A DNA stretch of 64,000 bases, from the NCBI RefSeq assembly GCF_000611675.1, contig NZ_JATV01000004.1, positions 124,001 through 188,000 of the forward strand, written 5' to 3'. The notes under the pieces were generated by a model. The model ran no database searches. It saw only the letters and a program-made list of their open reading frames with translations, and was not told the origin of the DNA. Positions 1 through 64,000 of this stretch are shown here, piece after piece. Within the stretch, counting starts at the first letter, position 1, and each line of letters begins with the position of its first letter. The position numbers were made by a program, and so were the translations under genes. The stretch is from Flavobacterium succinicans LMG 10402 (GTDB taxonomy: Bacteria; Bacteroidota; Bacteroidia; Flavobacteriales; Flavobacteriaceae).

Positions 1-1
1 T

Positions 2-235
2 GCACATATAGCCGCGATGTTGGGCGTAAAAGTCATTACGCTTTGGGGAGCAACCCATCCTTATGCTGGTTTTTCGCCCTTTAACCAACCTTTAGAAAAT
101 GCCTTGTTGGCGGATAGAAATTTATTTCCAAAGTTACCTACTTCGGTCTATGGCAATAAAAAAGTAGAAGGCTATGAAGACGCTATGCGTACGATTGCTG
201 TTGATTCTATTTTAAAAGCTTTGAAATTGCTATAA
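2..235 (+). CDS. Glycosyltransferase family 9 (heptosyltransferase-like), C-terminal fragment
   Basis: Only the last 77 codons are present; the open frame runs in from the left edge, so the first ATG at 17 is internal. The visible piece reads HIAAMLGVKVITLWGATHPYAGF followed by a short tail. This resembles the C-terminal nucleotide-sugar-binding lobe of GT9 enzymes (ADP-heptose:LPS heptosyltransferases), where a His-Ile-Ala-Ala-x-Leu-Gly-x-x-x-Ile-x-x-Leu-Trp-Gly-x-Thr-x-Pro pattern is usual. Such enzymes add sugars to lipopolysaccharide core at the inner face of the cytoplasmic membrane. The acceptor cannot be inferred from the fragment. Family assignment is fairly secure, exact substrate is not. 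Confidence 0.75.
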   Translation, partial: AHIAAMLGVKVITLWGATHPYAGFSPFNQPLENALLADRNLFPKLPTSVYGNKKVEGYEDAMRTIAVDSILKALKLL

Positions 236-449
236 GTAAGTAAATTAAGTTGCATTCTTAGTGTTTTATGGAAGGAATAATTTATTAATATTTTAACAAA
301 TAGTCTTTGGTTAATTAGTGTTAAAAACATTATTTTGGCTCATTGTGAGTTAGCTCTTACAAGTAGAAGTTAAATTAAAGCGAATAGAGTAGTTATAAGG
401 CATGCTTTGTTATTCGCGAAATTTTAATACAATTAAACAGAAACTATTT
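236..449. other. Intergenic region, AT-rich
   Basis: AT-rich spacer between the glycosyltransferase end and the outer-membrane barrel gene. A possible promoter lies near 305-335, where a TTGG is followed at about 19 bases by TTATTTTG, one mismatch from the Bacteroidota TAnnTTTG box. Nothing else is recognisable. Confidence 0.35.
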
Positions 450-3233
450 ATGCAAAGAATTACAGGATTAATTACAATTTTGTTTTTATGTTCATTTCCA
501 GTCTTTTCTCAACAATCACATCTCTCGGGTACTCTAACCGATGGAAATGAAAAAGCACCCGTTTACAATTCAGTTGTTGCTTTATTAACTCCCGTAGATT
601 CTATTTTATATAAGTTTACCCGTTCCGATAAAAAGGGAAATTTTAATTTTAAAAATGTAAAAGCAGGAAACTATATCCTGATGACTTCACATTATCAATA
701 TGCCGATTATGTAGACCCTATAATTATTAAGGAAAACGAAAATAAGTTGGAAACGATTGCTTTGAAAAGCAAGATAGAACTACTCCGTGAAGTGGTTATA
801 AAAACCGGTTCGATCAGAATTAAAGGGGATACTACCAGTTACAGAGCAAGTGATTTTGTTGTTAGTGAAAACGCAAACGTAGAAGAGCTTTTAAAAAAAT
901 TACCTGGAATACAAGTAGATAAAAATGGAACCATAAAAGCTATGGGTGAAACGGTGCAAAAAGTTTTGGTAGATGGTGAAGAATTTTTTGGAGATGACCC
1001 AGGTATGGCGGTAAAAAACTTACGAGCCGATGCAGTAAAAGAAGTACAAGTTTTTGATAAGAAAAGTGATCAAGCCGAATTTACAGGAATTGACGATGGT
1101 AACACCAAAAAAACAATTAATTTAAAATTAAAAGAGGATAAGAAAAAAGGCTATTTTGGTAAGATAGATGGGGCCAATGAGCCATTTACAGCTGCTGATT
1201 CACGATACAATACTAATCTTATGTTTAGTAGTTTTAAAGGCAAAAGAAAACTATCTGCATTTTTACTAAACGGGAATACTGGTCAAGATGGACTAGGTTG
1301 GGAGGATAGTGAAAAATTTGGATCTCGCGATGACAGTTTTAGTATGAACATGGATGATGATGGTAATGTAAATTATGAATGGGCAGGAGATAATAATGAT
1401 GATGAGCCTTACGTAGATTCTCAAAATGGATTTATCAAAAACACGAATGCAGGAGTACAATACTCTAATAAGTGGAATGAGAAACAAAATTTGAATGTAT
1501 CTCCAAAATTCAATAAGCAAATTTATACTAATAATAATAGTAGATTTTCTCAAACACAAGTTGGAGAAACCCAATTGAATGTGGATGAATCGACAGTAAC
1601 AAACGTAAATAGAAGCAATTTTAAACTCAAAGCTATTTATGATGTAAAATTAGATTCAGTAAATTCTTTGAAAATTACAGCCAACTCAAATTTTTATGAT
1701 ACCGAAAGTGATGACTTTAAAAAAGGAATTACAACAGGAAATGGTGGTATATTGAAGAATGAACAACAGCGTGCTTTCATCACAAATTCCGATAAAACTG
1801 CATTGTCTACAAGTATTTTGTTCAAACATAAATTTGCTAAACCGCGTCGAACGTTTGCTGTAAATAGTAGTTGGAATATGTTGAGTACCAACTCTAATAA
1901 TTTTTTAAAATCTTCAAATGATAGTTATATCGATGGTGTTTTTGATACAAAAAATGATATAAATCAAAATAAAATTGGTGATAGAACCAATGAAAATTTT
2001 TCAGCTAGTTTTAGTTATTCAGAACCTATTGCTAAACAATTCTCCCTTCAGTTCGCTTATCAAATTGCTTATGATACAGGGAAAAACAACTTTTATACCT
2101 ATGATTTTTCAGCAAATACAGGAAAGTATGATCAATTGGTTGCTTCATTGTCGAATGAATTTGATCAAGCAATAATTACTCACAGACCCAATTTAAAATT
2201 GAGTTACAATGCTAAAAGATTCAATTATAGTGTAGGAAGTGGTTTTGGCTTTACTTCTTTTGATTTGTTTGATAAAACGATGGTAAAACAATACAAACGC
2301 AACTATACTAACTTTTTTCCTTCTGCAAGTTTCTCATTCAAGTATAAAGGCAATAGCAACTTAAGGTTTAAATATCAAGGATCAACCATTCAGCCTACTC
2401 TTGATCAATTGCAACCGTTAAGAAATAATCAAGATTTTTTTAATCAAACACTAGGGAATCCGGATTTAAAGCAATCTTTTACAAATAAAATAGAAATATT
2501 CCAACATAGTTATGATATGTTGACGGAAACTCAATTTTATCAAGGACTTTATTTTAACACAACGACAAATGCTATTATTTATAGTAGTATAGTCGATCCA
2601 GAATCAGCTAAAACCATTTCTAAACCTATTAATTCTAATGGAAATTTCTCAGGGAATATTTATTTAGGATACGGATTAAAACTCAAGAAAATAGATGTCA
2701 GAGCTGATTTCAGTCCCTTTTTTGGGTTTAATAAAACAGCCCAAAGTATTAATGAAAAATTAGGTAGTGCTGAGAATTTAAATACCGGATTTTCGATTTA
2801 TTTAAACAAGTCCAAACAAAAGCAATACGATATTACTGTAAGCAATAGGTTTACCTATAATCGAAACAGTACTACCCAAAACAGTGAAATTAAATCGTTC
2901 AACGTTAATGCTTTGAGCTTAGACATGGGCGTTTATTTTGCCGAAAAATGGAAACTATCTACTGATTATAGTTTAAATACAAGACAAAAGACGGTAGATT
3001 TTCAAGATAATCTAACCAATCAATTGTGGAACGCTAGATTACAACGTACTTTTAAAAACGACGAATTTACGGCCTATTTTATGGTACGCGATATTTTGAA
3101 TCAAAACATAGGTATACAAAGAAATATTTTCGGAAATACCATTAGTCAGGAACAAAACGATAGGCTAAAAAGATATGCTATGATAGGTTTTACCTGGAAT
3201 TTTAAAAATAAAGGTGAAATAGAGAAAAAATAG
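450..3233 (+). CDS. Outer-membrane beta-barrel protein (TonB-dependent-receptor-like, carboxypeptidase-regulatory N-terminus)
   Basis: A 928-residue protein starting at the ATG at 450; an upstream in-frame ATG at 402 would put 16 polar residues before the signal peptide and is unlikely to be used. Residues 1-20 (MQRITGLITILFLCSFPVFS) are a signal peptide. Residues about 25-110 look like a carboxypeptidase-regulatory-like beta-sandwich, followed by a plug-like segment with VEELLKKLPGIQVDKNG and VLVDGEEFFGDDP. The rest is a long run of alternating aromatic and polar strands, as in the OMP_b-brl_3 family of barrels. These proteins sit in the outer membrane; no TonB box is obvious and the ligand is unknown. 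The GLPGLI gene 81 bases downstream is a common partner, suggesting one transcription unit. Confidence 0.85.
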   Translation: MQRITGLITILFLCSFPVFSQQSHLSGTLTDGNEKAPVYNSVVALLTPVDSILYKFTRSDKKGNFNFKNVKAGNYILMTSHYQYADYVDPIIIKENENKLETIALKSKIELLREVVIKTGSIRIKGDTTSYRASDFVVSENANVEELLKKLPGIQVDKNGTIKAMGETVQKVLVDGEEFFGDDPGMAVKNLRADAVKEVQVFDKKSDQAEFTGIDDGNTKKTINLKLKEDKKKGYFGKIDGANEPFTAADSRYNTNLMFSSFKGKRKLSAFLLNGNTGQDGLGWEDSEKFGSRDDSFSMNMDDDGNVNYEWAGDNNDDEPYVDSQNGFIKNTNAGVQYSNKWNEKQNLNVSPKFNKQIYTNNNSRFSQTQVGETQLNVDESTVTNVNRSNFKLKAIYDVKLDSVNSLKITANSNFYDTESDDFKKGITTGNGGILKNEQQRAFITNSDKTALSTSILFKHKFAKPRRTFAVNSSWNMLSTNSNNFLKSSNDSYIDGVFDTKNDINQNKIGDRTNENFSASFSYSEPIAKQFSLQFAYQIAYDTGKNNFYTYDFSANTGKYDQLVASLSNEFDQAIITHRPNLKLSYNAKRFNYSVGSGFGFTSFDLFDKTMVKQYKRNYTNFFPSASFSFKYKGNSNLRFKYQGSTIQPTLDQLQPLRNNQDFFNQTLGNPDLKQSFTNKIEIFQHSYDMLTETQFYQGLYFNTTTNAIIYSSIVDPESAKTISKPINSNGNFSGNIYLGYGLKLKKIDVRADFSPFFGFNKTAQSINEKLGSAENLNTGFSIYLNKSKQKQYDITVSNRFTYNRNSTTQNSEIKSFNVNALSLDMGVYFAEKWKLSTDYSLNTRQKTVDFQDNLTNQLWNARLQRTFKNDEFTAYFMVRDILNQNIGIQRNIFGNTISQEQNDRLKRYAMIGFTWNFKNKGEIEKK

Positions 3234-3314
3234 ATTACTTGCTAATTAGGTTATAATAAGTAAAAATCCCAATGAATACTACAACTTGTAACCTTAACTC
3301 ATAACTTAAAAACA

Positions 3315-4076
3315 ATGAAAACAATAATTTTTTTTATAACAGCACTCTTTTTTACAATAACATCAACTGCTCAGCAATTTATAGATAAAGCTGTAATTGA
3401 ATATGAAGTAAATACCAATCTAAAAAAGACGATGAGCAACGATAGTTGGGATGAGATGATGAAGGACAATCTTTCGGACCTTAAAATTTCTTATTTCAAC
3501 TATACTTTTGCTGATAATAAAAGTGTATTTAAATTTGATAGATGGAGTCAAAAAACAAGAATTCCAAAATACCTAAAAGATTCAGATGAAGAAAACAGTT
3601 GGTATTTTGATTTTAATCTAGGAATATTCAATATGCAAAAGCAAATTATAGGTACTAATTTTGTTGTATCTGATAGTATTCCAAAAATTGAATGGAAGAT
3701 TACGAACGAAAACCGAGAAATTGCGGGTTATAATTGCAGAAAAGCAGTTGGTAAAATACTGGATGACGTCTATGTATTTGCATTTTACACTGATGAAATT
3801 ACGATTTCTGGTGGTCCAGTTTCAATAAGTGGTTTGCCTGGTATGATTTTAGGGCTTACCATTCCACGACTATATACTTCTTATGTAGCTACTAAAGTAG
3901 ATGTCTCAGTTAAAGATACTACCATTATAAAACCCATTGCAGCCAAAAAAACATATGACGTAATAGGTTTAAAATCGTTGATGGAAGAGAAAACAAAGGA
4001 ATGGTTTACCTATGGTGAGGATAAAGAAGAAAACAAAAGACAAAAAAATATGTTCTTGTGGAATGCTTTTTTATAG
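3315..4076 (+). CDS. GLPGLI family secreted protein
   Basis: 253 residues with an N-terminal signal peptide (about residues 1-19, ending TSTAQ). The family signature appears as SGLPGMILGL at residues 172-181, preceded by an aromatic FAFYTDEI segment and a GGP turn. It belongs to the GLPGLI family of Bacteroidota, whose function is unknown but whose genes often follow outer-membrane barrel genes, as here. It is probably periplasmic or attached to the outer membrane. A strong rho-independent terminator follows the stop codon, so this gene closes the two-gene unit. Confidence 0.85.
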   Translation: MKTIIFFITALFFTITSTAQQFIDKAVIEYEVNTNLKKTMSNDSWDEMMKDNLSDLKISYFNYTFADNKSVFKFDRWSQKTRIPKYLKDSDEENSWYFDFNLGIFNMQKQIIGTNFVVSDSIPKIEWKITNENREIAGYNCRKAVGKILDDVYVFAFYTDEITISGGPVSISGLPGMILGLTIPRLYTSYVATKVDVSVKDTTIIKPIAAKKTYDVIGLKSLMEEKTKEWFTYGEDKEENKRQKNMFLWNAFL

Positions 4077-4087
4077 TAATCAGTAAT

Positions 4088-4138
4088 AAAAATTCCAAAT
4101 TCCAAAAGTTATAGCTCTTGGAATTTGGAATTTTTTTA
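4088..4138 (+). terminator. Rho-independent terminator, probably bidirectional
   Basis: Near-perfect inverted repeat: AAAATTCCAAATTCCAA and its complement around an 11-12 base loop, ending in a run of seven T. It lies between the converging GLPGLI gene and the small minus-strand gene at 4166-4474, and A-runs on the left side would let it serve both strands. Confidence 0.85.
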
Positions 4139-4165
4139 TTGTGATTTGATGAATTTGGAATTTCA

Positions 4166-4474
4166 TCATAAATAAATCTTCTCATCTCGACAGCGTTCAA
4201 GGATATACCTTTTCAAATTCGAAATTGTGGCTTGATAATTCGGAGCTTCATAACCAAAACGCTCGTGTTCCATTTGTTCTTTCTCGATAGCGTTGCAACC
4301 TTTGAGCACTTCTTTCAGCATATCGAGCATCGTCAATTCTTTGTTCTTGGCTTGTTGAAATTTGAATTCCACAATTTCATCTTGCAAGGCTTCGCAATAG
4401 TCCATCAATTCTAACACTTCAGGTTCATCCAAAAGATAGTCTTTGTTTTTAAAAATTTCACGTATGGATTTCAT
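4166..4474 (-). CDS. Conserved hypothetical protein, small and helical
   Basis: 102 residues, highly charged, predicted mostly alpha-helical, with no signal peptide or membrane segment. I do not recognise a named family. The sequence has acidic and basic heptad-like stretches (DYCEALQDEIVEFKFQQAK) and a C-terminal ILERCRDEKIYL. It is encoded 47 bases downstream of the ferredoxin-type reductase on the same strand and is probably co-transcribed with it, which suggests, without proof, an accessory role with that enzyme. Between the two genes is a C5-TTT-G5 hairpin. Confidence 0.6.
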   Translation of the reverse strand: MKSIREIFKNKDYLLDEPEVLELMDYCEALQDEIVEFKFQQAKNKELTMLDMLKEVLKGCNAIEKEQMEHERFGYEAPNYQATISNLKRYILERCRDEKIYL

Positions 4475-4498
4475 AAAACCAAGCTGTTTTCATTTATT

Positions 4499-4520
4499 CC
4501 CCCTTTGGGGGTTTAGGGGG
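4499..4520. repeat. C5/G5 mini-hairpin with repeated G tract
   Basis: CCCCCTTTGGGGG followed by TTTAGGGGG, just past the stop codon of the reductase gene. It forms a short GC-rich stem that stands out in the AT-rich background. I recall similar CCCCTTTGGGGG motifs as common intergenic mini-repeats in flavobacteria; whether it folds or acts here is unknown. Confidence 0.5.
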
Positions 4521-4521
4521 T

Positions 4522-5574
4522 TTACACATCATCAAAATCCACACGAAGTGTTGAAGAAGTTGGATAAGCTTGACAACTTAGAATTAAACCTTCGGAAATT
4601 TCATCATCAGAAAGAATAGAATTTTTCTTCATTTCGGCAGTACCTTCGGTGATACGACATAAACAGCTGCTGCAAATTCCACCTTGGCAAGAATAAGGAG
4701 CATCGATACCTTGTTTAAGAGTCGCTTCAAGTAGGGTTTGTTTGGCCGACATTTCGAAAGTAGTTTCTTCGTCGTCTACCAATACGGTAATAGTAGTGTG
4801 ACCATCTACAGCTGCAGAAATGGTCTTTTCTTGTGTAGAAGAAGTAAACAATTCAAACTTAATAGCCGATTCTTTTACATTTTTCTCTTTTAAGATTGTA
4901 GAAACGGTTGTAATCATTTCTTCTGGACCGCATAAAAAGTACTTGTCGAAATTCAAAGCGGCGTGTTTTTGCGTAAGCACAGCATTCACAACCGATTTGT
5001 CAATTCGGCCAAAAAAGCCTTCTCCAGCGTGTACTTTGCTGTAAACATAATGTACGAAAAGACGTCCAACATATTGCAATTGCAAGTCGTGTAATTCTTG
5101 ATGAAAGATGGTTTCTTCAGGAGTTTTATTACCGTAAACCAATACAAAAGAACTTTTTGGTTCACTTTTTAATACCGATTTTAAGATAGAAATTACAGGA
5201 GTGATTCCGCTACCTGCTACAAAAGCAGCGTAGTTTCTTTGACGCTCGGCATCAGGAGTGAAGGTGAATTTCCCCTCAGGTTGTCCTACTTCGAGTACGT
5301 CTCCCGCTTTTAATCGGCTAGTGGCAAATTGTGAGAATAGTCCATTTTTTACCGCTTTTACGGCAATGCGCAACTCGCCACTTTCAGGAGCAGAACAAAT
5401 AGAATAAGCTCTGCGAATCTCTTGATTGTCTAGGGTTAAACGCAAGTTAAGGTATTGTCCTGCGGTAAAAGTATAATTGGAGGTAAGTTCTTCTGGGACA
5501 TTAAAAAGTATGGAAACGGCGTCTTTGGTTTCGCGTTTTACTTCTTTGATAAGGAGTTTTAAAAAGGATGGCAT
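4522..5574 (-). CDS. Ferredoxin--NADP reductase-like flavoprotein with C-terminal 2Fe-2S domain (PaaE-like)
   Basis: 350 residues, cytoplasmic. Order of domains: FAD-binding barrel with the RxYS motif (RRAYS, residues 54-58), NAD(P)-binding lobe with GSGITP (121-126) and CGPEEM (215-220), and a plant-type 2Fe-2S ferredoxin domain with cysteines 296, 301, 304 and 334. This arrangement matches the oxidoreductase subunit of phenylacetyl-CoA epoxidase (PaaE) and related electron-transfer proteins such as HCP reductases. It passes electrons from NAD(P)H through FAD to an iron-sulfur cluster and on to a partner. No paaABCD genes are nearby, so a phenylacetate role is not supported by context. A TATCTTTG box lies 17 bases upstream of the start. 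Confidence 0.88.
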   Translation of the reverse strand: MPSFLKLLIKEVKRETKDAVSILFNVPEELTSNYTFTAGQYLNLRLTLDNQEIRRAYSICSAPESGELRIAVKAVKNGLFSQFATSRLKAGDVLEVGQPEGKFTFTPDAERQRNYAAFVAGSGITPVISILKSVLKSEPKSSFVLVYGNKTPEETIFHQELHDLQLQYVGRLFVHYVYSKVHAGEGFFGRIDKSVVNAVLTQKHAALNFDKYFLCGPEEMITTVSTILKEKNVKESAIKFELFTSSTQEKTISAAVDGHTTITVLVDDEETTFEMSAKQTLLEATLKQGIDAPYSCQGGICSSCLCRITEGTAEMKKNSILSDDEISEGLILSCQAYPTSSTLRVDFDDV

Positions 5575-5590
5575 AGGTTAATTTTTTTTA

Positions 5591-5598
5591 CAAAGATA
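5591..5598 (-). promoter_or_regulatory. Candidate -7 promoter box for the reductase gene
   Basis: The minus strand reads TATCTTTG, a perfect TAnnTTTG match, about 17 bases before the ATG at 5574. No convincing -33 TTG is found at the usual 19-21 base spacing, so only the downstream half is supported. Confidence 0.45.
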
Positions 5599-5648
5599 GC
5601 AAAGACCATAACTTTGATAGCGCAACCGATTGAATTTTTTATACCTAA

Positions 5649-5681
5649 TTTTGTTATGTATAAGAATCTTATGTATATTTG
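5649..5681 (+). promoter_or_regulatory. Promoter of the PadR operon with an overlapping palindrome
   Basis: TTTTG at 5649-5653 and TATATTTG at 5674-5681, separated by 20 bases, match the Bacteroidota -33 TTTG / -7 TAnnTTTG consensus. Between them lies ATAAGA-A-TCTTAT (5660-5672), a 13-base palindrome, flanked by direct ATGTAT repeats at 5656 and 5671. PadR repressors commonly bind dyads in their own promoters, so this is a good candidate autoregulatory operator; that last step is inference. Confidence 0.65.
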
Positions 5682-5715
5682 AATTTCAAAAACAGATTTT
5701 CTAATCCTTCAAAAT

Positions 5716-6051
5716 ATGAAAAACTCACAGTTATACAAAGGCAGTCTCAACACCATTATTATGAAGTTGTTGGAAGAAAATGGCAAAATGTATGGGTACG
5801 AAATTACCCAGAAAGTGAAGGCGTTGACGCAAGGAGAATTGACCATTACCGAGGGCGCTTTGTATCCAGCGTTGCACAAATTGGAAGCGGAAGGATTGCT
5901 TGATGTAGAGATAGAACGAGTAGACAACCGCTTGAGAAAGTATTATAAACTCACCGAAAAAGGAACTACAGAAACCGTTAATCGATTGGCAGAATTGGAA
6001 GATTTTATCCGAAATATGCAAAGTTTAGTGAATCCAAAATTAGAATTTTAG
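5716..6051 (+). CDS. PadR family transcriptional regulator
   Basis: 111 residues, a typical length for the small PadR class. The winged helix is easy to read: KGSLNTIIMKLLEENGKMYGYEI, then the recognition region ITEGALYPALHKLEAEGLL and the wing RKYYKLTEKG. PadR proteins are dimeric cytoplasmic repressors that respond to small ligands or to membrane stress. The start at 5716 gives the conserved KGSL at residues 8-11. The gene lies 35 bases after a strong promoter containing a palindrome and only 6 bases before the first of three membrane-protein genes, so the regulator and the trio form one operon. This PadR-plus-membrane-partner layout resembles that of PadR genes paired with HAAS-domain proteins in Firmicutes. 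Confidence 0.92.
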   Translation: MKNSQLYKGSLNTIIMKLLEENGKMYGYEITQKVKALTQGELTITEGALYPALHKLEAEGLLDVEIERVDNRLRKYYKLTEKGTTETVNRLAELEDFIRNMQSLVNPKLEF

Positions 6052-6057
6052 TGTGCT

Positions 6058-6663
6058 ATGGTAGTTTTAAATCAAGAACAAATAAGATTTATTGATGATT
6101 ATTTACAAGGTTCTAAAGTACGCTATGTCGATGTGCGTTCCGAATTAACAGACCATATCGCTACAGCTGTAGAACATAAAATGCAAGACGAAGCGCTGGA
6201 TTTTTATGAAGCTTTTAAAGCGTTTATGGCAGTCAATAAATCCCAGTTGTTACAGAGGAACAATGGGACTTTTGCTTATTTAAAAGAAGGTATTGTTAGT
6301 TTTTGTCCCACGTTATGGCATCCCATTACCTTAATTTTTGGTGGTATGATGCTTTTCTTAGGTTGGTATTTTGATTCGATTTTATCGCTACAAGAAATTC
6401 ATTACGCAAGTTATTTTTTGATTTTGTGTTTAGGATTAACGCAAAGAATGTACTTCTCTTTGGTGATGAAAAAACACTATTTACGATTAGAGTATTTGAA
6501 TTACGCTTTAATGACAATTTATTTTATAAGTGCTATGCTCAATGGTTCGTTTGATGATTTTAAAGGAAATGCTATAACGCTTTCAATAAGCATAACCTTG
6601 TTTTTTGCCTACAGTCGTTACGCTTTTGCTACTATTCAGAAATTTAAAACCAACCGAATTTAA
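6058..6663 (+). CDS. Membrane protein with N-terminal HAAS-like helical domain, paralog 1
   Basis: 201 residues. The N-terminal 70 residues are soluble and helical, with the pattern LNQEQIRFIDDYLQ...VRYVDVRSELTDHIATAVEHKM, shared with the next two genes. Four hydrophobic segments follow (about 84-104, 118-138, 147-165 and 172-192), so the protein should be an inner-membrane protein with its N-terminal domain in the cytoplasm. I do not recognise a named family. The layout (short helical domain plus several transmembrane helices next to PadR) resembles HAAS/DUF1700 proteins, but that link is by pattern only. Tightly coupled to padR upstream (6 bases) and paralog 2 downstream (9 bases). Confidence 0.75.
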   Translation: MVVLNQEQIRFIDDYLQGSKVRYVDVRSELTDHIATAVEHKMQDEALDFYEAFKAFMAVNKSQLLQRNNGTFAYLKEGIVSFCPTLWHPITLIFGGMMLFLGWYFDSILSLQEIHYASYFLILCLGLTQRMYFSLVMKKHYLRLEYLNYALMTIYFISAMLNGSFDDFKGNAITLSISITLFFAYSRYAFATIQKFKTNRI

Positions 6664-6672
6664 TTATTTACT

Positions 6673-7347
6673 ATGAAACTAACCACCGAACAAATTGATT
6701 ATATAGAACATACTTTAGTTAAAAATGGTCTTGATTTTGAAGATCTTAAATTTGAATTGATTGATCATATTGCATCCGAAATTGAAGTAAAAATGGCTAT
6801 TGAGGAAATCTCTTTTATGCCCGCTTTTTATATTGTTTTCGATACTTGGAAGGCGCAATTGAAGCCAAGTCAGAGTGCTGCTTTTTTAGGACGAAATTTA
6901 GTGGCTCCTAAAATTGTAATTGATCGATTATCTTCTTTGAAGAAAAGAGAACTTTTAACAGGACTCGTGTTTTGTTTTATAGTAACACTTCTGTTTTATG
7001 GTATGAGTACTATGCCAGTTTTTAGAACCGTACTGCATTATGTTGAATTAATTATTCTAAAATTATTTTTGCTAACTATTATAGTGCTACTAGTATCCAA
7101 AATGGTATTGTATCAATCAAAATTGAAGACAACTTATTCAGTGTTGTTTAATAAATCATTTTTATTATCTGTACCATTTTGTGTCATTATTAGCTTGGGT
7201 GGTTTTTCATTTTTCCGAACTGAAAATATTGAGAATATAAGAATAAGTGCAGTCGCAGCCACTGTTTTGTATGGTTTCTTTCTTTTTTCTTCAGCGCGAT
7301 TTTTATACCAACACTATCATTTTGTACAAAAAATTAAAAGAGTGTAA
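6673..7347 (+). CDS. Membrane protein with N-terminal HAAS-like helical domain, paralog 2
   Basis: 224 residues. The N-terminus MKLTTEQIDYIEHTLVKNG and the LKFELIDHIASEIE segment align with paralogs 1 and 3. After about residue 90 there are four hydrophobic segments (ELLTGLVFCFIVTLLFYGM; a long one around 115-145; SFLLSVPFCVIISLGG; ISAVAATVLYGFFLF). The membrane halves of the three paralogs have diverged strongly while the soluble domain stays alike, suggesting that the soluble domain has a common partner, perhaps PadR, and the membrane parts sense or bind different things. Function unknown. Confidence 0.75.
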   Translation: MKLTTEQIDYIEHTLVKNGLDFEDLKFELIDHIASEIEVKMAIEEISFMPAFYIVFDTWKAQLKPSQSAAFLGRNLVAPKIVIDRLSSLKKRELLTGLVFCFIVTLLFYGMSTMPVFRTVLHYVELIILKLFLLTIIVLLVSKMVLYQSKLKTTYSVLFNKSFLLSVPFCVIISLGGFSFFRTENIENIRISAVAATVLYGFFLFSSARFLYQHYHFVQKIKRV

Positions 7348-7349
7348 TT

Positions 7350-8057
7350 ATGAAACTTACCGCCGAACAAATAGACCAATTATATACATTCACACGCCAA
7401 CATTATGTAGAGTGGTATGATCTCCAAACCGAATTGGTGGATCATTTGGCCAATGCTATTGAGGAACAATGGCAAGAAAATCCAAAGCTTTCGTTTGATC
7501 AAGCCTTACAAAACGAATTCAAAAAATTTGGTGTTTTTGGCTTTATGGACGTGGTAGAAGGCAAACAACGATTTTTACAAAAGAAATACAATCAGATTGT
7601 TTGGGCTATCGTAAAGACTTTTTTTACGCTGCCCAAAATCATGGGAACAATTGGCGCCACTGGCTTACTGTTTTTATTGTTTCGTGAGAGTCAGTACAAC
7701 GGCGATTGGGTGTTGCTTTTCTATGGGTTATTGGTAGTTTTTGCTTTTTATGGAATGATTTCAAATCGGTTGAAACACAAAAAACAAATTCAGAATCAAG
7801 AAAAACGCTGGTTGTTTGAAGATATTTTACACCAACATGGGAGTTTTGCTGGCGCGATAGTTTTGCCACTAAATATTTTTTTACAACTCTTTAATCGAGC
7901 TGAACATTACTTGGATAATACATATCTTTTAGGTTTCGCCAGTTTCTTTTTGGTGCTTATGACTATTTTAATGTATGTTATCTTTTTTGAAATTCCTTCA
8001 CAGTCTAAAAAATACCTTTTACAAACCTATCCAGAATATTCTTTGGCTAATTTTTGA
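7350..8057 (+). CDS. Membrane protein with N-terminal HAAS-like helical domain, paralog 3
   Basis: 235 residues, starting two bases after the stop of paralog 2. The N-terminus MKLTAEQIDQLYTFTRQHY...WYDLQTELVDHLANAIEEQW repeats the family pattern, extended by FDQALQNEFKKFGVFGF, which resembles the amphipathic helix often found after HAAS-type domains. Four hydrophobic segments follow (about 92-112, 116-136, 162-180, 192-214). It is the last gene of the padR operon. The next gene lies 215 bases away behind an inverted repeat, so the DUF5687/ABC pair is probably transcribed separately. Confidence 0.75.
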   Translation: MKLTAEQIDQLYTFTRQHYVEWYDLQTELVDHLANAIEEQWQENPKLSFDQALQNEFKKFGVFGFMDVVEGKQRFLQKKYNQIVWAIVKTFFTLPKIMGTIGATGLLFLLFRESQYNGDWVLLFYGLLVVFAFYGMISNRLKHKKQIQNQEKRWLFEDILHQHGSFAGAIVLPLNIFLQLFNRAEHYLDNTYLLGFASFFLVLMTILMYVIFFEIPSQSKKYLLQTYPEYSLANF

Positions 8058-8099
8058 AGGATATTACCATGAATGTTTAAAAAAGAGCCAAAATTTTTC

Positions 8100-8163
8100 A
8101 CCATTAAGAAATGAAGAAAAGTTAAGTTTTCTTAGACTTAATGAACCTTAATAACTTAATGGT
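8100..8163. repeat. Inverted repeat of the ACCATTAAG...CTTAATGGT family
   Basis: ACCATTAAG (8100-8108) and CTTAATGGT (8155-8163) form a perfect 9-base inverted repeat around an AT-rich loop. It lies in the 8058-8271 gap after the padR operon. The same arms occur in the sprB-sprF gap near 55.6 kb, so this is a dispersed intergenic element, possibly acting as a transcript 3' end. Confidence 0.6.
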
Positions 8164-8271
8164 TCAAAAAATAAATAAATTTTAATTTATAAAAGTTAGA
8201 TTATCGATGATAAAACCTTGTAACGTTTTATATCTTTTGTTTACTTACTCTTCAACTAAACCCAAATAACT

Positions 8272-9732
8272 ATGTTTTTACGTTTTATTTACCTCGAGTG
8301 GAAAGCCTTTTTGCGTTCAGCTTCCTTTGGAACGAGCTTGGCGATGAGAATTTTAATGGGCTTTTTGATTGCTTATTTTACCTTGTTGTTTTTAGTGCTA
8401 GGCATTGGCGGTTTTTATGCCCTTAAGAAAATGAATTTAGACCCATTAGTAACGATTAATAAATTTTTGGTCTACTATTTTCTGTTTGATTTGGCCTTTC
8501 GATTAATGCTTCAAAAAATCCCAGTGCTCAACATTCGTCCTTTACTGGTGTTACCGATTAAGAGACCTACGATTGTGCATTTTTCTCTAGGAAAGACAGC
8601 CTTATCTTTTTTTAATATTTTGCACGCTTTTCTTTTTATTCCTTTGAGTGTCGTTTTGATTTATGAAGGGTATGATGTGGCATCTGTAGTGTATTGGCAT
8701 TTGGGTGTTTTTGCCTTGGTGTACATCAATAATTTTTTGAACATTATATTGAGTAATAAAGACCAATTATTTGGTGTTTTTCTTGCGATTCTTGCAGTGC
8801 TCGGTGGATTACAATATTACGGTTATTTTGATGTAACGCTATACAGTGCTCCGTTTTTTGAGGCTTTATTTCATACTGTAGGAGTGTTTCTTATTCCACT
8901 TGTAATCTTAGGATTGTTGTACTATTATACCTTTGTTTATTTCAAAAACGAATTATATCTCGATGCTGGTTTGGCAGTAAAAGGTGAAATCGCTAAAACC
9001 GAAGATTTTACTTGGTTGAATCAATTTGGAACTTTGGGTACCTTTTTAAAGAACGACATCAAGTTAATCAAAAGAAACAAACGTTCTAAAACAACGGTTC
9101 TTATGAGTGTGCTGTTTTTGTTTTATGGATTGATTTTCTTTGGCAATCCAACACAACCTGAAGTAATGTACATTTTTGCAGGAATTTTTGTTTCGGGTGG
9201 TTTTTTATTCACATTTGGCCAGTTTGTACCGAGTTGGGATAGTTCGTATTATCAATTAATGATGACGCAAAATATTCCGTATCGTGGTTATTTGAATTCC
9301 AAATGGTGGTTAATTGTAATAGCAACTTTTGCTTCTACGATTTTGGCTAGTTTCTATCTTTATTTTGGGTGGCAAGTGTATTTGACCATTGTAGCTGGTG
9401 CGATTTACAATATTGGAATCAATTCACATCTGGTGTTGTTGGGAGGGGCTTTTACCAAAACACCTATTGATTTAACCCAAAGTAAAGGTGCTTTTGGTGA
9501 CAAAAAAGCGTTCAATGTCAACACCATGTTGCTTTCGATTCCAAAAATGGTGTTGCCCTTGCTTTTGTATGCCTTAGGGAAATATTTTGGCGGACAAGCA
9601 TTAGGTTTGGCCCTTGTTGCTCTTGCAGGAGTGATTGGCTTTGCCTTGAGAAACTGGGTATTCCTTCAAATTGAAAAAATTTACAAAAGAGAAAAATACA
9701 AAACCATTGCGGCTTACAAACAAAAAAGCTAA
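8272..9732 (+). CDS. DUF5687 family protein (ABC exporter permease)
   Basis: 486 residues with about ten or more hydrophobic segments spread over the whole length. The N-terminus MFLRFIYLEWKAFLRSASFG and the central FLKNDIKLIKRNKRSKTTVLMSVLFLFYGLIFF are typical of the DUF5687 family of Bacteroidota, which resembles ABC-2 type permeases. It acts in the cytoplasmic membrane. The next gene, 50 bases downstream, encodes an ABC ATPase, so the two should form an exporter; the substrate is unknown. The ATG at 8272 gives a start just before the conserved FIYLEWK. The short spacer to the ATPase is a pyrimidine-rich stretch (ctaacctctaactttt) of a type also seen in the atpB-atpE spacer. Confidence 0.85.
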   Translation: MFLRFIYLEWKAFLRSASFGTSLAMRILMGFLIAYFTLLFLVLGIGGFYALKKMNLDPLVTINKFLVYYFLFDLAFRLMLQKIPVLNIRPLLVLPIKRPTIVHFSLGKTALSFFNILHAFLFIPLSVVLIYEGYDVASVVYWHLGVFALVYINNFLNIILSNKDQLFGVFLAILAVLGGLQYYGYFDVTLYSAPFFEALFHTVGVFLIPLVILGLLYYYTFVYFKNELYLDAGLAVKGEIAKTEDFTWLNQFGTLGTFLKNDIKLIKRNKRSKTTVLMSVLFLFYGLIFFGNPTQPEVMYIFAGIFVSGGFLFTFGQFVPSWDSSYYQLMMTQNIPYRGYLNSKWWLIVIATFASTILASFYLYFGWQVYLTIVAGAIYNIGINSHLVLLGGAFTKTPIDLTQSKGAFGDKKAFNVNTMLLSIPKMVLPLLLYALGKYFGGQALGLALVALAGVIGFALRNWVFLQIEKIYKREKYKTIAAYKQKS

Positions 9733-9782
9733 TTAAAACAAAAACACTTCTAACCTCTAACTTTTAACCTCTCACTTCTCAC

Positions 9783-10478
9783 ATGATACAAGTACAAAAC
9801 CTTTCAAAATCATACAACGGAACCACCGTATTAAAAATAGATCAATTAGAAATTCCAAAAGGAGAAAGTTTTGGATTGGTCGGAAATAATGGTGCTGGAA
9901 AAACCACTTTTTTCAGTTTACTACTTGATTTAATTCACCCAACCACTGGTGCCGTTATTAATAATGGTGTTCAAGTGAATACCAGCGAAAGTTGGAAACC
10001 TTTTACGGGTTCCTTTTTGGACGAAAGCTTTTTGATTGGGTATTTAACCCCCGAGGAATACTTTTATTTCATTGGAGATTTACGCGGACAAAACAAAGCC
10101 GATGTGGATGCTTTATTGGCAAAACACGAAGAGTTTTTTAATGGCGAAATCCTAAAAAACAAAAAATACTTGAGAGACTTGTCTAAAGGAAATCAAAAGA
10201 AAGTTGGGATAATTGCGACTTTAATTGGCAATCCCGAGGTCGTTATTTTAGACGAACCTTTTGCCAATTTAGACCCAACGACCGTAAACCGATTGAAAAA
10301 AATCATCAAAGAATTGGCGCAAAATCCAGACGTAACCGTTTTAGTTTCTAGTCACGATTTGTTGCATACCGTTGAAGTTTGTAACCGAATTGTCGCTTTG
10401 AATAAAGGAGAAGTAGTGAAAGATATTCAAACATCAACCGAGACTTTAGCCGAGTTGGAAGCGTTTTTTGCGGTTTAA
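9783..10478 (+). CDS. ABC transporter ATP-binding protein
   Basis: 231 residues, a single nucleotide-binding domain. Walker A is GNNGAGKTT (34-42), the signature is LSKGNQ (133-138), Walker B is VVILDEP (153-159) followed by the D-loop NLDP, and the switch histidine lies in SSHD near 189. It hydrolyses ATP to drive the DUF5687 permease encoded just upstream. The short single-domain form and the pairing with one large permease gene fit an ABC-2 type exporter. Substrate unknown. Confidence 0.93.
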   Translation: MIQVQNLSKSYNGTTVLKIDQLEIPKGESFGLVGNNGAGKTTFFSLLLDLIHPTTGAVINNGVQVNTSESWKPFTGSFLDESFLIGYLTPEEYFYFIGDLRGQNKADVDALLAKHEEFFNGEILKNKKYLRDLSKGNQKKVGIIATLIGNPEVVILDEPFANLDPTTVNRLKKIIKELAQNPDVTVLVSSHDLLHTVEVCNRIVALNKGEVVKDIQTSTETLAELEAFFAV

Positions 10479-10546
10479 ATTCGAATATTTCAAAAAGAAA
10501 CGTATTTTTACCAGTCATTATACTAAAATGATGTTTTTCAAGTTAA

Positions 10547-13180
10547 ATGATAAAACGTTTCCTATTGAAGACTACCGGTTGTAAGCCTATTTTTATCCTA
10601 CTTTTTTTCGTTTTCTTGATAGCTTGTTCTACCAAGAGAAATACTTTTTTGGCCAGAAATTCGCACGCCTTGAGTACTAAATATAATATTTTGTACAACG
10701 GTCAAATTGGCTTAGACAAAGGAATAAATGGGCTTACATCGGGTAATAAAGATAATTTTTGGGAGTTGTTACCTATTGAAAGAATGCAGCTTTCAGAGAG
10801 TACAACAGCTGAAGACAAACCCAAAAATACCGATTTTGAATTGGCCGAAACCAAGGCCACCAAAGCCATTCAAAAACACTCGATGAACATTGGTGGGCGA
10901 GAGGTCAATTATCAAATGGACAAAGCCTATCTTTTGCTTGGGAAAGCGCGTTATTACGACCAGCGTTTTGTACCAGCTTTAGATGCTTTCAACTATATAT
11001 TATACAAATATCCCGAAAGTGATAAAATATACGAAGCTAAAGTCTGGCGCGAAAAAACCAATATGCGCTTGGGCAACGATGCTTTAGTGGTAAAAAACAT
11101 TAACAAATTACTCAAAGACGAGGAATTCAAAGACCAACCTTTTGCAGATGCCAATGCACTTTTGGCTGAAGCCTTTTTGAATTTAGAACAAAAAGATAGC
11201 GCCGTTGCAAAACTCAAAATCGCGGTAGATTATACTAAAATAAATGAAGAAAGAGCTCGTTATCGCTTTATCTTGGGACAATTGTATCAAGAATTAGGAA
11301 AAAGAGACAGCGCGCTTTTTTGCTACGATGCGGTAATTGATATGAATCGTAATGCTAAGAGAGAGTACATTATTCAGTCCTACGCTCGAAAAGCCCAATT
11401 ATTTGATTACGAAACTGGTGACCCCAATGCTTTTGTAGCCATTTATAACGAATTAATGGAGGATCGTGAGAACCGCCCTTTTTTAGATGTGATTTACCAC
11501 AATATGGGATTGTTTTATGACAATTATAAGAAACCAGATTCAGCGGTTATTTTTTACAAAACATCTTTGAAAAACCAGCCAAAAGAACCTTATTTAACGG
11601 CATCCAATTATAGAAATATAGGCAATATTTATTTCAAGGCGACGGATTATACTTTGGCAGCCAAATATTATGATAGTACTTTAGTAAAGCTTAATCCTAA
11701 AACGAGAGAGTTTTATAAAATTCAAAAAAAGCGTAAAGATTTAGACGAGGCCATTCGATTAGAAACAAGTACGAAAAGAAACGATAGTATTTTGAAGGTT
11801 TTGGCTTTTAGCCCGACAGAGCGAGAGGACTATTTTGGGAAATATATTGTCACAATCAAAAAGCAAGATTCTATTAAACGAGTTGAGGCTGAAAAGCAAA
11901 AGCAAAAGTTAGCGAATATTGAACGTAATTTATCGGCTTCTTCCTCTGATCCTTCCGTAGTTCCTACGGGTCCTGGATTGCCAAACAAAAATGCATTTTT
12001 GCCTCCAAGCGACACTCAACAATCCGAATCAACCAACACGTTTTATTTTTACAACCCGAAAACGGTAGCTTTTGGTAAAGTTGAATTCAGAAAAACTTTC
12101 GGGAACCGTGCTTTGGTCGAAAACTGGATGTTTTCATCGGTCAAAAAGGGAGCAACAAACACCTCTGTTGAAGAGACAGCAGACACTGAAATTGTTGTAG
12201 AGAAAGCCGTGGAAGATCCCCGCTACACTTTGGCCTATTATTTAGAGCAATTACCAGTTTCTGCTTCAGCTATGGATAGCATCAATCGAGAACGTAATCT
12301 TGGGTATTATCAATTGGGAGTAGTTTACAAAGAAAAGTTTAAAGAATATGAATTAGCAATTGGTAAACTAGAACAGTTGCTTACTTTTCAGCCCGAAGAC
12401 AAGTTGATTCCGCCCACGCTTTATAATTTGTATAAGATGTACGAAAGCAAGGCTACTTTACAAGCGGAGAGAGTAAAAAAAGCTATAACAGCACAATATC
12501 CTGATTCTAGATACGCAAGAATACTCAATGATCCAACTTTTGATAGCTCAAAGGATAAAGAATCTCCTGAGAACACCTATAAAATGTGTTATGAATGGTT
12601 TAAGGAAGATAAGTTTTCGGAGGTAATTCAGCGGTGCAATCAAATGATTGAACAGTTAACCGGAGAGGAAATAGTAGCCAAATTTGAGCTGCTCAAAGCT
12701 AATACTTTGGGTAAAATAAAAGGATTGCCAGCTTACAAAGAAGCGATGCAATATGTTGCCGTTACCTACGCGGCTACCGAGGAAGGAAAAACAGCTGGCG
12801 ATATTGTGAGCACTCAGATTCCTATTTTGGAACGTATGGCTTTTAGCACAGTGGAGAGTAAAAACTGGAAAGTTATTTTTAGAATTCCAATCGAAGATTA
12901 CAAGCAAGAACAAGCCATAGAGCAGTGGATTAAAAATTTTGTAGCCAAGGAAAATCTTGAAAATTTGTATTACACTTGCGATAATTATACCGACACGGAA
13001 CGTATCATTTGTTGGCATGGTTTTACTTCTCAATGGTATGCCAATGATGTATCGGTAATTTTTAATAAAACAGGTTCGCCCTCAGAGATCCAAAAAGCGA
13101 TTCCGATTAGCAACGAAAATTATTCGATTGTGCAAATGAAGAAAAATTTAGACTCGTATTTAGTTCCCAAAACACCCTAA
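10547..13180 (+). CDS. sprE: Type IX secretion system / gliding motility lipoprotein SprE (PorW)
   Basis: 877 residues. The N-terminus has a signal peptide with a lipobox (FLIAC, cysteine at 27), so the protein is a lipoprotein. Most of the length is TPR-like helical repeats, for example YLLLGKARYYDQRFVPALDAFNYILYKYPESDKIYEAKVW and AKYYDSTLVKL. Length, lipobox and opening (ACSTKRNTFLARNSHALSTKYNILYNG) match SprE of Flavobacterium johnsoniae and PorW of Porphyromonas gingivalis, which are needed for type IX secretion and gliding. It is expected to link periplasmic or membrane parts of the machine. A bactofilin gene follows after 4 bases, then the ATP synthase genes, so sprE heads a mixed gene cluster. 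Confidence 0.9.
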   Translation: MIKRFLLKTTGCKPIFILLFFVFLIACSTKRNTFLARNSHALSTKYNILYNGQIGLDKGINGLTSGNKDNFWELLPIERMQLSESTTAEDKPKNTDFELAETKATKAIQKHSMNIGGREVNYQMDKAYLLLGKARYYDQRFVPALDAFNYILYKYPESDKIYEAKVWREKTNMRLGNDALVVKNINKLLKDEEFKDQPFADANALLAEAFLNLEQKDSAVAKLKIAVDYTKINEERARYRFILGQLYQELGKRDSALFCYDAVIDMNRNAKREYIIQSYARKAQLFDYETGDPNAFVAIYNELMEDRENRPFLDVIYHNMGLFYDNYKKPDSAVIFYKTSLKNQPKEPYLTASNYRNIGNIYFKATDYTLAAKYYDSTLVKLNPKTREFYKIQKKRKDLDEAIRLETSTKRNDSILKVLAFSPTEREDYFGKYIVTIKKQDSIKRVEAEKQKQKLANIERNLSASSSDPSVVPTGPGLPNKNAFLPPSDTQQSESTNTFYFYNPKTVAFGKVEFRKTFGNRALVENWMFSSVKKGATNTSVEETADTEIVVEKAVEDPRYTLAYYLEQLPVSASAMDSINRERNLGYYQLGVVYKEKFKEYELAIGKLEQLLTFQPEDKLIPPTLYNLYKMYESKATLQAERVKKAITAQYPDSRYARILNDPTFDSSKDKESPENTYKMCYEWFKEDKFSEVIQRCNQMIEQLTGEEIVAKFELLKANTLGKIKGLPAYKEAMQYVAVTYAATEEGKTAGDIVSTQIPILERMAFSTVESKNWKVIFRIPIEDYKQEQAIEQWIKNFVAKENLENLYYTCDNYTDTERIICWHGFTSQWYANDVSVIFNKTGSPSEIQKAIPISNENYSIVQMKKNLDSYLVPKTP

Positions 13181-13184
13181 TAAT

Positions 13185-13577
13185 ATGTTCTCCAAAAAAG
13201 AAAAACAGCCCTACACAGATTTACTCGGAAAAACTAATAGAATTGTTGAAGCTACCCAAATTAAAGGGGATATTTTTTCGGCCGCCGATTTTAGATTGGA
13301 TGGTGAATTGATTGGAAATTTTACCTCTAATGGCAAGCTTGTTATTGGTCCAACGGGCAAAGTAGTAGGCGATGTGGTTTGTAAGAGTGCCGAGATTGAA
13401 GGCGTTTTTAAAGGCAAATTGATGGTAGCTGAATTGTTGAATTTAAAAGCAACGGCTACAGTAGAAGGCGAAGTTGTCATAGGGAAATTAGCCATAGAAC
13501 CTGGGGCTATTTTTACGGCCAATTGTGTGATGAAAATACCCGAAACTAACACATCTGATGGCACCGATTCCAAATAA
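13185..13577 (+). CDS. Bactofilin family polymer-forming cytoskeletal protein
   Basis: 130 residues. The core (about 20-120) is a regular beta-helix pattern with repeated hydrophobic-Gly turns: IKGDIFSAADFRLDGELIGNFTSNGKLVIGPTGKVVGDVVCKSAEIEGVF. This is characteristic of bactofilins, which polymerise without nucleotide and often sit at the membrane, shaping cells or positioning other proteins. The charged N-terminal tail is short and there is no signal peptide. The gene starts 4 bases after sprE and overlaps the next gene by 20 bases, so it is translationally coupled on both sides; a role in anchoring envelope machinery is inferred from this position. Confidence 0.9.
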   Translation: MFSKKEKQPYTDLLGKTNRIVEATQIKGDIFSAADFRLDGELIGNFTSNGKLVIGPTGKVVGDVVCKSAEIEGVFKGKLMVAELLNLKATATVEGEVVIGKLAIEPGAIFTANCVMKIPETNTSDGTDSK

Positions 13578-13785
13578 ACGCAAGCCTAATAAGTGGCTGG
13601 CCTTAATCAATATTCCTATTCAAATGGGCGTGTTGATTTTTTTGTTTGCCTATTTAGGCGATTGGCTAGACGAAAACCACCCAAGTCCAAGAATATATTA
13701 TGTCAAAATTTTAGTAATTGTCGGTGTTTTTTTGGCCATGTACAATGTGTATCGACAAGTAAATGAAATCAATAAAAATCAATAA
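13558..13785 (+). CDS. AtpZ/AtpI family small membrane protein
   Basis: 75 residues with two transmembrane helices (about 14-36 and 47-66) separated by a short polar loop (DWLDENHPSPRIYYVK). Position just before the F0 genes and the two-helix layout match AtpI/AtpZ-type proteins, which assist c-ring assembly or ion supply in F-type ATP synthase operons. The start at 13558 overlaps the end of the bactofilin gene in another frame, and the stop at 13785 directly abuts the next ATG at 13786. Confidence 0.8.
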   Translation: MAPIPNKRKPNKWLALINIPIQMGVLIFLFAYLGDWLDENHPSPRIYYVKILVIVGVFLAMYNVYRQVNEINKNQ

Positions 13786-14181
13786 ATGAATCTTAGCGTT
13801 CTAAAAAAAATAATTCCAGTTTTACTTGTAATAGGGCTTCTTTTTGTGGTACACACTTTTCTTTTTAATGTTTTAAACATCAGTACGCACTCTTTTATTT
13901 ATCCTTTGGAGGAGCTTTATTTTTGGTTTACTGTTTTTAGTATATTGGTTATCATAACTTTACTTTTGGTGCAAAATAAAAGTTTTGACAATGTTGGAAT
14001 GAGTTTTTTATTGACGACAAGCGTAAAAATGATATTTTGTTACTTGATTGTACGGCCCGTTTTACAACGCTCAAGCCCAGATAATACAATAGAAAAGCTG
14101 AACTTTTTTGGTCTATTTGTTGTATTTTTGGCCATTGAAACTTTGTTCACCATTTACCTTGTAAATGAAAAGAAAAAGTAG
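13786..14181 (+). CDS. Small membrane protein preceding atpB (DUF6168-like)
   Basis: 131 residues with four hydrophobic helices (about 8-28, 42-63, 73-92, 103-124). The arrangement is similar to AtpI of other phyla, which lies just before atpB and has four helices, but the sequence is not clearly AtpI. I recall proteins of this kind annotated as DUF6168 in flavobacterial ATP synthase loci. It probably works with the preceding AtpZ-like protein during ATP synthase assembly. It is separated from atpB by 118 bases containing a strong promoter. Confidence 0.65.
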   Translation: MNLSVLKKIIPVLLVIGLLFVVHTFLFNVLNISTHSFIYPLEELYFWFTVFSILVIITLLLVQNKSFDNVGMSFLLTTSVKMIFCYLIVRPVLQRSSPDNTIEKLNFFGLFVVFLAIETLFTIYLVNEKKK

Positions 14182-14225
14182 GGTTAAAAAAAGTTAAATT
14201 CGGTAAAAAATAATTTTTTATATCC

Positions 14226-14255
14226 TTTTGGATAATAATAAAAAATGTACATTTG
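14226..14255 (+). promoter_or_regulatory. Promoter of the atpBEFHAG operon
   Basis: TTTTG at 14226-14230 and a perfect TAnnTTTG box, TACATTTG, at 14248-14255, with 17 bases between. This is one of the best matches to the Bacteroidota housekeeping promoter in the window. It lies 44 bases before the atpB start, so the F0F1 genes have their own promoter besides any read-through from sprE. Confidence 0.7.
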
Positions 14256-14299
14256 CACCAAATTTTCAGAAACGTAATAAATAAAGATATTTAACTGTT

Positions 14300-15463
14300 A
14301 TGGTGATTTCAAACAAACCACTTCGATTTTTAGTTGCAATTTTAGTAGCCTGCCTTCCTCTATTTTCTATAGCAAATCCTGTTATCGACAGTACTAAGCA
14401 AGAGGTGGTAGCAATATCTCAAGAAGAATCAGTTGCGCATCATCCTTCAAACGATGTAGCTCATGCGGCTCCAAAAGATATTAAGTCAGAAATCAAAGAA
14501 TTCATCAATCACCACTTATTAGATTCACATTCTTTTAATTTTAATGCAAATAAAGAAACTGGAGAACACTACGGTTTTTCATTGCCAATTATTCTTTGGG
14601 ATAATGGTTTACAAGTATTTTCTTCAGCTGCATTTCACCACGGTCCTGTAGCTGATGTTGCAGAGCACAACGGAAACTTCTACAAGTTACACCACGAAAA
14701 AATTTATAAAACCGATGCTAAAGGTACACTTACTGAAGCGCACGGTCATCCAACAAATGTTCAGCCATTAGATTTGTCAATAACTAAAAGTGTAGTTGGT
14801 ATTTTGTTTGTGGCTATTTTGATGTTGGTATTGTTCTCAAGCTTAGCCAAGTCTTATGCTAAAAACGGAGGAATTGCAAAAGGAGCAGGACGTTTCTTTG
14901 AACCATTAGTAATCTATGTAAGAGACGAGATTGCTATTCCAAACATTGGAGAGAAAGGGTACAAAAAATATATGAGTTATTTATTGACGATTTTCTTCTT
15001 CATCTTTTTCTTGAACATTTTAGGATTAACTCCGTTTGGATTCAATGTAACAGGTAATATTGCAATTACTTTTTCATTAGCTATCTTGACGTATTTAATC
15101 ACAACATTTACCGCTAACAAAAATTATTGGGCACACATTTTCTGGATGCCAGGAGTACCTACCCCAATGAAATTTATCTTAGCGCCTATCGAATTATTAG
15201 GAACAATCATTAAACCATTTTCATTGATGATACGTTTGTATGCTAACATTTTAGCAGGTCACGTAGTACTGATGAGTATCATTGGGTTGATGTTTATTTT
15301 CAAAAGCTGGATTGGAAGTACTTTGTCATTCGGATTGGCATTTGCACTTTCTATTCTAGAAATATTAGTCGCGTTTCTTCAAGCGTATATCTTCACTATG
15401 TTGTCTGCTCTTTATTTTGGAGCTGGTAACGAAGAGCATCACCACGACGAAGCACACCACTAA
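14300..15463 (+). CDS. atpB: ATP synthase F0 subunit a
   Basis: 387 residues, longer than the usual 240-270 because of an N-terminal extension of about 150 residues that begins with a signal-like sequence (residues 1-25) and is rich in histidine; such extensions are typical of Bacteroidota. The membrane part has the conserved IKPFSLMIRLYANILAGH, with the essential proton-path arginine at 312. A second His-rich tail ends the protein (EEHHHDEAHH). Together with the c ring it forms the proton path of F0. First gene of the atp operon. The start ATG at 14300 follows the promoter at 14226-14255. Confidence 0.96.
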   Translation: MVISNKPLRFLVAILVACLPLFSIANPVIDSTKQEVVAISQEESVAHHPSNDVAHAAPKDIKSEIKEFINHHLLDSHSFNFNANKETGEHYGFSLPIILWDNGLQVFSSAAFHHGPVADVAEHNGNFYKLHHEKIYKTDAKGTLTEAHGHPTNVQPLDLSITKSVVGILFVAILMLVLFSSLAKSYAKNGGIAKGAGRFFEPLVIYVRDEIAIPNIGEKGYKKYMSYLLTIFFFIFFLNILGLTPFGFNVTGNIAITFSLAILTYLITTFTANKNYWAHIFWMPGVPTPMKFILAPIELLGTIIKPFSLMIRLYANILAGHVVLMSIIGLMFIFKSWIGSTLSFGLAFALSILEILVAFLQAYIFTMLSALYFGAGNEEHHHDEAHH

Positions 15464-15486
15464 AAGTTAGAAATTAGAAGTGAGAA

Positions 15487-15503
15487 GTTAGAAATTTTCT
15501 AAC
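15487..15503. repeat. Inverted repeat in the atpB-atpE spacer
   Basis: GTTAGAAA-T-TTTCTAAC, an 8-base perfect inverted repeat with a single central base, embedded in a run of ttagaa / ttctaacctc motifs. There is no T-run after it, so it is not a terminator. It could influence mRNA stability upstream of the highly expressed atpE. Confidence 0.5.
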
Positions 15504-15559
15504 CTCGAATTTCTAACCTCTAACCTCAAATTGAATGTTTAATTTTTAATATATATATT

Positions 15560-15748
15560 ATGCAAATTCCAGAAATTGTTGGATCAGGATTAATTGTTAT
15601 CGGAGCAGGTTTAGGTATTGGTAGAATTGGTGGTTCAGCAATGGACGCTATTGCTCGTCAACCAGAAGCTTCAGGTAAAATCCAAACAGCTATGCTTATT
15701 GCTGCTGCACTAATTGAAGGTATTGGTTTCGCGGCTTTATTCGCTTAA
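15560..15748 (+). CDS. atpE: ATP synthase F0 subunit c
   Basis: 62 residues, two transmembrane helices forming a hairpin. Helix 1 carries the glycine-rich packing motif (GAGLGIGRIGG), the loop has the conserved RQP (33-35), and helix 2 carries the ion-binding glutamate at residue 53 (ALIEGIGF). The residue after the glutamate is glycine rather than Ser/Thr and the helix-1 glutamine of sodium types is absent, so a proton-coupled ring is likely. It is short, lacking an N-terminal extension. It lies between atpB and atpF as expected. Confidence 0.97.
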   Translation: MQIPEIVGSGLIVIGAGLGIGRIGGSAMDAIARQPEASGKIQTAMLIAAALIEGIGFAALFA

Positions 15749-15835
15749 TTAAAAACTGAAAAACAATAGTTGCAACGGTTGGTTGTGACTATTGTTTTAA
15801 AATTAAAACATTAAAATTATATAATAGAGATAAAA

Positions 15836-16336
15836 ATGGATAAGTTAATTAATGATTTTTCGTTTGGTTTGTTTATTTGGCAAATAGTAATATTTGTTGG
15901 ATTGATTCTTTTGTTGAAAAAATTTGCATGGAAACCAATTCTTGACGCAGTAAACGAAAGAGAAGAAGGAATCAAAAATGCTTTGGAATCTGCTGAAAAT
16001 GCAAAGAAAGAAATGCAAGAATTGCAAGCAGACAACCAACGTATTTTACAAGAAGCTAGATTAGAGCGTGACAGCATGCTTAAAGAAGCTCGTGAAATGA
16101 AAGAAAAAATCGTTGCTGATGCCAAAAATGAAGCGCAAACTCAAGGTCAAAAAATGATCGAGCAAGCTAAAGCGGCTATCGAAAGCGAAAAAAATGCAGC
16201 TATGAATGAGTTGAAATTACAAGTTTCTACTTTGTCATTGAGTATTGCAGAAAAAGTATTAAAAGACGAATTATCTAACAAAGAAGCTCAAACTAAATTG
16301 GTTGAGAAAATGTTAGGAGACGTTAAATTGAACTAA
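15836..16336 (+). CDS. atpF: ATP synthase F0 subunit b
   Basis: 166 residues. One N-terminal transmembrane helix (about 8-27, FGLFIWQIVIFVGLILLLKKF) is followed by WKPILDAVNEREEGIKNAL and a long charged coiled coil. This forms the peripheral stalk linking F0 to the delta and alpha subunits. Two bases separate it from atpH. Confidence 0.96.
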   Translation: MDKLINDFSFGLFIWQIVIFVGLILLLKKFAWKPILDAVNEREEGIKNALESAENAKKEMQELQADNQRILQEARLERDSMLKEAREMKEKIVADAKNEAQTQGQKMIEQAKAAIESEKNAAMNELKLQVSTLSLSIAEKVLKDELSNKEAQTKLVEKMLGDVKLN

Positions 16337-16338
16337 TT

Positions 16339-16872
16339 ATGGCAGGTACAAGAGCAGCAATTCGATATTCGAAAGCAATTCTAGACATTGCCAATGCAAA
16401 GCAAGTAGCTGAAGCAGTGAACAATGACATGAAGTTGATAGGTGATACTATTGCTTCTAATTTGGAATTAAGCACTTTCATTCAAAACCCAACTTTAAAA
16501 GTTGAGGTTAAAGAGCAAGCGCTTTTAGAAGTATTTGCTTCAGCAAATGGCGTGACCAAAAGCTTATTTCATTTATTATTCGAAAACAAAAGATTCGAAA
16601 TTCTAGAAGGTATTGCTTCAGAATACAATAAATTATTTGATAGTATGAATGGGGTAGAAGTTGCGAATGTAACAACTGCTATCGCTATGGATGCCGCTTT
16701 AGAAGCTAAAGTATTGGCTAAAATTGCAACCCTTTCAGATAAAAAAATTCAAATCGAAAACACAATAGATCCTTCTATTATTGGAGGTTTTGTTTTAAGA
16801 ATAGGTGACAAGCAATACAATGCTTCTGTTGCTAACAAATTGCAAGTTTTAAAAAGAGAATTAAGTAACTAG
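16339..16872 (+). CDS. atpH: ATP synthase F1 subunit delta
   Basis: 177 residues with the N-terminal helical domain typical of the delta/OSCP family (RAAIRYSKAILDIANAKQVAEAV) and the C-terminal IDPSIIGGFVLRIGDKQYNASVANKLQVLKREL, which holds the conserved GG(F/x)xxRIGD motif. It sits on top of F1 and joins it to the b stalk. It starts two bases after atpF and is followed after 38 bases by atpA. Confidence 0.95.
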   Translation: MAGTRAAIRYSKAILDIANAKQVAEAVNNDMKLIGDTIASNLELSTFIQNPTLKVEVKEQALLEVFASANGVTKSLFHLLFENKRFEILEGIASEYNKLFDSMNGVEVANVTTAIAMDAALEAKVLAKIATLSDKKIQIENTIDPSIIGGFVLRIGDKQYNASVANKLQVLKRELSN

Positions 16873-16910
16873 TTTTATCACACATTTAAGTGTCTAAATT
16901 ATAAAGTAAG

Positions 16911-18488
16911 ATGGCGGAAATCAAACCTGCTGAAATTTCAGCAATATTAAAGAAGCAAGTTGAAAGTTTTGAATCTGGTGCTACACTAGAAGAAGTAGGA
17001 ACAGTACTTAATGTTGGAGATGGTATTGCTCGTGTTTACGGGCTATCTAATGTTCAATATGGTGAGTTAGTTGAATTTGAAAATGGGTTAGAAGCAATCG
17101 TTTTGAACCTGGAAGAAGACAACGTAGGGGTGGTACTTTTAGGACCATCAACTGGAATCAAAGAAGGTTCTACTGCCAAAAGAACACAACGTATTGCTTC
17201 TCTTAAAACAGGAGAAGGAATGGTAGGACGTGTAGTAAACACTTTAGGTCAGCCAATTGATGGTAAAGGACCAATCACAGGTGAGTTATACGAAATGCCA
17301 TTAGAAAGAAAAGCTCCTGGAGTTATCTTCCGTCAGCCAGTAACTGAACCATTACAAACAGGTGTAAAAGCAGTTGATGCTATGATTCCTGTAGGACGTG
17401 GACAACGTGAGTTAGTTATTGGTGACCGTCAAACTGGTAAATCAACAGTTTGTATCGATACTATCTTAAATCAAAAAGAATTTTACGATGCAGGTCAACC
17501 TGTATTTTGTATCTATGTAGCTATTGGTCAAAAAGCTTCTACTGTTGCTGGAATTGCAAAAATGTTAGAAGAAAAAGGAGCAATGGCTTATACAGTGATT
17601 GTTGCAGCTAATGCTTCTGACCCAGCGCCAATGCAAGTTTATGCTCCTTTCGCAGGTGCTGCAATTGGTGAATACTTTAGAGATTCAGGTCGTCCAGCTT
17701 TAATTGTTTATGATGACTTATCTAAACAAGCGGTAGCTTACCGTGAGGTGTCTCTTTTGTTAAGAAGACCTCCAGGACGTGAGGCTTACCCTGGTGACGT
17801 TTTCTACTTACACTCTCGTTTATTAGAAAGAGCTTGTAAAGTTATTGCTGATGACTCTATCGCTAAAAATATGAATGACTTACCAGATTCTTTAAAAGGA
17901 ATCGTTAAAGGTGGTGGTTCATTAACAGCTTTACCAATTATCGAAACACAAGCGGGTGACGTATCTGCGTATATCCCAACAAACGTAATTTCGATTACAG
18001 ATGGTCAGATTTTCTTGGATGGAGATTTGTTCAACTCTGGGGTTCGTCCAGCGATTAACGTAGGTATCTCTGTATCTCGTGTGGGTGGTAACGCTCAAAT
18101 TAAATCCATGAAAAAAGTAGCGGGTACTTTAAAATTAGACCAAGCACAATTCCGTGAATTGGAAGCGTTTGCTAAATTCGGTTCTGATTTGGATGCTGTT
18201 ACTTTGAACGTAATTGAAAAGGGAAAAAGAAACGTTGAAATCTTGAAACAAGGTTTGAACGACCCTTATACTGTTGAAGACCAAGTTGCAATTATTTATG
18301 CTGGTTCTAAAAACTTGTTGAGAAATGTTCCTGTAAATAAAGTAAAAGAATTCGAAAAAGATTTCTTAGAATACATGAATAACAAAAACAGAGCAACTTT
18401 GGATGCTTTGAAAGCAGGTAAATTTACAGACGAAATTACAGATGTAATTGAAGCTGCAGCAAAAGAAATTTCAGCAAAATATAACTAA
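16911..18488 (+). CDS. atpA: ATP synthase F1 subunit alpha
   Basis: 525 residues. Non-catalytic nucleotide-binding subunit of F1. Walker A is GDRQTGKS (171-178); the family signature around [14 protein letters not shown] is intact. Codon use is even and typical of a highly expressed gene (many GGT, CGT and GTT codons). Start ATG at 16911. The beta (atpD) and epsilon (atpC) genes do not follow atpG here; in Bacteroidota they usually form a separate locus. Confidence 0.98.
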
Positions 18489-18498
18489 TCTAGTGAAT

Positions 18499-18537
18499 AG
18501 TAATTAGTGATTAGTCAATAGCTAGTCACTAATTACT
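18499..18537. repeat. Inverted repeat in the atpA-atpG spacer
   Basis: AGTAATTAGTGA (18499-18510) and TCACTAATTACT (18526-18537), a perfect 12-base inverted repeat with a 15-base loop. It fills much of the 73-base gap between atpA and atpG. No T-tract follows. It could protect the 3' end of an atpA message or slow read-through, but this is inference. Confidence 0.6.
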
Positions 18538-18561
18538 TATTACTATTTACTTAAAAATACA

Positions 18562-19422
18562 ATGGCTAATTTAAAGGAAATCCGTAATAGAATTGTTTCC
18601 ATTTCATCTACGATGCAAATTACATCGGCGATGAAAATGGTTTCTGCTGCAAAGTTGAAAAAAGCACAAGACGCCATCACTGCGATGCGTCCTTATGCTG
18701 AAAAACAAACGGAGTTACTACAAAACCTTTCTGCTACCTTAGATGGTGATGTAGGAGGTGAGTATACTACACAAAGAGAAATCAAAAAAGTGTTATTGGT
18801 AGCTATTACTTCTAACCGTGGTTTGTGTGGTGCTTTTAATTCTAACGTAATCAAGGAAGTTAAAGTACGTGCAGACTATTATGCAGGAAAACAAGTGGAT
18901 GTTTTTGCTATTGGTAAAAAAGGAAATGATGTTTTGGGTAAAAGTTTTGCAGTAGTTGGTAACGAGAGTAAAGTTTTTGATGCCTTAAGTTTTGAGAACG
19001 TTGCTACAATTGCTGATAATTTAACACAACAATTTATTGTGGGTAATTATGACAGAATTGAATTGGTATACAACCAATTTAAAAACGCTGCTACTCAAAT
19101 CGTTCAAACGGAACAATTTTTGCCTTTAGCACCAATTAAAGCTGATAAAGCGGTTACTTCTGGAGATTATATTTTTGAGCCTTCAAAAGAAGAAATCGTG
19201 TTGACTTTGATTCCTAAATCATTGAAAACGCAATTATATAAAGGAATTAGAGATTCATTCGCTTCAGAACATGGCGCTCGTATGACTGCTATGCACAAAG
19301 CAACAGACAATGCTACAGAATTACGTGACCAATTGAAGTTAACGTATAACAAAGCCCGTCAAGCTGCAATTACAAGCGAAATCTTAGAAATCGTTGGTGG
19401 TGCAGAAGCTTTGAACGCTTAA
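18562..19422 (+). CDS. atpG: ATP synthase F1 subunit gamma
   Basis: 286 residues. The N-terminal helix has the conserved RNRIVSISSTMQITSAMKMVSAAKLKKAQ and the C-terminal helix ends TYNKARQAAITSEILEIVGGAEAL, together forming the rotating coiled coil of F1. The middle contains the conserved TSNRGLCGAFNSNV. Last gene of this operon, with a strong terminator after it. Confidence 0.97.
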   Translation: MANLKEIRNRIVSISSTMQITSAMKMVSAAKLKKAQDAITAMRPYAEKQTELLQNLSATLDGDVGGEYTTQREIKKVLLVAITSNRGLCGAFNSNVIKEVKVRADYYAGKQVDVFAIGKKGNDVLGKSFAVVGNESKVFDALSFENVATIADNLTQQFIVGNYDRIELVYNQFKNAATQIVQTEQFLPLAPIKADKAVTSGDYIFEPSKEEIVLTLIPKSLKTQLYKGIRDSFASEHGARMTAMHKATDNATELRDQLKLTYNKARQAAITSEILEIVGGAEALNA

Positions 19423-19440
19423 TCCGTTCTACACTTAAAA

Positions 19441-19478
19441 ACAAAAAGAGCCAACAGACGTTGGCTCTTTTTGTTTTT
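19441..19478 (+). terminator. Rho-independent terminator of the atp operon (bidirectional)
   Basis: AAAAAGAGCCAAC, a 4-base loop, then GTTGGCTCTTTTT: a 13-base perfect stem with T and A runs on both sides. It ends the atp operon and, in the other direction, the small minus-strand gene whose stop codon overlaps it. Confidence 0.93.
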
Positions 19479-19746
19479 AATATTTCTTATGATTCCACTT
19501 TAATACTTGTTGTTTTTGCTTTGGTTTCTCATTGGTGCTAACCAGCACTTTTATGGCTAAAATGGAGTCTATTTTTTTCTGGTCATAAATGACTAACCAA
19601 GAATAAGATTTTGATTTTTTATTTTCCCATAGAGAAGTTGCTATTTCTTCTTCTATGGTGGGTAAGGCCATCTTTCCTTTTTTTTGTGAATAAGCTAAAG
19701 TAGAAAGTATGGAAAATAGTAATATAAAAAGTAATTTTTTATGCAT
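19477..19746 (-). CDS. Small secreted hypothetical protein
   Basis: 89 residues. A clear signal peptide (MHKKLLFILLFSILSTLAYS, residues 1-20) is followed by a short basic, lysine-rich mature part of about 69 residues (KKGKMALPTIEEEIATSLWENKKSKSYSW...KWNHKKY). No family recognised. It is probably exported to the periplasm or surface. The frame ends at the terminator shared with the atp operon. The mature protein has no cysteines. Confidence 0.6.
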   Translation of the reverse strand: MHKKLLFILLFSILSTLAYSQKKGKMALPTIEEEIATSLWENKKSKSYSWLVIYDQKKIDSILAIKVLVSTNEKPKQKQQVLKWNHKKY

Positions 19747-19978
19747 GGTTAATTTAGGGTTAGTTTGTCTGTACTCTAACTAAAATTGTGCCAATTGCTT
19801 TTTTTTAGTTAAAAATCGTAAGAATTAGATTAAAATAGTTTTGGTGTTATTCTAATAGTTTGCAAGCATATTGTAGAATGAACTAGATTAATGTCTTATT
19901 GGATTTCCTAAAATTCCTCATCCCACATCTTTCCATCTCATCCCTTTTTTCTCTAATTTTACACTTTTAAAATTACCT

Positions 19979-20422
19979 ATGGAAATTCAACTTAGAGAAT
20001 TGAGCACTAAAGAAGAGATGCTGGCTCATATTGACATGATGCGTCATTTGTATCCCACTTTTACCATTGAAAAATACGACACCTATCTTACCGAAATGAT
20101 TCCGCATAACTATAAACAGCTTGCTGTTTTTGAAGGCGAAGTTTGTTTAGGGATTACGGGTTTTTGGCAAGGGTATAAATTATGGTCTGGGAAGTATATT
20201 GAAATCGATAATTTTGTAGTGCATCCCGACCATCGCGCCAAAGGTATTGGAAAAATGATGACGGATTATATTGATGCTAAAGCCAAAGCGACGAACTGCA
20301 CTATGATAGTTTTGGATGCATTTACAGGAAACTTCAATGCGCATCGTTTTTATTACAACCAAGGGTACGTGCCCAAAGGCTTTCATTTTTTGAAAATCAT
20401 CAACGAAGAGGGGCTTTCTTAA
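19979..20422 (+). CDS. GNAT family N-acetyltransferase
   Basis: 147 residues, a single GNAT fold. The acetyl-CoA binding motif A is VVHPDHRAKGIGKMM, with the R/Q-x-x-G-x-G/A pattern at residues 86-91 (RAKGIG). The C-terminal strand-helix-strand NAHRFYYNQGYVPKGFHFLK is typical of the fold. It transfers acetyl groups from acetyl-CoA to an amine; substrate unknown. It stands alone, with a 200-base spacer before it and a repeat-filled gap after it. Confidence 0.88.
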   Translation: MEIQLRELSTKEEMLAHIDMMRHLYPTFTIEKYDTYLTEMIPHNYKQLAVFEGEVCLGITGFWQGYKLWSGKYIEIDNFVVHPDHRAKGIGKMMTDYIDAKAKATNCTMIVLDAFTGNFNAHRFYYNQGYVPKGFHFLKIINEEGLS

Positions 20423-21190
20423 AATTTTAAACCATTTAAGGCATATAAGGTCATTTAAGTTTTTTCTATGTGAACCTTGTGTAAGTTTTTGTGTTCTTTG
20501 TGGTTATTTTTTTCAACCATATAAAGGGCACGTAAGGTCATATAAGTCACGTTTGAAGTAAATGTTGAATTTCCTTTGTGAACTTTGTGTAACCCTTTGT
20601 GCACTTTGTGGTTACTTTAGCACAAAGCACACCTACTATTCTTATATGACCTTATGGTTCAAAAAACAGTTGCTATTCAAAAAGACTTCAATGGCTTCAA
20701 TGTTTAAAAAAAACGTAATCTATGCGGTTAATTTTGAACCATTTAAGACATATAAGGTGGTTTAAGTTTTTTCTTTGTGAACCTTGTTTAAGCCTTTGTG
20801 CTCTTTGTGGTTAAATTTAATACCAAAGAAAACGCCTGATATTCTTATATGACCTTACATGCCTTTATATGGTTCAAATAACAGTTGCTATTCCAAAAAG
20901 ACTTCAATGGCTTCAATGTTTAAAAAAAACCGTAATCTATGCGGTTAATTTTGAACCATTTAATACATATAAGGTGATTTAAGTTTTTTCTTTGTGAACC
21001 TTGTGTAAGCCTTTGTGCTCTTTGTGGTTAAATTTAATACCAAAGAAAACGCCTGATATTCTTATATGACCTTACATGCCCTTATATGGTTCAAATAACA
21101 GTTGCTATCCCAAAAAGACTTCAATGGCTTCAATGTTTAAAAAAAACCGAATCTATGCGGTTAAATTTTTTTACTAAGTCAACCTTGAAT
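20423..21190. repeat. Tandem intergenic repeat, period about 217 bases
   Basis: The 800-base gap before the flippase gene holds no gene. It consists of imperfect copies of a unit containing TTTGAACCATTTAAG, TTTGTGAACCTTGTGTAAG, CTTATATGACCTTA and GACTTCAATGGCTTCAATG. Copies of the last motif start at 20684, 20900 and 21117, giving spacings of 216 and 217 bases. A first, partial and more diverged copy begins near 20425. Each unit ends in a short AACCG / CGGTT hairpin. A related element in reverse orientation lies at 63380-63720. Confidence 0.85.
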
Positions 21191-21194
21191 TCGC

Positions 21195-21202
21195 TATTTT
21201 TG
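21195..21202 (+). promoter_or_regulatory. Candidate -7 promoter box for the flippase gene
   Basis: TATTTTTG is a perfect TAnnTTTG match 27 bases before the TTG start at 21229. No clear -33 TTG at normal spacing, since the upstream sequence is the end of the tandem repeat. Confidence 0.45.
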
Positions 21203-21228
21203 CTTTCTTAAGTCAAATCAAAACTACT

Positions 21229-22692
21229 TTGGGATTATATAAAAGTCTATTCAAACAAACTGCGATATACGGATTAGCAACCGTTTTGCCTCGTATGCTC
21301 AGTTTTTTATTGGTGCGCTTGTACACCGGAATTTTACCAACAGCAGAGTATGGCGAAGTTTCTATCGTTCTCTCTTGGATGGTTTTTTTCAACGTAATTT
21401 TATCTTACGGTATGGAAACCGCTTTTTTCCGTTTCTACAGTGCCGAAACCGATAAAGAAAATGTCATCGCTACCAGTACCATTTCTATTTTTTGGTCTTC
21501 CATTTTGTTTTTGTTTGGTGCCTTAATTTTTAGAAACACCTTAGCTTCTTGGGCTCATGTAGATGTGCAATACATTACTTTTACCATTTGGATTTTGGTT
21601 TTAGATGCCTTGGTGATTATCCCTTTTTCAAAATTAAGGGCTAACAAACGCCCTATGATGTATGCTATTATCAAAATAGGGAATGTAGTTGTAAACTTGG
21701 CACTGAACCTTTATTTCTTATTGGTTTTGCCTAAAATTTATGCCGATAGTCCCGACTCTTTTTTAGGGAATATGTATATCGATAATTTCGAAATTGGATA
21801 TATTTTCGTTTCTAATTTGTTAGCGAGTTTGCTCACTTTTGTGGTACTTTCACCTAATTATGTTTCGTTGAAACGCAATTTTGATGCGGTACTTTGGAAA
21901 AAAATGATGCGCTACGGTTTGCCTATCTTAATTGCAGGAATTGCTTTTGCGGTAAACGAACATTTTGACAAAATTTTATTAGGCTATTGGTTGCCGGACA
22001 ACATTGCCAAATCCGAAGTAGGAGCTTATTCCGCCTGTTATAAATTAGGGCTTTTTATGGTACTTTTTGCCACGGCTTTTCGATTAGGAATAGAGCCGTT
22101 TTTCTTTAGCCATGCTAGTAATGAAAACGCCCCTCAAACTTATGCGATGATTACCAAGTATTTTGTCATTTTTGGTTCTTTGATTCTTTTGGGTGTCATT
22201 GTTTTTGCTGATATTTTAAAGCTATTATTATTAGACAATGAATCGTATTGGGAAGCGATGAAAGTGGTTCCTTTAATTATCTTGGCCAACTTCTTTTTAG
22301 GCATTTACAACAACCTTTCGGTTTGGTATAAACTAACGGACAAGACGATTATTGGGGCGTACATATCTATTGTTGGCGCACTTTTAACATTGCTTCTTAA
22401 CTACATTTTGATTCCAACATTTAGCTATTACGGTTCGGCAATCGCTACGATTTCAGCTTATGGAAGTATGATGTTGATTTCCTATATTTTGGGCAAAAAA
22501 CACTATCCTATTCCTTATGATATGGAAAAAATTGGTGCTTATTTGGGTATTTCAATTTTGTTTTCGGTGATTTCTTTTTATGGATTTAGAGAGAATTATT
22601 TCGTAGGAATCCCGTTATTGCTAGTGTTTCTTTATTTCATTTATCACAATGAGAAAACTACAATTTTGAATATTATTAAACGAAAAAAATAA
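21229..22692 (+). CDS. Polysaccharide biosynthesis flippase (Wzx/MATE-type, MOP superfamily)
   Basis: 487 residues, about 12-14 hydrophobic helices throughout. The N-terminal LYKSLFKQTAIYGLATVLPRMLSFLLVRLYTG is typical of the oligosaccharide flippase family (Polysacc_synt). The start is a TTG at 21229: there is no ATG nearby and the conserved N-terminus begins immediately. Such proteins flip lipid-linked sugars across the cytoplasmic membrane for O-antigen, capsule or peptidoglycan. Substrate is not determined. It is the first gene of an envelope-related run reaching to the acyltransferase at 30 kb, with dut 76 bases downstream across a palindrome. Confidence 0.88.
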   Translation: MGLYKSLFKQTAIYGLATVLPRMLSFLLVRLYTGILPTAEYGEVSIVLSWMVFFNVILSYGMETAFFRFYSAETDKENVIATSTISIFWSSILFLFGALIFRNTLASWAHVDVQYITFTIWILVLDALVIIPFSKLRANKRPMMYAIIKIGNVVVNLALNLYFLLVLPKIYADSPDSFLGNMYIDNFEIGYIFVSNLLASLLTFVVLSPNYVSLKRNFDAVLWKKMMRYGLPILIAGIAFAVNEHFDKILLGYWLPDNIAKSEVGAYSACYKLGLFMVLFATAFRLGIEPFFFSHASNENAPQTYAMITKYFVIFGSLILLGVIVFADILKLLLLDNESYWEAMKVVPLIILANFFLGIYNNLSVWYKLTDKTIIGAYISIVGALLTLLLNYILIPTFSYYGSAIATISAYGSMMLISYILGKKHYPIPYDMEKIGAYLGISILFSVISFYGFRENYFVGIPLLLVFLYFIYHNEKTTILNIIKRKK

Positions 22693-22713
22693 CCCTATGT
22701 ACGGACAAGGTAC

Positions 22714-22733
22714 GGACAAGTCGCGACTTGTCC
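22714..22733. repeat. Perfect 20-base palindrome in the flippase-dut spacer
   Basis: GGACAAGTCG followed by its exact complement CGACTTGTCC. It is preceded by a direct copy of TACGGACAAG at 22700-22709. The outer flanks (tac on the left, atacg on the right) nearly extend it. It is not followed by a T-run. It looks like a dispersed REP-type palindrome. Confidence 0.7.
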
Positions 22734-22768
22734 ATACGTTCCTACGAACAACAATTAAAAAATAAAAA

Positions 22769-23203
22769 ATGACTATCAACATCATCAATACATCCGCACA
22801 CGATTTACCTCATTATGAAACCATCGCTTCGGCGGGAATGGATTTGCGTGCGAATATAACCGAACCCATTACTTTGGCACCTTTGTCTAGAGCTATCGTG
22901 AAAACAGGTTTGTTTATTGAATTACCCATAGGTTACGAAGCACAAGTAAGACCTCGTAGTGGCTTGGCGGCCAAAAACGGAATCACCGTTCTCAATGCCC
23001 CAGGAACAATTGATGCCGATTATAGAGGGGAAATTGGTGTGATTTTAGTAAATTTATCCAATGAGACTTTCGTAATCCAAAACGGAGAACGCATCGCCCA
23101 ATTAGTAATCGCCAAACACGAACGCGCCGAGTGGATTGTTGTTAACGAATTATCTGAGACCACCAGAGGCGCTGGAGGCTTTGGTAGCACGGGAGTAAAA
23201 TAG
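22769..23203 (+). CDS. dut: dUTP diphosphatase
   Basis: 144 residues, the usual length of trimeric dUTPases. All five motifs are present: AGMDLRA (22-28), RPRSGLA (61-67), [11 protein letters not shown] (79-89), RIAQLVI (108-114) and the flexible C-terminal [10 protein letters not shown] (133-142). It hydrolyses dUTP to dUMP and pyrophosphate, keeping uracil out of DNA and supplying dUMP for thymidylate synthesis. Cytoplasmic. It sits between the flippase and a nucleotidyltransferase gene. Confidence 0.97.
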
Positions 23204-23339
23204 TAAACAGTGTTCCGCTTTTAGTCTTCAGTTTGCAGTCGATAAAGGCAGTGTTTGAATAAAAGCTGGCAAAAATTAATCAGAAGAGTATTTCGTTTTG
23301 TCTTAATACTTAATTCTAAAATCTTAATACAAAGTTATA

Positions 23340-24356
23340 ATGAAAATAATAGTACCAATGGCGGGACGTGGGTCTCGTTTAAGACCACATTCTTTAACCG
23401 TTCCAAAACCATTAATTCCTGTTGCAGGTAAACCCATAGTACATAGATTAGTAGAAGATATTGCCAAAATTTTAAAACAACCGATAGAGGAAATTGCTTT
23501 TATTTTAGGAGACGAAGCCTTTTTTGGAGACGATGTTGTGTCGAGTTTACAAGAATTAGCACAAGGATTAGGTGCCAAAGCTTCTATTTACCGTCAGGAT
23601 TTACCGTTGGGAACGGGTCACGCTATTATGTGTGCCAAAGAATCTTTATCAGGACCTGCAGTTATTGCCTATGCTGATACTTTAATTCGTGCCGATTTTG
23701 AGTTAGATCCAGAAGCCGATGCTGTAATTTGGGTAAAACAAGTGGATGCACCAGAAGCCTATGGAGTAGTTAAACTTAATGAGCAAAATGAAATCGTAGA
23801 ATTGGTAGAAAAACCAAAAGAGTTTGTGAGTGACTTAGCCGTTATCGGGATTTACTATTTCAAACAAGTGGAAGTTTTAAAACAAGAATTGCAAAACGTT
23901 TTGGACAACAACATCCAAAATGGAGGTGAATATCAAATCAACGATGGTATCAAAGGAATGATGGCCAATGGCAAAGTTTTCAAAACCGGAAGTGTAGACG
24001 AATGGATGGATTGCGGAAACAAAAACGTAACTGTCGAGACTAATGGTCGTATGCTTGGATTCTTGCAGCAAGACGGTGTTAATTTAATTGATCCTTCAGC
24101 AAAATTAGAGAATGCTACTATTATTCCTCCTTGTTTTATTGGGGAGAATGTTGTTTTGTCAAATGTAACTATTGGACCTAATGTATCTTTAGGAAAAGCT
24201 TGCCACGTTTTTGATTCAACCATCAAAAACAGTTTGATTCAAACGCACGCTCATATCAAAAACGCAACTTTAGATAATGCGATGATTGGAAATCACGTTA
24301 CCTATGATGGGAATTTTACAAGCATAAGTATTGGAGATTATTCGGTTTTAGAATAA
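23340..24356 (+). CDS. Sugar-phosphate nucleotidyltransferase (NTP-transferase)
   Basis: 338 residues. The N-terminal half is a nucleotidyltransferase fold with MKIIVPMAGRGSRLRPHSL then PKPLIPVAGKP, the NTP-binding signature (GxGxRL...PKPLIPV). Further conserved pieces are GTGHAI, YADTL and EKPKE. The C-terminal part (about 240-338) shows hexapeptide-type beta-helix repeats (ATIIPPCFIGENVVLSNVTIGPNVSLGKAC). It makes an NDP-sugar from NTP and a sugar 1-phosphate, like RmlA, ManC or the GlmU N-terminal domain; which sugar cannot be told. Envelope-sugar supply fits the neighbouring flippase. The start ATG at 23340 matches the conserved MKIIVPMAG. Confidence 0.9.
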   Translation: MKIIVPMAGRGSRLRPHSLTVPKPLIPVAGKPIVHRLVEDIAKILKQPIEEIAFILGDEAFFGDDVVSSLQELAQGLGAKASIYRQDLPLGTGHAIMCAKESLSGPAVIAYADTLIRADFELDPEADAVIWVKQVDAPEAYGVVKLNEQNEIVELVEKPKEFVSDLAVIGIYYFKQVEVLKQELQNVLDNNIQNGGEYQINDGIKGMMANGKVFKTGSVDEWMDCGNKNVTVETNGRMLGFLQQDGVNLIDPSAKLENATIIPPCFIGENVVLSNVTIGPNVSLGKACHVFDSTIKNSLIQTHAHIKNATLDNAMIGNHVTYDGNFTSISIGDYSVLE

Positions 24357-24369
24357 AAAATAAAGTAAA

Positions 24370-25719
24370 ATGAATCGTAGCATTGTAGCAATCTTAGTTA
24401 TGGGATTCTTTGGAATTCCATCTTTCGTTCAGGCACAAGCTGAACCGGAAGAGATTGCTATGGCTACAAACGAATTTCAAGATTCTTTTTATGAAGCATT
24501 AAAGCAAAAGGGAATAGAGAATTATGATAAAGCTATTGTATCTCTTGAAAAATGCTTAAAATCGCAACCCGAAGAAGCAGCAGTGCATTATGAATTGGGT
24601 AAAAATTACTTCGCATTAAAAAACTTTGACAAGGCTTATACTTCTTTTGAAAAAGCAGCTACTATAGATCCAACAAACAAGTGGTTTGTCGTTGGCATGT
24701 ACGATGTGACTTATGCCACCAAAGCCTATCAAAAAGGGATAATCGTTTTGCAAAAACTGATCGTGTTGGACCCTAAGTTCAAAGAAGATTTAGTGACCTT
24801 GTATATGGCAACCAATCAATTGGATAAAGCGTTGGAATTGATCAATCAACTCAATGAAACCGTCGGTAAATCTGATGTACGCGAAGGCTATAAAAGTCGA
24901 ATTTTATCCCAAGGTAAATATCAGAATACTGAAATTGAGCATTTGATTGGACAGATTGAGAAATTTCCAAAAGAAGAATCCAATTATATTGACTTGATTT
25001 ATCGCTACTCCAAAAGTAATGAAGTAGAAAAAATGCTCGAAGTAGCCAAAAAGTTAGAACGAGAAATTCCTACTTCGGAATGGGCGCAAGTGAGTTTGTT
25101 TAAATTTCATATCGAAAAAAATGATGGCCCGAAAGCGGTTCAATCGATGAATATAGTGTTGGCAAGTAACAAAATAGATACTAAAATCAAGCATCGAGTG
25201 CTGAATGAGTTTTTACTTTTCGCCGGAAAAAATCCTCAATATGAATCGGATTTAGAGAAAGCGATTATAGTAATGGAGGCTGATCCCACCATTCCGGTAG
25301 CCAAGGAAATAGGCAATTTTTATTACAATAAAAAGCAATGGGAAAAAGCGGCAAAATATTATGAAAAAGCCATTAAAGCCGACCCCACTATTGCCATGGA
25401 AACGCCCATTTTGATGCTCCAATCGTTAACTGAGCTTCAAAAATTTGAGGTATTGGCGGCCAAGGCACAATCCTTGATGGAGTCTTATCCCTCGCAACCT
25501 CATTTTTATTATTATGCTGGACTAGCCTACAATCAGTTGCAGCAATACAAAAAAGCCAAAGACGTTTTAGAAACAGGAGTTGATTACCTTATTGACAATC
25601 CAATTTTAGAGACTAATTTTTATATTCAATTGGGAGAAACATTTAATGGTTTAGGAGATATGACGAAGAAAAATTTCTACTTTTCCAAAGCCAATCAATT
25701 AGTAAAAGAAAAGAAATAA
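24370..25719 (+). CDS. Secreted tetratricopeptide repeat protein
   Basis: 449 residues. A signal peptide (about 1-22, ending FVQAQA) precedes a run of TPR motifs, clear at YDKAIVSLEKCLKSQPEEAAVHYELGKNYFALKNFDKAYTSFEKAATIDPTN and again at KKQWEKAAKYYEKAIKADPT and YYYAGLAYNQLQQYKKAKDVLETG. It should be a periplasmic scaffold protein. It starts 13 bases after the nucleotidyltransferase and its stop overlaps the start of the DUF4292 gene by one base, so they are one operon. No specific partner is known. Confidence 0.85.
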   Translation: MNRSIVAILVMGFFGIPSFVQAQAEPEEIAMATNEFQDSFYEALKQKGIENYDKAIVSLEKCLKSQPEEAAVHYELGKNYFALKNFDKAYTSFEKAATIDPTNKWFVVGMYDVTYATKAYQKGIIVLQKLIVLDPKFKEDLVTLYMATNQLDKALELINQLNETVGKSDVREGYKSRILSQGKYQNTEIEHLIGQIEKFPKEESNYIDLIYRYSKSNEVEKMLEVAKKLEREIPTSEWAQVSLFKFHIEKNDGPKAVQSMNIVLASNKIDTKIKHRVLNEFLLFAGKNPQYESDLEKAIIVMEADPTIPVAKEIGNFYYNKKQWEKAAKYYEKAIKADPTIAMETPILMLQSLTELQKFEVLAAKAQSLMESYPSQPHFYYYAGLAYNQLQQYKKAKDVLETGVDYLIDNPILETNFYIQLGETFNGLGDMTKKNFYFSKANQLVKEKK

Positions 25720-26492
25720 TGAAGAAATACGGATTACTTTTTGTGCTCATAACACTGATTTCTTGTAAATCTAAGTCGGTAGCAGTGATGGATATTCCTA
25801 AAGAAAACAAGAACATGACTAGTTCTGTTATCGAAAAATTATATCAAAACAAGAACAATTTCTCGACTTTGTACATCAAATCTAGTGCGAATTATGCGGA
25901 TGAAAAGATGACTCAAAATGTTACGGCAGAAATTAAGATAAAAAAAGATGAACAAATATTAGTGAGTGTTCGTTTTTTGGGAATTACTATGGCCAAAGCG
26001 TTAATTACCCCTGAAGGAGTAAGCTATTACGAAAAAATTAATGGGAGTTATTTTGAAGGCGATTTTAAAGGGTTGAGTCAATGGCTTGGCACCGATTTGG
26101 ATTATTCAAAAATTCAAAACTTGTTAGTAGGACAGGCCATAGATGATTTGTCGAAAGGGAAATACAATGAAACGCTAGAGCCAGGTGAAAAGTATAAACT
26201 AGAAGATTTGTCTAAGGATAATACTCAAAAATACTTCTTTATTGATGCCTTAAAATTCGTTCTTCAAAAGCAAGAAATTGCTCAAGCCAAAGAGGGAAGA
26301 AGTATTGCAGTAGCTTATGGAAATTTTGCACAGCACACCAATATGATATTGCCTTCGAATGTGCAGATTGTAGCCTCGCAACCCAAAGGAAATACTGAAA
26401 TCAATCTCAATTACAATTCGATATCAGTGAATGAAGCACTTTCTTTTCCGTATAGTGTTCCTAGTGGATATAAAAGAATTTTAATTAAGTAA
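25719..26492 (+). CDS. DUF4292 family lipoprotein
   Basis: 257 residues. The N-terminus MKKYGLLFVLITLISCKSKS contains a lipobox with the cysteine at residue 16, so it is probably an outer-membrane lipoprotein. The rest fits the DUF4292 family, a LolA/LolB-like beta fold by general shape (VRFLGITMAKALITPEGVSYYEKINGSYFEGDF). The coding start overlaps the stop of the TPR gene (ATGA-type overlap at 25719). It is followed after a few bases by an EnvC-like gene. A role in envelope assembly is inferred from the neighbours. Confidence 0.82.
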   Translation: MKKYGLLFVLITLISCKSKSVAVMDIPKENKNMTSSVIEKLYQNKNNFSTLYIKSSANYADEKMTQNVTAEIKIKKDEQILVSVRFLGITMAKALITPEGVSYYEKINGSYFEGDFKGLSQWLGTDLDYSKIQNLLVGQAIDDLSKGKYNETLEPGEKYKLEDLSKDNTQKYFFIDALKFVLQKQEIAQAKEGRSIAVAYGNFAQHTNMILPSNVQIVASQPKGNTEINLNYNSISVNEALSFPYSVPSGYKRILIK

Positions 26493-26515
26493 ATTTGAAT
26501 CAAAACTTTTTTAAC

Positions 26516-27739
26516 ATGCCAAAATTCCTTCTAAGTATACTTTTTTTATGTTTGACTTCATTAGTTTGGGGGCAAGAATCGCAGCAAGAAAAGTTAGAAC
26601 AACGCAAAGCTCAGATCCTTCAAGAAATTAGAGAAAATGAAAGTCAGCTGCAGTCGGTTAAGAAAAAAGAAAAATCGGCAGTAACGGTGGTCATGTTACA
26701 AGCCAATAAAATTAAATTGCAGGAAAAGTTAATTAAGACCACTGAAAAACAAGCGAAGGTCTTGGGTAATGACATGTATATCAACCAAGTTAAAATTAAT
26801 AAGCTTAAAAAAGAATTAGAAATACTCAAAGAAGATTATGCTCGAATGATTGTTAAATCCTACAAGAGTAGATCAGAGCAAAGTAAAGCTATGTTTTTAT
26901 TATCCTCTGAAAACTTTTTACAAGCTTATAAAAGGGCACAATACATGAAACAATATTCGAGTTATCGAAAAATGCAGGGTGAAGAAATTCAATCCAAATC
27001 CCTTCAATTACAAGATTATAACGGACGATTGTCCATTCAAAAAAAGGAAAAGCAAAAAGTAATTGCTGACCGAGAAAAGGAAAAACAAGAACTTGAAAAG
27101 CAACGAAAGGAACAGCAGCGCTTGGTAAATGCCATTAAAAAAGACAAAAATAAAATCATGGCTGCGATTCGTAAAAAACAATCCGAAACCAAAGCGATTG
27201 ATCGTCAAATTGACCGATTAATTCGGGAAGCCATTGCCGAGGCCAATAGAAAAGCAGCCAAAGACGGAACGGCAACAGGTGGCTCGTCCTCAAGAATAGC
27301 ATTAACAGCTGAGGCTAAAATTTTGGCCGATAATTTTAGAGCCAATAAAGGAAAATTGCCGTGGCCAGTAGAAAAAGGTTTTGTCTCTTTGGGGTATGGT
27401 AAACAACCACATCCCGTTTTCCCAACACTAGTAATCAATAATAGTGGTGTCGAGATTACTACTGAGTCAGGAGCTTCCGCTCGATCAGTATTTGCAGGGG
27501 AAGTGACTAATATTATGGTCCTTTCTCCGATTAATAAAGCAGTGATGATTCAACATGGTGATTGTTTTACTGTCTATCAAAATTTAAGTTCTGTAGCTGT
27601 ATCCAAAGGGGATAAAGTAGGAATCAAACAAAATTTAGGAAGGATACGAACCAATAATGAAGGTAAAACGGTTTTAAAATTTACCATATCTGAAAATGCT
27701 AATTACAACAATCCAGCGAATTGGTTGTATAATATGTAA
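26516..27739 (+). CDS. EnvC-like murein hydrolase activator with degenerate LytM/M23 domain, copy 1
   Basis: 407 residues from the ATG at 26516 (a TTG at 26495 in frame is less likely because the signal peptide MPKFLLSILFLCLTSLVWGQ begins at the ATG and aligns with copy 2). After the signal peptide comes a long coiled coil (about 20-245), then a linker and a C-terminal M23-type domain (about 280-405). In that domain the usual zinc-binding His and Asp (HxxxD) are replaced (NNSGVEI) and the final HxH is YQN. Loss of these residues is what EnvC-type proteins show: they do not cut peptidoglycan themselves but activate an amidase during cell division. Periplasmic. Confidence 0.88.
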   Translation: MPKFLLSILFLCLTSLVWGQESQQEKLEQRKAQILQEIRENESQLQSVKKKEKSAVTVVMLQANKIKLQEKLIKTTEKQAKVLGNDMYINQVKINKLKKELEILKEDYARMIVKSYKSRSEQSKAMFLLSSENFLQAYKRAQYMKQYSSYRKMQGEEIQSKSLQLQDYNGRLSIQKKEKQKVIADREKEKQELEKQRKEQQRLVNAIKKDKNKIMAAIRKKQSETKAIDRQIDRLIREAIAEANRKAAKDGTATGGSSSRIALTAEAKILADNFRANKGKLPWPVEKGFVSLGYGKQPHPVFPTLVINNSGVEITTESGASARSVFAGEVTNIMVLSPINKAVMIQHGDCFTVYQNLSSVAVSKGDKVGIKQNLGRIRTNNEGKTVLKFTISENANYNNPANWLYNM

Positions 27740-27772
27740 AAGGAATGTTCGGTTTTTAAATGCCATTACCTC

Positions 27773-27819
27773 AAAAAAAGACATTAACTTCAATCATAAT
27801 GGTTAACGTCTTTTTTTTG
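27773..27819 (+). terminator. Rho-independent terminator between the two EnvC-like genes
   Basis: AAAAAGACATTAAC, a short loop, then GTTAACGTCTTTTTTTT. The stem is perfect except for one A-C mismatch in the plus-strand RNA. It ends the run starting with the flippase or nucleotidyltransferase gene; the second EnvC copy has its own promoter box. Confidence 0.85.
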
Positions 27820-27922
27820 TTTTACTTTTGCTACAAATTATTTTAACACACGATTTGATTGTAATGGCTTTTTTTGGCTTAAGATTAAAGAGTACTTTCT
27901 AATTTTATAGTTCATAAATTTC

Positions 27923-27930
27923 TATTTTTG
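27923..27930 (+). promoter_or_regulatory. Candidate -7 promoter box for EnvC copy 2
   Basis: TATTTTTG is a perfect TAnnTTTG match 19 bases before the ATG at 27950. The -33 region is AT-rich without a clear TTG. Together with the terminator just upstream it suggests separate transcription of copy 2. Confidence 0.5.
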
Positions 27931-27949
27931 CACAAAAAAAACCTTTTAC

Positions 27950-29362
27950 ATGCCTAAGTCTCTCTATGTTTTATTGTTGATTGCTTATACTTCTTTTGTT
28001 GTGGCACAGCCGTCTCAACAAAAAAAGTTAGAAGAAAGTAAAGCTAAAATTCAAAAAGAAATTCTAGCCAATGAGCAAAAACTTCAAACGGTAAAGAAAA
28101 AGGAGAAATCAGTAGTTCATGTGATTGATCTACAAAACCAAAAGATTAAACTCAAGGAATCTTTAATTGCTACTACCGAGAAACAAACACAATTGCTTAG
28201 TAATGGTATGCAGTCTAATGAATTGAAGATAAAAAGATTAGACCACGAGTTACATTTGCTAAAAGCCGATTATGCAGAGATGATTCTCAAATCGTATAAA
28301 AGCCGTTCTGAAGAAAGTAGAGCCATGTTTATTTTGTCTTCATCTAGTTTTTTGCAGGCCTATAAGCGCTTACAATATATGAAGCAATATTCTAGTTATA
28401 GAGTAATGCAAGGCAAGGAAATCGAATCAAAATCAAAAGAATTACTCAATTTTTATGATAAATTAAAAGTTCAAAAAAGCCAAAAAGAGCAGCTAATTGC
28501 TGAGAATGAAAAAGAAAAAACATCTTTAGAAGTTGAAAAAAAAGAACAACAACAGATTGTTTTATCGCTTCAAAAAGATCAGAAGAAAATTATAGCTGAA
28601 ATTAAGAAAAAGCACCAACAAGCTAAAGCGATCGATAAGGAAATAGATCGTTTAATCAGAAAAGCCATTGCCGAAGCCAATCGTAAAGCGGCTTTAGCTA
28701 GAGCTGCCAAAGAAAAAGCACTCAAAGAAAAGTTGGCTAAAGAGAAAGCTTTAGCCGATAAACTTGCTAAAGAGAAACTTGCTAGAGAATTAGCTGCCAA
28801 AGAAAAGGCTGTAGCTAGCAAATCGAATATCAAAGCAAATCCGACTGTGGTGACCAAACCAAAAGTAGTTGTTGCGGCGAAAGAAGTTCCCAAAAAAGCG
28901 GCGCCTGTATCTACCACCAAAATGGAGCTTACTTCGGAAGGAAAATTAGTTTCTGATAATTTCAAGGCCAACCGCGGACGATTACCTTGGCCTGTAGATA
29001 GAGGAGAAGTTTTTTTAGGGTTTGGTACACAGCCTCACCCAGTCTACAAAACTTTAACCATACAAAACAGCGGATTGTCTATAACAACCTACAAAGGAGC
29101 CAAAGCGAGAGCCGTTTTTGCTGGAGAAGTGTTTTCAGTAATTGCAATAGCCAACAGTAAGGCCGTAATGATTCAACATGGAGATTACTTTACAGTGTAT
29201 CAAAATTTGGGGACAATTAATGTAGCTAAAGGCGATAAAGTGACCGCCAAGCAACCTCTTGGAACCATTAACACGAACGCAGATGGCAAAACTTTATTGA
29301 AGTTTACCTTGTGTGAGAATGTTAATTATGTGAATCCCAAACCATGGTTATCGGCTAAATAG
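27950..29362 (+). CDS. EnvC-like murein hydrolase activator with degenerate LytM/M23 domain, copy 2
   Basis: 470 residues, a tandem paralog of the gene at 26516-27739. Signal peptide (MPKSLYVLLLIAYTSFVVAQ), coiled coil (about 20-245), then a Lys/Ala/Glu-rich linker absent from copy 1 (about 245-325, containing KEKALKEKLAKEKALADKLAK), and a C-terminal LytM domain (about 340-468) with QNSGLSI and VYQNL in place of catalytic His/Asp. Like copy 1 it probably activates an amidase rather than cutting. The coiled coils of the two copies are strongly alike (both contain LKADYAEMILKSYKSR or close variants), showing recent duplication. It precedes the acyltransferase gene by 59 bases. Confidence 0.88.
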   Translation: MPKSLYVLLLIAYTSFVVAQPSQQKKLEESKAKIQKEILANEQKLQTVKKKEKSVVHVIDLQNQKIKLKESLIATTEKQTQLLSNGMQSNELKIKRLDHELHLLKADYAEMILKSYKSRSEESRAMFILSSSSFLQAYKRLQYMKQYSSYRVMQGKEIESKSKELLNFYDKLKVQKSQKEQLIAENEKEKTSLEVEKKEQQQIVLSLQKDQKKIIAEIKKKHQQAKAIDKEIDRLIRKAIAEANRKAALARAAKEKALKEKLAKEKALADKLAKEKLARELAAKEKAVASKSNIKANPTVVTKPKVVVAAKEVPKKAAPVSTTKMELTSEGKLVSDNFKANRGRLPWPVDRGEVFLGFGTQPHPVYKTLTIQNSGLSITTYKGAKARAVFAGEVFSVIAIANSKAVMIQHGDYFTVYQNLGTINVAKGDKVTAKQPLGTINTNADGKTLLKFTLCENVNYVNPKPWLSAK

Positions 29363-29421
29363 ATTTTACTTTTACTAGCTTTTTCATTATCTAAAACAAT
29401 AGCATTGGCTACTTTTAAACT

Positions 29422-30159
29422 ATGAGTATTTTAAAAATTATTTTTTGGTTTTTTTGGAGGATTTGGTTTTACATTCTAATGGCTATTCCAATTGTTGTAT
29501 TCTTGCCTTTTCTTTTGATCTCTATCTTAGCCGAAAGTTGGTACCCTTATTTTTTTCGTATTGCACGAATTTGGGCTAAATTCATTTTGTTTGGAATGGG
29601 TTTTAGATATCAGGTACAGCAAGAAGCAACTTTAGAGCCCAATACCAGTTATATGATAATAGCCAATCATACTTCAATGATTGATATTATGTTGATGTTA
29701 GCTATAGTTAAAAATCCTTTTGTCTTTGTAGGAAAAAAAGAATTAGTTGCAATCCCGTTGTTTGGTTTTTTCTATAAACGCACTTGTATTTTAGTCGATC
29801 GTGGTTCAGCCCAAAGCAGGCTTGCTGTTTTTGAAGCAGCACAACAAAGAATAAATAGAGGATTAAGTGTTTGTATTTTTCCGGAAGGTGGAGTGCCTGA
29901 TGATGAATCTATTCTATTGGATCATTTTAAAGATGGTGCTTTCCGATTAGCAATAGAACATCAAATTCCCATTGTACCCATTACGTTTCCTGACAATAAA
30001 AAAAGGTTCTCGTTTACTTTTTTTAGTGGTAGTCCTGGTACTATGCGTGCGTACATCCATCAACCGATAAGTACTAAAGGTTGTACACTTGAGACAAAGA
30101 AAAGAATTAAAGAGGATTGTTATCAGGTCATTAAAAAACAACTTTTGATGAGTGAATAG
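29422..30159 (+). CDS. 1-acyl-sn-glycerol-3-phosphate acyltransferase (PlsC family)
   Basis: 245 residues with an N-terminal membrane segment (about 7-38). The acyltransferase motifs are NHTSMID (82-88, the HX4D catalytic pair) and FPEGG (153-157). It transfers a fatty acyl group to lysophosphatidic acid, making phosphatidic acid for membrane lipids, at the cytoplasmic membrane. The start at 29422 gives the hydrophobic N-terminus typical of the family. It converges on recA, with a shared terminator in between. Confidence 0.92.
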   Translation: MSILKIIFWFFWRIWFYILMAIPIVVFLPFLLISILAESWYPYFFRIARIWAKFILFGMGFRYQVQQEATLEPNTSYMIIANHTSMIDIMLMLAIVKNPFVFVGKKELVAIPLFGFFYKRTCILVDRGSAQSRLAVFEAAQQRINRGLSVCIFPEGGVPDDESILLDHFKDGAFRLAIEHQIPIVPITFPDNKKRFSFTFFSGSPGTMRAYIHQPISTKGCTLETKKRIKEDCYQVIKKQLLMSE

Positions 30160-30283
30160 TAAATTATAAGAGTAATCTTTCTATTTTACCTTTTTATCTT
30201 TTAATATTTCGTACAATACACTTTTATTTTTTAAATATGCGATTCTCAGCGATATAAAAAAATAAGAAATTATTGATGTATTT

Positions 30284-30325
30284 CAAAAAAAATACCGTTT
30301 CAAGTGAATGAAACGGTATTTTTTC
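30284..30325 (+). terminator. Bidirectional terminator between plsC-like gene and recA
   Basis: AAAATACCGTTTC, loop, GAAACGGTATTTTTT. Perfect stem with A and T runs on each side. It serves the acyltransferase gene on the plus strand and recA on the minus strand. Confidence 0.92.
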
Positions 30326-30343
30326 TTATTTAAGAATCAATTT

Positions 30344-31351
30344 TTATTCGTTAGCGAGTTCTTTGATTCTATTTTTAATTTTTATTTCTAATTCATCAGC
30401 CAATTCTGGATTGTCTTTGATTAATGTTTTTACGGCATCTCTACCTTGACCTAATTTGGTATCACCATAGCTAAACCAAGAACCTGCTTTTTTAACAATT
30501 TCAAATTCAACGGCTAAATCCAAAATTTCACCGGTTTTAGAAATACCTTCACCATACATAATATCAAATTCGGCTACTTTGAAGGGTGGTGCTACTTTAT
30601 TTTTTACAATTTTAACTTTAGTTCTGTTTCCTAATACGTTTTCCCCATCTTTAATTTGGGTTGAACGACGGATGTCTAAACGTACAGATGCATAAAATTT
30701 TAACGCGTTACCTCCAGTAGTGGTCTCTGGATTGCCAAACATTACGCCGATTTTTTCTCTCAATTGGTTGATAAAGAAAACCGTACAATGAGTTTTACTG
30801 ATGGTTCCTGTAAGTTTTCGTAAGGCTTGAGACATTAATCGGGCGTGTAATCCCATTTTTGAATCTCCCATTTCACCTTCAATTTCGCTTTTTGGCGTTA
30901 AGGCTGCCACAGAGTCAATCACCACAATATCGATTGCTCCAGAACGGATTAGATTTTCGGCAATTTCTAAGGCTTGTTCTCCGTTATCAGGTTGCGATAT
31001 GATTAAATTTTCGATATCTACACCCAATTTTTCTGCATAATTTCTATCGAATGCGTGCTCCGCATCAATAAAAGCAGCAATTCCACCTGCTTTCTGAGCT
31101 TCTGCAATCGCATGTAATGTTAGGGTTGTTTTACCAGATGATTCTGGTCCATAGATTTCTATAATTCTTCCTTTTGGGTATCCATTTACGCCTAATGCTA
31201 AATCAATACCTAAGGATCCTGAAGAGATGGTTTCTACTTCTTCAATGGCTTTATCGCCCATTTTCATTACGGTACCTTTTCCGTAGGTTTTGTCTAATTT
31301 ATCTAGCGTTAATTGTAACGCTTTTAATTTGGCTTCTTTGTCTGAACTCAT
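30344..31351 (-). CDS. recA: Recombinase RecA
   Basis: 335 residues, a usual length. Walker A is GPESSGKTT (68-76), the family box [14 protein letters not shown] is intact, and the DNA-binding loops are present ([54 protein letters not shown]). It forms filaments on single-stranded DNA for homologous recombination and triggers the SOS response. Cytoplasmic. No LexA-like box was recognised upstream. The gene has a strong terminator at its end. Confidence 0.98.
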
Positions 31352-31489
31352 CTTTTCTTTCGTCTTTTTTTGGGTTGGAAACTCTATGATTGGCGTGTAA
31401 AGTTGTTGTTTCTTACTTGTTTACGTAAAAATACATTTTTTTAATGTCTTATCCATGCTTGCTTTCTATTTGTGTTAATAAAAAAAGCG

Positions 31490-32002
31490 TTAGTCGTTAA
31501 ATAAGGCCTTTAATTCGGTTGCGTCGTGAGGGCTCAATTTTCCTGCGAGCACCAAACTGAGTTGTTTACGACGTAAAGCGGCATCAAAACGTTGTCTTTC
31601 TAGTTCGGTTTCTGGAATAATAGGTGCTACTTCTACAGGCCTTCCGGTGTCATCAACGGCTACAAATGTGTAGATGCCTTCGTTGGCTTTGGTTCGCAAA
31701 CCAGATTCGCGATCTTCAATCCAAACATCAATGTAAATTTCCATGGAACTTTTAAAAGATCTGGAAATTTTAGCCTCTAAGGTCACTACACTTCCTATTG
31801 GAACGGCTCTATTGAAAGCCACATGGTTAACAGAAGCGGTCACCACAATTCGTCTTGAGTGTCGTCGTGCAGCGATACTTGCGGCGCGATCCATACGTGC
31901 TAGTAATTCACCGCCAAAAAGATTGTTTAACGGATTGGTTTCGCTAGGTAGTACCAAGTCGGTCAATATGGTTAAGGATTCAGAAGGATGTTTTGAAATC
32001 AT
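31490..32002 (-). CDS. Acyl-CoA thioesterase (hotdog fold)
   Basis: 170 residues using the ATG at 32002; a longer frame up to 32092 overlaps the next gene and adds a segment with no family likeness. The hotdog core reads NPLNNLFGGELLARMDRAASIAARRHSRRIVVTASVNHVAFNRAVPIGSVVTLEAKI, characteristic of YciA/BACH-type acyl-CoA hydrolases. They release free CoA and fatty acid in the cytoplasm, regulating acyl-CoA pools. A C-terminal extension (FDAALRRKQLSLVLAGK) is charged and helical. Located between recA and a DoxX-like gene on the same strand. Confidence 0.9.
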   Translation of the reverse strand: MISKHPSESLTILTDLVLPSETNPLNNLFGGELLARMDRAASIAARRHSRRIVVTASVNHVAFNRAVPIGSVVTLEAKISRSFKSSMEIYIDVWIEDRESGLRTKANEGIYTFVAVDDTGRPVEVAPIIPETELERQRFDAALRRKQLSLVLAGKLSPHDATELKALFND

Positions 32003-32024
32003 ATAGTTATGTAAACAATTAAAT

Positions 32025-32408
32025 TTAATTGAGCAAGTACACCGCAAGTACGGCAGGAATGAAATAGATGACAATTGTTCTTGCACCATCATAATCTTTG
32101 GCTATTCTTTGACCAAACAATAGCATGAGTAAGGTTATACAAGAAAACAAAGCGCCATAGTATCCGTACAGTTTCCCATTGGTGATGTACAGTTCGATAC
32201 TGCCAATGATGCATAATACTCCTGAAATAATTTCTAATAGTAATACGTGTGCTAAGGCCAAGGGTACTTGTTTTTTTAAGGGTGTTTGTGCAAAATGCCC
32301 TTTTAGCCAGGAAACATTATCTTTCCAATAAAATATTTTATCATATCCAGATTGTAAAAAAGTAATGGCCAAAAATACAAGTAATAATAAAGAGGCGGTA
32401 TTATTCAT
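32025..32408 (-). CDS. DoxX-like small membrane protein
   Basis: 127 residues with four hydrophobic helices (about 4-22, 49-68, 80-97, 108-126). The N-terminal FLQSGYDKIFYWKDNVSWLKGHF and layout fit the DoxX/DUF family of four-helix membrane proteins, whose roles vary (redox, thiosulfate oxidation, stress). It lies 5 bases after the delta-prime gene on the same strand and before the thioesterase gene. Specific function unknown. Confidence 0.72.
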   Translation of the reverse strand: MNNTASLLLLVFLAITFLQSGYDKIFYWKDNVSWLKGHFAQTPLKKQVPLALAHVLLLEIISGVLCIIGSIELYITNGKLYGYYGALFSCITLLMLLFGQRIAKDYDGARTIVIYFIPAVLAVYLLN

Positions 32409-32413
32409 GATTG

Positions 32414-33562
32414 TTATTTTTTATGGATTAATCGAGTTAATTGAATGGATAAATCGGTCAAAATGATTTTAGCATTACCATTTCTTTCAATATGGTACAT
32501 GGCTTCTGCTATTTTTTCATAAATAGGCTGAATGTTGCCACCATGAATGAAAGGGGCAAAATTTTCCAACTTAAATTTTTCTACTTTGGGTTCCATATAC
32601 ACCAAAGAATTGGCTTGATAGTTCAGTAAAAGCGCTTGTCGGAACATTTCGATACAAAAGGACAAGAATTTTTTTTGTCTTTCCCTTCCTAATTGTGCTA
32701 TTTGTTCACTCCACTCAATCAAGTCTTGAATGGCACTGGCGTTTCCTTTGGCTTTAAAAGCAGCACGTACCCAAACTACAAACCACTCTTCAAAAACTAA
32801 ATCATCTGCATCTTGATGCAATAAATGGAGTGCTTTGTTATAATTTCCTTGCGCTTGATGAGCTATATTTTGAGCAATTTTTGAATCAATGTTATGTAAA
32901 TCAATTAATGCTTTTGTAATTTCTGTTTCTGGAATACCATTAAAATGAATGGCTTGACAACGCGATCGGATGGTAGAAATGAGCGATTCTTCATTTTCAG
33001 TAATTAAAATGAAAATGGTTTTTTCAGGTGGTTCCTCCAAAAGTTTTAACAATTTGTTTGCGGCTGCGGTATTGAGTTTATCCGCCATCCAAACAATCAT
33101 TATTTTGTGTCCTCCCTCGTACGATTTTAGAGCTAAAGATTTAAGAATTTCTTGCGCATCATCTACTCTTATTTCACCTTGCTTATTCTGTACCCCTAAA
33201 AAGGCGTACCAATCCGATAAACTGCCATAGGGGTTTTGTAATACAAAAGCTCTCCATTCTGAAATAAAATCGATGCTTTTGGGTTTGCTTTTTACCTCCT
33301 CGGTACTTACAGTGGGATACACAAAATGCAAATCGGGATGTCCTAGGCTTTCAAATTTTAGATTACAACTTTCATTCCCATTACTATTATCAGAAAGGGT
33401 GTTTTGACATAAAATATATTGTGCATAAGCAATGGCGGTAGCCAATGTTCCCGAGCCTTCTGGTCCTGTAAATAATTGTGCGTGAGGTATTCTGCCAGAA
33501 GAGGCACTTTGAGTGAGGTGATTTTTGATGTGTTTTTGACCTAGTATAGCTGAAAATTGCAT
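32414..33562 (-). CDS. holB: DNA polymerase III subunit delta-prime
   Basis: 382 residues. Clamp-loader AAA+ fold: FSAILGQKHIKNHLTQSASSGRIPHAQLFTGPEGSGT at the start, KIMIVWMADKLNTAAANKLLKLLEEPPEKTIFILITE in the Walker B region, and the SRC motif (STIRSRCQAIHF). The P-loop is degenerate: GPEGSGTL (33-40) lacks the lysine, as known for delta-prime, which does not bind ATP productively. The usual zinc-binding cysteines are only partly present. It helps load the sliding clamp on DNA. The start ATG at 33562 lies only 4 bases after a TAnnTTTG box. Confidence 0.9.
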   Translation of the reverse strand: MQFSAILGQKHIKNHLTQSASSGRIPHAQLFTGPEGSGTLATAIAYAQYILCQNTLSDNSNGNESCNLKFESLGHPDLHFVYPTVSTEEVKSKPKSIDFISEWRAFVLQNPYGSLSDWYAFLGVQNKQGEIRVDDAQEILKSLALKSYEGGHKIMIVWMADKLNTAAANKLLKLLEEPPEKTIFILITENEESLISTIRSRCQAIHFNGIPETEITKALIDLHNIDSKIAQNIAHQAQGNYNKALHLLHQDADDLVFEEWFVVWVRAAFKAKGNASAIQDLIEWSEQIAQLGRERQKKFLSFCIEMFRQALLLNYQANSLVYMEPKVEKFKLENFAPFIHGGNIQPIYEKIAEAMYHIERNGNAKIILTDLSIQLTRLIHKK

Positions 33563-33566
33563 TGAG

Positions 33567-33574
33567 CAAAGATA
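33567..33574 (-). promoter_or_regulatory. Candidate -7 promoter box very close to the delta-prime start
   Basis: The minus strand reads TATCTTTG, a perfect TAnnTTTG match, just 4 bases upstream of the ATG at 33562. If used, the transcript would have almost no leader. No clear -33 TTG is seen at usual spacing. Confidence 0.4.
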
Positions 33575-33849
33575 AAAGAAATTGATAAAGTCTAAAATAT
33601 TAGAGTGTAATCTTTATCGTGATGTAAATTTGGTGAGTTTTTATTTTTTTGGTTTGTAAATAATTACTGTTTATTAACAATTTTTATTTGTTAAATTTTT
33701 AATTTTCTTGACTTTATTTCTTGTTAATACTTGATGTGTTTTGATGTATAAGTAGCATAAAAACAAGGGGTTAAAGACTTTTTTTATCGATGAAATACAT
33801 TTTTTTTAAATATATGTACTATTTTTTACGCATAAAATTATGGCTAAAA
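33575..33849. other. Intergenic region between delta-prime and the spr region
   Basis: Very AT-rich divergent spacer with long T and A runs. No gene-like frame and no repeat of note; the supported elements are the two promoter boxes at its ends (33567-33574 and 33850-33880). Confidence 0.5.
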
Positions 33850-33880
33850 GTTGTGAGTTAATTTAATTTGTTTATTTTTG
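33850..33880 (+). promoter_or_regulatory. Promoter upstream of the spr region
   Basis: TTG at 33851-33853 and TATTTTTG at 33873-33880 with a 19-base spacer, matching the Bacteroidota -33/-7 consensus. It lies 33 bases before the first gene of the run that leads into sprC-sprD-sprB-sprF. Confidence 0.65.
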
Positions 33881-33913
33881 TTATTAACATTTTAATTAAC
33901 AAAAAAGAAAAGC

Positions 33914-34354
33914 ATGAAAGGGAAAATTATTTTTTTTGGGTTAGTATTATTATTAACAGTTGGAGTTGCTTCAGCACAAACTAAAGCGCCTCAGAGTATT
34001 ATTAGTAGAACAGCTTTGGTAAAAAAATACTATTCAAAGCCAGAATTGGAAACTTTGCAAAAAGGACCTTTGTTGGAATTGTATATTGAGAGAATCAAAG
34101 TGTTGGTTAAAACGTTACCTTATATTGCCTTGGTTAGCAAACCAGGAGTTACTTTGACGGATTTAGGTATTCCAGAAGATGCAAACAATACTAAAGCATT
34201 GAATACTCAAGCGGAAAGTATGAATTCATTTTTGGATGTAACCGTTGATTTTCAAAGAAAAATGGTGCCTTATGCAGATAAAGGAAATTTAATTTCAGCT
34301 ATTTTATTCTACGAAGAAACTTTAAAATCTTTAAACAGTCTAGGAGATAATTAA
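33914..34354 (+). CDS. Secreted hypothetical protein, first gene of the spr region
   Basis: 146 residues. Signal peptide (MKGKIIFFGLVLLLTVGVASA, 1-21), then a predicted helical mature protein of about 125 residues (SRTALVKKYYSKPELETLQKGPLLELYIERIKVLVKTLPYIALVSKPGVTLTDLGIP). No cysteines in the mature part and no type IX sorting domain, so it is probably periplasmic. I recognise no family. It follows a good promoter and precedes another secreted protein and the spr genes in the same direction, so it may be a locus-specific accessory factor; that is inference. Confidence 0.7.
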   Translation: MKGKIIFFGLVLLLTVGVASAQTKAPQSIISRTALVKKYYSKPELETLQKGPLLELYIERIKVLVKTLPYIALVSKPGVTLTDLGIPEDANNTKALNTQAESMNSFLDVTVDFQRKMVPYADKGNLISAILFYEETLKSLNSLGDN

Positions 34355-34466
34355 CTCCTAAGACTTGTTTTTTATAAATAAGTTTACAAATAACCTACCT
34401 ACTAAAATAACCAATTTATCGCAAGTCATCGATTTTTAAAAGAAACGCCCTAAATCTTTAAATCTT

Positions 34467-35759
34467 ATGAAAAAAATAACTCAGATTTTAGCTTTAATGC
34501 TATTGTTTACTTGTTCTGTTCAGGCACAACAAGAAAAAGGTATTTTTGGTTCTTTGAATTGGTTAAACAATTGGACGGAATTTAAGCCTACCCGATTGGA
34601 TTATGGTGAGGCGAATCAAATTTTAGCAGGTAACATATCAACGGACACCAAATTGCTGAAAAGAAATATTTATCTTTTGCAAGGTCCTGTTTATGTAAAT
34701 AATAATGCCGTTCTTACTATTGAACCAGGTACAGTAATTATTGGTGATTTTGGTTCAGGAGCTGCTTTAGTCATTACCAAAGGAGCAAAAATTATGGCTG
34801 ATGGTTTAGAAACAGATCCTATTGTTTTTACTTCTAGTCGTAGTTTGAAAAAACCAGGAGACTGGGGAGGAATAATTATACTTGGTGATGCACCAATTAA
34901 CAAGTTTGGCGGTGTCTCTTCTGTGAACTATGGTTTGGATAATGCTATGACGGTTTATGGTGGTTCAAATCCTGCTGCTAATGCTGGTGTTTTACGTTAT
35001 GTTCGCATAGAGTATGCAGGTAGCAAAGTTAGAGGAGATGAAAACTTCAATGGTTTACTATTAGCAGGAATAGGAAATGCAACTGTACTTGAAAATGTGA
35101 TGGTAAGTTTTTCGGCAGGCGATTCTTTCACTGTGTACGGTGGAGACGTAGCCATGAAAAAAATGGTTTCTTTGAAATCTAGTGCTATAGATTATAAATT
35201 TAATTATGGAGCACAATGTAAATTAGATAATTCTTTGGCTATTCGTTCTTCTTACATTTCTAGTAGTACTACTGCTTACCGATGTTTAGATGTAGCTTCT
35301 TATTTGCAAAAAGCTGAAGTTGATTTTACTAAAAAACAAACCAATGTAGTAGCTACGAACATGACATTGGTTAATGATAGTGCCGATTTGTTAGCAGACA
35401 TGCAAAAAAATCTTATTAAGGATGCGGTTAGAGTGGCCGAAAATTCTTTTCTTGAATTAAAAAGAAGTGTGATTTCAGGTTTTAATCCAGCTGTAATTTT
35501 GGATGCAAATATTGAAGTAACTGCTACCAATTTGAAAAAAATTAAGTTAGAGCAATTGTACATTAATTCTTGTAAAGGAAATATTTTTACAGAGTTTAAC
35601 CCTAATAATGAAGAGTTAGAAAATTGGTACGGAAATAGTGCTTTTTTTAATGTGTATGACAAACAAAATAATTCTGAAGCTTTTTTAGATGCTTTTAATG
35701 AAAAAAGACCTGATTTCAGATTAAAAATTTCAAAAATTACGGCTTCAAATAACAACTAG
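34467..35759 (+). CDS. Secreted protein with beta-helix-like repeat domain
   Basis: 430 residues. Signal peptide (1-20, ending VQAQ). The middle, NRNIYLLQGPVYVNNNAVLTIEPGTVIIGDFGSGAALVITKGAKIMADGLETDPIVFTSS followed by GDWGGIIILGDAPINKFGG and ENVMVSFSAGDSFTVYGGDVAMKK, has the look of a right-handed parallel beta-helix found in many Bacteroidota surface proteins. There is no type A or B sorting domain at the C-terminus, so export to the surface is uncertain. Gene order places it between the preceding secreted protein and sprC. A terminator-like hairpin follows, so transcription into sprC is probably only partial. Confidence 0.75.
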   Translation: MKKITQILALMLLFTCSVQAQQEKGIFGSLNWLNNWTEFKPTRLDYGEANQILAGNISTDTKLLKRNIYLLQGPVYVNNNAVLTIEPGTVIIGDFGSGAALVITKGAKIMADGLETDPIVFTSSRSLKKPGDWGGIIILGDAPINKFGGVSSVNYGLDNAMTVYGGSNPAANAGVLRYVRIEYAGSKVRGDENFNGLLLAGIGNATVLENVMVSFSAGDSFTVYGGDVAMKKMVSLKSSAIDYKFNYGAQCKLDNSLAIRSSYISSSTTAYRCLDVASYLQKAEVDFTKKQTNVVATNMTLVNDSADLLADMQKNLIKDAVRVAENSFLELKRSVISGFNPAVILDANIEVTATNLKKIKLEQLYINSCKGNIFTEFNPNNEELENWYGNSAFFNVYDKQNNSEAFLDAFNEKRPDFRLKISKITASNNN

Positions 35760-35772
35760 TTTATTTTTAAAG

Positions 35773-35812
35773 ATAAAAACTTTGATTGTCCCCCAACGAT
35801 CGAAGTTTTTAT
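35773..35812 (+). terminator. Terminator-like hairpin before sprC
   Basis: AAAAACTT-T-GAT, loop, ATC-G-AAGTTTTT with flanking T runs. The stem has one mismatch. It stands between the beta-helix gene and sprC with no clear promoter box after it, so it may act as a partial terminator or attenuator within the locus. Confidence 0.7.
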
Positions 35813-35852
35813 TTTTATAATCATAAATTTATGTAAAAATCTGATTTTCGAT

Positions 35853-37340
35853 ATGTACAGGCAGCACAATAAAGTCTTTTTTTTGCTTCGTTTTTTATTT
35901 TTATACATTGGATTAGCTCCGTTTATATCGTTAAAAGCTCAAGTCTCAATAGGAAAACCTACTTTCCCTTTTACACAAATTTGTGCCAATCCGGTATTCA
36001 ATACCTTTGAAGTCAATTTTAGTTTTACGCCTACCACAGGACTTAGTGCTTCCAATCAGTTCATTGTAGAACTTTCAGATGGGGCAGGAAGTTTTGCGAC
36101 TCCAACAGTGCTACATACTAGTGCAGCAGGCGCTATTACTACCTCTCCTGCTAAGATTACTTTTGCAGTTCCGGTTACTACTAGTGGTGAGAATTATAGA
36201 ATTCGCGTTCGTAGTACTGCACCAATAGCCACCAGCCAATCGTCTAATTCTTTTCCAGCCTATTACAAACCGCAAGATGCCCAATTTACGATAAACAACA
36301 ACGATTCTAATGTAGTGATTTGCACAGGCGGTTCCTATGTTTTATCTATCGATAATCCTGGAACAGGAGCTAATGATTCTCCTCTCAAATATCCAGGACT
36401 TACATTCAATTGGTTTCGTGATAATGGTCCCACGGTGTTGCCTACAAAAGTAGCCTCAGCTGTAGGAGGCAATTATACGGTATCTACTCCAGGGGTATAC
36501 TATGCTGAAACGAATTATGGCAGTTGTACCTCTGATTCCTATTCTAATAGGGTAACGGTCACTTCGTCTACTTCTGGCGCAACTGCGGTGATTACGTCAA
36601 GTTTAGGTAATCCTTTTTGTAGTAGTCAAGGCGCTACTGTTTTGTCGGCTACCCAAGGAAATACTTATCAATGGTTTAAAGACAATCAGGCCATCGCTAA
36701 TGCAACAAATCAAACGTATTCAACGGCTATCCCAGGTAAATACAGTGTTAAAATTGGTTTTGGCTCTTGTGATGCCAATGCCAGTATCGATTTGCAAGAA
36801 GGGACATTTAATGCTAGTTTAAACGTGCTGGCGACTAGCTCCATTGTTCCTGGAGAAAATTTAAATGTGGCAGTTTCTACTGATGCTACGAATCCCTCAT
36901 ATAAGTGGTTTTTAAACGGGAATCAAATTCCAAATGTAACAGCCAGTACTTATAGCGCGACCGTTAAAGGAACTTATAAAGTGACCATAACACAGCCAGG
37001 TAATTGTGCGATTTTCAAAGATCTTATTTTTGAAGTAACCTATACGACGGATCCCAACCCGTTTCCTGAAGTTTCCAATATTCCAAATATCATCAGTCCT
37101 AATGGTGATTTTATCAATGACACCTGGGTGCTCCCTTTAGAATATGTCAATGGAAAAGATGTTGAAGTGGTAATTGTTAGTGCTTTTGGCGAAGTGGTAG
37201 TTCAAACCCGTAATTACCAAAACGATTGGCCTACGATCACCAATCCTATTGATTTTAAAAATGTGAATCCGATCTACTATTATATTATCACGACCCCCGA
37301 CAACAAGGTAAAAAAAGGATCCATAACTGTGATTAAATAA
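35853..37340 (+). CDS. sprC: Gliding motility protein SprC, with type B C-terminal sorting domain
   Basis: 495 residues. Signal peptide (about 1-30, ending SLKAQ) followed by several Ig-like beta domains with repeated YxW(F/Y) patterns ([30 protein letters not shown]). The C-terminus [27 protein letters not shown]...[10 protein letters not shown] is a gliding-associated type B sorting domain (TIGR04131-like, with FxPNGDGxND-type core). Position directly before sprD and sprB matches sprC of the F. johnsoniae sprC-D-B-F operon, needed for SprB function. Surface or outer-membrane attached. One base separates its stop from the sprD start, so the two are translationally coupled. Confidence 0.87.
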
Positions 37341-37341
37341 T

Positions 37342-40300
37342 ATGAGGAAAATTTTACTATTTATTATCATTTCAGTTGGTTTACACCAAGAACTCTATGC
37401 TCAAACCAATCAGGTGGAGGATGGAGTTGTTTCATTTTCCTTACCCTTTAGAAATTCTTTAAAGTTTAATCGCTTTGTAATTAATCCAACATTTAGTTTT
37501 GTTCGAGAGCAAAACACCTTTGCAACGATATATAGCAAACGACAATGGTTGCAGTTTAATGATGCACCCACAACTTATGTTGCGAGTTATTCGGGTCGAT
37601 TTTTAGACAATGAAGGAATTGGAATTGGTGTTTTTCAACACAATATTGGCGTATTGACCACTTTTGGAGGAATAGTAAATTTCACACATAATGTTGAATT
37701 GGAACAAGACAGCAATCTTACTTTTGGATTGAATCTTGGTGCTTACAAAAGCGGTTTAAATGCTGGTAAAGTAATTACTAATGGCGTTGCCGATCCCTCT
37801 TTAAACAATATCCCCTCTAATTTTTTACTCACCGTGAGTCCAGGGATTAACTATGGTACTGCATTTTTAGATTTTGGAGTGGCCTTTAATAATATGATCA
37901 CTTACAACTTCTCAAGTGCTAAAATGCTGCAAGACGATCTAGAAAAGGGCATTCAAGCGCATGTCATGTACACAGGCTATTTGGACACCTATGGTCTTTT
38001 TGATAAAAGTAAATTTTCAGCTTTAATTCGTTCCGAGTTCAAAAAAGAAAAAACCATCCTATCTGGGACCGCTACTTTTGCTACCCCATTAGGGATTTGG
38101 GCGCAAGCGGGATATAACAGTTTGTATGGTTTGTCAGGGGGTATTGGAATGAATATTACACCGACGATTTCCCTTGAATATATAACAGAAAAAGGATTGT
38201 CAGGGTTTTCTAATTTTGGATTTTCTCATGAAATTGTTCTAGCCTATAAGTTTAAAAGTAAAAACTATTACCACGGAGATGATGAGGAGACTGCTGCGTT
38301 GATTGTGCCTAATGTAGCACCTGCTCCAAAAAAATCTGTAAAAACAGCCCCAGTACAACCCAAACAAAGTACGCTATTGTCTCCAATAGACAAGGCGAAT
38401 TTGGAGGCTGCACGTAAAGAGGCCCAAGCAGAAAGAGAACAATTGCGTTTGGCCAAATTAAAAGAAATTGCTGATGCGAAAGCCAAAGCAGATGCAGATG
38501 CGAAAGCGAAGCTATTGGCCAATGAAGCAGCACAAAAAGCGGCTATAGAAGCGGAACGATTGAAGCAAGCCAAATTGGCTGCTGATGCAAAACTAAAAGC
38601 AGAAGCGGCTACTAAGGCTAAAACAGCAGTGCCGTCTACTACAGTAAATGATGCAGCTGAAAAAGCACGTTTGGCTAAACTTGCAACCGATGCCAAGGCA
38701 AAAGCAGATGCAGAAGCCGAGCGTTTACGTAAAGAAAAATTAGCTGCAGAAGCGAAAGCTAAAGTTGAAGCCGATGCAAAAGCCAAAGCTGCTGCGGATG
38801 CCGAGCGTTTACGTCAAGAGAAACTAGCTGCTGAAGCCAAAGCGAAAGCTGACGCTAAAGCAAAAGAAATAGCCGATGCAGAAGCGAAGGCTAAATTAGA
38901 AGCCGATGCAAAAGCCAAAGCTGCTGCGGATGCTGAACGTTTACGTCAAGAGAAATTAGCTGCTGAAGCCAAAGCGAAAGCCGACGCAGAAGAAAAAGCT
39001 AAAGTAGAAGTGGATGCCAAAGCCAAAGCTGCTGCGGATGCCGAGCGTTTACGTCAAGAGAAATTAGCTGCTGAAGCCAAAGCGAAAGCCGACGCAGAAG
39101 AAAAAGCTAAAGTAGAAGTGGATGCCAAAGCCAAAGCTGCTGCGGATGCCGAGCGTTTACGTCAAGAGAAATTAGCTGCAGAATCTAAAGCGAAAGCCGA
39201 TGCAGAAGCGAAAGCTAAATTAGAAGCGGATGCCAAAGCTAAAGCTGCTGCGGATGCTGAACGTTTACGTCAAGAGAAACTAGCTGCTGAAGCCAAAGCG
39301 AAAGCTGACGCTAAAGCAAAAGAAATAGCCGATGCAGAAGCAAAAGCTAAAGTAGTAGCTGACGCCAAAGCCAAAGCTACTGCGGATGCCGAGCGTTTAC
39401 GTCAAGAGAAACTAGCTGCTGAAGCCAAAGCGAAAGCTGATGCAGAAGCCAAAGCTAAATTGGAAGCAGACACTAAAGCCAAAGCTGCTGCCGATGCTGA
39501 GCGTCTACGTCAAGAGAAATTAGCTACTGAAGCCAAAGCGAAAGCGGATGCCAAAGCAAAAGAAATAGCTGATGCAGAAGCCAAAGCTAAATTGGAAGCA
39601 GACACTAAAGCCAAAGCTGCTGCGGATGCTGAACGTTTACGTCAAGAGAAATTAGCTGCTAAAGCAAAAGAAATAGCTGATGCAGAAGCCAAAGCTAAAT
39701 TGGAAGCAGACACTAAAGCCAAAGCTGCTGCCGATGCTGAGCGTTTACGTCAAGAGAAACTAGCCGCTGAAGCTAAAGCGAAAGCCGACGCTAAAGCCAA
39801 AGAAATAGCTGATGCGGAAGCGAAAGCTAAAGTAGAAGCGGACGCAAAAGCTAAAGCTGCTGCGGATGCCGAGCGTTTACGTCAAGAGAAATTAGCTGCA
39901 GAAGCCAAAGCGAAAGCCGATGCAGAAGCGAAAGCTAAAGTAGAAGCGGACGCAAAAGCCAAAGCTGCTGCGGAAGCCGAGCGTTTACGTCAAGAGAAAT
40001 TAGCTGCAGAAGCCAAAGCAAAAGCCGATGCAGAAGCGAAAGCTAAAGTAGAAGCTGATGCCAAAGCAAAAACTGCTGCCGACGCGAAACAAAAATCGGA
40101 TGCTGAAGCAGAGAGAATTCGCTTGGCTAAAATAGCTGCTGCCGCTGCAGTTGTTCCAGTTGTTAAAGACGCGAGTGCTATAGCTATTGATGATTTGGCC
40201 AAACAAGCAGAAACCTCTAGTCAAATGCAAAAATCGTTAATCGCTCAATTAGATCAGAAGGTTGCGGCTAAAGCCAAAGAATTGAGAGACATGAAGGAAG

Positions 40301-41034
40301 AAAATGATTTGAGCGAGCAAGGTATTTTTAAAGAGCCACAAGAAATTAAGAGCACTGTTAATGATAATGCAGTGATTGAATCGTTGAAATCACAAATTTC
40401 AGCCATGAACAAGATGCAAGAGGATAACATTGTTAAAATCAAAAACTTGTTTGATGAACGTATCAAAAAAGGAGCTAGCGCTACCGATGCGTTGAGTATA
40501 AACTATTTAAAATCGATTGATCAATTAAAAGCAGAACAAGCGGCAAGTGTTCAAACTAATACAAAATTAGTACAGTCGTTAGAGAACATTAAGGTCGCAG
40601 TAGAAGTTGAGAAAAAACGACGCATCAAACGTGCCAATTCGTTGAATTCTTCTGATCGTTTGGCGCAGGATCAAGCCGCCTTGAAACGCATCAAGGAGAC
40701 CACGAAGCTGAGTGCCACTCCTTTGACGGTAAGCGATTTTGATTTTGGAGAAGAACAATCGAACATGCAAATTATGAAACGTGTAGAAAATACACCTAGT
40801 GGCTATTATATGATTATGGCGGTTCACAAAGATGTCGCTAAACGTGATGCCTTTTTGACCAAAGCCGTAGCCTCGGGAATGAAAAATGTATCATTCTACT
40901 ACGATGCCAGCACTAGTAGTTATTACATCTATAACGGCATGTTTGATAATTTACAAGAAGCACAAGAAGAAATTAAAAACAAAACCACGAATGCCTCTAC
41001 CAGTAAAATGGTGATTATAAAAGTGGAAAATTAA
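37342..41034 (+). CDS. sprD: Gliding motility protein SprD: PorP/SprF-like barrel, Ala/Lys-rich coiled coil, SPOR-like end
   Basis: 1230 residues. Signal peptide (1-20). Residues about 22-310 form a PorP/SprF-type outer-membrane barrel ([33 protein letters not shown] and [13 protein letters not shown]). Residues about 350-940 are an alanine-, lysine- and glutamate-rich coiled coil built from 12 copies of a unit containing [18 protein letters not shown] (one copy with RKEK), 36 or 44 residues long. About 950-1130 is further helical sequence, and the end ([46 protein letters not shown]) resembles a SPOR peptidoglycan-binding domain. Together with SprB and SprF it is part of the gliding surface apparatus. 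The coiled coil could span the periplasm from barrel to peptidoglycan; this is inference. Confidence 0.87.
38700..40130 (+). repeat. In-frame tandem repeat inside sprD (108- and 132-base units)
   Basis: Twelve copies of a unit ending in gagcgtttacgtcaagag. Copies of this marker at 38811, 38943, 39051 and 39159 give spacings of 132, 108 and 108 bases, all multiples of three. Some adjacent copies are almost identical at the DNA level (around 38980 and 39090), showing recent expansion. Confidence 0.9.
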
Positions 41035-41089
41035 GAAGAACAGTTAAAATATTACGATATACCATATAGATAACCATTATAAAAGTTTT

Positions 41090-41133
41090 TTTTATCGTTG
41101 CTTTTTCCTCCCCAAGAATTAGCAACGATAAAA
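41090..41133. promoter_or_regulatory. Long inverted repeat between sprD and sprB
   Basis: TTTTATCGTTGC (41090-41101) and GCAACGATAAAA (41122-41133): 12-base perfect arms, 20-base loop containing a CCTCCCC stretch. It ends 20 bases before the sprB start. No T-run follows, so it is not a simple terminator. An mRNA hairpin that sets the ratio of SprD to SprB or protects the sprB message is a plausible reading. Confidence 0.6.
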
Positions 41134-41153
41134 GTAAATACCATACCAAAACC

Positions 41154-44100
41154 ATGAAGAAACCTACTATTTTACACCTGCTATTTTTGGAGTTTTTTAC
41201 CTTTATTTCCAAGAATATATCTTTGTTGCGCAAGTTCCATTTGCCAACATTTCCAATTGTTCAGCAGTCTAAAAACAGATGCCTTTCGTATGCTTTGGCT
41301 ATGGTTGGGATGTTGTTTTTTATGTCACAAGGCTCGTATGGGCAAAATTTGAAACCTTTCAATATTCGTTTTGACAAAAATGTAAAGGGTGATCAACTAA
41401 TGATTGGAAATAATATTCTGAGTCAGGATAATACTAATTTCAATGATAAAGATTCTTACAATTCAGATATTGACATGCAATATGTGAATATTGACAGTGA
41501 TCCTACTACTTTTAGTTCTAGTAGCGCCGAATTAACAGTGCCAAATTCTAATGCTCCGGCCGCTGCGTGTTATAAAATCGTGTATGCCGCTTTGTATTGG
41601 TCGGGAATTATCAGAGAGGGAGATAATACGGTGGATAGAACTAAATTTACTTCTATTAAATTCAAAACGCCAGTTGGAGGTTATAAAGATATAACTGGAG
41701 AATTAATTTATGATGCTATTAATCAGTCTAATGGAATTGGAAGAGATAAAAACAGACCTTATGCTTGTTATGCCGATGTTACTTCTTTAGTACAGCCTCT
41801 AACCGATGCTAATGGAACGTATACTGTAGCGAATGTACTTTCTAGTACTGGGTATAATTCTAGTACGGGATTATCTGCGGGCTGGTCGTTGTATATTGTT
41901 TATGAAGACCCTAAATTACCCGCACGTTCAATAACATCGTATGATGGTTTTAGTGGGATTAGTGGAACAACTACTTTGGACATAACTGTTTCTGGATTTA
42001 GAACCATACCTAAAGGACCTGTAAATGCAAGTTTTGCTTTTGCGGCCTTAGAAGGTGATAAGAAGATAGATGGCGATTATTTGGAAATTAATGGGGTGAA
42101 GCAAAGTGCTGCGACAGCAACAGGAACTACTCTGAGACCTACGGACAATTTTTTCAATAGTTCGATTACTTACATCGATCCAAATACTAAAAAAACAGCC
42201 AATTTTACAGCACCCAACCGTACTCCAGCTAGTAGCAATACTTTGGGGTATGATGCAGGTATTATTGAATTAAAAAACGATAACAATTCTGCTATAAAGA
42301 ACGATGCCACTTCCGCAAAGATCACTTTAGGAAGTACTGGGGATGTTTACTTTTATTATTTTAACGCAATCGCTGTTGAAATTATTGAACCCAAAATTAT
42401 TTTGACCAAAAAGGTATTGAAAGGTGGTGTGGATGCAGCTAATCAGCCGGTAAAATTAAGTGAAGTTTTGACCTATGAACTTCAATTTCAAAATGTAGGT
42501 AATGACAACGCTAAAACTTTTACTATAGAAGATAAATTACCTGCAAATACTAATTTTAATTATCCAGCAGACATTGAGGCGCCATTACCAGCAGGAGTGA
42601 CGCATACCTACAATGCAACTACAAGAACAATTACTTTTAGGATACCAGATAACTTAGTCAATAAGAATGGAAATCTTAGTACCCCTATTCGTTTTAAAGT
42701 TCAAGTGGTGCCTACTTGTGAAAACTTAACGGAGCCTTGTAATAATATTATAAAAAATACCGCCAAATCTAAATATACAGGAGAAATCAATACCAATGAT
42801 GGAAAAGGTTTTGGAGAAGATAGTTATTCGTCCTATTCTGCTTGTACTATTAGTGTGCCCGAATCGACCAACTTTTTGGTAGGGGTAGACGATTGTAAAA
42901 AGAGAAATGATGTATTGTGTGGTGATAATGTAACGATATCAGCTACTGGTGGATATGCTTCTTATTCATGGTCTACTAGTCCTACGGGTATTCCGGTAAT
43001 AGGAACTTCTCAAACGCTGACAGTGACCAAACCTGGAACGTACTATGTAAAAAATACTGCAACACCGCCTTGTGTGGATTTAGAGGAAATAATCACCGTG
43101 GCCGACTATGCTGCAAAACCAAAAAATCCTTTAATTGATATTGCCGATAACATAAACCCAGCAACGGGTCTAATTGATAAGTGTGTGAATGACGGTAGTG
43201 TATTGCCTAAATTTTTCTTATGTGGGAATGAGGCATATAAAGACATCAATTTATCTTCTTTAGGAGCAACAAGAATCACATGGGAAAAAACTACCTGTGT
43301 GCCTGATCCTAATTTGTCTGATTTATGTGCCAATGTAAGTCCGACTTGTACTTGGACCACTGCCATCCCTGATGGTAACACATTTAGAGCAGATACCGCA
43401 GGGCAATACCGCGTTTCTATCTATTTCGGAGGTTGTTTTAGTCGTTTTTATTTTAATGTGTATAAAAATGAATTAAACTATACTGTTGACAAGAAAGACA
43501 TGATTTGTGGGAAAGACGGAAGTATTACCATCAATGGTCTTGGAACGAATTACGAATATAGTTTAAGCAAAGATTCTGGCTATCAATCTAGTAATACGTT
43601 TAATATTACTACTGAGGGCACTTATACCGTTTTCATTAGACAAGTAGGTGTTGCTACCAATCCTTGTATTTTTGAGGTAAAAAATATTCCTATTTATAAA
43701 ATTGTTTTCAATCCTATTGCGCCTGTCATCACACAACCGTTATGTCATGATTCAAAAGGAAGTATTAAAGTATATGGAACAGCTTATAACGGCGCCCAAT
43801 ACACTTATGAGCTATTTAAAGGAGGAGTTTCTGTTGAAAAGGTAATTAATAGTACAGCTTCAGAATATGAATTTACTGGTAAGGACGCGGGAGTGTATAC
43901 GTATACGGTGACCACTCAAGACGGCTGTAGCTATAATGGAACGGCCGAAATTATTGCACCAGCTGCCTTAACCGCATCCCCAGCAATCACCAAACCCTTA
44001 ACATGTGAGAATGGGGAAATTACCGTTACACCAAAAAATGGTACGGCTCCCTATTACTATTATGTAAACGGATCCACAACTTCACAAACCGATCCTAAAA

Positions 44101-47100
44101 TTGTGATTACTACCGCAGGGACTTACTCCATTAGGGTGTTGGATAAAAACAACTGCTCCTACACCATCCCAGGTATTAAAATAGACGCCAACCCTAAACC
44201 AGAATTCACTGTGGCGGGGACTAACATCAACTGTTATGGCGCCAAAACAGGAACTATTAAGTTTAATGTAACCAATGCCAATGGTTATACCTTGGCGTAC
44301 AGTATTGACAATGGTGTGACCTATGTAGCCAATGGCACTTTCTCTGACTTACCAGCAGGTACCTACAAACCAATCCTAAGATACACTTTAAGCGGTGTAA
44401 ACTGTTTTGAAACCCGACCTGATATTAATCTTACTGAACCCACTACAGCCTTATCGGCTTCTGCTGGAGTATCAGAATTGGCTGGCTGTGGAGATGGTGT
44501 AACTATTCCAAAAAACTACGGTAGAGTACGTATCACCAACCCGCAAGGAGGTGTTGCGCCATATGAATACAGTTTTGACAATCAGGGCACTTGGAGTTCA
44601 ACCATAATGGATGCTTATAAAGCTCCAGGGACTTATACCTTGTATGTAAAAGATGCTAACGGTTGTATTTTTAGTGCGCCTGTTATCTTAGATCCAGAAC
44701 CCGCAGAACCCGTAATTAAAGCTACACCACAAATTGATTACAATTGTGATGGAACGGCAACAAGTACCGTAACGGTGGAAAATCCAGCCAATGCTTCCTA
44801 TACCTATGAATACTATTTGGATGGTGTGAAAAATACCAACGTGCCAAGTAATGTATTCGTTAATGTTTCATCAGTACCTAATCCTCATTCCATACGAGTA
44901 GACTACAAATTGAATAGCGTACCTACACCAAGTAATTTGCTTTTTGAAAATTTTGGATACGGAGCAGATGTTGAATCTCCTGGAATCAATACTACTTTTT
45001 ATTGTTTTGAAAGACAAGTAGTCGCTACACAATGTAGAAATAGTATTGAAATAAATGATGGTGATTATTCGGTAACTGCAAGAATCGTTAAACCTTTTGG
45101 ACCTTGGATACAACCTGGCGATCACACTCCCCAAACTGTCCCTCCAACGCCTAATGGAAGATGTTTAGTGGTGAACTTAGGAGACAAAATTGGTACAACG
45201 GATGTTATTTATAAAAAAGTAATTAAGGACATCATCCCCAACCAACCCATAAATTTTGAGTTATTTGTAAAGAATTTGCTTAACAAAACTAACAATCAAA
45301 TAGATTGTAATCTGGCAGTAGCCTTAGTGGATGCCACAGGAAAGGAAATCCAAACCTTTACAACCGGTGATGTCCCCAAATCTGAATTATGGGAAAAATA
45401 TCCAAAAACGCCTATTACTTTAGATCCAGGAAATAATACCACGCTAACGTTTATTATTCGTTCTAATAAAAGTAATACCAATGGGAACGATGTAGCTATT
45501 GATGACATTAAAGTATTCCAACTCCCAAAAAGCTGTATTGCTTCAAAAAGTTTCCCTTTAACTATTGATACCGGAAAAGCCTTTACCGCTGAAATTACAG
45601 GTACTAAAAACGTAACTTGTAATGGCGAAATCAATGGCGAAATCACTATTAGTGCCACTAATTTTGATACCACTACAGGCTACCAATATTCCCTAGATAA
45701 CGGAACGAATTGGGATACAACCGTATTAACCACGTCGCCTTATACAATCACCAATTTAGGACCTAAGGCATATACGGTAGCTGTTCGCCCAATTGGGTCT
45801 ACCGTTACGGCTTGTACCAAAACGTTTCCTCCAGTAAACATTAGTCAACCAGCTCCAATTGTTGTGAATGCTACAAAAACTAAAGCGACTTGTCTTACTG
45901 GAGCGACCATTGATGCGAGAAGTACAACAGGAGGAACTCCAGCTTATAAATTTGAATTAATAAATACTGTGGCACCTAATACGGTGATCGCGTTTCCAGC
46001 TAATGGAGTTTTGCCCGATGTTGCTCCTGGTACCTATCTCATCAAAGCTACTGATGCCAATAGTTGTTCGAATCCAACAGAGTACAGCATTACTATTGAT
46101 GCAGTTCCAACTATATCTGCAGCAGTTGTTCCGAGCACAGCGATGTGTTTTGATCCAACTACTGGGGCGGAGATTAAGGTGGAAATTAATGGAGGCGTAG
46201 GACCTTACAGCTACCAAACCAGTTTAAACGGTGGTACTTTTAGTGCCTCTAGCGCGACGTTTACTACACTATCATTTACCCATACGGCTGCTGTAACAGG
46301 CAATTATGTCTTTAGAGTAACCGATAGTAACGGTTGTCCTGCTGAAACAGCACAACAAGTAATTAACGCTAAAGTAACCGCGAATGCGCAAGTAACTACA
46401 GATTTGGATTGTGATCCAGCGCCAGGATCTCCAGATGCTGTGATTACAGGAACTATTTCAGGCGGAACTGCACCCTTTACGGTGGTACTAACCTCTGGAC
46501 AAACGACAGGAACACTTGCTGGACCTGTAGGGACTGCTACTACTTTTACCTATACAACAGGTGTGTCAGGTACCTACCAATTTGAAATTACGGATGCTAT
46601 TGGTTGTAAAACCACTACTTCTGCCACTATTAATGCAAAAATTGCGGTGACTGCAAAAGCAACAGTAACCGATGTTAAGTGTAATGGTGAAAATAACGGA
46701 AGTGTCATTCTTGAAGCGTTGACTGGAGTGGCGCCTTATACTTTTGCGATCACTGCTGGTACTGCTACAACCGGTTTGTCTACTAATACAACGGCAAATT
46801 ATTCCGGTTTAGCGCCAGGAACTTATAAATACACGGTTACCGATAAAAAAAATTGTCAAGAAGAATTTTCATTTGAAGTAAAACAACCAGACGCTATAGA
46901 GATCAACGCTAGTATCAAAACGCCTTATACGTGTGACAGTGAAGCTATAATTGAAGCTATAGCTACCAAAGGAAATGGAGGCTTTACCTATGTATTGAAA
47001 AGAACCGTTGCGACGGTAGAAACAACAGTAGCTACCAACACGACTGGACTTTTCCCTAATTTAACTGTAGCAGGAAGCTATACGGTAACGGCTACCGATG

Positions 47101-50100
47101 CCAAAGGATGTCCAATTACTTCGGCTGCAATGCCAATTGTTGCTTTGACGCCTCCAACGGCAATGACGTTTAAGAATACTCCAGTTACTTGTCCAGATAA
47201 TAAAACAGACATCACAATTGATACCTATACAGGTGGTTTTGGAGCTGTAGAATATAGAATTAGTGCTCCGGCTGCTGCAGTAAGACCGTTTCAGTCTGGC
47301 GCTACTTTTACCAATCTAGATCCCGGCGTAACCTATCGTTTTGAAGTTAGAGATGCTAAAAATTGTCTTTTCTCTACGACCTATTCAGTACCTGTATTAC
47401 CAACACTTTCTGCTAGTGGAGTAGTGGTGAGCAATGTAGTATGCGTTGGTGAGAGCAACGGATCTATTCGATATACGGTTGGCGGATTTGGCAATAATAC
47501 CCCTTATTCTTATACTATAGATGGTGTAGCGGCAGGTTCAGCAAGTTCACCATTAACAGGATCTACATTTGATATTTTAGTTCCTAATTTAGCGGCTGGA
47601 CTTCATGAATTAGAAATTACCAACACTACGACCAAATGTAGCGTAAAGGCTTCTGCAACAGTAGCAGCGCCAAGTGCTCCTTTGGCTATTACCCCTCCAA
47701 CTATTTCACCTATTACTTGTTCTAAAGCTACAGCAAGTATCACCATCAATACCACTGGTGGATGGGGATCTAATAGTTATACCGTTACAGGAACTGCACC
47801 AGTAGTAGCTCCAGTAACACAAACGACTAGAACCTTTAACAATCTGGCGGTTGGTGATTATACCGCAAGCGTTAAAGATGCTAATGGTTGTATCGTTTCT
47901 ATCCCATTTACTATAGCACCTTACACCGCACTAGAACTTACTCCAACAGTTACTGCGGCTTGTTCTGTTGCAGGAAATACGAATGTAATTGTAGCTTCGG
48001 CAACGGGAGGTTCAGGTACTTATACTTATTCTATCAATACAGGGGTCGCTCCAACTGGTGCTTTATTAAATACGTTTAACGTTGCCCCCGGCGATTATAT
48101 TATTACGGTAAGAGATGCTTTTGGTTGTATTGATACAGAAACGGTTACTGTAAGCGAAGTATTAACAGCAACCGCTATTAAAACGAAAGACATTACTTGC
48201 TCAACACCTGAAGAAGCTACTATTAGAGTAGATGTTACAGGTGGTAAAGCAGATTTTGGATATAGAGTGAATATTGGTGGAACAGGTTTTTTTGGTCCAG
48301 TAATTCCTTTCCCAACTACAGGCTCATCAACATTAAATTATACTGCTTTATCTTTATTAGGTACTTCATATCAATTTGAAATCACAGACGCTAATGGTTG
48401 TACAAGAGTTACAAATACTGTAAACACTAATACACCAACTCCAGTTGCTGCTACAACATCGATAACAAATTTGACATGTTATCAATCAGGAAATGGTGTG
48501 GTAACCATAAATCCTTCAGCAGGTGTAGCACCATTTGAATATAATTTTAATGGTTTAGGGTTCTCAAATGTATCAACTTATTCTAATCTCGCTGCTTCTA
48601 CAGGTCTTGGTTATCCTTATGTTGTAAGAGATAGTAAAGGTTGTTTATTTAATGGATTTGCAGTTGTGAATCAACCGTTTGAAATTGAATACACTGTTTC
48701 AGCAGTTAATATGAAATGTGATTTAGATATTAAATTAGGTTCAATTACTGTTAGTGCAATTACGAATGGTTTTGGCCCTTTTAACTATACGTTAAGAAAT
48801 CTTATTACAGGTGCAGTAATCACTCATACAGATCCAACAGGAGCTAGCTTTACATTCTCTAACTTGAGTTTTGGTAATTTTGAAGTGATAGTAACAGATT
48901 CTAAAGGTTGTTCTAAAACTATTAGTAACATACAAGTACTTCCGCCACCTGATCAATTGTTAATTGATGTATCAGCCACTGCTGACTGTACAAATGGTGC
49001 GACAATAATCGTTGAGGTGAAACCAACTGTTGTACCAGCTACTCCTAAGTATAAATTTGGAATCTATGACGCAACAACTGCACCGTTTACAACCAATTTG
49101 TTACCACCAGATCTTACTGATCCGTTTAAGAGAACATTTACTAGTTTAACTCCAGGGGTTACGTATACATTTGTTGTTTATGACGAAAATACAGACTGCT
49201 ATTATTTCCAAACTGCTCCGGGAGCTGTAGATCCACTAACAGAAATGATAGTTAGTACTCCAGTTGAAAATGATGTCACTTGTACAGGAACTGATACAGG
49301 AGGTGTTACATTCACTCTTAGTAATTATGATGCAACTACTGTAAACTGGGAGATATTCACCAATCAAACCAATGTTTCTACGAATGTAAAGGGTACAGTA
49401 ACAACAATTGCACCTACTACAGTTAACGTGACAACTGGTTTAAAACCGGGAACTTATTACGTTAAGTTTACAGAAGTTGGCGGATCATATAATGGTTGTA
49501 CAAGTGCGTCAGCAACTTTTTCAATTACTGAATCTCCAGTACTTTTAGATTTAAATGCTTCTGCAACTAAAAAGGACAATTGTAATACTAATGCAGGTCA
49601 AATTGTTGGGGTTGCAAATGGAGGTACTGCGCCATATAGTTTTATCCTTAATTCTTCTAGTACAGCGCCAGCTCTTGGGAATCCTTTATGGAATTCACCT
49701 AGTACATTTAATGTGGAGTCAGGAAGTTATTACGTTTGGGTTAAAGATAGTAGAGGTTGTATTGTTGGTGAACCAGTAAATGTTATACTAGATCCTTCAC
49801 CAGTTATTGCTTTGACAGTTGTAAATAAATGTGTTGCAGAGGGTGCTTTTGAAATTTTAGTTACAGAAAACACGGCTGGTACAGGCGCTTATACTATAAG
49901 CTTAGATGATAGTGATTTTGCAAGTATAACACTTCCTCATACCTTTACAGGATTAAATTCAGGTCCGCATAAGGTTATAATTAAAGATGCGAATGGTTGT
50001 ACTGACACCAAAAATATAACTATTGCAGCTCCGTTAAAAGTGACACCGTTTATCGATGCCTTACCTACTTGTGCCAATAATGATGGTCAGGTGACCTTAA

Positions 50101-53100
50101 CTGCTTCTGGCGGAACTGGTGCAGGAACTTATACTTATAGTATTCTACCTGTAGCGGGATTAATTACAAATACTCCAACTGGAGCTGTGATTAGTGCTTT
50201 GCCACATGGTACTTATACCATAACAATGAGGGATACGGCTACGCCAACCAATTGTACCACTACTACAGAGGTTACTTTAAGTGCACCAACTGCAGTTGTT
50301 TATACAGCTACTCCAACAGCTCCAAGTTGTACAGGTACGCAAGGAAATAGTGCAAATGGTACTATCGATATCGTTTTGGATGCAACCAATGTTAATCCAC
50401 CGTATACTTATTCAATTACTCGAACATTACCAACGCCTTTGGCTACTGTTACCCAAGATACAGGGTTATTTACAGGATTGACTGCGGGTACTTATGATAT
50501 TCTTGTATCATCAGCTAGGGGTTGTTCAATTCCAGATACGGTTGTTATTGATGATCCATCTCCAGTTGTAGCTTCGGCTTCGGCTTCTGCCTTTACTTGT
50601 TCTCCAACCAATACACCAAACGTTACAATAGTAACTGTTAGTGCAGCAGGCGGAAGTGGAACCTATACCTTTAGTTCTGACGGAATCAGTTATTTCCCAA
50701 GCAATAGCATTCCGGCTGATAATAAGTATGCCTTTGATGTCATAGACACAAGTGTTTCAAGTGTAACGTTTTATACTAAGGATGCGAATGGTTGTACTGA
50801 TGATATTATAGTTCCAATTACCCCATTCCCTAAATTAATTTCAGCCAATGCTACTTTAGGTACTCAAGCCGATTGTAACACGCCTACAGAAATTATTAAT
50901 GTAGCTATTACGGGTGGTTCAACACCTACAAATTTCAGTTATCAAGTTGCAATTGATGGAGGAAATTATGGTGCGTTAGTACCAATTACCGCTGGTGCTA
51001 CTTCATTCACTTATCCTGCTACATCAATAGGGAGTTTTTATGAATTTAAAATAACGGATAATACAACAGGTTGTAGTATTATTTCAAATGCGTACACCGT
51101 TCCAGTATTCAATACCATGACCGTAACAGCTAGTGCATTTAAAAATGTAGATTGTTATAATTCGGCAACGGGTCAAATTGAAATTAATATTGGTAACTAT
51201 ACCGGTGCTTATACTTATACCATTTTAAAAGGTGGGGTTTCTACAACTTTTACAGGTGCAGGAAATACAACAACTAATCCAATGGTACTCAATCATGGTT
51301 TAGTTGCAGGAACAGATTACACTGTAAGCATTGCCCAAACAGCATATCCAAGTTGTATAAAACCTTCTAATACTGTTATCATTACTCAGCCGGCGGCTTT
51401 AGATTTGTCTCGTCCTTTTGTTACTGTTAAAAATCAAAATTGTAACACCACAGGAGCAGTAGTTACTGTTGATGATACTAAAATTTTGGGTGGCAAACGT
51501 GATTATACGTATGTTTTTGTACTCAATGGTTCGGGAGCATTGCCACCAGCTGGTGATTTCAAATCTACAAAAACGGCAACATTTGCCACAACTGTAGCAT
51601 CAACGGATACGGTTGTGGTTTGGGTAAAAGATGCTAACGGATGTTACAGTTTTGTAAGAGTACCGATTTCATTAGATCCAATGCCAACTGTAACAGCAAG
51701 TGTAGCTAGTCAATGTCCGTCTCCAGCGGGTTACACGATTAATGCAGTAGGTACAGGTGGTGTAGGTACGTTAGAATACAGTTTGGATGGTATTAGTTTT
51801 GGAACATCATCTTCATTAAGTGTAACTTCTCCAGGTGATTATGATGTTTGGGTAAAAGATGCCAATGATTGTATTGCAAAAACAACTGGTAAAGTAAAGA
51901 TTTTCGAACCATTACAATTATATGCTGATGTTGCCTTATCGACTTGTACAGATGCAGATGGTGTGGTAACCCTAACGGCTAGTGGTGGATCTGCTCTTCC
52001 GGCAAATTATGAATATAAAATTGGATTTGGTGGTACTTATGGTTCTTCCAATGTATTTGGTGGTTTAGCAGCAAGTGCTACTCCTTATACTTTTTATGTA
52101 AGAGATATATCCACAGTGCCATCTTGTGAAAAATGGGTGGACGTGATTATGTTCTTGCCCAATCAAAATATTGATTTTGTTCCAGTTGCAACTCCAGTTA
52201 CTTGTAACGGAGATTCGGATGGTACGATTAGGGTTAACATGGCTCCTTCAACACTAGGAGTAAATGATAATCCAATTTATACTTATGCTTTAAAAGGAAC
52301 AACTATAGGTGGTGTTCCAGTTACAATACCTGCAACGGGTGCTCCCCTTCAAACCTCTCCATTGTTCAGCGGTTTAGCAGCGGGTACGTATACTGTCACC
52401 GTTACTTCAGGAAGAGGTTGTTCAGTTTCACAACCTATAGATGTTGATGAACCTGATCCAATTCTGGTACCAACTCCAACAGTAGTTCCATTTGGTTGTG
52501 CCACAGGAAATTCAAGTAAAAATGCTACCATTACCGTTACTGGAGTAACAGGTGGTTCAAATACCTATTTACAATATGAATTTATTAAAGTAGGTAATCC
52601 TATTCCTGTTCAAAAAAGTGACAATCCTATTTATATTGAAGCGGATTTTTCAGGAGGTTCTTATATCGTAAATGTGTATGATGAGAATGGTTGTCCAGGT
52701 ACTTCGGCTGCAATTGACATTGATCCTTTTGTGCAATTGGATAAAGTGAATGTGAATGTTACGCGTCCGATAACTTGTAATCCTACCACAGAAGATATTA
52801 CTGTTTCGGCTACTACTATTGGCGGACCAGCAACTAATTTAGAATATACATTGGTAGACATTGATGCTGCTACTGGATTAAAAGGTGGACTTTATCCACA
52901 ACAAACCAATACAACAGGAAACTTTGCCAATTTACCTGTGGCTAATTACTTAATCACAGTTAAGAACTTAGATACGAATTGCGAAATCATCGGGGTACAC
53001 TACGTAAACGAACCGAACACTTTCGACTTGACTATCGACAATGTAGTAGATGTAACTTGTTTAAATGACACTAACGGAAGTGCGAGAGTGACTTTAATAG

Positions 53101-55598
53101 ATAGAGTACCTTCGCCATTTGATAATGCTGGACCATTTGATTATACTTTAGTAGATGCTCTTGGGAATTCATTACCAGGTGGTTCTTCAACAGCAACAGG
53201 CACGGTGAACTTGACCAACTTAGCCAAAGGAACCTATACGATTACTGCAACTTTGACCAACACACCATTCTGTACTGTAAGTAAAAACTTTACGATTGGA
53301 GGTCCAAATGAAGCTTTAGTTATTGGCGGATCTCATACTGAAATTACTTGCGTAACAGGTAACAATGACGGTTCAATTGCTGCAACAGCTTCTGGTGGAT
53401 GGCCAGGAGGCTATGAATTCCAATTGGAAGAAACCTTGTCTGGAACGACTATTTCAGCTTGGAGCACAACTAGTACTTTTAACGGCTTGACCGCTGGAAA
53501 TTATGTAGTGAAAGCGAGAGATCCAAGAGGATGTGAAGTGTTCAGAACAGTAGTTTTGACTAATCCAACGCCAATTGCTTTTAACGCTATACCAAGCACT
53601 ACTTTGTTGACTTGTAAAGGAGATACCTCTGCAACCATAACTGTAAGTGCTCCAACAGGCGGTCAAAACGGGAACTACTTATACACCTTAAATACGACTT
53701 CGGCTGTGCCAATGATCAGCTCAGGGCCACAAGCAGATCCAGTGTTTAGTAATTTAGGCGCAGGAACCTATACCGTAACGGTAACCGATGGTTGGGGTTG
53801 TGGTACGCCTTCGGCACCGATTGTAATCAATGAGCCTACAGAAGTTGTGGCAAGTTTAGTATTGGCTACTACACCAACTTGTAATATTTTATCTAGTATA
53901 ACCTTAAGTGCAACTGGTGGTACAGGAACGTACACGTATAGTGCAGACAGTGCTTTTACGGTTTCTGCTAACCCACTTTTGTATGGCACTTTTGCGACAA
54001 CAACTACGATACTCAATGTACCTGTAGGCACTTACCGTTACTACGTACGTGATGTGAACGGATGTGTTAGTGTGGTTTCTAATGATGTTAAGATTGAACC
54101 GCTACCTGTTTTGAAAGTAGATCTTGATGTACAAAATGCGAAAATCAATTGTAAAGGAGATACGAATGGCGTAATTGTAGCAACCGCAACGGGTGGTTTG
54201 GGCAATTATATTTATACTTTATTAGATGGTACAGGTAATCCAATAGCATTTACTCCGGTACAAACCACTCCAGGTAATTTTACGCAATTGCCTGCTGGAA
54301 CCTATAGTGTTCGTGTGAATAGTGGAGTAGATTGTCAAGTAGTATCCGTTTCTGAAGTGATAGAAGAGCCATTAACATCATTGACGGCAAGTGCAGTACC
54401 TACGCCAATTACTTGTAACGGAGCGGCCAATGGTGTCATCACTGTAACCGCATCTGGCGGAACGGGAGCCATTAAGTATGCGATTTCACCACGAATGGAT
54501 CAGTTCTTTGATACCGGTGTTTTTGATCAATTGGCCCCAGGTACTTACCAAATCATAGTACAAGATGCCAATGGTTGTTTCACTCTTTTATCCGAAGAAA
54601 TCACCGAGCCACAACCTATTTTTGTGAATACCGTGGCAGGTTCTGAAATACAAGAGGTATGTTTTGGAGATAGAAATGCAGCTTTTGATATCAACATCAC
54701 TGGTGGTGTGGCGCCTTATAGCGTAAGTATTGACAATATCAATGGAACGTATTTCACTGGAACAGCGACTCAAAACGTTTTTGCCTTTAACGGATTAACT
54801 GGTGGCGATCATACAGTGTACATCAAAGATTTCAACGGTTGTACAGCTGAATGGTTGGTGGCTTTAGATAAATCTGTAAATCTAGATCCAAAAGCTAGCG
54901 TGGTCTATGGTTGTGAGTTCAATTCGCCAAGCAATACGGTAACGGTTGCACTAGATGCTAGTGTAGACCCTACTTTGGTAGATTTTGCTTTAGATGGTTC
55001 AACGGTTTTCCAAGCGAGCAATATTTTCAAAAATGTTGCGCCAGGTTTCCATACCATCACGGCAAGACACTTGAATACGTGTGAAAAAATCACGACTTCG
55101 TTTGAAGTAATTGGATATACACAATTGACGCTTACTATAGCTGACGGAGGCTTGAATGAAATTGTTGCTACGGGTGCAGCTGGAGCAGGTAATTATAAGT
55201 ATTCATTCGATGGAGGAAATAGCTTTAGCACCAACAATAAATTTATTTTCTATAAATCTGGTGATTATACGGTAATGGTACGTGATGCCAATGGATGTGA
55301 AGCTACGGCAACGCGTTATTTTGAATTTATTGATATCAAAATACCAAATGTGTTTACGCCAAATGGTGATGGTAATAATGATACTTGGTTGCCAACCAAT
55401 ACGATCAATTACAAAGATTTGACGATTAGTATTTTTGACCGTTACGGCCGAAAAATAGCTAACCTTAGAGTAGGTCAAGGTTGGGACGGAAGATACAATA
55501 GTCTCGAATTGCCAACGGGTGATTATTGGTACATTTTGAAATTGAAAAATGAGCAAGATGATCGAGAATTTGTAGGTCACTTTACTTTGATGCGTTAA
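41154..55598 (+). CDS. sprB: Giant gliding adhesin SprB
   Basis: 4814 residues (roughly 490 kDa). The N-terminus is unusually long before the cleavage region (about 64 residues, ending SQGSYGQ). Then come an adhesin-like beta domain (about 65-410), a DUF11-type repeat domain (about 410-570, ILTKKVLKGGVDAANQPVKLSEVLTYELQFQNVG) and, from about 780 to 4700, some 42 SprB repeats by hand count. Each repeat starts near a (V/I)TCNGxxNGxI-type segment and ends in VKDANGC or a variant. One jelly-roll-like domain is inserted near residues 1260-1462. The end (FTPNGDGNNDTW...FVGHFTLMR) is a type B sorting domain for type IX export. In F. johnsoniae SprB (6497 residues) moves along the cell surface and drives gliding. 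The start ATG at 41154 follows the hairpin at 41090-41133. Confidence 0.93.
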   Translation: MKKPTILHLLFLEFFTFISKNISLLRKFHLPTFPIVQQSKNRCLSYALAMVGMLFFMSQGSYGQNLKPFNIRFDKNVKGDQLMIGNNILSQDNTNFNDKDSYNSDIDMQYVNIDSDPTTFSSSSAELTVPNSNAPAAACYKIVYAALYWSGIIREGDNTVDRTKFTSIKFKTPVGGYKDITGELIYDAINQSNGIGRDKNRPYACYADVTSLVQPLTDANGTYTVANVLSSTGYNSSTGLSAGWSLYIVYEDPKLPARSITSYDGFSGISGTTTLDITVSGFRTIPKGPVNASFAFAALEGDKKIDGDYLEINGVKQSAATATGTTLRPTDNFFNSSITYIDPNTKKTANFTAPNRTPASSNTLGYDAGIIELKNDNNSAIKNDATSAKITLGSTGDVYFYYFNAIAVEIIEPKIILTKKVLKGGVDAANQPVKLSEVLTYELQFQNVGNDNAKTFTIEDKLPANTNFNYPADIEAPLPAGVTHTYNATTRTITFRIPDNLVNKNGNLSTPIRFKVQVVPTCENLTEPCNNIIKNTAKSKYTGEINTNDGKGFGEDSYSSYSACTISVPESTNFLVGVDDCKKRNDVLCGDNVTISATGGYASYSWSTSPTGIPVIGTSQTLTVTKPGTYYVKNTATPPCVDLEEIITVADYAAKPKNPLIDIADNINPATGLIDKCVNDGSVLPKFFLCGNEAYKDINLSSLGATRITWEKTTCVPDPNLSDLCANVSPTCTWTTAIPDGNTFRADTAGQYRVSIYFGGCFSRFYFNVYKNELNYTVDKKDMICGKDGSITINGLGTNYEYSLSKDSGYQSSNTFNITTEGTYTVFIRQVGVATNPCIFEVKNIPIYKIVFNPIAPVITQPLCHDSKGSIKVYGTAYNGAQYTYELFKGGVSVEKVINSTASEYEFTGKDAGVYTYTVTTQDGCSYNGTAEIIAPAALTASPAITKPLTCENGEITVTPKNGTAPYYYYVNGSTTSQTDPKIVITTAGTYSIRVLDKNNCSYTIPGIKIDANPKPEFTVAGTNINCYGAKTGTIKFNVTNANGYTLAYSIDNGVTYVANGTFSDLPAGTYKPILRYTLSGVNCFETRPDINLTEPTTALSASAGVSELAGCGDGVTIPKNYGRVRITNPQGGVAPYEYSFDNQGTWSSTIMDAYKAPGTYTLYVKDANGCIFSAPVILDPEPAEPVIKATPQIDYNCDGTATSTVTVENPANASYTYEYYLDGVKNTNVPSNVFVNVSSVPNPHSIRVDYKLNSVPTPSNLLFENFGYGADVESPGINTTFYCFERQVVATQCRNSIEINDGDYSVTARIVKPFGPWIQPGDHTPQTVPPTPNGRCLVVNLGDKIGTTDVIYKKVIKDIIPNQPINFELFVKNLLNKTNNQIDCNLAVALVDATGKEIQTFTTGDVPKSELWEKYPKTPITLDPGNNTTLTFIIRSNKSNTNGNDVAIDDIKVFQLPKSCIASKSFPLTIDTGKAFTAEITGTKNVTCNGEINGEITISATNFDTTTGYQYSLDNGTNWDTTVLTTSPYTITNLGPKAYTVAVRPIGSTVTACTKTFPPVNISQPAPIVVNATKTKATCLTGATIDARSTTGGTPAYKFELINTVAPNTVIAFPANGVLPDVAPGTYLIKATDANSCSNPTEYSITIDAVPTISAAVVPSTAMCFDPTTGAEIKVEINGGVGPYSYQTSLNGGTFSASSATFTTLSFTHTAAVTGNYVFRVTDSNGCPAETAQQVINAKVTANAQVTTDLDCDPAPGSPDAVITGTISGGTAPFTVVLTSGQTTGTLAGPVGTATTFTYTTGVSGTYQFEITDAIGCKTTTSATINAKIAVTAKATVTDVKCNGENNGSVILEALTGVAPYTFAITAGTATTGLSTNTTANYSGLAPGTYKYTVTDKKNCQEEFSFEVKQPDAIEINASIKTPYTCDSEAIIEAIATKGNGGFTYVLKRTVATVETTVATNTTGLFPNLTVAGSYTVTATDAKGCPITSAAMPIVALTPPTAMTFKNTPVTCPDNKTDITIDTYTGGFGAVEYRISAPAAAVRPFQSGATFTNLDPGVTYRFEVRDAKNCLFSTTYSVPVLPTLSASGVVVSNVVCVGESNGSIRYTVGGFGNNTPYSYTIDGVAAGSASSPLTGSTFDILVPNLAAGLHELEITNTTTKCSVKASATVAAPSAPLAITPPTISPITCSKATASITINTTGGWGSNSYTVTGTAPVVAPVTQTTRTFNNLAVGDYTASVKDANGCIVSIPFTIAPYTALELTPTVTAACSVAGNTNVIVASATGGSGTYTYSINTGVAPTGALLNTFNVAPGDYIITVRDAFGCIDTETVTVSEVLTATAIKTKDITCSTPEEATIRVDVTGGKADFGYRVNIGGTGFFGPVIPFPTTGSSTLNYTALSLLGTSYQFEITDANGCTRVTNTVNTNTPTPVAATTSITNLTCYQSGNGVVTINPSAGVAPFEYNFNGLGFSNVSTYSNLAASTGLGYPYVVRDSKGCLFNGFAVVNQPFEIEYTVSAVNMKCDLDIKLGSITVSAITNGFGPFNYTLRNLITGAVITHTDPTGASFTFSNLSFGNFEVIVTDSKGCSKTISNIQVLPPPDQLLIDVSATADCTNGATIIVEVKPTVVPATPKYKFGIYDATTAPFTTNLLPPDLTDPFKRTFTSLTPGVTYTFVVYDENTDCYYFQTAPGAVDPLTEMIVSTPVENDVTCTGTDTGGVTFTLSNYDATTVNWEIFTNQTNVSTNVKGTVTTIAPTTVNVTTGLKPGTYYVKFTEVGGSYNGCTSASATFSITESPVLLDLNASATKKDNCNTNAGQIVGVANGGTAPYSFILNSSSTAPALGNPLWNSPSTFNVESGSYYVWVKDSRGCIVGEPVNVILDPSPVIALTVVNKCVAEGAFEILVTENTAGTGAYTISLDDSDFASITLPHTFTGLNSGPHKVIIKDANGCTDTKNITIAAPLKVTPFIDALPTCANNDGQVTLTASGGTGAGTYTYSILPVAGLITNTPTGAVISALPHGTYTITMRDTATPTNCTTTTEVTLSAPTAVVYTATPTAPSCTGTQGNSANGTIDIVLDATNVNPPYTYSITRTLPTPLATVTQDTGLFTGLTAGTYDILVSSARGCSIPDTVVIDDPSPVVASASASAFTCSPTNTPNVTIVTVSAAGGSGTYTFSSDGISYFPSNSIPADNKYAFDVIDTSVSSVTFYTKDANGCTDDIIVPITPFPKLISANATLGTQADCNTPTEIINVAITGGSTPTNFSYQVAIDGGNYGALVPITAGATSFTYPATSIGSFYEFKITDNTTGCSIISNAYTVPVFNTMTVTASAFKNVDCYNSATGQIEINIGNYTGAYTYTILKGGVSTTFTGAGNTTTNPMVLNHGLVAGTDYTVSIAQTAYPSCIKPSNTVIITQPAALDLSRPFVTVKNQNCNTTGAVVTVDDTKILGGKRDYTYVFVLNGSGALPPAGDFKSTKTATFATTVASTDTVVVWVKDANGCYSFVRVPISLDPMPTVTASVASQCPSPAGYTINAVGTGGVGTLEYSLDGISFGTSSSLSVTSPGDYDVWVKDANDCIAKTTGKVKIFEPLQLYADVALSTCTDADGVVTLTASGGSALPANYEYKIGFGGTYGSSNVFGGLAASATPYTFYVRDISTVPSCEKWVDVIMFLPNQNIDFVPVATPVTCNGDSDGTIRVNMAPSTLGVNDNPIYTYALKGTTIGGVPVTIPATGAPLQTSPLFSGLAAGTYTVTVTSGRGCSVSQPIDVDEPDPILVPTPTVVPFGCATGNSSKNATITVTGVTGGSNTYLQYEFIKVGNPIPVQKSDNPIYIEADFSGGSYIVNVYDENGCPGTSAAIDIDPFVQLDKVNVNVTRPITCNPTTEDITVSATTIGGPATNLEYTLVDIDAATGLKGGLYPQQTNTTGNFANLPVANYLITVKNLDTNCEIIGVHYVNEPNTFDLTIDNVVDVTCLNDTNGSARVTLIDRVPSPFDNAGPFDYTLVDALGNSLPGGSSTATGTVNLTNLAKGTYTITATLTNTPFCTVSKNFTIGGPNEALVIGGSHTEITCVTGNNDGSIAATASGGWPGGYEFQLEETLSGTTISAWSTTSTFNGLTAGNYVVKARDPRGCEVFRTVVLTNPTPIAFNAIPSTTLLTCKGDTSATITVSAPTGGQNGNYLYTLNTTSAVPMISSGPQADPVFSNLGAGTYTVTVTDGWGCGTPSAPIVINEPTEVVASLVLATTPTCNILSSITLSATGGTGTYTYSADSAFTVSANPLLYGTFATTTTILNVPVGTYRYYVRDVNGCVSVVSNDVKIEPLPVLKVDLDVQNAKINCKGDTNGVIVATATGGLGNYIYTLLDGTGNPIAFTPVQTTPGNFTQLPAGTYSVRVNSGVDCQVVSVSEVIEEPLTSLTASAVPTPITCNGAANGVITVTASGGTGAIKYAISPRMDQFFDTGVFDQLAPGTYQIIVQDANGCFTLLSEEITEPQPIFVNTVAGSEIQEVCFGDRNAAFDINITGGVAPYSVSIDNINGTYFTGTATQNVFAFNGLTGGDHTVYIKDFNGCTAEWLVALDKSVNLDPKASVVYGCEFNSPSNTVTVALDASVDPTLVDFALDGSTVFQASNIFKNVAPGFHTITARHLNTCEKITTSFEVIGYTQLTLTIADGGLNEIVATGAAGAGNYKYSFDGGNSFSTNNKFIFYKSGDYTVMVRDANGCEATATRYFEFIDIKIPNVFTPNGDGNNDTWLPTNTINYKDLTISIFDRYGRKIANLRVGQGWDGRYNSLELPTGDYWYILKLKNEQDDREFVGHFTLMR
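44940..45540 (+). other. Jelly-roll-like domain inserted in the SprB repeat region
   Basis: About 200 residues (LLFENFGYGADVESPGINTTFYCF ... NTNGNDVAIDDIKVFQLP) interrupt the SprB repeat series. The pattern ENFG...PG..., DGDYSVT, FELFVKN and NDVAIDDIKV is typical of beta-sandwich (MAM/CBM-like) domains in Bacteroidota surface proteins, which may bind carbohydrate or other ligands. No ligand can be named. Confidence 0.6.
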
Positions 55599-55628
55599 GG
55601 GAAAGGAATAATGAGTGATGAGAAAGTA

Positions 55629-55940
55629 AAATTTTTACCATTAAGAGATTAAGAAAATGAAGGTTTTTAGGGCTCAATGCAACTTAATCTCTTAATGGTG
55701 AATTATAAGCAATTAAAATTTTTATCATTAAGAGATTAAGAAAATGAAGGTTTTTAGAGCTTAATGCCTCTTAATTTCTTACTGGTGAATTAAAAGCAAT
55801 TAAAATTTTTATCATTAAGAGATTAAGAAAATGAAGGTTTTTAGAGCTTAATGCCTCTTAATTTCTTACTGGTGAATTAAAAGCAATTAAAATTTTTATC
55901 ATTAAGAGATTAAGAAAATGAAGGTTTTTAGAGCTTAATT
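55629..55940. repeat. 87-base tandem repeat between sprB and sprF
   Basis: Four copies starting with CATTAAGAGATTAAGAAAATGA. The TTAAGAGATT motif occurs at 55641, 55728, 55815 and 55902, a constant 87-base spacing. Copy 1 carries a perfect 17-base inverted repeat: ACCATTAAGAGATTAAG (55637-55653) and its complement (55683-55699); later copies have lost the right arm. A fifth, diverged remnant reaches about 56045. This fills most of the 584-base gap. Confidence 0.9.
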
Positions 55941-56129
55941 GACCTTACTGTCTTGAGGGTTAACTAAAAGAAGATACATTTTTTTACCAATATGAGCGTA
56001 AGAAAATAGAGCAAAACTTAATGAACCTTAATGCCTTAATGGTAAATTTTATAATTTAAATGTTAAATTTTTAAAACCCGCACGATTGCGTGTAGCACAT
56101 AAGAAAAAGAATCCCCCAATGGGTTAATT

Positions 56130-56161
56130 ATTCCTTCTTTTCCCCAAAAAGAAGAAGGAAT
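56130..56161. promoter_or_regulatory. Hairpin just before sprF
   Basis: ATTCCTTCTT (56130-56139) and AAGAAGGAAT (56152-56161) form a 10-base perfect stem, 21 bases before the sprF ATG. With no T-run it is not a terminator; it may affect translation or mRNA processing. No TAnnTTTG box was found in the gap, consistent with transcription from upstream. Confidence 0.5.
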
Positions 56162-56182
56162 ACACCAAAAAAATCTACTATA

Positions 56183-57145
56183 ATGAAGAAGATATTAGTT
56201 TCATGTTTACTTTTAATTGGTTTAGCAGGGCAAGGGCAAGAGTTGAATTTGCCGGTTTGGACACAATATTTAGCGGATAATCCTTTTATGCTTTCGCCTA
56301 CTTATGCTGGTATTGGAGATAATTTCAGAATCCGACTCAACGGTTTAACGCAATGGGTAGGGATCAAAGACGCCCCCAACAACCAATCTGTTTTTGCCGA
56401 TTTTCGAATAGCCGATCAATCCGGAGTTGGGTTGTCAGTGTATAATGATAGAAATGGAAACACAAGGCAAACCGGTGCCAAGGCTTCTTTTGCGCACCAC
56501 ATCATTTTGGATTATTATTCCAAACAGTATTTGTCTTTCGGTTTGTCTTTTAATATCAATAATTTCCGTGTTGATATTGACAATTTGGATCCAACCAATC
56601 CTGATGCCGCTATTAATAACAATCGTTTTACATCCAACAATAACTTTGATGTGGGTCTTTTGTATCGTTTGAATAAATTTTATGTGAGTTTTAATGCGAG
56701 TAACTTGCTGCCCAAAGATCTGGATAAATTTATCGCTTTAGAACCCGATTTGGTGCGTAACTATCAAGTATATACTGGCTATGTTTTTTCTGACGGAGGC
56801 TACAACCGTGCCGAGATTGAACCTTCAATGTACTTCCAATATTTTGAATCGGATCGTCGTTCGAGTACGGATATCAATATCAAATACCGTAAATACAACA
56901 GTTATGATGATTACTATTGGGTAGGTGCTTCGTACCGTTTTCTAAATGATCAAATCGGGAAACCCTTGAATGTTGGACCTATGGTTGGTTTTCAAAAATC
57001 TAAATTCTATTTTGGCTATTCGTACCAAATCACCATGAATGATTTTGCTGCCGCCAATTCAGGAACACATATGCTCACCCTAGGTTTTGATTTCTTCCAA
57101 GGCTCTAGTAACTGTCCTTGTACCCAAAATCCTGTGAACGATTAG
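56183..57145 (+). CDS. sprF: PorP/SprF family type IX secretion protein SprF
   Basis: 320 residues. Signal peptide (MKKILVSCLLLIGLAGQGQ), then the family opening LPVWTQYLADNPFMLSPTYAGIGDNFRIRLNGLTQWVGIKDAPNNQSVFADF, in which NPF...SPTYAG matches the NPxxxNPAYAG-type signature of PorP/SprF proteins. The rest is a beta barrel of about 12-14 strands, ending VLSL-type sequence (HMLTLGFDFFQGS). Known SprF proteins are needed to export and anchor SprB at the surface. It lies after sprB as in F. johnsoniae. A Cys-x-Cys motif near the end (NCPCTQNPVND) is unusual. Confidence 0.92.
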   Translation: MKKILVSCLLLIGLAGQGQELNLPVWTQYLADNPFMLSPTYAGIGDNFRIRLNGLTQWVGIKDAPNNQSVFADFRIADQSGVGLSVYNDRNGNTRQTGAKASFAHHIILDYYSKQYLSFGLSFNINNFRVDIDNLDPTNPDAAINNNRFTSNNNFDVGLLYRLNKFYVSFNASNLLPKDLDKFIALEPDLVRNYQVYTGYVFSDGGYNRAEIEPSMYFQYFESDRRSSTDINIKYRKYNSYDDYYWVGASYRFLNDQIGKPLNVGPMVGFQKSKFYFGYSYQITMNDFAAANSGTHMLTLGFDFFQGSSNCPCTQNPVND

Positions 57146-57471
57146 TTAGTTGGTTAGCATTCCATGGATTATTTTTAAAAACCATGTTAGGCATTTAAGG
57201 TCATGTAAGATGATTTGAAATTACAAAATGACTGTGTTTTACAGCAATGGATTTTAGCGCTATGATTTGGCTTGCTGGAATTCATTCCAGCCCTACAAAA
57301 TGTACCGATTCTACGACTCTTTTATGTGATTGTTATAGTTTCTTCGGAACGATTTTATATTGTAGTAACGGATTTTAATCCGTTGAATTTTGATGATTTT
57401 TTATCTTGTGTTGATTGGTTTTTGCGGTTGATGTAGTTTTTTAAATCTGTGTTCCAAAATAGAATAGGCAT
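57146..57471. other. Intergenic region with repeat remnants
   Basis: No gene-like frame. It holds a fragment of the 20-kb type repeat (ggcatttaaggtcatgtaag near 57190), a REP palindrome at 57366-57385 (AACGGATTTTAATCCGTT) and diverged remnants near 57245. It separates sprF from the converging fumarase gene. Confidence 0.6.
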
Positions 57472-57509
57472 AAAAAAACCGCTCATTCTTTAGAACTGAG
57501 CGGTTTTTT
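57472..57509 (+). terminator. Terminator between sprF and fumarase gene (bidirectional)
   Basis: AAAAAAACCGCTCA, loop, TGAGCGGTTTTTT: GC-rich 9-base stem flanked by A and T runs, serving both the spr run and the minus-strand fumarase gene. Confidence 0.92.
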
Positions 57510-57526
57510 GTAGTAAAGACTTTTCT

Positions 57527-59128
57527 TTACAAATTCGCAAAGAAATCATTTCCTTTATCATCTGTAATAATAAATGCAGGGAAATCTTTGATGGTGATTT
57601 TACGAACGGCTTCCATACCTAATTCTTCAAAATCGACTACTTCAACCGAGAGAATGTTTTCTTTTGCCAAAATAGCTGCTGGTCCACCGATTGATCCCAA
57701 ATAGAATCCACCATAGGTTTTGCAAGCGTTCATTACGTCTTTTGTTCGGTTACCTTTGGCCAACATTACCATACTTCCCCCATTTTTTTGGAACTCCTCA
57801 ACGTACACGTCCATACGACCTGCAGTTGTGGGGCCAAAACTTCCTGAAGGCATTCCTTCTGGTGTTTTAGCAGGCCCTGCGTAATATATTGGGTGGTTTT
57901 TAAAGTATTCTGGCATTGGTTTTCCGGCATCTAACAACTCTTTGATTTTAGCATGTGCAATATCACGAGCTACAATCAAGGTACCGTTTAGTTTTAATCT
58001 AGTTTTGATAGGATATTTAGATAACTCAGCCAAAATTTCTGGCATAGGCTTGTTCAAATCAATCTCAACAGCGGCTTCTAAATGTGGTGGTGTTTCTGGT
58101 AATAATCGTTTTGGATTCACTTCCAATTGTTCAACAAAAATACCGTCTTTCGTAATTTTTCCTTTGATGTTTCTATCCGCAGAACAAGAAACGCCTAATC
58201 CCACTGGACAAGAAGCAGCATGGCGCGGCAAACGAATGACACGAACATCATGTGTAAAATATTTACCTCCAAATTGTGCTCCAATCTGACTTTGTTGACA
58301 AATTAGTTGCACTCTTTTCTCCCATTCCAAATCTCGGAAAGCTTGACCTGCCATGTTTCCAGAAGTAGGCAAATGATCAAAATAACCTGCAGAAGCTTTT
58401 TTTACAGCGGCCAAATTAGCTTCAGCAGAAGTTCCTCCAATCACCAAAGCCAAATGGTAAGGTGGGCAAGCTGACGTACCTAAATCCATAATTTTAGCAC
58501 GAATAAAAGCATCTAACGATTTCTCATTTAATAAGGATTTCGTTTGTTGGTATAAATAGGTTTTATTCGCCGAGCCTCCACCTTTAGCTAAAAACAGAAA
58601 TTCATAAGAAGCCCCTTTTTTAGCATAAATATCAATTTGAGCCGGAAGATTCGATCCTGAATTTTTTTCTTCAAACATGCTAATAGGGACAATTTGAGAA
58701 TAACGGAGGTTTCTTTCTTGGTAAGTATTAAAAATTCCTCTAGACAAATATTCTGCATCATCAACGCCGGTGTATACATTTTCACCTTTTTTGGCCATCA
58801 CAATAGCTGTTCCCGTATCTTGACAAGAAGGCAATTCACCTTCGATCGCTACAGCAGCATTTTGTAGTAAGTTGTAGGCTACAAAACGATCATTATCGGT
58901 TGCTTCTGGATCGTCCAAAATGGCTTTCAATTTTTCTAAATGTGAGGTACGTAGCATAAAAGAAACGTCTCTCATGGCTTCTTGCGCCAATAACTCCAAA
59001 CCTTTTGGATCAACGGTTAAAATCTCGCGTTCGCCTAATTGTTCCACTTTTACAAAATCGGAAGTAATTTTTCGGTATTGCGTTTCGTCTTTCAAAATTG
59101 GATAAGGATCCTGATATATAAAGTCCAT
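57527..59128 (-). CDS. Class I (iron-sulfur) fumarate hydratase
   Basis: 533 residues, homologous to FumA/FumB. Conserved pieces include [12 protein letters not shown] (cysteine 102), [20 protein letters not shown] (cysteine near 222) and [16 protein letters not shown], giving the cysteines that bind the oxygen-sensitive 4Fe-4S cluster. The second half shows the beta domain ([16 protein letters not shown]...[26 protein letters not shown]). It interconverts fumarate and malate in the citric acid cycle. Stand-alone gene ending in the shared terminator. A TATCTTTA box lies about 22 bases upstream of the start, one mismatch from consensus. Confidence 0.95.
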
Positions 59129-59280
59129 AGTGTAATTTTTTATGAAAGGTAAAGATAAGAATTGTTGAAATACAGCCTATTGATTTTTGTCAGCTTCTCT
59201 TTTAGAATGGGTATAAATTAAAACATCATTATGGATAGATTTGTTTTTATTTCCCGATAGCTGCAATATTTACATTCGTC

Positions 59281-60060
59281 CAACGGATTTTAATCCGTTG
59301 ATGGCATACGGTCCATTTTGTAGCAATGGATTTTAATCCGTTGATCGGTTAGTTATATTTTTTTAATCACACAGATATCAAATCAATTCTTCAAAAACAT
59401 AGCGTTCCTCAAAAGGGACGTTGAATTTATCTAAAAAATCTAAATATTCTTGTTTGAAGGTTTGTTTCTTATGATGTTGTTCTTGATTGGCGACATATTT
59501 ATAAACGGAAGCCACTTGTGATTGGCTGTACGAAAAAGCGCCATAGCCTTCTTGCCATTCAAATCTTGAGATGGTTAATTTTTGATCATTGATGTATTTT
59601 GATGATTTTGCTTTTACCGTTTTCATTAATTCCGAAATGGAAACCGTGGGTTTTAATCCTAAGAAACAATGAACATGATCTTCAACACCGTTTACAATGA
59701 TCGTTTTGCAGCCAGTTTCATTAATCAAATTTCCAATTACACCAAATAATGTAGCTTTCCAATCATCAGCAATAACCGCTTCACGATACTTCACCGCAAA
59801 AACTACTTGAATATATATTTGATGATAGGTGTTGGCCATATATTTATATTTTTTCATTACATATAATCATCAACGGATTAAAATCCGTTGCTACAATATA
59901 GGTCGTTCCTCCGGAACTATTGTGAGTTAAAAAGAGCCATCGGCTCGGTCCATTTTGTAGCAACGGATTTTAATCCGTTGATTGCGTGTTTCATTTTGTA
60001 GCAACGATTTTCAATCCGTTGATTGTATGTTTCATTTTGTAGCAATATTTTAATCCGTTG
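59281..60060. repeat. REP palindrome cluster around the transposase
   Basis: Copies of CAACGGATT-TT-AATCCGTTG (9-base arms) at 59281-59300, 59324-59343 (one change), 59871-59890 (centre AA, opposite orientation), 59961-59980, 60002-60021 (changed) and 60043-60060 (shortened). Several are preceded by CATTTTGTAGCAA. An outlier lies at 57366-57385. The copies flank the IS200-like gene on both sides. Confidence 0.88.
59378..59839 (-). CDS. IS200-like / REP-associated tyrosine transposase (Y1 family)
   Basis: 153 residues using the ATG at 59839; the frame extends to 59857 with six extra residues. The HUH motif appears as EDHVHCF (His-Val-His), and the catalytic tyrosine is expected in SVYKYVANQEQHHKK. 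Small size and Y1 motifs match IS200-type TnpA and the related RAYT enzymes, single-strand DNA transposases that act at short hairpins. REP palindromes lie on both sides, so a RAYT role is likely. No second gene (TnpB) is present. The gene looks intact. Confidence 0.88.
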   Translation of the reverse strand: MANTYHQIYIQVVFAVKYREAVIADDWKATLFGVIGNLINETGCKTIIVNGVEDHVHCFLGLKPTVSISELMKTVKAKSSKYINDQKLTISRFEWQEGYGAFSYSQSQVASVYKYVANQEQHHKKQTFKQEYLDFLDKFNVPFEERYVFEELI

Positions 60061-60089
60061 AACGTTTGTTTTTATTTTATTACAATAAT

Positions 60090-61529
60090 CTAAAAAAACC
60101 AGCTCGCTACGAAAATAGCCGTAATCACACAAATCACATCTACCAACAACATCGTTCCTAAAGCATAACGGGTATTTTTGATATTTACCGAACCAAAATA
60201 AACGGCAATCACATAAAAAGTACTTTCGGCGCTACATTGAAAAATACTGCTGAGTCTTCCGGTCATCGAATCGGCTCCAAACGTATTCATGGAATCAATC
60301 AAAAAGCCGCGTGATCCTGCCGAACTAAACGGTCTAAGCAAAGCTACTGGCAACGCATCGGTGATTTGTTTGTTAACTCCCATATTAGAAAATGCAAAAG
60401 CAACCCAATTGCTCACAATTTCGAATAAACCACTATTTCGGAACAAAGAAATAGCAACCAACATACCCAAAACATAAGGAAAAATGGTTACTCCTGTTTT
60501 CACTCCATTATTGGCTCCCGTTACAAACGCTTCGTAAACGGTGGTGCCAGCCTCTGTAAATTTCTTTTCTTTTACAAAAGATAAAATCAGCGTAAAAGCA
60601 ATAATAGCTACTAATATTAAAGCTGAAAGATTAGAAGTAAAATAATTTTTACCAATTAAATCCAAGTGATTCACATACATCAATAAACCTACAATAGCGG
60701 CGATTAAAACCATTAATCCTAACACTAACGAAGCACTTTTAAAATTGATTTTTTGTTTTATACCTACAATTAAGAAAGCCGCAATGGTTCCGATGAAAGA
60801 AGTAATAATACAAGGCAACATTACATCGGCTGGATTGCTAGCTCCTGCTGCTGCACGATAACCAATGATAGAAGTAGCAATCAATGTAAGTCCCGATGCG
60901 TGCAAACACATGAACATGATCTGCGCATCACTGGCTTTATCTTTTTCGGGATTGATGGTTTGCAAGCTTTCCATCGCTTTTAATCCAAATGGCGTGGCTG
61001 CCGAATCTAACCCTAAGAAATTAGCAGCAAAATTCAAGGTCATATAGGAAATCGAAGGGTGATTTTTAGGAATACTAGGAAATACTTTTACGAATACTGG
61101 ACTTAATACTTTCGCTAGTTTTTCGGAAGCACCCGAAATGATTAATAATTCCATTAATCCACAGAAAAAAGCCAGGTAAGCCATCAATGGTAAAATCAAA
61201 TCGAGCAAGGTACTTTTACATGTTGGCAAGAGCCCATCAGATTTTTGAACGCCGCTAAATACTTTTACCACTTTGTTTTTATACACATAAGTAGTGTCGG
61301 CATTTAGGGTATCTCGGTTGATGACCATGGTTTGATCAGGTGCCTTTTTAAGACTGTCTTTGATAAAAACAGGCATTTGCTCTAGATAGTGTTCCGATAG
61401 TAAAATAGGATCGTCTTTTTTGCCATTCAAAACATGATCTATAGTATAACTATTGCCAGAAAACAAACTCACTACTACAAAAAGGATGGAAGAAATAAAT
61501 ATAACCAACCAAAATCTACTCAATACCAT
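60090..61529 (-). CDS. Nucleoside recognition (Gate) domain membrane protein, SpmA/SpmB-like fusion
   Basis: 479 residues with about ten or more hydrophobic helices. The N-terminus carries one transmembrane helix then a periplasmic stretch (about 30-95). Two Gate-type halves follow: LILPLMAYLAFFCGLMELLIISGASEKLAKVLSPVFVKVFPSIPKNHPSISYMTLNFAANFLGLDSAATPFGLKAMESLQ and NNGVKTGVTIFPYVLGMLVAISLFRNSGLFEIVSNWVAFAF...ALPVALLRPFSSAGSRGF. The arrangement corresponds to Bacillus SpmA and SpmB in one chain. Transported substrate unknown. Inner-membrane. It ends just beyond the REP cluster. Confidence 0.88.
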   Translation of the reverse strand: MVLSRFWLVIFISSILFVVVSLFSGNSYTIDHVLNGKKDDPILLSEHYLEQMPVFIKDSLKKAPDQTMVINRDTLNADTTYVYKNKVVKVFSGVQKSDGLLPTCKSTLLDLILPLMAYLAFFCGLMELLIISGASEKLAKVLSPVFVKVFPSIPKNHPSISYMTLNFAANFLGLDSAATPFGLKAMESLQTINPEKDKASDAQIMFMCLHASGLTLIATSIIGYRAAAGASNPADVMLPCIITSFIGTIAAFLIVGIKQKINFKSASLVLGLMVLIAAIVGLLMYVNHLDLIGKNYFTSNLSALILVAIIAFTLILSFVKEKKFTEAGTTVYEAFVTGANNGVKTGVTIFPYVLGMLVAISLFRNSGLFEIVSNWVAFAFSNMGVNKQITDALPVALLRPFSSAGSRGFLIDSMNTFGADSMTGRLSSIFQCSAESTFYVIAVYFGSVNIKNTRYALGTMLLVDVICVITAIFVASWFF

Positions 61530-61600
61530 TTTTTTTATGTTTAAATTTCAAAAATCAAATTCAAAAATCAAATTCAAAAATTTGACCTTTGATTTACTTA

Positions 61601-61969
61601 CTATTTTTTATTAATTATTATTTTAGATGCAATTGCTATTAATTCTTCAACTTCAATTAAAAGAAGAGTTCTAAAATCTTGACTACCTTCATTTATATAA
61701 TTTAATATTTTTAAAGAATTCCGAGATTCTTTTAGCTCTTTTACAACTAATGCTAGCTTAAAGATTAAATCTTTATCGGATGCAGCTCCTTGCGATTCGC
61801 CAAAGTTTAAAGCTGAACTCCCGGATGAACGGATAAGTTGATTCTTGTACTATTCGTTTTCATAGCTTTTTTCCAATTTTCGTGTAAAGAAAATACATTC
61901 TCCCGCAAAACGAATTAATCTGTCGTCTAAATTAAAAATTTTCTCTTTAAAAGGATTTGATTCCAGCAT
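61601..61969 (-). pseudogene. Four-helix-bundle protein gene with an in-frame stop
   Basis: The minus strand from ATG 61969 reads MLESNPFKEKIFNLDDRLIRF and continues to ...RKLEKSYENE, then a TAG at 61852-61850 (codon 40). The same frame resumes with YKNQLIRSSGSSALNFGE and KDLIFKLALVVKELKESRNS up to a TAG at 61603-61601. These segments match the four-helix-bundle (23S rRNA intervening-sequence type) family on both sides of the stop, so one nonsense change breaks an otherwise intact 122-codon gene. Function of the family is poorly known. Confidence 0.85.
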
Positions 61970-62031
61970 TATAAATTGACCTTTGATTTTGACTTTTGAA
62001 ATTGACTTTTGACTTTTGAATTTGACATTGT

Positions 62032-62745
62032 TTACACATGAATAATCTCCTCGTCAATCAGCAAATCTTCTCTACGAAGACGAAGGAAAATCTGCGCCAC
62101 GGCAATAGTATCTTTCTCACAATAGGTTACGATGCGATCGATGTCTTTCTCAACATAAAAAACATGTCCGACTTGGCTGCCATCGATATCGCCTTTTGGC
62201 GAAGGAATACCGAGCACTTTACACATTAGTTTTAGGGAAGTAAAATGCTTATAATCGCCAAATTTCCATAATTCTAAGGTGTCCAAATGCGGAATCTCCC
62301 AAGGTTTTTTGCCAAATAAATTGAGTTTATCAGGAATAGGCATTTGGTTGATGATCATTCGGCGGGCTAAAAACGGAATATCAAATTCTTTTGCATTATG
62401 ACCACACAACAGGTGTTGTGGCTGATTAAAATGATTGTTGATGAGATTACAAAAGTCTTTCAATAACTGTTTTTCTTCTCCAAAAAAAGAGGTCACTCTA
62501 AAATTACGAATGTCACCTTTGATGATAAAAAAACCTACCGAAATGCAAACAATTTTTCCAAACTCGGCCCAAATTCCTGCGCGGTCATAAAATTCTTCTG
62601 GCGTAAAATCGTCTTTGCGTTGGTATAGTGTTTTGTGGTCCCAAAGGGCTTTCATTTCGTCATCCAAAGTATTGAAATCAGCAACTTCAGGAACGGTTTC
62701 TATGTCTAGAAAAAGAATGTTATTGAGGTTTATTTTTTCGATCAT
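62032..62745 (-). CDS. PolB-like 3'-5' exonuclease (RNase H-like fold)
   Basis: 237 residues. The exonuclease motifs are ExoI LFLDIETVPE (Asp14, Glu16), ExoII LLCGHNAKEFDIPFLARR, and ExoIII YCEKDTIAVAQIFLRL. This fits the predicted 3'-5' exonuclease family related to the exonuclease domain of DNA polymerase B. Acts in the cytoplasm on DNA or RNA; its physiological target is unknown. Located between the broken four-helix-bundle gene and the alkyltransferase gene on the same strand. Confidence 0.88.
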   Translation of the reverse strand: MIEKINLNNILFLDIETVPEVADFNTLDDEMKALWDHKTLYQRKDDFTPEEFYDRAGIWAEFGKIVCISVGFFIIKGDIRNFRVTSFFGEEKQLLKDFCNLINNHFNQPQHLLCGHNAKEFDIPFLARRMIINQMPIPDKLNLFGKKPWEIPHLDTLELWKFGDYKHFTSLKLMCKVLGIPSPKGDIDGSQVGHVFYVEKDIDRIVTYCEKDTIAVAQIFLRLRREDLLIDEEIIHV

Positions 62746-62820
62746 TTTGTAAGTGATTTAGTCGCGAATTCACGAATTTAAATAATTGAAAATAAAATTC
62801 GTGAATTTGTGGCTATATTT

Positions 62821-63291
62821 TCAGAAAAGTATTTGTTGACCGGATGGACTTTCGTGTTCGAGTAGCCATTTTTTGCGCCACAATCCGCCAGCATAACCGG
62901 TAAGGGAGCCATCAGTTCCAATGACTCTGTGACAGGGCACGACTATCCATAGCGGGTTTTTTCCGTTAGCCGAAGCGACTGCTCGAATGGCTTTGACATC
63001 GCCTAGTTTTTTAGATTGTGCTAGATAAGTTGTTGTTTTTCCGTACGGAATTTCGAGTAGGGCTTGCCACACTTTTTGTTGGAATTCGGTTCCTTTGGGA
63101 TTAAGTTTGAAATCAAAATGGGTGCGATTGCCTTGAAAATACTCACTAAGCTGGGTAACGGCTTCTTGCAAAACAGATGGAATTTCAACGGAAACCTGTC
63201 CCTCATCGGCAACGGAAATTTGAGAAATGCCTTTTTCGGTGCCTGTAATTTGGGCGATTCCTAGTGGTGTATTGATAGCAACGGTTTCCAT
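62821..63291 (-). CDS. ogt: Methylated-DNA--protein-cysteine methyltransferase
   Basis: 156 residues from the ATG at 63291 (METVAINTPLGIAQ); the frame extends to 63315 with eight poorly conserved residues. The active site is PCHRVIG with the acceptor cysteine at residue 120, and the helix-turn-helix region (GTEFQQKVWQALLEIPYGKTTTYLAQSKKLG) is complete. It removes alkyl groups from O6-alkylguanine in DNA by transferring them irreversibly to its own cysteine. Cytoplasmic. Confidence 0.96.
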   Translation of the reverse strand: METVAINTPLGIAQITGTEKGISQISVADEGQVSVEIPSVLQEAVTQLSEYFQGNRTHFDFKLNPKGTEFQQKVWQALLEIPYGKTTTYLAQSKKLGDVKAIRAVASANGKNPLWIVVPCHRVIGTDGSLTGYAGGLWRKKWLLEHESPSGQQILF

Positions 63292-63339
63292 AAGTTGGTG
63301 TGAATTGAAACGCAAAGTACTAAAAGTTTTTGGATGAAT

Positions 63340-63720
63340 GGCGGTGATTGCTCCACGGATTGAACAGATGAAACGGATTTTAAAAATAACTTAAATGACC
63401 TTAAATGGTTGAAAAAGTTAACCGCAAGAGGCGCAAAGATTTACGCAAAGTTCGCAAAGAAATAACTTAAATGACCTTATATGCTTTAAATGGTTGAAAA
63501 AGATAACCGCAAGGTTCACAAAGAAAAACTTAAATGAACTTCTATGGTTAAAGAAAAAAAGTAACCGCAAATTTTCGCAAATTGTTTTTGGTCAAAATTG
63601 CAGTGATTGCCCCACGGATTGAACGGATGAAACGGATTTAAAAAAAACTTAAATGGCCTTAACTTTATTATATGGTTCAAAAATTTTAGACATTGACTGG
63701 AATACTTATATGTCTAATAT
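63340..63720. repeat. Dispersed intergenic repeats, related to the 20-kb family in reverse orientation
   Basis: Motifs ACTTAAATGACCTTA, TTAAATGGTTGAAAAAG, TAACCGCAAG and CGCAAAG recur here in several imperfect copies. They are reverse complements of the tandem repeat at 20423-21190. A second element, CCACGGATTGAACNGATGAAACGG, occurs at about 63353 and 63613. The gap from 63316 to 63872 contains no gene. Confidence 0.8.
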
Positions 63721-63730
63721 GTTTAAAAAA

Positions 63731-63760
63731 AAGAACCATTCGTTTGTACAAATGGTTCTT
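63731..63760. terminator. Hairpin, possible terminator
   Basis: AAGAACCATT, loop cgtttgtaca, AATGGTTCTT: a 10-base perfect stem. The A-run on its left (gtttaaaaaaaagaacc) would give a U-run on the minus-strand transcript, so it may terminate the minus-strand gene at 63873-64000, despite its distance of more than 100 bases. Confidence 0.65.
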
Positions 63761-63765
63761 GTGTG

Positions 63766-63870
63766 GTGAGCCCTGATCGTAACGGCATCCTTTTCCGCCG
63801 GGGTTCGGCGGGAAAGATATAGTGTAGAGCAGGAAGTAGCTCCTAATCCTTCGACTTAGCTTAGGATTGT
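63766..63870. repeat. Structured intergenic element
   Basis: Contains CCGCCG-gggtt-CGGCGG, a GC-rich hairpin, between agccctgatcg and gatatag...gagcagga, followed by TCCTAA...TTAGGA. I recall similar agccctgat / gagcagga elements near genes in flavobacteria, so it is probably a dispersed repeat. Its role is unknown. It lies just downstream of the last minus-strand gene. Confidence 0.55.
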
Positions 63871-63872
63871 TC

Positions 63873-64000
63873 TTATTTCAAATTGGAATAGATGTAGGCT
63901 TCTAATCCTTTTAATTCTTCGTCGGACATGGCTTTGGTGATGGCAAAGTTGGCTTTCATTACTTCATATTGCGCAGGATCCATAATTGGTTTTGCCTCCT
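63873..64000 (-). CDS. C-terminal fragment of an unidentified protein
   Basis: 42 codons on the minus strand run in from the right edge and end at TAA (63875-63873): EAKPIMDPAQYEVMKANFAI...MSDEELKGLEAYIYSNLK. The ending MSDEELKGLEAYI resembles the last helix of class I c-type cytochromes (MSDxEIxxLxxYI), so a cytochrome c is possible. The haem-binding CxxCH would lie outside the window, so this cannot be confirmed. Partial, 5' end missing. Confidence 0.55.
   Translation of the reverse strand, partial: EAKPIMDPAQYEVMKANFAITKAMSDEELKGLEAYIYSNLK

Follow-up and report, generated by a model that had tools for sequence, protein, structure and literature searches.

A predicted autoregulated PadR cassette with tandem membrane partners in Flavobacterium succinicans

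Why should a single PadR-family regulator be followed by three related membrane proteins? Such an arrangement is found in the window, that is, the whole 64,000-nucleotide stretch of Flavobacterium succinicans LMG 10402 DNA analysed here. The padR gene (5716–6051, plus strand) encodes a winged-helix regulator of 111 aa and is followed on the same strand by M1 (6058–6663, 201 aa), M2 (6673–7347, 224 aa) and M3 (7350–8057, 235 aa). The intergenic distances, 6, 9 and 2 bp, agree exactly with the earlier note. The range considered there, 5649–8057, begins within the padR promoter and ends before the co-directional gene of a DUF5687 ABC-type permease. The reading frames of padR and M1 are in frame with each other.

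PadR belongs to the PadR family by PF03551 (E 6.8e-21; 74.5 bits, cut-off 27). The best NCBIfam match, TIGR03433 (padR_acidobact), scores 71.4 bits, under the cut-off of 101.8. Its PDB relatives include 5h20_A (E 1.1e-9).

The padR promoter region contains two operator-like dyads. The dyad TGTATAAGAATCTTATGTA (5657–5675, plus strand) matches the pattern TRYMTAAGN3YTTAKRYA exactly and is situated inside the promoter-like element at 5651–5681 (plus strand). The latter is formed by TTG at 5651–5653 and TATATTTG at 5674–5681, which we take to be promoter-like by the Bacteroidota promoter consensus. The upstream dyad TACCTAATTTTGTTATGTA (5642–5660, plus strand) has two mismatches and shares 4 bp with the exact one. 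In the window, matches with two or three mismatches occur at the chance level (51 versus 48.4); the upstream dyad is taken as real because pairs of dyads with a spacing of 15 bp were counted 39 times in the 132 padR upstream regions (136 regions, four of them unusable). A looser form of the dyad precedes padR in 114 of 132 loci, as compared to 0.075 expected from shuffles, or in 111 of 129 when identical regions are removed, the pattern being derived from the same loci in which it was then counted. The TAnnTTTG element is present in 114 of the 132 regions, and the full TTG-N17–23-TAnnTTTG arrangement in only 12 (1.7 expected). Since the dyad overlaps the padR promoter, it is likely that PadR autorepresses via these predicted sites. 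Further PadR targets across the genome were considered and rejected: there are only two exact sites, the second one inside an ORF, and no wider regulon is visible because one-mismatch matches are fewer (11) than those of the reversed-pattern control (25).

The linkage of the N-terminal domain (N-domain) to padR, proposed in the note, is conserved. A PadR-started survey of 395 Bacteroidota genomes yielded 41 PadR matches in 34 genomes, and all 41 adjoin an N-domain gene in the same orientation (39 downstream, two upstream); cassette PadRs had served to build the PadR model, and some of the tested loci contributed to that of the N-domain. Among 149 genomes of the same family, 39 have PadR at E 1e-42 or better and 34 have M3, all of the latter with the cassette PadR (Fisher p 1e-28, uncorrected for relatedness). 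Still, padR occurs without any M gene in three of these 39 genomes, G044, G132 and G145 (loci L220, L217 and L219), and an M gene without such PadR is found in G199 (L211). Hence padR and M are not strictly needed by each other. In other Bacteroidota families the cassette consists of padR and M, and no constant third gene is seen. Some PadRs adjoin proteins in which the N-domain is joined to other parts, namely MacB_PCD and FtsX (L325, L333), GldL_N and GldM (L317), or an M23 peptidase (L224).

These observations bear on an alternative in which PadR is an ordinary ligand-sensing autoregulated repressor, similar to LmrR, the M proteins are effectors protecting or remodelling the inner membrane, and the N-domain serves for assembly or anchoring. 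The three genomes retaining padR alone and the cassettes lacking a constant third gene agree with it, as does the report, in the accessible text, that in Listeria the LltR mutant owes its cold phenotype to overexpression of the DUF1700 membrane protein Lmo0600 (PMC6624303). However, the N-domain remains beside PadR even when its C-terminal parts are unrelated; together with the distribution of conservation considered below, this makes the effector role unlikely.

All three M proteins have the same plan: an N-domain (about residues 1–69 in M1, 1–66 in M2 and 1–70 in M3) and four transmembrane helices, those of M2 being predicted. In the AlphaFold2 models of M3 and M1 (mean pLDDT 83.4 and 88.6, respectively) the N-terminal helices are followed by four long ones, which coincide with the hydrophobic segments, while M2 has four hydrophobic segments by hydropathy. 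The N-domain helices are 5–18, 23–43 and 49–91 in M3, and 6–18, 24–45 and 49–69 in M1. The charge bias places the N-domain in the cytosol. Both the soluble N-terminal half and the four-helix membrane part read earlier from the sequence hold. With the M3 query, the single-sequence search of the own genome shows weak likeness of the N-domains (E 0.009 and 0.05). Profile–profile comparison with hhalign demonstrates their homology, confirming the shared domain: E 3e-18 to 2e-25, probability 99.0–99.7%, scores 89–119, as against at most 19.7 for 32 control windows taken from the families of neighbouring proteins.

On the other hand, kinship of this domain with HAAS/DUF1700, to which the note had likened it, finds no support in Pfam, in hhalign with its 32 controls or in the NCBIfam cross-scan. 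M1–M3 have no match to PF22564 or PF08006 (DUF1700) at E 1 in Pfam; neither family appears for 41 full-length members among the best 25 of 89 Pfam families, nor for 40 N-domains among the best 25 of 35, and the PF22564 search of the own genome at E 0.01 yielded nothing. The hhalign scores against HAAS profiles are 9–18, within the range of the best controls (14–20), although these profiles comprised Bacteroidota sequences only and a deeper profile could still reveal a link. The HAAS core has three helices, the third kinked at a GxP motif; in M3 the third helix is unbroken in DSSP and KFGVFGF takes the place of GxP. Among the best 25 of 89 families, DUF1129 is matched by two of 41 full-length members (best E 0.028) and DUF2207_C by nine (best E 0.0014); as none of 40 N-domains matches DUF2207_C among the best 25 of 35 families, this likeness is assigned to the transmembrane parts.

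Among the named domains matched, NCBIfam NF038403, called "permease prefix domain 1", comes closest. It is matched by 12 of 40 N-domains (best E 1.4e-5), every other NCBIfam model being matched by at most one. The best listed score, 22.6 bits (E 6.7e-5, L319), is under the cut-off of 30 bits, and the N-domain of M3 itself has no NF038403 match; in the cross-scan the model matches none of ten canonical HAAS N-termini. We regard the N-domain as a probable, divergent relative of "permease prefix domain 1". If the PadR cassette works as proposed below, it suggests a role as PadR partner for the latter, named in NCBIfam only by its place. The N-domain–MacB/FtsX proteins beside PadR resemble the ADOP permeases, matching TIGR03434 at 3e-91 to 4e-88. 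However, the TIGR03434 and TIGR03433 matches are, like the listed NF038403 scores, below the curated cut-offs, and in the window the domain bears a four-helix membrane half rather than a permease. The genes of TIGR03433 and TIGR03434 are neighbours in Acidobacteria.

The membrane halves are less uniform. Within the window, M1–M3 are 34–35% identical in the N-domain and 26–29% in the membrane half. In relatives, the mean pairwise identity is 0.59 versus 0.31 for M3 and 0.61 versus 0.30 for M1, that is, conservation of the N-domain is about twofold that of the membrane half. The contrast between a constant N-domain and changing membrane parts, noted earlier in the window, is thus supported. Over all 162 neighbouring pairs the mean membrane-half identity is 0.26, a baseline of M pairs and not of unrelated membrane proteins. 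Foldseek found no PDB match at E 0.001 or better for the M3 or M1 models, and a profile search of PDB sequences yielded nothing convincing. VIA-align 2 aligned residues 75–235 of the M3 model with helical proteins (Z up to 8.8), barely covering the N-domain. Against the effector reading, conservation sits in the cytosolic N-domain, not in the membrane part, and alike N-domains with divergent transmembrane halves in one array suit a shared docking partner. The three N-domains of the window being only 34–35% identical, it is uncertain that all of them bind one PadR surface.

The explanation to which we incline, slightly rather than strongly, is a PadR cassette that regulates itself and has partners tethered to the membrane. 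In this reading, dimers of PadR on the tandem dyads over the padR promoter would repress the predicted padR-M1-M2-M3 operon, a step for which the sequence gives good support. The three-helix cytosolic N-domain of each M protein would dock on PadR, and the four-helix half would sense the inner-membrane state or a compound within the membrane. Upon induction the N-domain may remove PadR from the operator, by sequestration or conformational release, and the operon would be derepressed. Since each PadR is served with one to six M proteins, whose proposed docking domain stays constant while the membrane part changes, the array may represent several inputs into one repressor. The earlier note had suggested binding or sequestration of PadR by soluble domains whose membrane parts sense different envelope conditions; the linkage to padR, the homologous, apparently cytosolic N-domains and the changing membrane parts agree with it, whereas HAAS/DUF1700 membership and the fixed trio were not upheld. 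A broader version, more tentative and in our opinion somewhat short of an even chance, is that a Bacteroidota family of PadR-docking domains, distinct from HAAS in sequence, ties an autorepressor to interchangeable sensors (four-helix, GldL/GldM-like, M23, MacB/FtsX). Tandem arrays would then be many-input receptors, with the docking halves kept alike by gene conversion and the sensing halves diversifying.

The usual downstream neighbour of the cassette, although not its constant part, is a transporter. The DUF5687 permease gene (8272–9732, plus strand; PF18940 E 3.7e-197, 656.9 bits, cut-off 33) is followed by the gene of the ABC transporter ATPase pairing with it (9783–10478, plus strand; PF00005 E 4.1e-21). 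As many as 85 of 110 padR-M loci run directly into this gene pair, which speaks for the M proteins as accessory subunits or local regulators of the transporter. However, the transporter is present in 111 of the 149 family genomes and PadR in 39. Among the remaining padR-M loci, one has the permease at the contig end and four end within 1.4 kb, but in 20 loci the cassette is not directly followed by a transporter although the remaining sequence is 2 kb or longer. In L045, one of these, it is on the other side of padR-M, and the loci of other families (L207–L210, L212–L216) have none directly after. Moreover, in 20 padR-less loci, hand-picked from the DUF5687 list and hence non-random, a ferredoxin reductase-like gene is situated upstream of the transporter in 19 cases, directly in 16; hence the cassette occupies an optional slot. 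All this makes the transporter-subunit role improbable.

Control of the transporter by PadR is a different matter. A promoter-like element TGTAAC-N17-TACTTA (8219–8247, plus strand) directly upstream of the transporter genes is conserved both with and without the padR cassette, the 20 padR-less loci of this count being L260–L279 without L273, plus L228. In none of 20 padR-less loci do the 250 bp preceding the permease contain the dyad. Since, moreover, the element conserved there is a different one, direct control of the transporter promoter by PadR was rejected. Read-through from the cassette may raise the transporter, otherwise on its own promoter. Given this element and the 20 padR-M loci without an adjoining transporter, we regard any control of the transporter by PadR, considered from sequence, as uncertain.

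The size of the array varies. The initial 115 loci were reduced to 110 by dropping those with no padR or no M (L068, L100, L127, L132, L143); as L035 and L139 refer to the same locus, 109 of these are distinct. The number of M genes per locus is from one to six, with exactly three in 22 of 110, so that one PadR with three paralogs describes the window and these loci but not a fixed unit. Close relatives differ as well: three genes in the window, four in L069 and two in L070. The distance from padR to the first M gene is at most 12 bp in 97 of 110 loci, and the same holds for 117 of 146 distances between M genes, 59 of which are overlaps.

The last gene, M3 in the window, represents one resident orthologous lineage, whereas the other M genes turn over. 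In the tree of 250 M proteins (those of 150 aa or less excluded) the last-position genes form a single clade, containing 108 of 109 such genes and four others (support 0.977). The nearest neighbour of M1 is in L135. In a few arrays the N-domains of adjacent copies are nearly the same, although the membrane halves attached to them have diverged; the respective identities of the N-domain and the remainder are 0.94/0.26 in L061, 0.84/0.30 in L237, 0.95/0.41 in L075 and 0.97/0.63 in L084. Seven pairs for breakpoint analysis were chosen from the ranked list of 162 neighbouring pairs (formed by M proteins longer than 170 aa and at most 1500 bp apart), and the clearest of them feature a recombination-like break directly after the N-domain. 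Between M copies in seven loci there are ORFs, which we take to be GIY-YIG-like. The variable copy number, these ORFs and the breakpoints could mean that the array arose largely by tandem duplication and recombination, aided by the GIY-YIG-like ORFs, the copy number itself meaning little. We give little weight to this, as the open frames and the tight or overlapping spacing are kept, the last gene is a single clade and the clearest breaks fall just at the domain boundary.

How does the cassette compare with described systems? The closest is the HAAS-PadR dyad, in the accessible text a stand-alone PadR with a helical-domain protein carrying multi-helix or sensory parts, including MacB/FtsX, proposed as an alternative to two-component signalling (PMC11237479). 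The likeness is that here, too, a stand-alone PadR adjoins a helical-domain membrane partner, a coupling found for all 41 matches of the phylum sample. The Flavobacterium M proteins differ in having neither a visible PF22564/PF08006 match nor the GxP motif, and their arrays put up to six partners on one PadR. In Listeria, the PadR protein LltR is a strong repressor of its own operon, which also encodes a DUF1700 membrane protein and goes up about 100–150-fold in the lltR mutant (PMC6624303). The common features are a PadR autorepressor and a multi-spanning membrane protein immediately downstream. As far as the accessible text goes, however, this Firmicutes operon, LltR-Lmo0600-Lmo0601, has one DUF1700 partner and a DUF4097 protein, without tandem paralogs (PMC6624303). 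In LmrR-LmrCD and LftR-LieAB, PadR is also linked to an ABC exporter and is described in the same text as the drug-responsive switch of the pump (PMC6624303); in contrast, a separate promoter-like element precedes the Flavobacterium pump genes, and the membrane partners intervene.

Titles and abstract openings of the papers listed, with subscription papers and preprints outside the scope, yielded no description of a Bacteroidota padR-M array; the general pairing of PadR with a helical-domain partner is in print (PMC11237479). If the cassette works as proposed, several Bacteroidota families would gain one-repressor, many-sensor signalling without a kinase or sigma factor. Further, constant docking, variable sensing and one to six copies would make it a natural system for studying how a membrane protein switches PadR, which the accessible text proposes without experiment (PMC11237479). 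The same genome, in which PF22564 has no match at E 0.01, has a second PadR (L068), adjoining a 574-aa protein with the N-terminus similar to those of HAAS-bearing proteins of relatives.

The padR gene (5716–6051) is followed on the plus strand by three genes called at 6058–6663 (M1), 6673–7347 (M2) and 7350–8057 (M3). The gaps of 6, 9 and 2 bp are exactly those on which the earlier note based its tight four-gene operon. The padR product scores 74.5 bits against PF03551, while none of M1–M3 reached a Pfam or NCBIfam cut-off in the scan of the window proteins. The closest named relatives of M3 are from a Flavobacterium MAG (93% identity) and F. succinicans DD5b (86%). Further 3' on the same strand lie genes for a DUF5687 permease and an ABC ATPase.

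The N-domain said to be common to the three membrane proteins is borne out by profile–profile alignment and by matching helix order in the AlphaFold2 models of M1 (pLDDT 88.6, 32 aligned sequences) and M3 (pLDDT 83.4, 75 sequences). The pairwise hhalign probabilities are 99.0–99.7% (E 3e-18 to 2e-25, scores 89–119), the best of 32 control windows scoring 19.7. The N-domain is about twofold more conserved than the rest of the protein (0.59 vs 0.31 in M3, 0.61 vs 0.30 in M1). In charge counts over the alignments, the stretch before TM1 and the TM2–TM3 loop are rich in K+R and the remaining two loops are poor, a pattern that places the N-domain on the cytosolic side. The charge of the C-tail is positive for M1 and neutral for M3.

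The proposed linkage to padR holds as well. M3 is present in 34 of 149 family genomes, all of which have this PadR, found at E 1e-42 or better in 39 genomes. Of the five others, two (G141, G079) carry other M genes beside padR, and three (G132, G145, G044) have padR without any M gene. An M gene without such a PadR occurs in one genome, G199 (locus L211). A PadR-started search of 395 Bacteroidota genomes gave 41 hits in 34 genomes, and an N-domain gene is a same-strand neighbour in 41/41 (39 downstream, 2 upstream), although this test is not wholly independent, since cassette PadRs were the source of the PadR model and some of the tested loci contributed to that of the N-domain.

The PadR-adjacent partners are not restricted to the four-TM type. 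The N-domain is fused to MacB_PCD and FtsX in L325 and L333, to GldL_N and the GldM N-terminus in L317 (242–1489, minus strand), and to a GldL_N hairpin, slightly below cut-off, in L324 (3381–3806, plus strand); the family search gave one more PadR that adjoins an N-domain–M23 peptidase protein (L224). The L317 and L324 fusions hint that the gliding/T9SS motor has a relative linked to PadR. ADOP-like duplicated MacB/FtsX permeases with a similar N-domain lie beside PadR in Bacteroidota at L325:3444–6071, L333:3409–6108 and L334:3402–6095.

The suggested HAAS membership was not borne out by any test made with HAAS itself. PF22564 was absent from the Pfam matches listed for the N-domain, and the hhalign scores against HAAS fell inside the control range. 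However, when 40 N-domains were each scanned alone, 12 matched "permease prefix domain 1" (NCBIfam NF038403; lowest E 1.4e-5), the remaining 19 NCBIfam models listed matching one N-domain each. In ten single scans six matched NF038403 in one register (protein about 17–66 to model 7–55), all below the 30-bit cut-off; the best, 22.6 bits, is the four-TM M protein of L319. The N-domain of the window M3 had no NF038403 match, and neither had any of ten canonical HAAS N-termini. The best NCBIfam model for the padR product is TIGR03433, padR_acidobact (71.4 bits, below the cut-off of 101.8), and the MacB/FtsX fusions are likewise sub-threshold matches to TIGR03434, ADOP (E 3e-91 to 4e-88); hence both halves point to the PadR/ADOP kind. 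PMC11237479 includes under HAAS a domain that is fused to permeases of the FtsX/MacB type. If NF038403 is this domain, as we infer, the membership would stand at the superfamily level. The second PadR of the genome (L068, G000:C7:99500–116000) lies next to a membrane protein of 574 aa; the N-terminus of this protein resembles HAAS-bearing proteins of relatives but is below the PF22564 threshold used.

Copy number was considered in the 110 loci that combine padR with a gene of M3 type: the window, 76 named loci and 33 unnamed regions from the family. Five of 115 loci were dropped, L035 and L139 are one locus, and most loci come from Flavobacterium or its near relatives and are non-independent. 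One to six M genes were recognised (in 31, 41, 22, 9, 5 and 2 loci, respectively), and close relatives differ: three in the window, four in L069, two in L070. The M3-type gene is present everywhere because the loci were fetched with it, but its place was not so fixed, and it is last in 110/110. In the tree of 250 M proteins, 108 of 109 last-position genes and four upstream genes form one group (support 0.977). The first M gene starts within 12 bp of padR in 97/110 loci; M-to-M distances are at most 12 bp in 117/146, with overlaps in 59.

In neighbouring M pairs (n = 162) identity averages 0.39 for the N-half and 0.26 for the remainder, and identity of at least 0.6 is reached by 19 pairs in the N-half and only two in the C-half. 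For seven pairs taken from the ranked list, the DNA was compared block by block, 30 bases at a time. In L061, L075 and L084 identity is 0.87–1.00 over the first 180–210 bases and then falls abruptly to mostly 0.4–0.8, rising again at the far end in L084. The fall is less sharp in L237 (0.77–0.93, then mostly 0.4–0.7) and weaker still in L042 and L230; the L069 pair, a recent duplicate, is alike over a much longer stretch. In a minority of pairs, recombination or gene conversion thus seems to have retained the N-domain and swapped the membrane part. The window genes, with mutual identities of 34–35% (N) and 26–29% (C), are older. Small ORFs (80–140 aa) that look GIY-YIG-like lie between tandem M genes at L073, L078, L081, L083, L086, L090 and L095.

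The padR promoter is covered by a dyad, TRYMTAAG-N3-YTTAKRYA (5657–5675), and a second, weaker one (5642–5660) sharing 4 bp with it. A looser form precedes padR in 114 of the 132 loci that could be used, where shuffles give 0.075 (111/129 with identical regions removed); 39 dyad pairs are 15 bp apart, and the 18 dyad-less loci include several distant families. TAnnTTTG lies 3' of the dyad, mostly 17 or 19 nt from the start of the nearer one, the full TTG-N17-23-TAnnTTTG being found only in 12/132 regions (1.7 expected). The exact dyad has one further site in this genome, within an ORF, and at one mismatch there are 11 matches vs 25 in the reversed control. These results support autorepression of one local operon, of the kind reported for LltR of Listeria in PMC6624303, and PadR very probably represses its own gene at 5642–5675.

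In the open-access literature we found no experimental work on this PadR–M system. We lean slightly towards the N-domain contacting PadR with the membrane half as sensor; that several sensors feed one PadR is a more tentative suggestion. Induction would release PadR, both the direction of the effect and the signals being only what we infer.

DUF5687 is present in 111/149 family genomes, far more than the cassette. The permease gene of 19 of 20 padR-less loci is preceded by one for a ferredoxin reductase-like protein, directly in 16, with a small overlapping ORF in one and a small gene between in two; the two genes are likewise adjacent in G127, of the same genus. Therefore the cassette occupies an optional slot before the transporter. 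In the window the divergent 2Fe-2S/FAD/NAD reductase gene is at 4522–5574 (minus strand); its place next to the slot is conserved whether or not the cassette is present. Permease and ATPase directly follow the cassette in 85/110 loci; in the other 25 the permease is at the contig end (1), the sequence ends within 1.4 kb (4), or at least 2 kb lack a transporter (20), which in one of these, L045, is on the other side.

No dyad was found within 250 bp upstream of the permease in the 20 padR-less loci. The conserved element there, TGTAAC-N17-TACTWA, differs from the dyad. Where an M3-type gene precedes the permease, TGTAAC is found in 79/90 loci (3.8 expected); among padR-less loci it is found in 17/20 (1.0 expected). 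The full element is found in 34/90 and 9/20, respectively, and in none of 110 regions upstream of padR or 90 upstream of the ATPase gene. Hence PadR could control the transporter by read-through only, and such control is uncertain. The promoter-like pattern TGTAAC-N16-18-TACTWA (window 8219–8247; L280–L291) has 12 exact matches in the genome (9 for the reversed pattern), nine intergenic, six of these 25–66 nt before a gene. The genes following these six include two for ABC ATPases (L283, L287) and that of the DUF5687 permease; the sites may form an ECF-type sigma regulon. Often the slot before the transporter encodes a protein of about 135 aa that looks secreted and contains the stretch FKNETVEFLKxTGAGAAFENAI (L217, L219, L271, L277, also L055), including where M genes are absent.
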